In this document: piece by piece, positions 1 through 32,939 of the stretch
How positions within the stretch are numbered: position 1 is the stretch's first letter
How the letters are laid out: each line of letters begins with the position of its first letter
Origin: Thermodesulfobacteriota bacterium
GTDB taxonomy: Bacteria; Desulfobacterota; BSN033; WVXP01; G020346125
Length of the DNA stretch: 32,939 bases
Reading direction: 5' to 3'
NCBI GenBank assembly: GCA_030145085.1
Contig: JAQYWG010000009.1
Coordinates: 1-32,939 of the forward strand
Translations under genes and position numbers: made by a program
Notes under the pieces: model-generated
Seen by the model: the letters and a program-made list of their open reading frames with translations, nothing else
What the model was told of the DNA's origin: nothing
The model's database searches: none

Positions 1-1
1 C

Positions 2-577
2 AGGGTGGAGTTGAAGAAACTCCATGAACGTCTCGCAACGACCATCGTTTATGTCACCCACGATCAGGTTGAGGCTATGACCATGGGAGACAGAATCGTG
101 GTGATGAAGGATGGTATTATTCAGCAGGTGGGCTCACCCTTAGAGCTGTACAATGCTCCTACCAACAAATTTGTAGCGGGCTTCATAGGGAGCCCCGCCA
201 TGAATTTCTTTGAAGCGGAGCTGATTCGGTCAGGCGATCTCTTATCCCTCCAAACGGACAGTTTCAGGATTGACCTTCCTCCCCAAAAGGCCGCGGTGAT
301 CAGGGAGTATTCTGAAAAGAAGATTATTGTGGGCATCCGGCCCGAGGATTTCCTCGAGGCCACGGAGCATGTTCCGGGAAAGACCATCCAAAGTACTGTG
401 GAAGTTATCGAGCCAATAGGCAGCGAGATATACCTAAACGTGAGCGCCGGGGAGTACTTCCTGACAGCCAGTATCGACCGGAAAGCCCGAGTCAAACCCC
501 ATCAGGACTTTGTACTGGAGCCTTCTCTGGACTATCTTCATCTTTTCCACATCCGAAACGAAAATGCACTGTCGTAG
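2..577 (+). CDS. ABC transporter ATP-binding protein, sugar type (5' partial)
   Basis: The reading frame is open from the window edge, so the N-terminus (Walker A, Q-loop, signature) lies upstream. The visible part starts after the Walker B region. It has the H-loop in YVTHDQVEAMTMGDRI, the D-R-I-V-V-M stretch, and the family phrase QQVGSPLELYNAPTNKFVAGFIGSPAMNF. A C-terminal TOBE/regulatory domain follows, recognisable from VGIRPEDF. This is the architecture of MalK/UgpC-type ATPases, which energise uptake of sugars, polyols or glycerol-3-phosphate at the inner membrane. It is probably the last gene of an upstream transporter operon, because a terminator-like hairpin lies about 100 nt after its stop. 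The substrate cannot be told from this fragment. Confidence 0.93.
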   Translation, partial: RVELKKLHERLATTIVYVTHDQVEAMTMGDRIVVMKDGIIQQVGSPLELYNAPTNKFVAGFIGSPAMNFFEAELIRSGDLLSLQTDSFRIDLPPQKAAVIREYSEKKIIVGIRPEDFLEATEHVPGKTIQSTVEVIEPIGSEIYLNVSAGEYFLTASIDRKARVKPHQDFVLEPSLDYLHLFHIRNENALS

Positions 578-675
578 GATGTATTGGGATCGCCCTACAA
601 AAGTATTCACATTCTGAATTAAGAAATAGTGTCTAACCTACTGTATTGATGTTGGTATTTTCTTTTTCTCATCCG

Positions 676-706
676 AAAAAACCAAACTCGCGAGCTTAGT
701 TTTTTT
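676..706 (+). terminator. Rho-independent terminator, probably bidirectional
   Basis: An A-rich arm (AAAAAAC, 676-682) pairs with a T-rich arm (GTTTTTTT, 699-706) around a small CTCGCGAG core. The result is a hairpin ending in a run of seven T. It would end the ABC transporter transcript. The reverse strand also gives a T-run. The stem is AT-rich, so the strength is uncertain. Confidence 0.5.
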
Positions 707-778
707 CTGATATATTAATCCAGTTTGAGCGGCTAATATTTCCCTTTTCGTCCTTTCCAATGAGTGTAGCGGTGTATT

Positions 779-2047
779 GTGAAAAGGATTACAATTCCCT
801 TTGAGGGTAAACTCCTCGCCTTCCGGGTGAGCGAAGACAATCTGGCGGAAGTGCTGAGTCCTCATAGAACGACCCCCATCGAGGACCTTGAAGGGGCTGT
901 AGCGGACGTCCTGGCCAATCCGTTGGGTCAACAACCCCTCCAGGAATGGATTAAGCCGAGGGACAGGATCCTTATCCTCAGCGATGACAATACGCGTCTC
1001 ACGCCGGCGGACAGATTGCTCCCACCGTTACTCAAAACGATAAACGAAGCCGGAGTCCCCAATGAGGGAATATCAATCATCATGGCCCTGGGCACCCATC
1101 GGCCCATGACTGAGCAGGAAATGGTAGAGAAGGTGGGGCCTGAGATCTTTCGCCACATAAAGGTTTTCAACCATGACTGGAAGAATAAGGATCAACTCGT
1201 GGACATGGGAAGCTCAAAGAACGGCACACCGCTCCATGTGAACCGGGCGGTTCTCGATGCCGATGTGGTGATTGGACTTGGGGCTATCGTACCTCACCAC
1301 ATACCGGGGTTTTCCGGTTCCTCAAAGATCGTTCAGCCCGGGATATGCGGGGCCGTCACCACGGCGGAGACTCATCTCTTGTCTACACGGGTTGAGGATA
1401 GTTTGCTCGGATTGGAAGATAGCCCCGTGCGTCAAGATATGGACGATATGGCCGACCGGGTGGGCATGAGGAACATTCTCAACGTGGTACTCAATAGCGA
1501 TGGTTTGGTAGTCGGAATCTTCTTCGGGGAGATGCGAACCGCCTTTGCCCGAGGAATCGAGGTGGCGAAGGCTGTTTATGGTGTGCCTTACCATGAAACC
1601 CCGGATATCGTCATTGCCAATTCGTGCCCCTGTGATATTGACCTTTGGCAATCGCATAAATCCCTCTATCCAGCGATGAGAATGGTCAAAAATTCCGGAA
1701 CAATCATCGTTGTAACCCCGTCTCCGGAAGGGGTTTCTCGAGTGCACACGGACCTTCTCAATTTTACTTCGCGGTCTTCGGTGGAAATAGAACGAGCTTA
1801 TCGCAGGAAAGAGATCAAGAGCGGGGTGGCCACCGCGCTTGCGGTGGCCTGGGCCAAGGTCCGCGAAAAAAATTCAGTCATCATGGTCTCACCGGGTATC
1901 TCCGCCGAGGAGAAAGCCAAGCTTGGATTTACCCATGCCCAGGATATCGAGGATGCCCTTAAGGAGGCCTTCAGAATACACGGATCTCATGCTCGGGTGA
2001 GTGTCCTGACTCACGCGCCGGATATGCTTCCCGTCAAAGCGTTTTGA
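779..2047 (+). CDS. LarA-family nickel-pincer racemase/epimerase homologue
   Basis: This 422-residue protein matches the lactate racemase LarA family (DUF2088 plus C-terminal domain) in length and in active-site order. Visible motifs are SDDNTR (about 68-73), LGTHRPM with His107, VPHH with His173/174, GSSKIVQPG with Lys183, and TAETH with His199. In LarA the corresponding Lys carries the covalent nickel pincer nucleotide, and His residues bind nickel or act as acid/base. LarA homologues are known to racemise or epimerise other 2-hydroxy acids, including malate and gluconate. With so many sugar-acid genes nearby, a C2 epimerase of an aldonate or similar 2-hydroxy acid is a reasonable inference. 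No cofactor-synthesis genes (larB/C/E) are in the window. The start is a GTG with no strong ribosome-binding site, so it is less certain than the family call. Confidence 0.9.
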   Translation: MKRITIPFEGKLLAFRVSEDNLAEVLSPHRTTPIEDLEGAVADVLANPLGQQPLQEWIKPRDRILILSDDNTRLTPADRLLPPLLKTINEAGVPNEGISIIMALGTHRPMTEQEMVEKVGPEIFRHIKVFNHDWKNKDQLVDMGSSKNGTPLHVNRAVLDADVVIGLGAIVPHHIPGFSGSSKIVQPGICGAVTTAETHLLSTRVEDSLLGLEDSPVRQDMDDMADRVGMRNILNVVLNSDGLVVGIFFGEMRTAFARGIEVAKAVYGVPYHETPDIVIANSCPCDIDLWQSHKSLYPAMRMVKNSGTIIVVTPSPEGVSRVHTDLLNFTSRSSVEIERAYRRKEIKSGVATALAVAWAKVREKNSVIMVSPGISAEEKAKLGFTHAQDIEDALKEAFRIHGSHARVSVLTHAPDMLPVKAF

Positions 2048-2138
2048 TCTCACTGTAGGGTGTGATCGCGTCGATTCACGCTTCGGGCATCCTCACCACA
2101 GGTGTCTCTGCAGCACGGTAGCCATGGATAAAGAGGAC

Positions 2139-2420
2139 TTACACGTTGAGCCCTTCAGCCAAGACATCCCGGAGTGCGGCCTCGATACCTTCCAATACCC
2201 TATCAATATCTTCATCGGTATGGGCTGAGGAGATGCCGTGATGGTGCATCGTGTGGATGAAAATGCCGTGATTGAGACAGGCTTTATGGAGCCCCACAGG
2301 CAAGCCTGTGGTACCTCTTGTTACGCTCAGACGGGCGACATCCTGAGCAAAGAGCATGCACCCACGGCTTAAGCCTTGGTGCTCTGCGTCGAAGGATAGA
2401 ATAGATTCAACAGTTCCCAC
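2139..2420 (-). pseudogene. Remnant of a class III aminotransferase (C-terminus)
   Basis: The last 60 or so residues resemble the C-terminus of PLP-dependent class III aminotransferases of the glutamate-1-semialdehyde aminomutase type. A short hydrophobic stretch leads to HHHGISSAHTDEDIDRVLEG and a helical tail ending ALRDVLAEG. The S-x-A-H-T-x-E-D-I-D pattern is typical of that family's end. The PLP lysine and the cofactor domain are absent, and about 90 residues remain where the family has about 430. The sequence before residue 30 does not look like the family. This is most likely decayed DNA left by a deletion. The call rests on one short motif, so it is moderate. Confidence 0.5.
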
Positions 2421-2671
2421 TGGTTGTCAATGAGATCCTGGTAGTTTTTCAGCTCTTCCTTCTCCGCAACCGAGCCGAAGGGAAATGAGAAACGTGCTCC
2501 CTTCCCTTTTAATGTCAGTTGCTTTTCCATAATTTCATAGAATTTACCTGAGATCAAAAATAGGTGGAATTACTGATAGGTAACTAGCAATTCAATCAAT
2601 GCCTCAATCGTAAGCAAGCGAAAAGAGGGTTGTTGAATTTCAATACAGCCTAGATAAAGTGTTAGTTGTTT
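2421..2671. other. Intergenic, one unassigned short reading frame
   Basis: A minus-strand frame running from 2557 to 2369 could encode 62 residues beginning MISGKFYEIMEKQLTLKG. It overlaps the aminotransferase remnant in another frame and matches nothing I recognise. It may be more decayed coding sequence. No terminator or RNA gene was seen. Confidence 0.3.
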
Positions 2672-3664
2672 CTAGTCTTCGGTCAGAAATCTCTCCACCT
2701 TTCCTTTTTCTTTCAGCTCCTCAACTTGGCGCCTCACTTCTTTCCGAACTTTCTCCCGTTTGAGATGCTCCTCAAGCTTGCCTTTGATGTCCTCGTAACC
2801 AAGGGTCGTCTCAGGTTTCTTGTCAATGACCTTAATCAAGTGGTACCCGAGCTTGGTCTCGACGATATCACTCACTTCACCCGGCCGTAACGTAAAAGCT
2901 GCCTCTTCAAAAGGTTTCGGCATTCGCCCCCGCTTGAAGTAGCCTAAGTCCCCGCCCTTTGCACTACTGGGGCCTTCGGAAAATTCCTTGGCAAGGGCCG
3001 CGAAATCTTCTTCTTTTCGCACCTTTTCCTGGATCTTTTCCATTTTCTTGCGCGCTTCGACCTTCTGCGATTCGCCCGCCCCGGGATCAACCTTGATCAG
3101 AATGTGACTTGCACGCACCTGCTGAGGTTTTTTGAAAAGATCCGGATGGCTATCATAGTAGGCTTTGCTTTCCTCATCGGAAACCGTAATTCTTTGAACA
3201 AACTGCTTATCGATGAATTGTTGAATGGCCATCTCCCGCTTAATATGCGACTTAATGGCAGCTTCAGAGAGATTTACCTTATTCAAGAAACTCTTGAATT
3301 CGGGTTCACTGGAAAATCGTTCTTTCAGGTTCTTCAACTTCTCATCGATCGCCGCCTCGTCAACGGTGATTCCCTGCTTTTGGCTTTCCTGATAGAACAA
3401 CTCAAGGTTGATAAGGTTTTCGAGGACTTCCGTTTTGATTTCTGAACGTTGGGAATCGCTAAGGGGCTTGCCCATGCGGAAAAGCCGCTGCTGAACACGG
3501 CTCATCTCTCTGTCAAAATCCGCCCGGGTAATCACCGATCCGTTCACTACCGCAACCTTACCCTCTGGCGGTTGCTTTTCTCCTGCCAATCCCGGCGGAC
3601 CCCCTAATACCAGAGTCAAAAAAGCGACGAACATCCAAAACCATCTGCTGTTTCTTGCTTGCAT
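2672..3664 (-). CDS. SurA/PrsA-like peptidyl-prolyl isomerase, exported foldase
   Basis: The start chosen is the ATG at 3664, which has GGGAG seven bases upstream and opens with a signal peptide: positive residues, a hydrophobic core (WMFVAFLTLVLGG) and an Ala-Gly-Glu cleavage region. A longer frame to 3739 exists but adds a non-signal extension. Of about 330 residues, the first half is a SurA-N-like chaperone domain (VAVVNGSVITRADFD and paired helices). The second half is a parvulin rotamase domain (ASHILIKV, GGDLGYFKRGRMPKPFEEAAF, LGYHLIKV). A charged helical tail ends the protein. Such proteins act in the periplasm, or are lipid-anchored, and help outer-membrane or secreted proteins fold. 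It is transcribed apart from the FKBP operon upstream, with a 300-bp gap between them. Confidence 0.92.
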   Translation of the reverse strand: MQARNSRWFWMFVAFLTLVLGGPPGLAGEKQPPEGKVAVVNGSVITRADFDREMSRVQQRLFRMGKPLSDSQRSEIKTEVLENLINLELFYQESQKQGITVDEAAIDEKLKNLKERFSSEPEFKSFLNKVNLSEAAIKSHIKREMAIQQFIDKQFVQRITVSDEESKAYYDSHPDLFKKPQQVRASHILIKVDPGAGESQKVEARKKMEKIQEKVRKEEDFAALAKEFSEGPSSAKGGDLGYFKRGRMPKPFEEAAFTLRPGEVSDIVETKLGYHLIKVIDKKPETTLGYEDIKGKLEEHLKREKVRKEVRRQVEELKEKGKVERFLTED

Positions 3665-3969
3665 GCCCATTTCTCCCTTCAAAATATCATAAGATCTGTA
3701 AAGTTTGCTTTTGGGAGGAAGCGGAGTTGGTAGGGACACAAAAACCCTCCTATGACTTAGTCAACTTCAAGGGACTCGCGGCCACCCGGAAAGCAAGGCT
3801 TGCAAGTCCTAAGGGCGTCGAAACATATCGGCTCAACGGAACCGGCCCTAGAAACGGTCAGAGCCGACCTCGGCTGGGTGCACCTCATCATGGGCCTCGA
3901 ACAACCGTTTCAGATGCTCAGTGGTGCATAACCTGAACAGGGATCCATGAATCGTGGTGGTCATTCTCG
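3665..3969. other. Intergenic between foldase and FKBP genes, with one hairpin
   Basis: An inverted repeat TCGGCTC (3828-3834) / GAGCCGA (3861-3867) has an inner ACCG/CGGT pairing, giving a stem of about 11 bp. It has no T-run and could be a weak terminator or processing signal for the rpsU operon. A 38-codon minus-strand frame (3964-3848), starting just after the FKBP stop, is possible but not recognised. The foldase gene promoter should also lie here, but I could not pick one with confidence. Confidence 0.35.
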
Positions 3970-4401
3970 TCAGCCTTCCTTCAATTCGACGGAGACTAGT
4001 TCGATGTCGAAGATGAGGCTCTTCCCGGCCAACGGATGATTCGCGTCGATGACACCAAATTCCTCTTCGAGCTCCGCAACCCAGACCAGGATGACTTGCT
4101 CTCCGACCTTGGCCTGAAGGCGGTCTCCTACCTGGACCTCCTCGGGGAGTAATTTGCGAGGAATACGTTGCTCGAGACCAGGCGTTCGCACCCCGTAGGC
4201 TTCCTCGGCAGACACCACCACGGTCTTCGATTCCCCCTGTTGCATCCCTAAAACCGCCCGGGCAACCCCCGGAATCACCTCTTGGCCCCCCGCCGTAAAC
4301 TCTAAGGGGGCTCGACCTTCCGAGCTGTCGAAGGCGGTGCCATCCTCAAGCCGACCAGTGTAATGAATCTGTACCCGATCTCCCAAGTTTGTAACGCTCA
4401 T
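3970..4401 (-). CDS. slyD: SlyD-like FKBP-type peptidyl-prolyl isomerase
   Basis: The start is the ATG at 4401, preceded by GGAGAAGG at the right distance. A longer frame to 4428 lacks a good ribosome-binding site. About 143 residues show an FKBP fold: V-x-I-H-Y-T-G-R-L-E-D-G-T-x-F-D-S-S at the start, EVIPGVARAVLGM, and the C-terminal ANHPLAGKSLIFDIELVSV typical of SlyD. Between them, residues about 70-115 form the insert-in-flap chaperone domain. The histidine-rich, nickel-binding tail of E. coli SlyD is missing. It is a cytoplasmic prolyl isomerase and chaperone. It is the third gene of a short operon behind rpsU and an RRM protein, with 42 nt between it and the RRM gene. Confidence 0.93.
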   Translation of the reverse strand: MSVTNLGDRVQIHYTGRLEDGTAFDSSEGRAPLEFTAGGQEVIPGVARAVLGMQQGESKTVVVSAEEAYGVRTPGLEQRIPRKLLPEEVQVGDRLQAKVGEQVILVWVAELEEEFGVIDANHPLAGKSLIFDIELVSVELKEG

Positions 4402-4443
4402 ATAATTTTCCTTCTCCGTACCCCCCACTCTGTACTATCATGG

Positions 4444-4749
4444 CTAAAATCTTTCTCTCCTCCCGAAACCCGACCTGCCGATAAAGGTTTTTTGAGGCTC
4501 CTTCCGAGGCTTAGCTTCCTGGACGATAATCTTCCTTCCTGAAAGTTCGCCACCATTCAATTTCCTTATGGCCTCCTGGGCCTCTTCTTCAGTGGCCATT
4601 TCCACAAAACCAAATCCTCTCGAGTTCCCGGAGTATTTGTCCCTGATGATGTTGACTACGATACACTCACCGATTTCTCCAAAGTTCTTCTTGAGATCCT
4701 CTTCGGTCACTTCATAGGACAAATTACCAACGTATAATTTCTTAGACAT
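4444..4749 (-). CDS. RRM-domain RNA-binding protein
   Basis: The ATG at 4749 has a strong AGGAGG six bases upstream, so the six extra codons before it are excluded. The protein has 101 residues with one RNA recognition motif: RNP2 is LYVGNL (5-10) and RNP1 is RGFGFVEM (44-51). Helix EEDLKKNFGEIG and strand KLNGGELSGRKIIV complete the fold. A short basic tail (IGRSGFGRRERF) follows, as in cyanobacterial Rbp and deltaproteobacterial single-RRM proteins. These bind RNA and are often linked to cold or stress adaptation. The gene follows rpsU by 34 nt, which fits a co-transcribed translation-related operon. The last RNP1 position is Met rather than the usual aromatic residue. Confidence 0.95.
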   Translation of the reverse strand: MSKKLYVGNLSYEVTEEDLKKNFGEIGECIVVNIIRDKYSGNSRGFGFVEMATEEEAQEAIRKLNGGELSGRKIIVQEAKPRKEPQKTFIGRSGFGRRERF

Positions 4750-4783
4750 CTTTATCCTCCTGTTCATAAACCCTTACGCCGAT

Positions 4784-4975
4784 TTATAAAAACTGGCGTC
4801 CAGATTTGCTTCTTCTACGCCTGGCGGCAAGTCTTTTCCGTTTCTTTTTGACACTCGGTTTCTCTTAAAATCGTCGGTGTTTGAGTTCCTTGTGTACACC
4901 GTCCGATTGGATCTTCTTCTTAAGGAACCTAATAGCCCTTTCAATATTTCCCTTGACCTCAACACTGATGGACAT
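4784..4975 (-). pseudogene. rpsU: 30S ribosomal protein S21, interrupted by in-frame TAA
   Basis: From the ATG at 4975 (GAGGAG five bases upstream) the frame encodes 36 residues of a clear S21 N-terminus, ending KELKHRRF. It then meets TAA at 4867-4865. The same frame continues without shift into EKPSVKKKRKRLAARRRR and a basic tail, ending at a second TAA (4786-4784). In S21 proteins the interrupted position is normally an aromatic residue, usually Tyr, in the RR-F-Y-EKPS stretch, so TAT/TAC to TAA explains it in one change. S21 is a small-subunit protein that helps start translation. The gene heads an operon with the RRM and FKBP genes. Options are a nonsense mutation with another rpsU copy elsewhere, a sequencing error, a working truncated S21, or readthrough. 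Confidence 0.85.
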
Positions 4976-5087
4976 TACATCTCCTCTGTATCACCAGGGA
5001 TCTTTCCAAAGGCAGAACCCGGATGAAATGAAGATCTTTTCCCCATACCCATCGTTAGGTGATGGACTAATACCCTGATTAGATAAA

Positions 5088-5126
5088 AAAACCCCCTCAG
5101 GACCCTAGAAAGTCCCGAGGGGTTTT
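5088..5126 (-). terminator. Strong minus-strand terminator/attenuator in the rpsU leader
   Basis: A stem of about 14 bp is formed by AAAACCCC-C-TC-A-GGAC (5088-5103) and GTCC-C-GAGGGGTTTT (5112-5126), with loop CCTAGAAA. Read on the minus strand it ends in seven T. It lies about 110 nt upstream of rpsU and downstream of a candidate promoter, with no gene in front of it. That is the layout of a transcription attenuator. Confidence 0.7.
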
Positions 5127-5169
5127 AAACAATCAAATCGCGTAGGCCTTCTAGGAAGCTGGTATTTTT

Positions 5170-5198
5170 ATCTTAGGATAAATACATATCAATATCAA
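5170..5198 (-). promoter_or_regulatory. Candidate sigma-70 promoter of the rpsU operon
   Basis: On the minus strand there is TTGATA (5198-5193), a 17-nt spacer, then TAAGAT (5175-5170). Transcription would begin near 5163, run through the 5088-5126 hairpin, and reach rpsU at 4975. Confidence 0.5.
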
Positions 5199-5676
5199 GC
5201 ATTAAATTGTTGTCGTTCCGTGGCAACCATTTGGTGACGGATAAAGGGGAAACCCAAGGCATTGCAATCCCCTACGAATTGAGAGCCCATTTTTCCCTTT
5301 ACCCTTTACAATATAAGAGGGCAATAAATTACCCCCCAGCCATGATAATTGAGGACCGAAGACCGTGCATCTTTTCCATTTCACGAATATCTTGACAGAC
5401 GAAGAATGAACCTCTATATATATACAAGATTTTACCAAAGCCCGGCCCATCTTCATGGCTGTCCCAAAGGGAAAGGAATCCTCTTTCCCCAAATTCCGAC
5501 TCTGATAGGGCGAAATGACCCGGCGGCTTCAATGGGTTGAAAGGCAGAGGAAATTTAGACTAAGAGCCGAATCTGTGGAACTCACCGACCTTTCAAAGGA
5601 AGGGGGCAGCCCACCAAATTACGTGGCAGCAAGAGGCAATAACAGGCCCGGATCGCGGTCTCTTCACAGCCATTGA
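5199..5676. other. Intergenic region without a recognised gene
   Basis: This stretch separates the minus-strand rpsU operon from the plus-strand HAD gene. Overlapping short frames exist on both strands but none looks like a protein family and none has a good ribosome-binding site. I saw no tRNA, known riboswitch or mobile-element end. It should hold the HAD gene's promoter, which I could not place. Confidence 0.4.
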
Positions 5677-6333
5677 ATGGGGTTCGAGGTGCTTAAAGCC
5701 ATCATTTTTGACTACAATGGAGTCCTCGTTAACGACTTGAACATTCACGAGGAGGCCTATTGGCGCGCGGGAAAGGAGGTGGGTCTCCTTCTGACGAGGG
5801 AAACCGTACGAAGATACCTTTCCTACTCTCCCGAACAGAAAAGGACTCTCTACTTCGGAGATATCTCTGACCAAACCTGGAAAGAAATCGTCCGGCTCAT
5901 GGCGAGATTCTATTTTGAGCTGGCTGTGAAGAGGGATCTCATCTTCCCTGATGTGGAGCCTGTGTTGACATCTCTCTCTGCCAGATATGTGCTTGCCCTC
6001 CTCTCCAATACACGCAGGAAGTTCTTCAATAAGATATTTCCCCGAAAGCTGGCCAGTCTGTTCAGGGAAACGATGTTTTTCGAGGAAATCAGGAAACCCA
6101 AACCCTCCCCCGATCCGCTTCTGGAGATGATGGAACGGCTGGGTACGGGCACGGGTGAATGCTGCTATGTGGGAGACTCGGTATTAGATATCCAGATGGC
6201 AAGGAGCGTCGGTACCAAGGTGTTTTCGGTAGCGACGGGAGATAATTCTCAAGAGGAGTTGCAGGCAGTAGGAGCGGATTGGGTCGGCAACAATTTGTCA
6301 GAGTTAAAAGAGAAGTTGAAAACAATGACCTGA
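5677..6333 (+). CDS. HAD-superfamily hydrolase (beta-phosphoglucomutase/phosphatase type)
   Basis: This 218-residue protein carries the HAD motifs in order. Motif I is FDYNGVL with nucleophile Asp12, motif II is LLSNT, motif III is the Lys in RKPKPSPDP, and motif IV is GDSVLD. A helical cap lies between motifs I and II (about residues 20-90). The family dephosphorylates small phosphorylated metabolites or, less often, moves phosphate within a sugar. The usual second Asp of motif I (general acid/base) is Asn14 here. Such N-variants occur in the superfamily but may alter turnover. The gene is followed by an SDR 69 nt downstream. No strong ribosome-binding site precedes the ATG, and a GTG 12 nt later is an alternative. 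Confidence 0.9.
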   Translation: MGFEVLKAIIFDYNGVLVNDLNIHEEAYWRAGKEVGLLLTRETVRRYLSYSPEQKRTLYFGDISDQTWKEIVRLMARFYFELAVKRDLIFPDVEPVLTSLSARYVLALLSNTRRKFFNKIFPRKLASLFRETMFFEEIRKPKPSPDPLLEMMERLGTGTGECCYVGDSVLDIQMARSVGTKVFSVATGDNSQEELQAVGADWVGNNLSELKEKLKTMT

Positions 6334-6368
6334 AGACCCCACGAAAAAAGGGGGGACATCATTCAGGT
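6328..6368 (+). terminator. Possible terminator overlapping the HAD stop codon
   Basis: ACCTGAA (6328-6334) pairs with TTCAGGT (6362-6368), and an inner CCCC/GGGG pair sits between them. TTTTCC follows the second arm. It could partly separate HAD and SDR expression. The T-run is short. Confidence 0.35.
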
Positions 6369-6402
6369 TTTCCAGATAAAGCGAAGAAAGGGTGAAGAAG
6401 CC

Positions 6403-7200
6403 ATGGGCAAAAATTTTTTTGACTTAACCGGGAAAGTAGCCATCGTAACCGGGGCCAGTCGTGGACTTGGCCAGTATTTTGGCCGAGCCCTGGCACGAGC
6501 AGGGGCGAACCTGGTCATTACCAGCCGAAATCAGGGTTCATTGGTGCCGTTCAAAACTGAGATAGAAGCCTTGGGCAGGAAGGCTCTACCGCTCCAACTG
6601 GATGTATGTAACTACGAGAGCATCCAGAAAATGGTGAATATGGCATGTGAAGCATACGGAAAGATAGACATACTCGTAAATAACGCGGGCTGGAACATCC
6701 GGAAGCCAGCCGTAGACGTTATGTGGGACGACTGGAATCTTGTTCTGGACACCAACTTACGGGGTTCGTTCTTTGTAGCTCAAGCCGTGGCCAAGAAGAT
6801 GATCCCGCGGAGGTATGGAAGGATTATTAATATAGGATCGGTTACCTGTGTGTTCGGCTATGCTGGGCTAGCGCCTTACTGCGCGAGCCGCGGCGGAATT
6901 AGACAGCTTACCATGAGCCTCGCTGACGACTGGGGTGTGTATGGGATTACCGTCAATTGTCTGGCTCCGGGCTGGTTCGAAACGGAGCAGACCGCGGTAT
7001 TGTACGAGAACAGGGAGTGGGTGGAATACATCTGTGACCGCATTCCCCTCAAACGGCCCGGAAAACCTCATGATCTTGATGGCACGATTGTCTTTCTGGC
7101 CTCCGATGCGAGCGAGTATATTACCGGCCAGACGCTTCTCGTGGATGGGGGTATTTCCACCGGTGCCACCAAGGCAACGCTCGAGAAAAAAGGAGCGTAA
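6403..7200 (+). CDS. SDR-family oxidoreductase (gluconate 5-dehydrogenase-like), variant YxxxR
   Basis: This 265-residue classical short-chain dehydrogenase has cofactor motif TGASRGLG (17-24), NNAG, catalytic Ser146 (NIGSVT) and Tyr159. It ends with the family's EYITGQTLLVDGG. Overall it resembles 5-keto-gluconate reductases and other sugar-acid SDRs, which use NAD(P)(H) in the cytoplasm. The odd point is the active-site motif. The codons at 6877-6891 read Tyr-Cys-Ala-Ser-Arg, so the near-invariant Lys of YxxxK is Arg163. The rest of the protein looks intact, so this is a variant rather than obvious decay. It sits between the HAD gene and the dehydrogenase-complex operon. The start has no nearby competitor. 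Confidence 0.9.
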   Translation: MGKNFFDLTGKVAIVTGASRGLGQYFGRALARAGANLVITSRNQGSLVPFKTEIEALGRKALPLQLDVCNYESIQKMVNMACEAYGKIDILVNNAGWNIRKPAVDVMWDDWNLVLDTNLRGSFFVAQAVAKKMIPRRYGRIINIGSVTCVFGYAGLAPYCASRGGIRQLTMSLADDWGVYGITVNCLAPGWFETEQTAVLYENREWVEYICDRIPLKRPGKPHDLDGTIVFLASDASEYITGQTLLVDGGISTGATKATLEKKGA

Positions 7201-7225
7201 TGGAGAATTGGAGGACAAGGGAACA

Positions 7226-7363
7226 ATGATCATCGGGCGGCAGGATGGAATTGGCGGGATTTCCCAAGATTGCACTCGCGGAGGACGAATCACACGTTTC
7301 ACCCACACCGGCTGGGTAGTGACAGAATTCTTGAAGGAAGCCGAGTCAGACGATCTCTGTTGA
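7226..7363 (+). CDS. Possible small protein, 45 residues, unrecognised
   Basis: An ATG 26 nt after the SDR stop follows a purine-rich GGAGGACAAGGGAA and opens a 45-codon frame (MIIGRQDGIGG... to ...EAESDDLC). Its end overlaps the -35 of the next promoter. It resembles nothing I know and has no membrane segment. It may be chance. Confidence 0.25.
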   Translation: MIIGRQDGIGGISQDCTRGGRITRFTHTGWVVTEFLKEAESDDLC

Positions 7364-7388
7364 TTTGTATGGCAACGCATTATATAAT
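7360..7388 (+). promoter_or_regulatory. Sigma-70-like promoter of the dehydrogenase-complex operon
   Basis: TTGATT (7360-7365), a 17-nt spacer, then a perfect TATAAT (7383-7388). Transcription would start near 7395, leaving a leader of about 130 nt before E1 alpha. Confidence 0.6.
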
Positions 7389-7413
7389 ACGGAAGGCTGA
7401 AGGGACATTCATC

Positions 7414-7527
7414 ATGGAGCACAAGAAGGCATATCAAGTATACCTCTGTTCTTGGGAAATAGAGGAAAAAAGGAGGAGATTTTCTTATCGTCAAATCGCG
7501 AAACATGTTTGGAAACCAGGAGGCTAA
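7414..7527 (+). CDS. Candidate leader ORF, 37 residues, coupled to E1 alpha
   Basis: An ATG at 7414, about 20 nt after the predicted transcription start, opens a 37-codon frame rich in Lys/Arg and aromatic residues (it contains EKRRRFSYRQIAKHV). Its TAA (7525-7527) ends one base before the E1 alpha ATG, and the E1 alpha ribosome-binding site AGGAGG lies inside it. That arrangement would allow translational coupling or a leader-peptide control. The upstream ribosome-binding site (GAAGGG, nine bases away) is weak. No homologue is recognised. Confidence 0.35.
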   Translation: MEHKKAYQVYLCSWEIEEKRRRFSYRQIAKHVWKPGG

Positions 7528-7528
7528 A

Positions 7529-8518
7529 ATGGTTCTATCGAAGGAAAAGAAGTTGGAAATGTATGGGAAGATGGTGAAAATCCGATCTTTTGAGGAGCGA
7601 ATCGTTGACCTGTATGCCAGGGGGCTGGTTCCGGGGCTTGCCCATCTCTATATTGGTGAGGAGGCCGTAGCTGTGGGTGCGTGCGCTAATTTGCGTGACG
7701 ACGATTATATCACCAGCACCCACCGGGGTCACGGCCATGTCATCGCTAAAGGGGCAGACGTGAGGTCCATGATGGCGGAACTTTTCGGCAAGACGACGGG
7801 CTACTGTAAGGGGAAAGGGGGATCCATGCACATTGCCGATGTAAACATCGGCATCCTCGGTGCAAACGGCATCGCCGGAGGAGGTCTGCCCATTGGCGTG
7901 GGAGCCGGCCTTTCGGCTAAGTATCGGAAGACAGACCAGGTGACAATTTGCTTTTTCGGCGATGGCGCATCCAATAACGGGACCTTTCATGAGAGCCTGA
8001 ACCTGGCGGCGGTTCATGAACTGCCCGTCATTTTTACCTGCGAAAACAACCAGTATGCCATCTCCACCCAGCAGAGGATGCACCAGACCATTAAGGACGT
8101 GTCCATTCGAGCGACTTCCTATGATATACCCGGAGTTACTGTAGAAGGGAATGACATCATGGCGGTCTATGAGGCCATCAATAAGGCGGTTCAACGGGCG
8201 AGGAGTGGGAAAGGCCCTAGCCTGGTCGAATGTAAGACCTATCGTTGGAGGGGACACCATGAGGGCGATCCCAACCTGGGGGAACGCTATCGAAGCAGGG
8301 AAGATATCAAACCCTGGGTAGAAAAATGCCCCATTACGCGATTTGAGAGGCTTCTTCTCAAAGAAAAGGTCTTGACCAAAGCCAAGATTGATCAGATCAA
8401 GGAGACCGTGAAAAAGGAGATTGACGAGGCCGTTGAATTTGCCAATAACAGCTCGTTCCCGAAACACGAAGACATCTATCAGGATGTTTTCCAAGAGGAG
8501 ATGGGAGGATCCAGATGA
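7529..8518 (+). CDS. acoA: Thiamine-diphosphate 2-oxoacid/acetoin dehydrogenase E1 alpha
   Basis: The ATG at 7529 has AGGAGG five bases upstream, so eight earlier in-frame codons are left out. About 329 residues make a compact E1 alpha subunit. THRGHGH is near 64-70, KGKGGSMHI follows, and the ThDP/Mg motif begins GDGASNNGTFHE and ends at ENN. YRWRGHHEGDP lies toward the end. With E1 beta it decarboxylates a 2-oxo acid, or cleaves an alpha-hydroxyketone such as acetoin, and passes the acyl group to E2 lipoate. Length and sequence style match AcoA and PdhA of the acetoin/pyruvate group rather than single-chain E1. The stop overlaps the E1 beta start (ATGA), so the two are translationally coupled. 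The true substrate is not certain. Confidence 0.93.
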   Translation: MVLSKEKKLEMYGKMVKIRSFEERIVDLYARGLVPGLAHLYIGEEAVAVGACANLRDDDYITSTHRGHGHVIAKGADVRSMMAELFGKTTGYCKGKGGSMHIADVNIGILGANGIAGGGLPIGVGAGLSAKYRKTDQVTICFFGDGASNNGTFHESLNLAAVHELPVIFTCENNQYAISTQQRMHQTIKDVSIRATSYDIPGVTVEGNDIMAVYEAINKAVQRARSGKGPSLVECKTYRWRGHHEGDPNLGERYRSREDIKPWVEKCPITRFERLLLKEKVLTKAKIDQIKETVKKEIDEAVEFANNSSFPKHEDIYQDVFQEEMGGSR

Positions 8519-9495
8519 GAGAAATTACCTATGCTCAAGCCATCAATGAGGCGTTGAGAGAAAATATGAGGCGAAACAGCAGGATTATCCTGATGGGGGA
8601 GGATATCGGACGGTACGGAGGCATCTTTCAGGTGACGGTAGGACTTCTCGACGAATTCGGCCCTGAGCGGGTGATAGATACGCCCATTTCCGAAGCCGGC
8701 TTTGTGGGGACCTGTGTTGGAGCAGCCATGACCGGACTCCATCCAGTAGCCGAAGTCATGTTTATCGATTTCACCACCTGTGCCATGGACATGATCGTCA
8801 ATCAAATGGCCAAAATGCATTACATGTCCGGAGGAAGGGGGAAGGTTCCTTTTGTTCTACGAACCAATATTGGTGCTGGCCGGGGGGCTGCAGCCCAGCA
8901 TTCCCAAAGTTTCCACTCTTTTTTCATGCATATTCCAGGGTTGAAGGTGGTGACTCCTGCGACACCTTACGATGCCAAGGGATTGATGAACACAGCCCTG
9001 GTTGATGAAAACCCGGTCATGTTCATTGAACATAAGAAGTTGTTCATCACGAAGGGCCATGTCCCGGAAGAGTCCTATGCCATTCCCTTTGGCAAAGCCG
9101 ACATTAAAAGGGAAGGAACTGACATCACCATTGTTGCTACCCACGCCCTGGTTCAGAAGAGCCTGAATGTGGCCGAGGAGATGAGCCGAGAGGGAGTTGA
9201 GATCGAGGTTCTCGATCCCAGAACCATTAGCCCGTTGGATCGGGAGGCCATTCTGAATTCCGTAAAAAAGACTGGTAAATTGATCACGGCAGACGAAGGT
9301 TGTGTGACCGGCGGTTTTGGCAGTGAGGTAGCGGCAATCGTTGCCCAAGAGGCCTTTGACTATCTTGAGGCTCCCATCATGCGGGTGGGTTCTCCCGACA
9401 CACCGGTTCCATTCAGCCCCCCCCTTGAACAGTTCTATATCCCTGATGAGGGCAGTATCAAAGACGCGGCGAGCAGAATTCTCGCGTACCAGTAG
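8515..9495 (+). CDS. acoB: Thiamine-diphosphate 2-oxoacid/acetoin dehydrogenase E1 beta
   Basis: This 326-residue protein is a typical E1 beta. The N-terminal pyrimidine-binding domain contains MGEDIGRYGG, DTPISEAGF and AQHSQSFHSFF with the conserved His pair. A transketolase C-terminal domain contains EVLDPRTISPLD and the DEGCVTGGFG loop. E1 beta activates thiamine diphosphate through a conserved Glu and closes the active site made with E1 alpha. The four-base overlap with E1 alpha fixes the start. It is highly similar in layout to AcoB/PdhB. The next gene (E2) begins 20 nt after the stop with its own good ribosome-binding site. Confidence 0.94.
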   Translation: MREITYAQAINEALRENMRRNSRIILMGEDIGRYGGIFQVTVGLLDEFGPERVIDTPISEAGFVGTCVGAAMTGLHPVAEVMFIDFTTCAMDMIVNQMAKMHYMSGGRGKVPFVLRTNIGAGRGAAAQHSQSFHSFFMHIPGLKVVTPATPYDAKGLMNTALVDENPVMFIEHKKLFITKGHVPEESYAIPFGKADIKREGTDITIVATHALVQKSLNVAEEMSREGVEIEVLDPRTISPLDREAILNSVKKTGKLITADEGCVTGGFGSEVAAIVAQEAFDYLEAPIMRVGSPDTPVPFSPPLEQFYIPDEGSIKDAASRILAYQ

Positions 9496-9515
9496 TTTTG
9501 AGAGGAGGCCAATCT

Positions 9516-10895
9516 ATGGTCACAGAAGTTGTGCTTCCCATGCTGGGAATCACCGTGGAAAGGGGAAAAATCCTCAAATGGCTCAAATCTGAGGGTGACC
9601 AGGTCGAGAAAGGAGAATCAATATTTGAGGTGGAGGCCGAAAAGGTAACAACGGAGGTGGAATCTCCGGCCTCTGGCATTTTGAAAAAGATCCTTGTTCA
9701 CGAGAACATAGAGGTGCCGGTGTTGACGTTGGTTGGTGTCATTACGTCCGAGGGAGAAGAGATCCCGGAGAAATATTTGACAATCGCGCCACCCAAAGAG
9801 GTAACCCCAACGGCCATGGTGCCCACGGCTTCGGCTGAGGTTTCCCAGGCGATGGCTTCAGAAACGTCAGGCCAAATAAGAGCTGTGCCAGCGGCGAGGA
9901 AGGCAGCTCGGGAATATGGAATCGATCTCTCCTCGATCTCGGGCTCGGGACCTAGGGGAACAGTTCTCAAAAAGGATGTGGAAAACTCCATAGCCCTCTT
10001 GAGGGGGGAAGGTGCCGCACCGAAAGACAAGGAGACACGGGCAACATCCCTTGCGAGAAGGCTGGCCGAAAAGGAAGGTATCCTTCTCGACATGGTCAAG
10101 GGAACCGGCCCTGGCGGAAGGGTAACAAAAATGGACGTCGTCAAAGCCCTCGAAATAAGGAAAGCCCCTACCCCTGCTGAGGCTCCGACCGAAATGCTCT
10201 TCGGCAAGACCATTCCCATGAGCCGCATAAGAAGGGTCATCGCCAGGCGGATGTCTCAAAGTGCCTTCACCGCACCCCACATCTCCTTTATTAGCGATGT
10301 GGACATGGGGAGATTGGTTCAGGTGCGAAAGGAGATTCTTGCGGACTTCGAGGGCCAATTCGGCGTTCGGATCTCAATCAATGATTTCATTATCAAGGCG
10401 GTGGGGCTCACCATTAGGGAGTATCCCATGCTCAATGCCAGCGTTGATGGGGAAAATATCAGGATCAACCCCGAGATCAACGTGGGCCTTGCGGTCGCCA
10501 TGGACGAGGGCCTGATTGTCCCGGCTATCCCCCACGCAGATCGTCTTGGACTGGGAGATATTGCTACAATGAGGGCCGATCTGGTGGAAAGGGCCAGAAA
10601 GGGAAAGCTCTCCATGGAGGAGATTGAACGTGGCACGTTCACCATTTCAAGTCTCGCTCAGTTCGACATTACTTTTTTTACGGCGATCCTCAACCCACCG
10701 CAGAGCGGCATTCTTACGGTGGGAAAACTGGATGAAAAACTCACCCTTATCAACGGTGAAGTCCAAGCCAGGCAGGTGACCCGATTTGGGCTTTCCGTGG
10801 ACCATAGGATCATCGATGGCGCAGTTGCTTCTGCATTCCTGCAAACCCTGAAGAAGAAGTTGGAGAATCCTTCGTACGCATTCTTGCAACTCTAG
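9516..10895 (+). CDS. acoC: Dihydrolipoyl acyltransferase E2 with two subunit-binding domains
   Basis: The start is the ATG at 9516, seven bases after GAGGAGG. The 459 residues hold one lipoyl domain (1-80, with lipoyl Lys43 in EAEKVTTEVE) and a flexible Ala/Pro/Thr linker. Two peripheral subunit-binding domains in tandem follow: about 124-159, with SGSGPRGTVLKKDV, and about 177-212, with KGTGPGGRVTKMDV. The C-terminal acyltransferase core ends in SVDHRIIDG, which contains the catalytic HRxxDG. E2 forms the multimeric core, accepts the acyl group from E1 and transfers it to CoA. Bacterial E2 chains usually have one such binding domain, so the second copy is notable. The cargo acyl group is unknown; acetyl is the default. 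Confidence 0.94.
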   Translation: MVTEVVLPMLGITVERGKILKWLKSEGDQVEKGESIFEVEAEKVTTEVESPASGILKKILVHENIEVPVLTLVGVITSEGEEIPEKYLTIAPPKEVTPTAMVPTASAEVSQAMASETSGQIRAVPAARKAAREYGIDLSSISGSGPRGTVLKKDVENSIALLRGEGAAPKDKETRATSLARRLAEKEGILLDMVKGTGPGGRVTKMDVVKALEIRKAPTPAEAPTEMLFGKTIPMSRIRRVIARRMSQSAFTAPHISFISDVDMGRLVQVRKEILADFEGQFGVRISINDFIIKAVGLTIREYPMLNASVDGENIRINPEINVGLAVAMDEGLIVPAIPHADRLGLGDIATMRADLVERARKGKLSMEEIERGTFTISSLAQFDITFFTAILNPPQSGILTVGKLDEKLTLINGEVQARQVTRFGLSVDHRIIDGAVASAFLQTLKKKLENPSYAFLQL

Positions 10896-10925
10896 AGCCC
10901 TTCGTCGAACAGGTGGAGCGCATTT

Positions 10926-12374
10926 ATGACAACCTCCACTCCCGGAAAACCGACCCGTTCAAAGGGATCACCCTACGATATCGCGGTAATAGGGGCTGGT
11001 CCTGGAGGGTATGTAGCAGCCATCAGGGCGGCCCAGATGGGGGCTAAAGTTCTCGTTATTGAAAAGGGTGAACTCGGGGGAACCTGTCTCAACCGGGGTT
11101 GCATCCCAACCAAGGCATTCTTATCGGATGTAAAGCCCTTCTACAAGATAAAGAAGGCTTCCCTCTACCGGGGCAAAGAACACCTCTCCCTCGACATGGA
11201 AAAGCTGGTGACCCGCAAGAATGAGGTGGTTGAGACCATGACCAAAGGGATAGCCACCCTTTTCAGCGATAACGGTGTTCAGTGGGCTCGGGGAATTGGA
11301 TCTTTCATGGATTCAAAAACCATCGGAGTCATCCGGGATGGTAAGAGAGAGACTTACAGGGCCAACAACATCATTATTGCCACGGGATCCAGAGCGGCGA
11401 ACATTCCCGACCTGAGCATTGACGGGGGCAATGTTCTCTCCAGTGACGAGATTCTGAATGTCCGGAAAATTCCCCGGGAAATGGTGATTATTGGCGGAGG
11501 AGTAATCGGGCTCGAGTTTGCCACCCTCTTCAACGCTCTGGGCACTCAGGTAACGATTGTAGAGATGCTTCCCACGATCCTTTCCACCGAGGACGACGAG
11601 GTCATCCGTGGACTCCACACGATTCTCGAGAGAGAGGGCATAACGATTCTGACCGGCACCAGGGTAATCGGGGCTTCATCAAAAGGGGGAAAGGTTGAGG
11701 TTCAGGTTCAGGAGAAATCAGGAGGAAAGGCTCGGATTGTGGCGGAAAAGGTCCTCGTAGCCGTGGGAAGAACCCCTCACACCGAGGGGCTAGACCTCGA
11801 AAGGATTGGCGTCAAGATGGAAGGACCATTCATCGCGGTTAACCCCAGGATGCAAACCAATGTGGATGGGGTATATGCCATCGGAGACGTGATTGGAAAA
11901 ATCATGTTGGCCCATGCTGCCTCGGCAGAGGGTGTTGTTGCTGTGGAGAACATCATGGAAGAATCGCGCGAGATAGACTACGGAAAAATTCCCACAGCCG
12001 TCTACACCTTTCCTGAGATAGCCTCGGTAGGGCTTAAGGAGAAAGAGGCCCGGGACAGTGGGCTGGACATTCGGGTTGGTAAATTTCCTTACCTCTATAG
12101 TGGAAAGGCCATGGCTATGGACGAGCCCGATGGATTCGTCAAGATCATTGCGGAGAGGGAATTGGGAGAGATTCTCGGAGTCCATATTCTCGGTGAGAAT
12201 GCTGCGGACCTCATTGGAGGCTGTGTTCTGGCAATGAGCCTTGAGGCTTCAGTGGAAGACCTGAGCGAGGCGGTGAAGGCACACCCTACCCTTTCCGAGA
12301 CGATCATGGAGGCAGCATTGGACTGGAGAAGGATGTCTATCCATCAACCCCCCAAAAAAGATCTCCCCCAATGA
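10926..12374 (+). CDS. lpdA: Dihydrolipoyl dehydrogenase (E3)
   Basis: This 482-residue flavoprotein has FAD motif IGAGPGGYVAAIRA (22-35) and the redox disulfide in GGTCLNRGCIPTKA (Cys54, Cys59). NAD motif IGGGVIGLEFATLF and the FAD-contact YAIGDVIG are also present, as is the C-terminal dyad in AHPTLSET. It reoxidises dihydrolipoate on E2 and makes NADH. A 15-residue extension precedes the flavin domain but there is no lipoyl domain. It lies 30 nt after E2, with GGTGGAG before the ATG, and completes the complex encoded by the four consecutive genes. It could also serve other lipoyl systems in the cell. Confidence 0.95.
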   Translation: MTTSTPGKPTRSKGSPYDIAVIGAGPGGYVAAIRAAQMGAKVLVIEKGELGGTCLNRGCIPTKAFLSDVKPFYKIKKASLYRGKEHLSLDMEKLVTRKNEVVETMTKGIATLFSDNGVQWARGIGSFMDSKTIGVIRDGKRETYRANNIIIATGSRAANIPDLSIDGGNVLSSDEILNVRKIPREMVIIGGGVIGLEFATLFNALGTQVTIVEMLPTILSTEDDEVIRGLHTILEREGITILTGTRVIGASSKGGKVEVQVQEKSGGKARIVAEKVLVAVGRTPHTEGLDLERIGVKMEGPFIAVNPRMQTNVDGVYAIGDVIGKIMLAHAASAEGVVAVENIMEESREIDYGKIPTAVYTFPEIASVGLKEKEARDSGLDIRVGKFPYLYSGKAMAMDEPDGFVKIIAERELGEILGVHILGENAADLIGGCVLAMSLEASVEDLSEAVKAHPTLSETIMEAALDWRRMSIHQPPKKDLPQ

Positions 12375-12420
12375 GGCCCCTGAGGCACGTTGACCCGTTA
12401 ATTAATGCGAGGAACACCTG

Positions 12421-13755
12421 ATGGATCGAAACTTGGCTGTCGATGTTGGGACCCAATCCCTCAGGGCTTGTGTGTTCGATCGTGACTTGAATGCGTTGGA
12501 AAAGCAACAAGTCCCCTATTCTCCTCAGGTTAAGTCCAAAAACTGGGTTGAGATCGATGCCGAGGTTCTCTGGAATGCCTTTATCATGGCCTGTAGCCAA
12601 TTGAAAGGGGGAAAGGAAGTCGAAGCCATCTCCTTTTCCACCCTCTGTCCCTCTCTTGTGCCCATGGATGCCGAGGGAAACCCCCTCGCCCCAATGATTC
12701 TCCATCTGGACCGGAGAAGCTATCGCCAATCCCTGTGGGCGTTGGATCGTGTTGGGGAAAATAGATTCCTCCGCATCGCTGGCAATCCGCCTATTCCAGG
12801 GGGTATCTCCCTGACGAGCTTACTCTGGATCAAGGAGAATATCCCATCAGTTTATAACCGAAGTGACGTGGTTTTTGGACACGGGGTAACGTTTTTCATG
12901 AAACGCCTGACTGGAGGGTTTTTCATAGACCCCTCCAATGCCTCTTTTACCGGCCTCTATGATACGGTGGGATATGGAGACTGGGATGATGGAATCCTGG
13001 CAGATTTGGAGATCGAAAGGGAGAAGCTCCCACAGGTTGCCATGTCAGCAACTATTGTGGGCAAGCTCGATGGAAAAATCGCCGCTCCCACAGGACTTCC
13101 TCAGGGGATTCCAGTTGTGATCGGCGCCAACGATACCACCTGTGCTGCGGTCGGAGCCGATGTCACGAAACCGGGACAACTGATGAATAGCACCGGTACC
13201 GTTGATAGCATGGTGCTATGCCTCGATCGACCATTGACGGGTAAGAATCATCTCTTGAGAACCCATGCGTATCCCCATCGCTGGTTGGCCATGAGAACCG
13301 TGGGTGCGGGTGGAGGCTCCCTGGAGTGGTTTAGAAAGGCCTTCTGTCAGGATATGTCCCGGGAATCCTTTTACGATGAATACCTGGCGACTGTCTTGTC
13401 AGCGTCTGTTGGGCCCGAGGCGCGTTTCCACCCTTTCCTTTCAGGCGATCGTCATCGAATCAGGCAGAAGACGGGTTCCTTCACCCGCCTTTCCCTGAAT
13501 ACAACAAGGGAGGATTGCCTTTTGGCATTGGCCCATGGAATCGTTTCCTTCCAGGCAGAAGGCCTCCGGGAGTGGGGGAAACATGTCCCGTTGAATCACC
13601 ATATTTATCATGTCGGCGGCGGCGCAAGTGAGGCATACACCCAGTACAAACAGAGATTGCTCAAGGGTTTTCAGCTCGTCCAACTGGGGGAGACATCCTT
13701 GCAGGGAGCGGCCAAACTGGGGTTCGAAGCCCTTGAACGACAAAAGGGCGAATAG
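12421..13755 (+). CDS. FGGY-family carbohydrate kinase
   Basis: This 444-residue protein has the two-domain FGGY layout. The N-terminal phosphate loop is AVDVGTQSLRACVFD (6-20), and GANDTTCAAVGAD carries the likely catalytic Asp. A second phosphate loop is MNSTGTVDS, and an adenosine loop is HVGGGASEAYTQYK. Members phosphorylate xylulose, gluconate, ribulose, glycerol and related polyols. At 444 residues it is shorter than gluconokinase or xylulokinase (about 490-515), so I do not name a substrate. It lies 46 nt behind E3 and ahead of an SDR, which suggests the operon handles a sugar or sugar acid and not simply acetoin. GAGGAA precedes the ATG. Confidence 0.92.
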   Translation: MDRNLAVDVGTQSLRACVFDRDLNALEKQQVPYSPQVKSKNWVEIDAEVLWNAFIMACSQLKGGKEVEAISFSTLCPSLVPMDAEGNPLAPMILHLDRRSYRQSLWALDRVGENRFLRIAGNPPIPGGISLTSLLWIKENIPSVYNRSDVVFGHGVTFFMKRLTGGFFIDPSNASFTGLYDTVGYGDWDDGILADLEIEREKLPQVAMSATIVGKLDGKIAAPTGLPQGIPVVIGANDTTCAAVGADVTKPGQLMNSTGTVDSMVLCLDRPLTGKNHLLRTHAYPHRWLAMRTVGAGGGSLEWFRKAFCQDMSRESFYDEYLATVLSASVGPEARFHPFLSGDRHRIRQKTGSFTRLSLNTTREDCLLALAHGIVSFQAEGLREWGKHVPLNHHIYHVGGGASEAYTQYKQRLLKGFQLVQLGETSLQGAAKLGFEALERQKGE

Positions 13756-13830
13756 GGCTTAGGTGGAGCTTTCGGTCTTGTCAACCGGTGGATGAAAGGT
13801 AATCCGTGAAAACCGATCTGGGGGGTGAAA

Positions 13831-14613
13831 ATGGGCATTGACATCCTAAAGGAGAAATTTTCGCTGAAGGGACAGACTGCGCTGATTACCGGATCCGGTC
13901 GGGGTATCGGAAAAGGCTTGTCAACTGCGATGGCCAAGGCAGGAGCCGATATTGTGGTGCTCGACATCATCGAGGAAAATGTCCACAAGACGGTAGAGTT
14001 TCTCGAGTCAACCGCCGGTACGAAAGCATATCCTTACGTTGCCGATTTAAGCAAGACCGATATGATTCCACACTACGTCCAGGATATCCTCAGCGACTGC
14101 GGCAAAATTGACATCTTGGTCAATAGCGCCGGAATCCAGGTGCGAAAGCCGGCCCTCGATTTCACCCTTGAGGAATGGAACAGCGTGATCACCATCCATC
14201 TCACCGCGTCCTTTGCCATGGCCCATGCGATTGTGCCGGGGATGATCGCCCGGGGTGGAGGCAAGATCATCAACATTGCCTCCCTCAACTGTGTCATGGC
14301 CGTTCCAAATATCATTGCTTACGTGGCCGCCAAGAGCGGTATAGGCGGCTTAACTCGCTCCATGTCGGTCGAATGGTCTCAGTACAATATTCGGGCCAAT
14401 GCCATCGGCCCGGGGTTTACCCGGACTAAATTGACGGAGAAGCTGTTTCAAGACCCCGTGAAAACCAAGTGGGTTATGGATCGCATTCCCATGAAGAGGT
14501 TGGCGGATCCGGAAAATGATTTGGGTTACGTTGCTGTATTTCTGGCCTCAGACGCCTCCTCTTATATCACCGGGCAGATTATATACGTTGATGGCGGCTG
14601 GCTAGCGTCGTAG
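13831..14613 (+). CDS. SDR-family oxidoreductase (gluconate 5-dehydrogenase-like)
   Basis: The ATG at 13831 has a GGGGGG run just upstream; a GTG two codons earlier is possible. About 260 residues form a classical SDR: TGSGRGIG near the start, NSAG in place of the usual NNAG, catalytic Ser in NIASLNC, and an intact YVAAK (Tyr164, Lys168). It ends with SYITGQIIYVDGGW. It resembles sugar-acid SDRs such as 5-keto-gluconate reductase and 3-oxoacyl-like reductases, probably with NAD(H) or NADP(H). It is distinct from the SDR at 6403. Its place between an FGGY kinase and a VOC protein suggests it oxidises or reduces a hydroxy or keto group on the operon's substrate. Confidence 0.93.
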   Translation: MGIDILKEKFSLKGQTALITGSGRGIGKGLSTAMAKAGADIVVLDIIEENVHKTVEFLESTAGTKAYPYVADLSKTDMIPHYVQDILSDCGKIDILVNSAGIQVRKPALDFTLEEWNSVITIHLTASFAMAHAIVPGMIARGGGKIINIASLNCVMAVPNIIAYVAAKSGIGGLTRSMSVEWSQYNIRANAIGPGFTRTKLTEKLFQDPVKTKWVMDRIPMKRLADPENDLGYVAVFLASDASSYITGQIIYVDGGWLAS

Positions 14614-14685
14614 GGGAGAACATATTGGTAATGGCAGGGACCATAAGCCCTTCCTCCCGTTAGGAACCCAAAAAAGAGGGACTCC

Positions 14686-15159
14686 ATGATGGATGCAGAA
14701 AAGGGAAAGTTTGTGCTGCCCGATGTCAGCCATATCGGTGTGGTGACGAACAGTCTGGACAAGACAATGAAGGAACTTGAAAATCTCTACGGATTAAAGC
14801 CCTTCATGGTCATGGAACCGGGCTACGTAAATACCTACATCAAGGGCAAACCTGCGGAGTTCAAGCTGAAATCGGCCTTTTATCGGTCGGGCCAGGTTGT
14901 TTTGGAGGTTATCTCAGTTCTAGAGGGCGACACGATCTACGGCGAATGGCTGAGGGACAAGGGAGAGGGTCTCCACCATTTGGGCTACGACATTGAGGAG
15001 CTCGAAGAATGGATCAAACACTATGAAGGGAAAGGCATAGGGATTCTTCAAAGCGGGGAAAGACCGGGGGTCAAGTGGGCCTACCTCGATACATCCGCTT
15101 ATACCGGAATGATCATGGAACTTGTGGAAAGGACCGAGAAAGGGAAACTGATAAATTAA
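14686..15159 (+). CDS. VOC-superfamily protein (epimerase/glyoxalase-like)
   Basis: About 157 residues fold as two VOC (bleomycin resistance/glyoxalase) repeats. Likely metal ligands are His in DVSHIGVV, Glu in VVLEVIS, His in EGLHHLGY and Glu in GMIMELVE, which matches the H-E-H-E pattern of methylmalonyl-CoA epimerase and glyoxalase I. The length also fits that group. These enzymes use a divalent metal to move a proton next to a carbonyl, or to isomerise or cleave small molecules. In this operon it may epimerise or isomerise a keto-sugar intermediate, or act on a CoA ester; the sequence alone does not decide. Two ATG codons in a row leave a one-residue doubt about the start. Confidence 0.88.
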   Translation: MMDAEKGKFVLPDVSHIGVVTNSLDKTMKELENLYGLKPFMVMEPGYVNTYIKGKPAEFKLKSAFYRSGQVVLEVISVLEGDTIYGEWLRDKGEGLHHLGYDIEELEEWIKHYEGKGIGILQSGERPGVKWAYLDTSAYTGMIMELVERTEKGKLIN

Positions 15160-15245
15160 GGTTTCATTGTCAAAACCTGTTGGGTAGCAGTCTTCAGAGA
15201 GGATTCGCCTAATCCCTTGTGCGGGCAGAAAAGAAAAGATTAGCA

Positions 15246-16295
15246 ATGATACAAATGATTTCTCCACACGACAAAATGAAGGCATTGGTTTGGACAGCCC
15301 CTGGTAAGATAGGTCTCCAAGAGAAGGACAAACCCGTGCCTCAGGGAGACGAAGTGCTCATCAGGGTGAGGGCTGCCGGAATCTGCGGCTCCGAGGTTGA
15401 GGGCTTCCTCGGCAAAAGCAACAAAAGGGTCCCGCCCTTGATTATGGGCCATGAATTCGCGGGGGACGTTGAGCAATCGGGGGCTGGTAAGGACGATCCG
15501 ATGAACGGCCAGCGTGTAGTCGTTGAACCCTACCTGTCCTGTGGAGAATGCGAGGAATGTCTCCAGGGACGGGACAACCTGTGTCCTTCCAGAAAGCTGA
15601 TCGGGGTCCATCGGTCCGGAGGTTTTGCCGAGTACGTTGCGGTTCCTCGAAAGTCAATATACGTCCTTCCCGAAAGTCTCGACTATGTTGGAGGAACCAT
15701 TGTGGAACCCCTCGCCGTTTCAGTTCGCCTCTTTCACCAAAACCAGAGGGGATTGCTCAAGTGGGTCGCAATCTTCGGGGCCGGGACCCAGGGACTCTTA
15801 GCCCTCCAAGTGGCAAGAACCCTTGGTGCTGATACCATAATATCGGATATCAACCCCTCTCGTTTGGAGAGTGCGAAGGCATTGGGGGCTTCGGCGGTGA
15901 TTCACGCCAAGGAAGAGGACCTTGTTCAAAAGATTTATGAAATCACCAAGGGAAGGTACGTCGATTTGGCAATTGATGCCGCCGGCCTTTCCATAACGCG
16001 TCAACAGGCCCTCGCCTCCCTCAAGCAGGGTGGAACCGTTGTCTGTGTTGGTCTCGGAGCAGATGAGGCCATGACGACCCTCAACTTTCTGGACGTGGTC
16101 AACAAGGAGCTCCGCATAAGGGGATCCTACGCATACTCCACCTGGGAATTCTTGCAAGCAATGGATCTCCTTGCACGCGAGAGGATCGATAGAACCGGAT
16201 GGGTTGAGGAAATACCCCTGGAGGAAGGTCCGAAGGCTTTCGAGGAGTTAGCTCGCGGCGAGGCCCGTGTGGCTAAATTCGTCCTTATTCCTTAA
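15246..16295 (+). CDS. Zinc-dependent alcohol/polyol dehydrogenase (MDR family)
   Basis: This is a medium-chain dehydrogenase of the sorbitol/threonine dehydrogenase type. Catalytic zinc ligands are in GICGSE and GHEFAG, with Glu in VEPLAVS. The four structural-zinc cysteines are in CGECEECLQGRDNLCPS. The NAD fold has FGAGTQGLLALQ and an acidic end in IISDINPSR, suggesting NAD over NADP. The conserved start is MKALVW at 15276. I place the start at the ATG at 15246, but 15219 (GTG) and 15276 are possible because no strong ribosome-binding site is present. It would oxidise a secondary alcohol of a polyol or sugar acid. It is the last gene of the plus-strand operon, 86 nt after the VOC gene, facing a convergent gene. 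Confidence 0.92.
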   Translation: MIQMISPHDKMKALVWTAPGKIGLQEKDKPVPQGDEVLIRVRAAGICGSEVEGFLGKSNKRVPPLIMGHEFAGDVEQSGAGKDDPMNGQRVVVEPYLSCGECEECLQGRDNLCPSRKLIGVHRSGGFAEYVAVPRKSIYVLPESLDYVGGTIVEPLAVSVRLFHQNQRGLLKWVAIFGAGTQGLLALQVARTLGADTIISDINPSRLESAKALGASAVIHAKEEDLVQKIYEITKGRYVDLAIDAAGLSITRQQALASLKQGGTVVCVGLGADEAMTTLNFLDVVNKELRIRGSYAYSTWEFLQAMDLLARERIDRTGWVEEIPLEEGPKAFEELARGEARVAKFVLIP

Positions 16296-16365
16296 GAATC
16301 CGAGGTCTGCTACCTTTTACAAGGAGTCTGTTGACACGCGGCCCTCCTGCTCTCGGGCAGCTCCG

Positions 16366-18201
16366 TTATGAGAGTCCCAGTCGAGCGAGTGTCTCAGGGG
16401 TAGGAATACCGTTTTTATCCCAACCGCGAAGTTCGTAATATTCCTCGAGCAGTTTCTCAAGGTCTTCCGCGTTGACGGTTTCCCCGGCCGATCCACCCTC
16501 AGGCAACGGCTCACCGATGCGAGCAGGCAAGGTGTCATCGGCTCGAGTTATGCCCTCCCGTACGTTGAACATACGACAGAGGTTATAGATGCGCTCCCCG
16601 GCTGTCAGCAATTCCTCTAAACTGATATCCCATCCGGTCACGAGAGCCACTGCTTGAGCCACACGCGTCGGGGTATAGGGCCGCCAAGCATTCGTTGGAA
16701 ATTTGCATATCCCGAGCGTGTCACCCAAGGTGCCAAAGCAATCCTGAGTGGTCTTTACCAGGTAAGCTTTCCCCTCCAATTGCTTACGGCTCATGGCGGT
16801 ATCCAACCCCAGTTCAGGGTAAGGTCCCCCAGCTTCCAAGGCATCCTCATGGACGGTCTGCAGGTGACAAGCCCCGCGGGTAGCCGTAGCATAGGCCAAA
16901 CCCATACCTTTCTTTCCACGGGGATCGTGTAACGCCATCTCCAGGCCTTTAACGTGAAAAGCCCAAGCCTCGCTCCCCTGCCCAACCTCTGCGGATGCCT
17001 TTCTCACACCATCAGCCAGAATCGCCCCAACGCCGCGGCGATAAGCAATCTCTTCTATTAAGGTGAGTATCGTCTCGGCATCCCCCCAGGGAAATGGACG
17101 TCCCAGATCAATGCCACGCTCCCAACATTCCATGGCCCACGCAATGCACTCCCCCGTAGACATGGTATCTATCCCATAGCGGTTGCATAGCTCGTGGGCC
17201 TTGGCGATAGTGGGTGGGTCAGTGTTGAGCACCAACGAGCCCAGAGCGGCTACCGTCTCGTACTGGGGACCGCCATAAATACCTGAAACCTCATAGGGCT
17301 CTTCCATCGTTACTACCCGACGGCAGAAAATGGGGCAGTTTGGACAGGTTTGCCGTTCAGTCAGAATCGCCTCGACCATAGCCTCGCTTTCCAAGCGTTC
17401 GCCTCCTTCGATCACACCGGCTTGGAAGTTCTTGGTGGGTAAAATGCCTAAGCGCTGAAGAGGTGTGAGGTTGTTCCAGGTCCCGTATCGAGTCAATGTG
17501 GCGATACTGGGGTTGGCCTTGATCTCCTTGTTGATCTGCCGCGTGAAGGCTATGAGTTTTTCTCGGCTGGCGATCGCTACTGGTTTGCTTCCCTTGACGG
17601 CTATGGCTTTAAGCTTTTTGGACCCCATGACAGAGCCCATGCCGGAGCGTCCGGCGCAGAAACGGAGCTCGCTGATCGCCGAGGCGTAATTAACCAGGTT
17701 CTCCCCACCGGGGCCAATACCTAATACCCTCGCTTTACCCACCTCGCTGAGAATGGCCTCTTGAGCAGGCCCTGTCTCGTGGCCCCACAGGTGCGAGGCA
17801 TCCCTAATTTCCGTCTGGCCATCGTTAATCCAAAGATACACAGGTTTATTGGATATGCCCTCGACGATCACCCCGTCGAAACCTGCCCTCTTTAGCTCTC
17901 CGCCAAACCACCCGCCAAACGCCGCGTCTCCCCAGATATTCGTCAAGGGTGACTTGCTGGCGATCAGACACCGGTTGCCGACTGGCGCCGGCGTGCCGGT
18001 CAACACGCCGCTGGCCAAAACAATCTTATTTTCGGGGCTCAAAGGGTCGATGCCAGGCCTAAGCTCATCATAGAGGACGCGAGCCGCAAAGCCTCGTCCA
18101 CCCAGATATTTACGGGCCAGTTCCTCAGAAAGCAGTTCCTGTTTTGTCTCCCCTTTTGATAGATTCACTCTCAGCAACTTCCCGGCGAAACCAAACATCA
18201 C
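16366..18201 (-). CDS. Aldehyde:ferredoxin oxidoreductase family protein (tungstopterin)
   Basis: This 611-residue protein has the size and layout of AOR. The N-terminal pterin-binding domain includes GGRGFAARVLYDEL and APVGNRCLIASKSPL. The [4Fe-4S] cluster ligands are in CPNCPIFC (Cys286, 289, 293), with a fourth Cys near 506 in TLGICKF. That spacing matches Pyrococcus furiosus AOR. The family oxidises aldehydes to acids using ferredoxin and a tungsten (or molybdenum) bis-pterin in the cytoplasm of anaerobes. The ATG has AAGGAGG seven bases upstream. It follows an SDR by 103 nt in what looks like one operon with a 2-hydroxyacid dehydrogenase, and it is convergent with the dehydrogenase-complex operon. 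Its aldehyde is unknown. Confidence 0.95.
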   Translation of the reverse strand: MMFGFAGKLLRVNLSKGETKQELLSEELARKYLGGRGFAARVLYDELRPGIDPLSPENKIVLASGVLTGTPAPVGNRCLIASKSPLTNIWGDAAFGGWFGGELKRAGFDGVIVEGISNKPVYLWINDGQTEIRDASHLWGHETGPAQEAILSEVGKARVLGIGPGGENLVNYASAISELRFCAGRSGMGSVMGSKKLKAIAVKGSKPVAIASREKLIAFTRQINKEIKANPSIATLTRYGTWNNLTPLQRLGILPTKNFQAGVIEGGERLESEAMVEAILTERQTCPNCPIFCRRVVTMEEPYEVSGIYGGPQYETVAALGSLVLNTDPPTIAKAHELCNRYGIDTMSTGECIAWAMECWERGIDLGRPFPWGDAETILTLIEEIAYRRGVGAILADGVRKASAEVGQGSEAWAFHVKGLEMALHDPRGKKGMGLAYATATRGACHLQTVHEDALEAGGPYPELGLDTAMSRKQLEGKAYLVKTTQDCFGTLGDTLGICKFPTNAWRPYTPTRVAQAVALVTGWDISLEELLTAGERIYNLCRMFNVREGITRADDTLPARIGEPLPEGGSAGETVNAEDLEKLLEEYYELRGWDKNGIPTPETLARLGLS

Positions 18202-18304
18202 AGAACCTCCTTCCTACTATTGCCCGCCTTTTCCCTTCACGTCTCATTTCGGGAACCCTAAGCCCAGCTCACTCCGTGGGGGATCGCACAGGACGATAAT
18301 CCCA

Positions 18305-19114
18305 TCAGATCGAGGTGATTGCAAATCCTCCATCAACAACGAGATTGGACCCGGTGATGAAGCTGCCTGCCTTCTCCGATGCCAATAGCAGTGTTGCACC
18401 AATCAGCTCTTCCGGCTCACCAAACCGTCCCATGGGTGTGTGCCCCAAAATCGCATCTACTCGCGATTTGTCCAGTATGGCTCGGTTTATTGCAGTCGGG
18501 AAGAACCCTGGGGAGATTGCATTCACCCGTATGCGGTAAGGCGCCCATTCGCGTGCCAGATTCTGTGTCAAGTTCCAGAGCGCTGCTTTTGCCAAGCTGT
18601 ACATGAAGTTTCGACTCAAAGGCCGAATCGCCGACATGGATGCAACGTTAATAATGGAGCCTCCTTGTTTCTTACTGATCCAGTTCTTGCCGATGGTCTG
18701 GCATCCCAGGTGAACCGTTAGCAGGTTGATCTTAATCATGTTTGAGAATTCATCGTCACCGATTTCAGTATATGGCGTAGGAGAGACCATTCCCACCCCG
18801 TTAACCCAGATATCGATTCTCCCATACCAGTCGGAAACTGCGGGAATGATGCTTTCGACTTCGGCCCGCGCGGTAACATCGGCCCTACAAAATCGTGCAG
18901 ATTCAGACCCAGCGCTCCAGTTCTTGAAATGGGCCTCCGCCTTGTCCGCATTCCGTCCTACCAGGACCACTTTGCACCCCGACTGCCAGAGCCCTTTGGC
19001 CATTGCACCACAGAGTGAGCCTGTCCCTCCGATGATGATGGCAACCTTTCCCTCCAGGTCAAATACATTTCTGAAGAATTCCCCTCCTGAATGATGTGTG
19101 CTAACAGCTGTCAT
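18305..19114 (-). CDS. SDR-family oxidoreductase, GGTGxLCGAMA type (paralogue of 31092-31889)
   Basis: The 269 residues carry an SDR fold with an unusual glycine motif, IGGTGSLCGAMA, in place of TGxxxGIG. The NNAG position reads NGVG. The catalytic residues are intact: Ser in NVASMSA and YSLAK. The C-terminus (SFITGSNLVVDGG) is classical. This motif style occurs in SDRs annotated as D-mannonate or fructuronate oxidoreductases, so reduction of a keto-uronate is plausible but inferred. A second copy at 31092-31889 matches over most of its length (well over half identical by eye). It lies 58 nt downstream of a 2-hydroxyacid dehydrogenase gene and upstream of the AOR gene, likely co-transcribed. 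GGGAAG precedes the ATG. Confidence 0.92.
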   Translation of the reverse strand: MTAVSTHHSGGEFFRNVFDLEGKVAIIIGGTGSLCGAMAKGLWQSGCKVVLVGRNADKAEAHFKNWSAGSESARFCRADVTARAEVESIIPAVSDWYGRIDIWVNGVGMVSPTPYTEIGDDEFSNMIKINLLTVHLGCQTIGKNWISKKQGGSIINVASMSAIRPLSRNFMYSLAKAALWNLTQNLAREWAPYRIRVNAISPGFFPTAINRAILDKSRVDAILGHTPMGRFGEPEELIGATLLLASEKAGSFITGSNLVVDGGFAITSI

Positions 19115-19172
19115 GATTGATCTTCCCGCTTAACGGCTTTCACAAAAAGCCTTACCCCTTTTTTATGACTTC

Positions 19173-20156
19173 CTATAGACCGGCCCTGCTTCTGCCCAGT
19201 ACCTCCCTGTTCACTACGGAACTGGGGAGCCTTCCCTTAAGGACAGAGGAAACGTTTTCCGCGGCACGTCTTTTCAACTCTGATTTCGACTCCTCGGAAT
19301 AGAATCCGATGTGGGGAGTGAGAATGACGTTATCCCTCTTCATGAGGGGATTTTTCGTATCGGGAGGCTCCTTCTCCAGCACGTCGAGAGCCGCCCCGCT
19401 GATCCATTCCCGTTCCAACGCCTCGATGAGACCCGCCTCATCTACCACGGGGCCCCTGGAAAGATTCATAACCAGAGGTTTTCGCTCCATTCTCTGGAAT
19501 TGATCCCTTCCAAAAAGGTGGTGCGCTGATTCCGTTAGGGAACAGTGAATCGATACAAAATCTGATTCAGCCAGGAGCCTATCAAAGGATACCAGTTGAA
19601 TTCCTTCAGCTTCGGTGACATAGGGATCATAGCCGATTACCTTCAGGCCGAAGGCAGATACTCTTCTCGCTACCCCCTGACCGATCCTCCCACAGCCCAC
19701 AATGCCGTAGGTCATGCCCTTGAGACGGTGGATGGGAACAGCTATTCGAAAATCCCAGATTCCTGATCTAATGGATCGATCCAGGAACATAACCTTTCTC
19801 ACCAAGGCAAGAAAGAGGGCCAGGGTGTGGTCGGAAACCTCGTCAATGCAGTAGTCTGGAACATTGGCAACGATGATCCCGAGTCCAGTGGCAGCGGACA
19901 AATCAATTCCGTCTACCCCCACACCATACCGGGAAACGACCTTGCACTGAGGTAGGCGTTCCAATATCTCCCCGGTGAGGGAGGCGTATTGACTGATGAG
20001 ACCATCGGCACCTTGGCATCGGGCCAGAATCTCCTCGTCACCCTTTATTTGCGCCCAGTCCAGATCTGCTTCAAATTGACTAAAGACAGCCCTCTCTTCT
20101 TCAATGGATCCGTGATCACAATCAATAATGACGACCTTTTGACGTTCCATAGCCAA
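19173..20156 (-). CDS. D-isomer-specific 2-hydroxyacid dehydrogenase
   Basis: About 327 residues show a 3-phosphoglycerate dehydrogenase-like fold. NAD motif GIVGCGRIGQGVARR is followed by the catalytic Arg in NLSRGPVVDE, Glu in LEKEPPD and His in LTPHIGFYSEES. It has no C-terminal ACT domain, so it is not a regulated serine-pathway enzyme. The family reduces 2-oxo acids or oxidises D-2-hydroxy acids with NAD(P). Two starts compete: a TTG at 20156, which has the best-placed GAGGAG, and an ATG at 20150. It heads a minus-strand set with an SDR and AOR, with a good promoter about 75 nt upstream. A second, diverged member lies at 30117-31073 next to the paralogous SDR. Confidence 0.93.
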   Translation of the reverse strand: MAMERQKVVIIDCDHGSIEEERAVFSQFEADLDWAQIKGDEEILARCQGADGLISQYASLTGEILERLPQCKVVSRYGVGVDGIDLSAATGLGIIVANVPDYCIDEVSDHTLALFLALVRKVMFLDRSIRSGIWDFRIAVPIHRLKGMTYGIVGCGRIGQGVARRVSAFGLKVIGYDPYVTEAEGIQLVSFDRLLAESDFVSIHCSLTESAHHLFGRDQFQRMERKPLVMNLSRGPVVDEAGLIEALEREWISGAALDVLEKEPPDTKNPLMKRDNVILTPHIGFYSEESKSELKRRAAENVSSVLKGRLPSSVVNREVLGRSRAGL

Positions 20157-20229
20157 TAAATCTCCTCAATTCCAAACTGCGGTTAAATAAAACATAGGCC
20201 AATGAGCGTAATAGGTGAATATTTATCCC

Positions 20230-20258
20230 ATTATCTTTTCCCCAGAGCTAAATGTCAA
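20230..20258 (-). promoter_or_regulatory. Sigma-70-like promoter of the 2-hydroxyacid dehydrogenase/SDR/AOR set
   Basis: On the minus strand there is TTGACA (20258-20253), exactly 17 nt, then GATAAT (20235-20230). The predicted start is near 20222, about 65 nt before the gene. It shares sequence around the -35 (GTGATATTGACATT) with the promoter at 20964-20991. Confidence 0.7.
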
Positions 20259-20331
20259 TATCACGGCGGGAAAAAATGAATAGCGGCTTATCCCCAGGCT
20301 CCATGTATTCCAAGATGGCTGATACTCGTTA

Positions 20332-20348
20332 ATGTCCGTGCGGGACAT
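20332..20348. promoter_or_regulatory. Perfect palindrome, candidate operator
   Basis: ATGTCCgtgcgGGACAT has six-base arms and a five-base centre. It lies about 75 nt upstream of the 20230-20258 promoter. The arm length and spacing suit a dimeric regulator. No regulator gene is in the window. Confidence 0.4.
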
Positions 20349-20605
20349 CTCCCGTATTATTATATAACATTACTGCTTAAGTTGCGGTATTGAATTGCAG
20401 CCATCCATTTTTTTTAGAGGTAGGACAACAATTTAATATAATTTCTAAGAATCAATTAGTAACATTATTTTAGATACTTATCAAATTAAAACAATAATAT
20501 TTCGAGATTTATTTAAGGGAAGATTTTATAGTGAGCTACGGTGGCAGGCGTAAACGCTGACCCTAACGATGTGGTAAAGGGTGAAGAATAAGCTACGGAT
20601 TACTA
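20349..20605. other. AT-rich non-coding stretch
   Basis: This part is clearly AT-richer than its surroundings, with runs such as TTATTATATAAC. It contains no credible reading frame. It lies where the rest of the truncated SDR gene should have been and may mark a deletion or an insertion scar. No terminal inverted repeats or target duplications were found by eye. Confidence 0.35.
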
Positions 20606-20762
20606 TTTTTGCCTCTTCCGCTCCGTCGGAATTGATATCCGCAATAACAATGACAGCCCCGTATGATGCCAGACCTTTTGCAATTACGAAACCAATGCCC
20701 CTGGCTCCACCTTTAATAATGGCAACGCGTCCAGAAAGATTGAACAAATCCAATGAAACCAC
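20606..20762 (-). pseudogene. Truncated SDR gene (N-terminal 52 residues only)
   Basis: The frame starts like a normal SDR: FNLSGRVAIIKGGARGIGF (first cofactor strand and glycine motif), then KGLASYGAVIVIADINSDG with the acidic residue that favours NAD. After about residue 52 the homology stops and 26 unrelated residues run to a stop near 20526. NNAG, the catalytic Ser and YxxxK are all missing. AAGGAGG lies upstream, with a GTG (20762) or TTG (20753) start, and a promoter lies about 200 nt further up, so it was once a working gene. The missing part is not found nearby. It is likely a remnant of a third SDR of this locus. Confidence 0.75.
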
Positions 20763-20881
20763 CTCCTTTCAGAAATTCTTTACCCTATGTCGTTGAGTCC
20801 GACTCGTGTCCTCTCTTTCCGCCCCACAATGACTACTCGTGCACCTCACGGAGAAAAGACAGCGCTATGCCACGTCCAGGT

Positions 20882-20906
20882 TCGCGACATCTTGCACCTG
20901 TCGCGA
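20882..20906. promoter_or_regulatory. Perfect inverted repeat, operator or hairpin
   Basis: TCGCGACA (20882-20889) and TGTCGCGA (20899-20906) are exact inverses across nine bases. They lie in the leader between the promoter at 20964-20991 and the SDR remnant. The site could be an operator or an RNA hairpin. Confidence 0.4.
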
Positions 20907-20963
20907 TAGCAACCTTTCCTTTCAATCGCATAATCTATGCCCCGAAGGAGATCTATCTCCCCC

Positions 20964-20991
20964 ATCATCCTTTCCCAAAGGTGAATGTCAA
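20964..20991 (-). promoter_or_regulatory. Promoter upstream of the SDR remnant (copy of 20230-20258)
   Basis: On the minus strand there is TTGACA (20991-20986), 16 nt, then GATGAT (20969-20964). The sequence around it, including GTGATATTGACATT and a G-rich spacer, matches the promoter 730 bp away. It would drive the now truncated SDR gene. Confidence 0.55.
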
Positions 20992-21182
20992 TATCACGGG
21001 GAAAATGTGTTAGCAACGTAAAAATGTGCCATGTCTCCACTTATTCCAATCGGATAATTACTCCATGAGTGGGTCATTGTTTTGCCGTTGCGACTGCTAT
21101 ACATATGAGGAGTAGGAGCAAGTCTTTGTTTCTCTCGAAGTTTAGGAACAATCGAAATGAAAATTATGCCACGTTTTTTCTC

Positions 21183-21212
21183 TTGACACACAAAGCTTCT
21201 TCCGTCTATAAT
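21183..21212 (+). promoter_or_regulatory. Consensus sigma-70 promoter facing the TRAP operon
   Basis: TTGACA (21183-21188), 18 nt, TATAAT (21207-21212): both hexamers are perfect. The next plus-strand gene is dctP at 21831, so the transcript would have a leader of about 610 nt, unless it makes a separate small RNA. Confidence 0.65.
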
Positions 21213-21830
21213 CCTCATCATCAAAACGAGTTTTTATAACTATATCTTTCTTATCACTCTTTCATGAGCCAGTTACCGTGTATATCGATGTGGATCCCGT
21301 GAGAACCCTGCCACTCCGTCAGATCAAGGCGGATCCGACTGGAGTGCCAGAGCACAGCGTCATTCTGCACCGCGATCTTTCATCTTTCTTGAATCTCTTT
21401 CCTGAAAGCCCATGTAGCCGACATAACTTTTCTAAGTGAATCGGTTCTTTAGGGGGATATCTGCCAGGACTCTCAAATAAAAGGATTGTGATACCGCAGG
21501 GCGAGAAAGAGAAAACCTGCGGAAAACTCTAAATTGTGAGCATACCCTTGGTCCTCTGCCGAAAGGCTTTCCTCAGATCGCACGCTTCACGGGGAAGCGG
21601 GCGGTTCCGGGTAGTAATCGAATGTCGGGGATATGTGGAATGTACGGATTACCCTGGCAGAACAGACCTCTGGCGGCTTGTGAATTCACGGCTTGCCTGC
21701 TTAAGAAAGGGGGTGATAGAGAGAATTGTTTCATAGTTCACGGTTGAAAGGGGGGAGAAAAGTTTACATTTCAGGTTGGAATTTGTGGTTAGCTCTACAA
21801 TCCAACCTCACAAAAAGAAAGGAGACTACC
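21213..21830. other. Long non-coding leader of the TRAP operon with two hairpins
   Basis: No recognised gene was found. Two inverted repeats stand out: an imperfect long stem at 21308-21350 (arms around CACTCCGTC and GACTGGAGTG), and a perfect CCGCAGG (21494-21500) / CCTGCGG (21516-21522). A frame from 21536 to 21736 (66 codons) looks random. The stretch may be a regulated 5' UTR, a small RNA or decayed DNA. Confidence 0.4.
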
Positions 21831-22820
21831 ATGAAAAGGAGAAATTTTATCATCGCGCTGCTGGCGGTCCTATTGGTCATTCCCATTGCAGTTTCTGCGG
21901 GACCAATACAACTCACCGTGGCTGAAATCCACCCCAAAGACTATCCCACCACCCAGGGACTGTTTCAGTTCGCTGAACTCGTTAAACAACGTTCCGGTGG
22001 AAAGATTCTCATTGACGTCAAGTACGGCGGGCAGTTAGGCAAAGGTGAGAAAAAGGTGGTTGAGCAGGTACAGTTCGGTGCCCTGGATATGGCTCGGATT
22101 AGTGTTTCTCCGATGACCGAATTCGTTCCCGCATTGGAAGCCTTCGGTCTCCCCTATATCTGGAAGAGCCAGGAGAGCATGTGGAAGGTGCTCAACGGTG
22201 AGATCGGTAAGCGGCTCCTCAAAGCTGTGGAAAAATACAGATTCTACGGGCTTAACTATTACGAGGCAGGGGCGCGTTCCTTCTATAATGCCAAGCGGCA
22301 GATCAAAACAGTTGAAAATCTGGAAGGGCTAAAGATACGCGTCCAGAAGAGCCAGCTCATGCTCGATCTCGTAAATACCATGGGTGCCAACGCAACGCCA
22401 ATAGCCTTTGGCGAGGTGTATGACGCGATCAGCAAGGGCGTTATCGACGGTGCGGAAAACAACTGGCCCTCCTACGAGTCCACCGGTCACTACGAGGTTG
22501 CGAAGTACTACACCCTGGATACCCATACCAGGGTCCCGGAAATTACAGTTGCATCCAGAATCTCCTTCGACAAGAAATTGACAAAGGATCAGATGGCACT
22601 GGTCAAAAAGGCTGCCCTGGATACCCAGAACTACGTCATTAAGAAATGGAACGAACGGGTGGAAGCATCCAAGAAGAAGGTTATGGCGAGTGGGAAAAAT
22701 ATCATTACCGAGTTGACACCTGCAGCCCGGGAGGGATTCGTTAAGGCCGTGCAGCCCCTGTATGACAAGTATGGCGAGAAGCATAAAGCCATCATTAAGG
22801 AACTTCGCGCGGCGCAATAA
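21831..22820 (+). CDS. dctP: TRAP transporter substrate-binding protein DctP
   Basis: The ATG at 21831 has AAAGGAG six bases upstream and opens with a signal peptide (KRRNF, a hydrophobic core, then VSAG), so 35 upstream in-frame codons are excluded. The 329-residue periplasmic binding protein shows the family marks. It begins LTVAEIHPKDYPT, contains the signature around LEGLKIRVQKSQL with the Arg that clamps the ligand carboxylate, and has GVIDGAENNWPSY. TRAP binding proteins of this class carry organic acids, including uronates and aldonates. The ligand is not readable from sequence. The operon neighbours (DctQ, DctM) follow, and the sugar-acid genes on either side support an acidic sugar. 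Confidence 0.95.
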   Translation: MKRRNFIIALLAVLLVIPIAVSAGPIQLTVAEIHPKDYPTTQGLFQFAELVKQRSGGKILIDVKYGGQLGKGEKKVVEQVQFGALDMARISVSPMTEFVPALEAFGLPYIWKSQESMWKVLNGEIGKRLLKAVEKYRFYGLNYYEAGARSFYNAKRQIKTVENLEGLKIRVQKSQLMLDLVNTMGANATPIAFGEVYDAISKGVIDGAENNWPSYESTGHYEVAKYYTLDTHTRVPEITVASRISFDKKLTKDQMALVKKAALDTQNYVIKKWNERVEASKKKVMASGKNIITELTPAAREGFVKAVQPLYDKYGEKHKAIIKELRAAQ

Positions 22821-22842
22821 AGGGTAAAAGATGGCTTATCTG

Positions 22843-22901
22843 GGGTCCGTTCCCCACGAGCACCGTTGGCCTTTTTGGGGTCCGGTTCGGGGAACGGACC
22901 C
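22843..22901. repeat. REP-like inverted repeat between dctP and dctQ
   Basis: GGGTCCGTTCCCC (22843-22855) and GGGGAACGGACCC (22889-22901) are exact 13-bp inverses with a 33-nt loop. The loop holds a further partial copy (GGGGTCCGGTTCGGGG). In mRNA this makes a very stable stem just after dctP. Such stems protect the upstream message and raise binding-protein levels over the permeases. Confidence 0.65.
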
Positions 22902-22917
22902 TATACGGAAATGGCAG

Positions 22918-23439
22918 ATGCTGGGAATCATTCACAGAATTTTTCATGCCATCGAACGGTTACTGGAATACCTGGCCATGGGAATGCTTCTGGCCATGAC
23001 GGCGATCATCTGTTACCAGGTTGTGCTCCGGTACGTCTTCAACCACTCTCCCTCATGGTCCGAGGAAATCGCCATTGTGCTCATGATCTGGTTCGGTATG
23101 CTCAGCATCCCCATCGGTGTAAGACTGAATATCCATATTGGCATCGAGTTCATTTACAATATGTTCCCCCTCCGGATGCAGTGGATGATATCTCGCTTCA
23201 TCTTCTTGCTCATTGGGGGCTTTGGGGTTGTTATGCTGTTTTCCGGCGCTGAACTCGTTGAGTTCATGATGATGTCTACTCTTCCGGCCACCAAGCTTCC
23301 CAGTGCAGTTGAGTATATCGTAATTCCGATTTCCGGGTTGATGCTGATCTTCACTGCCCTGGAGCTGCTATTCGTGCCCTACGGTAAGTTTCTGAGCCGG
23401 CTCCAAGAAGCCTCCCGGAAGACTTCTGACAATCCTTAG
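22918..23439 (+). CDS. dctQ: TRAP transporter small permease DctQ
   Basis: From 22918 the protein has about 173 residues and four hydrophobic helices, as usual for DctQ. The first helix is around LAMGMLLAMTAIICYQVVLRYVF, then WSEEIAIVLMIWFGMLSIPIGV with the conserved W-x-E-E. DctQ joins the binding protein and DctM in the inner membrane and supports sodium- or proton-driven uptake. An earlier ATG at 22831 has a better AAAGGG site, but its 29 extra codons cover a strong inverted repeat and read as unusual polar sequence, so I prefer 22918. The start remains open. The next gene begins 10 nt after the stop. Confidence 0.88.
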   Translation: MLGIIHRIFHAIERLLEYLAMGMLLAMTAIICYQVVLRYVFNHSPSWSEEIAIVLMIWFGMLSIPIGVRLNIHIGIEFIYNMFPLRMQWMISRFIFLLIGGFGVVMLFSGAELVEFMMMSTLPATKLPSAVEYIVIPISGLMLIFTALELLFVPYGKFLSRLQEASRKTSDNP

Positions 23440-23449
23440 TGAGCACGTT

Positions 23450-24784
23450 ATGCAGGCTGATGTTCTGGGCATAACCCTTCTCGTGGGATCATTTTTTGCC
23501 TTCCTGGCTATTAGGGTGCCAGTGGCCTTCGCCCTCGGAGCCTCCTCCGTGTTAACGGCCGGGTATCTTGACCTCCCCCTGATGATCGTCGTACAGCAGA
23601 TGACCAAGGGACTCGACTCCTTTTCCCTCATGGCGATCCCGTTTTTTATCCTGGCGGGCCAGATCATGGGCATCGGCGGGATCTCCCAGAGGATGATTGC
23701 CATGTCCAATGTTATCGTCGGAAGAATTCGGGGTGGACTCGCCATGGTTAATATCATGGCCTCCATGTTCTTCGGGGGGATTTCCGGATCTTCTGTGGCA
23801 GATACATCGTCCATCGGGTCGATCCTTATTCCCATGATGAAGAAAAATGGGTACGATGGGGATTATTCCGTAGCGGTTACTATTACCTCGTCCGTACAGG
23901 GCGTCATCATTCCCCCCAGTCACAACGTCATCATCTATGCCCTGGCGGCTGGGTGGGTAACCGTAACGATAGATGGCATATCCAAGCAATTCTCCCTTTC
24001 CATTGGCAAGCTTTTTCTGGCGGGAGTTATTCCAGGGGTCTTTTTGGGAATTATGCTGATGGTCATCTCCTTCTACCTCGCTGTTAAACGCAATTATCCC
24101 AAAGAGGAAGCGGTTGAATTTCGAGAGGGGGTGCGCAGAATCGTGGCCGGATTCTTTGGACTCCTGACAGCCGTAATCATTATAGGGGGCGTGATATCAG
24201 GGGTTTTCACCGCCACTGAATCGGCCGCCATCGCTGTGGCTTACGCCTTTTTAGTTACCTCGCTAGTTTACCGGGAGATCAACCGGAGAAGTCTCCGGAT
24301 TATCCTCTCCGAGTCGTTGAAAACCCTGGCCATCGTGGCCGCGTTGATTACCACCTCCAGCGCCTTCGGATATCTGATGACCCGTCTGGATATTCCCCGA
24401 CTTGCGACCGAATCGCTCATCACCCTGACCGACAATCGCTACGTGGTCTTCCTTATCGTGAACGCGGTGCTTCTGATGCTTGGGATGATTATGGATATGG
24501 CGCCGTTGATCCTGATCACGACGCCCATCCTGCTCCCCGTGGTAGCCCATTTCGGTATGGATCCCCATCATTTTGGCATTATCATGATGCTCAACCTTGG
24601 GATGGGGTTACTCACACCGCCTGTAGGTTCAACCCTGTTTGTCGGCTGCGCCATTGGGAGAGTTCGCATTGAGGATATGGTACGCCCCTTAATTCCTTTT
24701 TACGTCACCATGTTTGTGGCCTTGATGCTGATCACCTACATTCCGCAGATTGCCATGTGGCTACCGGGGATGATTTCGAAATAG
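23450..24784 (+). CDS. dctM: TRAP transporter large permease DctM
   Basis: These 444 residues form about twelve transmembrane helices and match the DctM/SiaM large subunit. Family marks are AIPFFILAGQIMG, the Gly-rich FFGGISGSSVADTSSIGSI, PPSHNVIIYALAAG, and the C-terminal LGMGLLTPPVGSTLF. DctM forms the ion-coupled transport channel with DctQ. The gene lies ten bases after dctQ with a weak ribosome-binding site, which suggests coupling. It ends 105 nt before the convergent tagaturonate epimerase gene. No convincing terminator was found between them. Confidence 0.96.
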   Translation: MQADVLGITLLVGSFFAFLAIRVPVAFALGASSVLTAGYLDLPLMIVVQQMTKGLDSFSLMAIPFFILAGQIMGIGGISQRMIAMSNVIVGRIRGGLAMVNIMASMFFGGISGSSVADTSSIGSILIPMMKKNGYDGDYSVAVTITSSVQGVIIPPSHNVIIYALAAGWVTVTIDGISKQFSLSIGKLFLAGVIPGVFLGIMLMVISFYLAVKRNYPKEEAVEFREGVRRIVAGFFGLLTAVIIIGGVISGVFTATESAAIAVAYAFLVTSLVYREINRRSLRIILSESLKTLAIVAALITTSSAFGYLMTRLDIPRLATESLITLTDNRYVVFLIVNAVLLMLGMIMDMAPLILITTPILLPVVAHFGMDPHHFGIIMMLNLGMGLLTPPVGSTLFVGCAIGRVRIEDMVRPLIPFYVTMFVALMLITYIPQIAMWLPGMISK

Positions 24785-24889
24785 CTCACCCTGTATAAAT
24801 CTTCGTGCTCTTCCCCTGCTTCATTTTCCCATGGCTGCCCAATTTTTCCCGGTAATAGGAATCAATACAGGTGTTCATCATTCCAAAAG

Positions 24890-26482
24890 CTAACCCATGA
24901 AAAGCATTTGGATATGCTTTCCCAGATGATCCCGTAGCACGTCCTCGTGCAATTGCCGATTCTGCCGAAGGACCGTTCGCATTTTCTCCCGGAACCGATA
25001 ATCATGATCGGTTTTTTCGGTCAGTACTGACCCGAAGGTCACGTGGAGAATCTGGCGACCATGCTCTTGATCCAGATAGACCTTCTCCAGTTCCCCATCT
25101 TGGAGGTCACTCGCCTCGGGTACGAGATCCAATCCGGTCGAAATATGATAGCTAGCCCGATCCGCTTCGAAGCGCTGCCTGGCGAATTGGACGATCGATT
25201 TGAAAAGTTCCTTGTCAACCCGACAAACCACCCGGAGGGCCTCAAGATAGCTGGTTCCCGCTGTTTTTACGTGAAAACGTCCTTTGCAGATGCGTCCAAA
25301 GCTCGGATATATGCTGAGTTTGTCGCTTCCGCTGTGAACGCTGATCTTGTATGGTCCAAACTGCTCCGCAATGGCCATGTGTTGTTTCAACGACTCATCA
25401 AAAAGAACAAGATTCCCTTTGTAATCAATGGCCTTCTCGAAATCACCGACGAATCGGGGAGCAAGGCTCACGATTGAGGTACCATGCCTTTTCAGTTCAA
25501 GGGCGATGAAAAGGTGTTCCAGAGGTGAGGTGGGCTGAGGGGTCTCATCAACGGAAATCTCTAGCTCGAAAGGCCTCGAACTCATGCATTTTGCCACATG
25601 GTTGGCCATTTCGTATGTGTGGGCCAGAGCTTGGCTGTATTTGACCGCGGCACGCTTCAAAGAAGGCTCATCGAAGATTACGCGAAACCTCTCCTCCCCG
25701 TGCTCGATTTCAAAGGTTCTCCCTCGGTAGAGCTTGATGAGATCCGATGCTCCCTCAACCTTACCATCGATGAGATCCTGAAACCTCTCTTCAATTTGAT
25801 CCCGGCCATAATCGTTGGCTTGTTGATCCACGTATTCGGAGGGATCGACGGTGAAGAAGACGAAACCAGCCTGGGCTGTAACGTCCACATCGGATTTCGT
25901 CTTGAGGTGATCCGCATCGGCCCCAAAGGGCAAGGTCCACCCAGCCCGAAAGACTCCCCAGGTGGCGTCATCCAGGACCTGGCTGGCCGTCCGCTCCGTC
26001 CGGGACATCTCTCGAATTGACTGCTGGGCGAAAACCGGCAGAATCCTCCCTTCGGCACGGGCAACGGCCATAGCGTGCCCGGGAGTGGCCAAGCCAATCC
26101 GATCCCCAAATCCGAATGCAGGGTTGAGCCCGAGCGTCTGGGGACGGGTATAGGGCACAATCTCTCGTAAGGCACCTGCATTCTCCGGGCTTACTGTTGC
26201 CATCAGCACACGGAGTCCCTGGACATCAGAGAGGTCTCCCTGGAAGCGGGTCAACCACGAGGGAACCCTGTCCGTTTCAGAAACGCCGAAAAGCATTGCA
26301 TCTCCGTCCAGGTCCATCATCCCCAGTAAACCATCCGCCAGTCTGCAGAGGGAAGAAGGGAATACCGTTCCACCTTTTAAAAGGGATTCGAGACAACGGG
26401 CCAGGGGTTTTTGTTTTTCCCTCTCCACGGGCGCAGCATCGCGTTTTCCAAAGGCTTTAATCACTTGTTCGACTGAATACAC
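24890..26482 (-). CDS. uxaE: Tagaturonate/fructuronate epimerase (UxaE family)
   Basis: This 530-residue protein resembles the UxaE family, metal-dependent epimerases that interconvert D-tagaturonate and D-fructuronate. They replace the usual two-branch galacturonate/glucuronate route with one. The family marks I recognise are LGLNPAFGFGDRIGLATPGH (about 117-136), the acidic GFVFFTVDPSEYVD stretch, the ISVDETPQPTSPLEHLFIA segment and KISVHSGSDKLSIYP, which carries a likely metal-binding His. The start is a GTG at 26482 and the ribosome-binding site is weak. It is 13 nt behind the KDG kinase gene and is the last gene of the six-gene minus-strand operon. The call is from family memory, not a search, so the exact substrate deserves some caution. 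Confidence 0.82.
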   Translation of the reverse strand: MYSVEQVIKAFGKRDAAPVEREKQKPLARCLESLLKGGTVFPSSLCRLADGLLGMMDLDGDAMLFGVSETDRVPSWLTRFQGDLSDVQGLRVLMATVSPENAGALREIVPYTRPQTLGLNPAFGFGDRIGLATPGHAMAVARAEGRILPVFAQQSIREMSRTERTASQVLDDATWGVFRAGWTLPFGADADHLKTKSDVDVTAQAGFVFFTVDPSEYVDQQANDYGRDQIEERFQDLIDGKVEGASDLIKLYRGRTFEIEHGEERFRVIFDEPSLKRAAVKYSQALAHTYEMANHVAKCMSSRPFELEISVDETPQPTSPLEHLFIALELKRHGTSIVSLAPRFVGDFEKAIDYKGNLVLFDESLKQHMAIAEQFGPYKISVHSGSDKLSIYPSFGRICKGRFHVKTAGTSYLEALRVVCRVDKELFKSIVQFARQRFEADRASYHISTGLDLVPEASDLQDGELEKVYLDQEHGRQILHVTFGSVLTEKTDHDYRFREKMRTVLRQNRQLHEDVLRDHLGKHIQMLFMG

Positions 26483-26495
26483 CGTATTGCTCTCG

Positions 26496-27581
26496 TTATC
26501 TTTTTATTCGAGCGGTACCGCCACCCATGACATGAAGGACCTCATCCAAGGTAATCATGCTGGTATCGCCTCGCGTGCTCTGGAGAATGGCCCCGTGAGC
26601 TGCCCCGAACTCGACACATTCGGCCGGTGGCTTACCGTTGAGAAATCCGTAGATCAACCCTGATGAGAAGCCATCCCCTCCCCCTACCCGATCCTCAATC
26701 TCCAGGTTCTCGTAACGCTGAGACTCATAGAACGTTTCATCATAATAGAGAATTGCGCTCCAATGATTGATTAGCCCGCTGACAACTTGCCGAAGCGTGG
26801 TACCGATACCTTTCAGGTGTGGAAAGTGTTCCATCAACCGGCCGACCATCTTCTTGTAGTTTTCCACGGGGAGATCAAGGAGTTTCTCGTCTACCCCCTC
26901 CACCTCAAAACCCAGTACTTTTTGGAAGTCTTCCTCATTTCCGATAACAAAATCCATGTATTGAACGAGGGGCTTCGTAATCTCCTGGGCTTTCTCGCTC
27001 GACCAGAGCTTCGATCGGAAGTTGAGATCATAGGAGACAATGGTGCCCGCCTTCTTCGCCGCCTCCATCGCTTCCGCTGTCACCTGTGCCGTACTGTCGC
27101 TGAGGGCGGTGAAGATACCCCCCAAATGGAACCAACGAACCCCCTTTTTTTGAAAAAGCTCTTCCCAGTTAATTTCGCCAGGACTCATCTGAGAGGTCGC
27201 TGAATGGCCCCGGTCATACATGGTGACACTGGATCGTAACCCCGTTCCGACCTCCGTGAAATTGAGCCCGCATCGATTCTGCTTCCCCACACCATCATAG
27301 GGAACTAAAACCACATGCTGCATATCAACTCCGACAGCTCTCCCATGATTCAAAATGAGCCGCCCGAGGGGGTTCTGGGGAAGTTTGCCCACCCATCCGG
27401 TTCTGAGGCCCAGACGCGCCAAGGAATACGACACATTGTACTCCCCGCCCCCAACCCATACCTCCAGGTGCCGAGCAAATTCCAAGCGCCCATGGCCGGG
27501 CGGGCTCAGACGAATCATACATTCTCCGAGGCTCACCATGTCAAACTGACAGGATGATTGATCGCGAATCGAAAAGGTCAT
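26496..27581 (-). CDS. kdgK: PfkB-family sugar kinase, probably 2-keto-3-deoxygluconate kinase
   Basis: This 361-residue ribokinase-fold protein begins with MVSLGECMIRLSPPG, a KDG kinase style start. The two Gly of PfkB motif 1 are in VGGGEYNVSYSLARLG. PfkB motif 2 appears as DRVGGGDGFSSGLIYG, with the catalytic Asp in GGGDGF. It would phosphorylate KDG to KDPG with ATP. The length is slightly above the usual 310-340 residues. The ATG has AGGAGG nine bases upstream. It lies 42 nt downstream of an Ldh2-type dehydrogenase and 13 nt ahead of UxaE, which fits uronate breakdown. Fructokinase-like activity is an alternative. Confidence 0.88.
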   Translation of the reverse strand: MTFSIRDQSSCQFDMVSLGECMIRLSPPGHGRLEFARHLEVWVGGGEYNVSYSLARLGLRTGWVGKLPQNPLGRLILNHGRAVGVDMQHVVLVPYDGVGKQNRCGLNFTEVGTGLRSSVTMYDRGHSATSQMSPGEINWEELFQKKGVRWFHLGGIFTALSDSTAQVTAEAMEAAKKAGTIVSYDLNFRSKLWSSEKAQEITKPLVQYMDFVIGNEEDFQKVLGFEVEGVDEKLLDLPVENYKKMVGRLMEHFPHLKGIGTTLRQVVSGLINHWSAILYYDETFYESQRYENLEIEDRVGGGDGFSSGLIYGFLNGKPPAECVEFGAAHGAILQSTRGDTSMITLDEVLHVMGGGTARIKR

Positions 27582-27623
27582 GGCAGAATCTCCTCCTTTT
27601 TCATTTCTTTAAAGCGGTGCATT

Positions 27624-28670
27624 TCAAACGGAAAATGGAACCCCGAACTCCTCACCCAGCTGACGAAGGAGGTTTACATCTTCCTCCCCGATCGGGCACC
27701 CCTCCTCCTCCCTTCGGCTCTTGGTCCGCCACTCAGGTTCCCCCGGTATCAGTATTTCCTCAACCCCAGGTGCCCTCGGTTGGTTCTTCAGGTCGGCAAA
27801 GAGCTCATCCATCCGTTTCTTAAATTCGTCCACCGGGCAGAAAGCCGCAATATCAATAGCCTGGACATAATGACCCATGAAGGCTCTATTCTCCCAGTCA
27901 TCGAACTTCCGAACGATGTGGGCACCATAGGGCATTCCGGTCAGGCGGCTGGAAAGAATTTCAATAATCAGACTAACAGCATATCCCTTGACCCCACTCA
28001 TCGGGACAGCGGCATACGCTCGGGTGGGATCGGTAACAGGCTTCCCATTCCGATCGACTGCCCAATTGGGTGGGATTGCTTTTCCGGCCTCGGCCGCCGC
28101 GCGGATCTTCCCGAAGGCCACTTCGCTGGTGGCCATATCCATGCAAAACCACGGATAGGTTCCAGCGGGAATACAGCAACAGAGAGGATTGGTACCGAGG
28201 AACTTCTCCCGTCCCCCAAAGGGAATAACGTCACATTCCCCATCGGACATCACCAGACCCATACAGTCTCGTCTCGCACAGTACTCCGCATAATAGGCGG
28301 CAGCTCCAAAGTGATTTGAATTTTTCACCGCTACAATACCGATACCGGCGTCCTGAGCCATCTCTACAGCTTTGCGAGCGGCCTCAAGGGTAGACAGCTG
28401 CCCCAAAGAGAAATCCGCATCCAAAATCCCCACCCCTGCTCTCTTTTGTTTGAAGCGAAATCGGGGGGTTGGATTGATCAAACCCTTCTGCAATCGGCGT
28501 ACATAGAGATTGGCGAGATAGATACCATGAGTATCTACCCCTCTGAGATTGGCCTCCACAAGGATTTCAGCAACCGTTTTTGCATCCTCCTTGGGTACGC
28601 CGGCTTTTTGAAATACTTCTTCGCCGAAGGTTCTCAACTTCTCCGCGGGAATCAGGTATGATTCTTTCAT
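27624..28670 (-). CDS. Ldh2-family (malate/ureidoglycolate/diketogulonate) dehydrogenase
   Basis: The 348 residues match the Ldh_2 family of NAD(P)-dependent 2-hydroxyacid dehydrogenases, which have a non-Rossmann fold. Visible marks are ANLRGVDTHGIYLAN near the start, the catalytic-His region VKNSNHFGAAAYYAEY, GREKFLGTNPLCCCIPAG, and the VAFGKIRAAAEAGKAIPP cofactor stretch. Members reduce 2,3-diketogulonate (YiaK), oxidise L-malate, L-sulfolactate or ureidoglycolate, or reduce delta-piperideine carboxylate. In a sugar-acid operon, a YiaK-like or related keto-acid role is favoured. GGGAGAG precedes the ATG. It is 24 nt after gnd. The substrate cannot be fixed from motifs. Confidence 0.92.
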   Translation of the reverse strand: MKESYLIPAEKLRTFGEEVFQKAGVPKEDAKTVAEILVEANLRGVDTHGIYLANLYVRRLQKGLINPTPRFRFKQKRAGVGILDADFSLGQLSTLEAARKAVEMAQDAGIGIVAVKNSNHFGAAAYYAEYCARRDCMGLVMSDGECDVIPFGGREKFLGTNPLCCCIPAGTYPWFCMDMATSEVAFGKIRAAAEAGKAIPPNWAVDRNGKPVTDPTRAYAAVPMSGVKGYAVSLIIEILSSRLTGMPYGAHIVRKFDDWENRAFMGHYVQAIDIAAFCPVDEFKKRMDELFADLKNQPRAPGVEEILIPGEPEWRTKSRREEEGCPIGEEDVNLLRQLGEEFGVPFSV

Positions 28671-28694
28671 GGCTCTCCCTTTATTAAACCGCTC

Positions 28695-30107
28695 TCAGTG
28701 CTCGCTCCACTCCGTGTGGAATATACCTTCCTGATCTACCCTCTCATAGGTATGAGCACCGAAGAAATCCCTCTGGGCCTGGGTGAGATTTTGTGGTAGC
28801 CGATCCCGCCGATAGCTATCGAAATAGCTGAGAGAAGCGCTCAAAGCAAGACAGGGTATCCCGAGCTCGTTCGCCGTCTGAATGACCATCCTCCAGGAAT
28901 CCTGCGCTTTCAACATCCAGGCACTGAATTCCGGGTGAAGGAGCAGGTTTGGAAGATCCGGTCGCTGGCGATAAGCCTCCTTAATGAGATCTAAGAACCG
29001 CGCCCTGATAATACACCCACCCTTCCAAATCCTGCTGATTTCAGCCAGGTCGAGGTTCCAACCATATTCTTCCGAAGCGATTTTCATCATGGCCGTTCCC
29101 TGGGCGTAACTGCAAATCTTACTGGCGTACAGGGCATCATGGACAGCATCGACCAAATGCTCTTTCTTGCCGTCGAAGGGCTTTTGTGGGGTCCCAAGGG
29201 TTTTGCCTGCCGCCTGTCGTTCTGCCTTGTACGCTGACAAAATCCTCGCCTCAACGGCCGCGTTGATGGTTGGAATGGCCACACCCAGATCAAAAGCCGT
29301 CTGGGAAGTCCATTTCCCCGTACCCTTCTGGCCAGCCTTGTCTAGAATCATGTCCACCAAGGGTTTCCCTGTTTCTTCGTCGATTTTCGTGAAGATTTTC
29401 GCCGTAATCTCAATGAGGAAAGAATTGAGTATCCCTTCGTTCCAACGGGCGAAAATATCGGCCAGTTCCGCCGCTTCGAAACCCAGGACACTTCTCAAGA
29501 TATCGTACGCCTCACCGATGAGCTGCATGTCACCGTACTCAATCCCATTGTGTACCATCTTCACAAAATGGCCGGCCCCTGAGGGGCCGATATACGTGCA
29601 GCATGGTCCGTCATCCACCTGGGCAGCGATCCTGGTCAACACAGGTGCCAAACGATCATAGGCTTCTTTGGGCCCACCCGGCATAATGCTGGGCCCCTTC
29701 AAGGCCCCCTCTTCTCCCCCGCTGATCCCGGTCCCCATGTACTGGATACCTTCCCGCACCAAGGCTTCGTACCGTCGCTCTGTATCTCTGAAAAACGAGT
29801 TTCCGCCGTCAATGAGAATGTCTCCCTTTGATAAATAGGGTTTTATCTGATCAATCAGCTCATCCACCGCAGGGCCTGCCTTAATCATAAGAATAACCCG
29901 CTTCGGGGAGGTCAGGGAATCGATCAACTCTTTGATAGAGTGAGTCCCAAGGATATTTTTCCCTAAGGCCCTCCCTTCCAAAAATCTTTTCACCTTGTCC
30001 GTAGTCCTGTTATAGACGGAAGCCGAATATCCTTTACTCTCTATATTGAGAACGAGATTCTCCCCCATCACGGCCAATCCTATTAAACCAATTTCTCGCT
30101 TTTGCAT
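28695..30107 (-). CDS. gnd: 6-phosphogluconate dehydrogenase, decarboxylating
   Basis: The 470 residues are full length for the long-form Gnd family. Cofactor motif GLAVMGENLVLNIESKG is followed by YNRTTDK, a pattern seen in NADP-using enzymes. The substrate region holds IDGGNSFFRDTERR and GGEEGALKGPSIMPGG. The catalytic Lys lies in GHFVKMVHNGIEYGDMQ, and the C-terminal tail (FFGAHTYERVD) closes the neighbouring subunit. It oxidises 6-phosphogluconate to ribulose-5-phosphate and CO2. The ATG follows GGAG at good spacing. It begins nine bases after the stop of a 2-hydroxyacid dehydrogenase gene. Its place in a uronate operon suggests the operon also handles gluconate; the FGGY kinase at 12421 could supply the phosphate. 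Confidence 0.96.
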   Translation of the reverse strand: MQKREIGLIGLAVMGENLVLNIESKGYSASVYNRTTDKVKRFLEGRALGKNILGTHSIKELIDSLTSPKRVILMIKAGPAVDELIDQIKPYLSKGDILIDGGNSFFRDTERRYEALVREGIQYMGTGISGGEEGALKGPSIMPGGPKEAYDRLAPVLTRIAAQVDDGPCCTYIGPSGAGHFVKMVHNGIEYGDMQLIGEAYDILRSVLGFEAAELADIFARWNEGILNSFLIEITAKIFTKIDEETGKPLVDMILDKAGQKGTGKWTSQTAFDLGVAIPTINAAVEARILSAYKAERQAAGKTLGTPQKPFDGKKEHLVDAVHDALYASKICSYAQGTAMMKIASEEYGWNLDLAEISRIWKGGCIIRARFLDLIKEAYRQRPDLPNLLLHPEFSAWMLKAQDSWRMVIQTANELGIPCLALSASLSYFDSYRRDRLPQNLTQAQRDFFGAHTYERVDQEGIFHTEWSEH

Positions 30108-30116
30108 TCTAATCTC

Positions 30117-31073
30117 CTAATTTGCTTGAGCTAATGGCCTATCACCACTCAAAACGGCGACAAGGTTCTTGACGGCCATGGTTGCCTGCCGAACTACACT
30201 CTCGTATGTTCTGGAGCCGATGTGTGGGGTCAGGATGACGTTTTCCAAACCGCTTGTAATCAGAGGATCATGAGGATCAGGGGGTTCAGGTTCCAGAACA
30301 TCGGCTGCATACCCTGCAATCCCTCCATTTCTCAAGGCCTCCAAGAGATCAGCCGTGTTGACCAGTCCCCCCCGGGCACAGTTGATCAAGTAAGCCGTTG
30401 GTTTCATCAAGCTCAGTCGATCACGATTAACAAAGTAACGATTCTCAGGGGTAAGATTCATATGCAGTGTGACGATATCGGCCTGCTGAAGGATTTCCTC
30501 AGACAACAGGCATCTCCCCACGGAATACTGTTGACAAAAGGGATCATCCCAAATCGGATCACATCCCAGTACCTTCATCTCAAAGGCGAGCGCCCTTCTC
30601 GCCACCTGTTTGCCGATCCGCCCCATTCCAATGATTCCTATGGTTTTCCCCCACAATTCGTGCCCCGTGATTCGTTTCCACTGCCCCTCTCTCACCCATT
30701 GGTTTTCCTGAGGGATGTTTCTTGCCAGAGAGATCATCAATCCAAAGACATGCTCGGCTACCGTGACCTCGTTAACGCCCGGGGTATAGGTTACGGGTAC
30801 ACCCCTTTGTCGCGCAGCCTCAAGATCGATCCGATCCAGGCCGATCCCGTATTTGCTCACAACCTTCAGCCTCGGCAAGGCCTTTTCGATCACCCTTCGG
30901 GTAATGGCATCATCCCCACAGATTACGCCATCTACATCTCCCAACAGATTGATCATCTGCTCCTCATTCAAGGGTCCCCTGGCTGTGACACTCTCATATC
31001 CCTGCTCTTTGAGGAGATCATGATGAGCCCCGGGGGTATCCATGAATGACGTCGTCGTGATCAAGACACGCAT
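30117..31073 (-). CDS. D-isomer-specific 2-hydroxyacid dehydrogenase (PGDH-like)
   Basis: The ATG at 31073 has GGAGG five bases upstream; a TTG four codons earlier lacks spacing support. The 318 residues contain NAD motif IIGMGRIGKQVARRAL, catalytic Arg in NCARGGLVN, Glu in LEPEPPDPHDP and His in LTPHIGSRTYES. No ACT domain follows, as in catabolic members of the phosphoglycerate dehydrogenase group. It would interconvert a D-2-hydroxy acid and its 2-oxo acid. It is 18 nt behind an SDR and nine ahead of gnd. A diverged relative lies at 19173-20156, again beside an SDR of the same subtype but in the opposite order. The substrate is unknown. Confidence 0.93.
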   Translation of the reverse strand: MRVLITTTSFMDTPGAHHDLLKEQGYESVTARGPLNEEQMINLLGDVDGVICGDDAITRRVIEKALPRLKVVSKYGIGLDRIDLEAARQRGVPVTYTPGVNEVTVAEHVFGLMISLARNIPQENQWVREGQWKRITGHELWGKTIGIIGMGRIGKQVARRALAFEMKVLGCDPIWDDPFCQQYSVGRCLLSEEILQQADIVTLHMNLTPENRYFVNRDRLSLMKPTAYLINCARGGLVNTADLLEALRNGGIAGYAADVLEPEPPDPHDPLITSGLENVILTPHIGSRTYESVVRQATMAVKNLVAVLSGDRPLAQAN

Positions 31074-31091
31074 CTTGCCCTCCAATCGGAT

Positions 31092-31889
31092 CTAAATGGA
31101 AGTAACGGAGAAGCCGCCATCTACAACGAGGTTGGACCCTGTGACAAAGCTGCCTGCTTTCTCAGAGGCGAGCAAGAGGGTCGCACCAATTAATTCCTCC
31201 ACATCCCCGAATCGCCTCATGGGAGTGTGGTCCATAATGGCCTTTACCCTTGATTTGTCCAGAACCCTTCGGTTCTGTTCAGCCGGAAAGAAACCGGGAC
31301 AGAGGGCGTTGACCCGAATTCCATGGATGGCCCATTCTCGGGCCAAGTTTTGGGTCAGGTTTAAAAGAGCGGCTTTGGTGAGGCTGTACACAAATACTCG
31401 GCTTAAAGGGCGAACCGCCGCCATGGAGGACATGTTGATGATACATCCCTTTTGTCCGTTATCAATCCAGTGTTTACCGATAATCTGGCAGGCCATATGA
31501 ACCGTTTTAAGATTTGTATCTAGAATATTATCGAACTGTTCATTGGTGATGTCAAAATAGGGGACGGGGGGATTTATGGCTGCCCCATTGATCCAAATAT
31601 CGATACGGCCGAACCAATCCATCACGGCGGGAATAATTGTTACAACTTGATCTCGCCGAGTCACGTCAGCCTCGAAAAAACGTGCCTCATCAGGAGGACT
31701 TCCCCACCGCTGAAAGTGCGATTCGGCTTTTCCCGGATTGCGCCCGACCAAAACAACCCGGCACCCCGCTCGCCAGAGCCCCCACGCCATGGCCCCGCAG
31801 AGCACACCGGTGCCACCGATAACCACGGCTACCTTTCCCTTAAGATCAAAAAGTTCGTTTAAAAATGTACTAGAATCCGGATTCCTCAT
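31092..31889 (-). CDS. SDR-family oxidoreductase, GGTGxLCGAMA type (paralogue of 18305-19114)
   Basis: The start is the ATG at 31889, six bases after GGAG; the longer frame to 32057 runs through the regulatory region and is rejected. The 265 residues show cofactor motif IGGTGVLCGAMA, NGAA in place of NNAG, catalytic Ser in NMSSMAA, an intact YSLTK, and the ending SFVTGSNLVVDGGF. It closely resembles the SDR at 18305-19114. Such SDRs are often annotated as D-mannonate (fructuronate) oxidoreductases. That would link UxaE to mannonate and then KDG, an inference from context. It is the first gene of the six-gene operon, and its promoter region is shared with the divergent eda gene. Confidence 0.92.
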   Translation of the reverse strand: MRNPDSSTFLNELFDLKGKVAVVIGGTGVLCGAMAWGLWRAGCRVVLVGRNPGKAESHFQRWGSPPDEARFFEADVTRRDQVVTIIPAVMDWFGRIDIWINGAAINPPVPYFDITNEQFDNILDTNLKTVHMACQIIGKHWIDNGQKGCIINMSSMAAVRPLSRVFVYSLTKAALLNLTQNLAREWAIHGIRVNALCPGFFPAEQNRRVLDKSRVKAIMDHTPMRRFGDVEELIGATLLLASEKAGSFVTGSNLVVDGGFSVTSI

Positions 31890-32011
31890 TGTAATCTCCT
31901 GCTTCGAATCAGTTTCGTCTTGCCCTTCCTGACTAATATTATCATATGCCGATTCGAACGCAAACCGAGAAAAGGAATAATCTTCGAGTCGAAAACCCCT
32001 TGGAAAGAACA

Positions 32012-32027
32012 CCTGATGTATATCAGG
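32012..32027. promoter_or_regulatory. Palindrome CCTGATgtatATCAGG, candidate GntR-type operator
   Basis: Perfect six-base arms surround a four-base centre. The AT-rich centre and the TGAT/ATCA core resemble operators of GntR/FadR-type sugar-acid regulators. It lies downstream of the predicted start of the minus-strand operon, a position suited to repression. Confidence 0.45.
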
Positions 32028-32050
32028 GGCGAAATTCACAATCCATTGTT

Positions 32051-32064
32051 GTGGCATTTACCAC
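32051..32064. promoter_or_regulatory. Second short palindrome GTGGcatttaCCAC
   Basis: Four-base arms surround six bases. On the minus strand it reads GTGGTAAATGCCAC, somewhat like uronate-regulator sites of the TGGTnnnnACCA kind. It lies between the candidate promoter and the 32012 palindrome. The arms are short, so chance is possible. Confidence 0.3.
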
Positions 32065-32081
32065 TTAGCTGCTAATATTCC

Positions 32082-32109
32082 CTTATCAATTTGTGAATAT
32101 CATTGTCAA
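32082..32109 (-). promoter_or_regulatory. Candidate promoter of the six-gene sugar-acid operon
   Basis: On the minus strand there is TTGACA (32109-32104), 16 nt, then GATAAG (32087-32082). The -35 is perfect and the -10 is fair. It resembles the promoters at 20230 and 20964, which also have TTGACA with a GAT-starting -10. The leader would be about 185 nt. Confidence 0.45.
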
Positions 32110-32445
32110 GTTTTATGCCCATGAGTTTCTGGTAAGGAGCATGGAGAAAGGGAGACCATGGGCCGGGTATGGCATCTGGACTCGCCTTCACCGAGCTTGC
32201 CTTTTCACTAGGCCTTTGACTGAGTAGAAAGACAGTATTATCCTTATCACAAACTGGATTTTGGCAGAGCTTGCGAAAAGTTTTGACTGGCCAGACTGTT
32301 CAGATCCATTCCATAAATTCTTGTAAAGCCTGTGTCAGGTGAGGAGGAAGGCCACAAGTTAGATACAGCCAAATGCAAATTGAAAATCAGAATTTGGCTT
32401 CCTAAAGGAAAAAATCCTTTTTTAACCGAATAATTGAGGAGAAAG
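32110..32445. other. Upstream region of the aldolase gene
   Basis: No gene is seen. A plus-strand promoter for eda must lie here, but the TTGACT boxes at 32216 and 32283 have no well-spaced -10. A hairpin at 32367-32399 is listed separately. Confidence 0.3.
32367..32399 (+). other. Inverted repeat in the eda leader
   Basis: AGCCAAAT (32367-32374) and ATTTGGCT (32392-32399) are exact inverses across 17 bases. They end 47 nt before the eda start, and a weak AAAGGA/TCCTTT stem with a T-run follows. Together they could form a leader structure or weak attenuator. Confidence 0.4.
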
Positions 32446-32939
32446 ATGGCAAAATTTACCCGTGTAGAAGTTATAAATGCTATGTATGAGCTCGGTCTCG
32501 TACCAGTCTTTTACCACGGTGACTCTAAAATAGCAAAAAAAATCGTCAACGCTTGTGCCGATGGTGGGGCCCGGGTAATTGAATTTACGAACCGGGAGGA
32601 TTGTGCCTATCAGATCTTCAGCGAATTGGTTGGCTATTTTAAAGAAAAACGCCCCGAGGTGATACTTGGTGTCGGTTCAATCCTGGATCCATCAACTGCC
32701 TCGCTTTTCATCAACAGTGGGGCCAATTTCGTAGTAGGCCCTGTACTCAATACAGATGTGGCGAAAGTATGCAACCGAAGGAAAATAAACTATTCTCCTG
32801 GATGTGGTTCGGCTTCAGAGATTTCAGAGGCAGAAGCTCTAGGGGTGGAGATTGTAAAGATCTTTCCTGGAGGTCAGGTAGGAGGACCATTTTTCGTGAG
32901 GGCCATATTGGGACCGATGCCTTGGACACGCATCATGCC
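32446..32939 (+). CDS. eda: KDPG/KHG aldolase (3' partial)
   Basis: The frame starts at an ATG with GAGGAG upstream and runs off the window, giving 164 residues of about 210. It matches class I KDPG aldolase: VPVFYHGDSKIAKKIVNAC at the start, GGARVIEFTNR with catalytic Glu46, GVGSILDPSTASLFINSGA, SPGCGSASEI, and the Schiff-base Lys138 in EIVKIFPGG. The enzyme splits KDPG into pyruvate and glyceraldehyde-3-phosphate, or ketohydroxyglutarate into pyruvate and glyoxylate. The SPGCGSASE stretch differs a little from the commoner PGC-x-TPTE. The gene is divergent from the operon that contains the KDG kinase, so the two sides of a KDPG route probably share control. Confidence 0.93.
   Translation, partial: MAKFTRVEVINAMYELGLVPVFYHGDSKIAKKIVNACADGGARVIEFTNREDCAYQIFSELVGYFKEKRPEVILGVGSILDPSTASLFINSGANFVVGPVLNTDVAKVCNRRKINYSPGCGSASEISEAEALGVEIVKIFPGGQVGGPFFVRAILGPMPWTRIM

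Follow-up and report, generated by a model that had tools for sequence, protein, structure and literature searches.

A type B rpsU gene interrupted by an in-frame TAA, probably through recent nonsense mutation of an accessory S21 copy

The window analysed here is the whole stretch of 32,939 nucleotides from a Thermodesulfobacteriota bacterium (contig JAQYWG010000009.1). Its minus strand carries an rpsU gene whose frame, translated from the reverse complement, reads MSISVEVKGNIERAIRFLKKKIQSDGVHKELKHRRF*EKPSVKKKRKRLAARRRRSKSGRQFL* (asterisks mark stops). From the ATG at 4975-4973, 36 codons (4868 to 4975) encode residues 1-36 of S21; an in-frame TAA (4865 to 4867) then stands in place of a tyrosine codon that is conserved in relatives, and the 3' part (4784 to 4864), encoding EKPSVKKKRKRLAARRRRSKSGRQFL, runs for 26 codons and closes with the original TAA (4786-4784). 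The first-pass annotation had described two S21 halves in one frame, of 36 and 26 codons with a TAA between them; its coordinates are exact, and each half matches the family when searched alone, the 5' half over positions 2-35 of the 55 in Pfam Ribosomal_S21 (E 1.2e-7) and the 3' half over positions 37-54 (E 0.0029). Read through, the frame scores 53.8 bits against a curated cut-off of 27 (Pfam PF01165 Ribosomal_S21) and 53.1 bits against a cut-off of 28.95 (NCBIfam S21p, TIGR00030), a match far beyond the level of chance. A bS21 gene is expected to present an uninterrupted frame of about 55-70 codons, and this one meets its TAA after 36. With no in-frame ATG, GTG or TTG in the 3' half, translation is unlikely to restart past the stop.

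The genome of the window (3.14 Mb in 480 contigs, 99% complete, 3.9% estimated contamination) holds one further rpsU copy, a possibility that had been raised from the window alone. A profile search of the genome's contigs places it on another contig, at C255:8266-8424; it is canonical, without a stop, and scores 84.5 bits. Many relatives in the class carry such a pair, made up of a canonical type A S21, containing ..ENESFENALRRFKKQ.., and a divergent paralogue, type B, containing ..VEVKGNIERAI.. or ..VKVQNNQIENAI..; the interrupted gene is of type B. No type B copy was found in the congeners G002 and G003, whose genomes are both incomplete. This intact canonical rpsU elsewhere in the genome weakens the importance that the annotation had attached to the lesion through the part of S21 in translation initiation. 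Our phylum-wide S21 search is a list of the best-scoring matches and as such cannot serve as a fair base rate for interrupted S21 genes.

Directly downstream of rpsU on the minus strand is an intact gene for an RRM RNA-binding protein (4444 to 4767; Pfam RRM_1, E 3.1e-23), and beyond it lies an FKBP-type peptidyl-prolyl isomerase gene (3970 to 4428; Pfam FKBP_C, E 4.5e-22), likewise intact, as the annotation had proposed. The window thus has an S21 gene beside a gene for a single-RRM protein, the arrangement by which we define the RRM/S21 operon. The order rpsU-RRM is shared with the congener G001, the closest syntenic relative, in which type B rpsU is followed by the same RRM gene (83% identical), and the order RRM-rpsU is found in the genomes of family f3 and at three Nitrospirota-type loci (L068, L074, and L094). 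Upstream of the RRM gene in G003 (C169, L148, 70-330), behind a terminator-like hairpin, we read by eye an apparent decayed cold-shock-protein frame, AKGRVKSFKGDGFKSLGEGDGVEFDISQ. Elsewhere on the minus strand of the window, a 78-codon frame at 20526-20762 matches a short-chain dehydrogenase over its N-terminal part alone (Pfam adh_short, E 1.3e-6) and is probably a gene remnant. Two short overlapping frames at 2139-2557 (minus strand) gave no confident match in Pfam or NCBIfam; one of them contains HHHGISSAHTDEDIDRVLEGIEAAL, which we take to resemble the C-terminus of class III aminotransferases.

The gene is preceded by a Shine-Dalgarno sequence, GAGGAG (4981 to 4986, minus strand), 5 nt before the ATG. 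Folding of the leader predicts a strong terminator-like hairpin of 13 pairs with a T run (5086 to 5122, minus strand), of the form CCCC..GGGACTTT..AGG..TCC..GGGG then T, which is conserved in relatives. Upstream of the hairpin lies the promoter-like pair TTGATA - 17 nt - TAAGAT (5170 to 5198, minus strand). The ribosome-binding site, promoter and attenuator claimed at first reading all have a counterpart in the sequence, the promoter as a consensus match only and the attenuator as a terminator-like hairpin; three promoter-like pairs were found in the region against 2.0 expected in shuffles, and the placement of this one with respect to the hairpin is similar in relatives. The same hairpin precedes type B rpsU in G001, in G004 and in a Geobacter, and a related form precedes the RRM gene of the RRM-rpsU operons in family f3. 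A leader profile (R1) built on alignment A2, in effect largely a sequence profile, has a single match per genome in 17 of 40 relatives (14 of the 17 in family f3), the matches being near the type B rpsU genes, on the contigs that carry them. The RNAalifold structure of alignment A2 was set aside, as the hairpin arms were misaligned, and the hairpins were folded singly instead. In an Rfam search of the region no family matched, and no score came close to the gathering level. A terminator hairpin with a common core sequence, together with a promoter-like pair, recurs in the leader of the window (5086-5198, minus strand) and at L033, L034, L037, L041, L044, L045, L047, and L081. We suggest that this leader, standing before type B rpsU or RRM-rpsU, may be an undescribed attenuator of the S21/RRM operon.

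The codon at the stop was compared without gaps across 39 distinct type B sequences, that of the window and 38 others from the class and from public genomes. The 38 others have tyrosine (37) or histidine (1) and never a stop, so that the TAA is derived and, as far as is visible, private to the window genome; the aromatic residue that the annotation had expected here is thus tyrosine in nearly all of them. TAT, one of the two codons expected in relatives, is indeed what stands at this position in the two nearest relatives having a type B gene, the congener G001, whose syntenic rpsU is intact with the remaining frame open, and G004, a genome of the same order as that of the window, whose type B frame is also open. 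The step from TAT to TAA needs one T to A difference. A disabling change private to one lineage, with a functional relative elsewhere, is the pattern of a recent pseudogene. The codon region had no match in a scan of viral contigs. An interrupted S21 in G013 (C98) was considered as a parallel case and rejected, being a canonical type A gene with its frame shifted at the break (KRGHYEKTQH*EKEK). In that genome the second half of type A S21 (L032, near 12131-12265 of the contig) is apparently frameshifted and type B is intact, the reverse of the window, whether by a real change or by an assembly error.

Constraint on the two halves was gauged by counting changes on the window branch with G004 as outgroup. 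The sites are few and the counts approximate: the 3' half has about 4.5 amino-acid and 3.5 silent changes, the 5' half 2 of each. A 3' half free of constraint along the entire branch would be expected to show about 13 amino-acid changes (Poisson probability 0.004 for 4 or fewer and 0.011 for 5 or fewer). Since the observed changes fall far below this expectation, the stop is either young or not effective; the 3' half is otherwise still well conserved, with no sign of long neutral decay. The description of the frame as fully conserved does not hold, however. Thirteen residues past the stop (+13), a glutamate that all 38 other sequences retain is alanine in the window (GAG to GCC, a two-base change), and no conserved column of the 5' half is broken. 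Loss of this glutamate is a change of the kind expected once the 3' half is untranslated and hints that the stop is effective; it is a hint rather than proof, because 4 of the 39 type B sequences depart from one or more conserved columns in the 3' half. For relaxed constraint past the lesion, this one residue gives a hint among few changes overall. The pattern in the 3' half is better matched by a young nonsense mutation followed by slight decay than by readthrough.

The main rival of a recent loss is a sequence error, in which a wrong consensus base in a metagenome-like assembly, or the allele of a minor strain, hides a TAT or TAC from which the organism makes full S21. One T to A difference would explain the stop, the 3' half still reads as good S21 sequence, and the contig comes from an assembly of 480 contigs with 3.9% estimated contamination. 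Yet a single miscall would leave the private change of glutamate to alanine, another departure from the relatives, unexplained, and none of the 64 ABC_tran matches in the window genome, which stood in for a genome-wide count of interrupted genes, contains an in-frame stop, so that the assembly looks clean in other respects and such errors are rare. We judge an artefact to be unlikely, though probable enough to be taken seriously. Should the base be real, the 36-residue N-terminal product might itself function, for example as a partial subunit or as a competitor of full S21, and everything up to the stop, from the leader and the ribosome-binding site to the 5' half, is intact and conserved; a stop of recent origin, however, accounts for an intact 5' half without any function, and no such truncation occurs in the 38 type B relatives, which makes a working short form improbable.

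We give very little credence to readthrough or recoding of the TAA, which would yield short and full-length S21 side by side, even though the two halves share one frame and amino-acid changes in the 3' half are few. Programmed recoding should leave a stop kept in relatives ahead of a conserved downstream frame, and the main evidence against it is that no relative keeps the stop (0 of 38). The private loss of glutamate after the stop also tells against it, and TAA followed by G is not known to be leaky. No suppressor tRNA with a TTA anticodon is present among the detected tRNAs of the genome, an incomplete set in which, for example, no tRNA-Tyr or tRNA-Trp is listed. It is very improbable, too, that the TAA is both real and selected, so that the RRM/S21 operon would yield, under its conserved leader hairpin, the 36-residue form or short and full forms in regulated proportion; were the TAA kept by selection, the cell would tune its ribosome composition through a stop codon. 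Among the three options that the first-pass annotation had left side by side, a single-base nonsense change comes out likeliest, given the TAT of the nearest relatives and the lack of a stop in all 38, and readthrough or recoding finds no support, the stop being private and no TTA tRNA appearing in the incomplete tRNA set.

We consider it probable that a recent nonsense change has struck an accessory S21 gene and was tolerated since the canonical copy is intact. The starting point is a genome with two S21 genes, the canonical rpsU on C255 alongside a divergent accessory gene of type B that makes up one unit with the RRM gene behind the conserved leader and its terminator hairpin, in which a recent substitution in the window lineage would have turned the tyrosine codon of the accessory copy into TAA. 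Translation would then end after 36 residues, and the fragment, lacking the basic C-terminal half of S21, would presumably not assemble into ribosomes; the canonical copy would supply S21, making the loss of type B tolerable. The downstream RRM and FKBP genes are still encoded, although translational coupling to the RRM gene may have been lost. The accessory copy most likely yields half a protein of no use, and the intact main copy does the work. The sequences themselves establish the stop in the assembly, the lack of it in relatives, the second, intact copy and the conservation of the surroundings; we infer that the organism itself carries this base, that the gene product has no activity, and that type B S21 has an accessory, perhaps cold-related, role.

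More than one S21 gene per genome is also known in Francisella tularensis, which has three bS21 homologues of which no single one is essential (PMC9578407); the window differs in that its copy is interrupted by a stop and that its case is known from genes alone. Frameshift and deletion variants of rpsU in Listeria monocytogenes are viable (PMC4424878, PMC11006974), so that loss of S21 is tolerated there as well, but these variants were selected in the laboratory, whereas the loss in the window sits in a natural genome, in a paralogue, with intact S21 elsewhere. The pairing of genes has parallels in the cold-induced rbpA-rpsU operon of Anabaena variabilis (Sato 1994, 1997, as cited in PMC4424878), where the S21 gene accompanies that of a single-RRM RNA-binding protein, and in Sinorhizobium meliloti, where rpsU lies in the cspA operon (as mentioned in PMC4424878) and is thus paired with a cold-shock gene. 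In contrast to these operons, rpsU is broken in the window, and it precedes the RRM gene there and in G001 (in family f3 the RRM gene comes first). By analogy, the S21/RRM operon of the window may be cold-regulated.

Neither a recent gene loss nor a sequence error would be surprising, and the probable loss would be a fairly ordinary further example of a redundant ribosomal-protein paralogue falling out of use. It carries the caution that an interrupted rpsU need not mean that S21 has been lost. Beyond the single lesion, the case points to an accessory S21/RRM operon across a bacterial class, with a conserved leader hairpin and a candidate role in ribosome composition.
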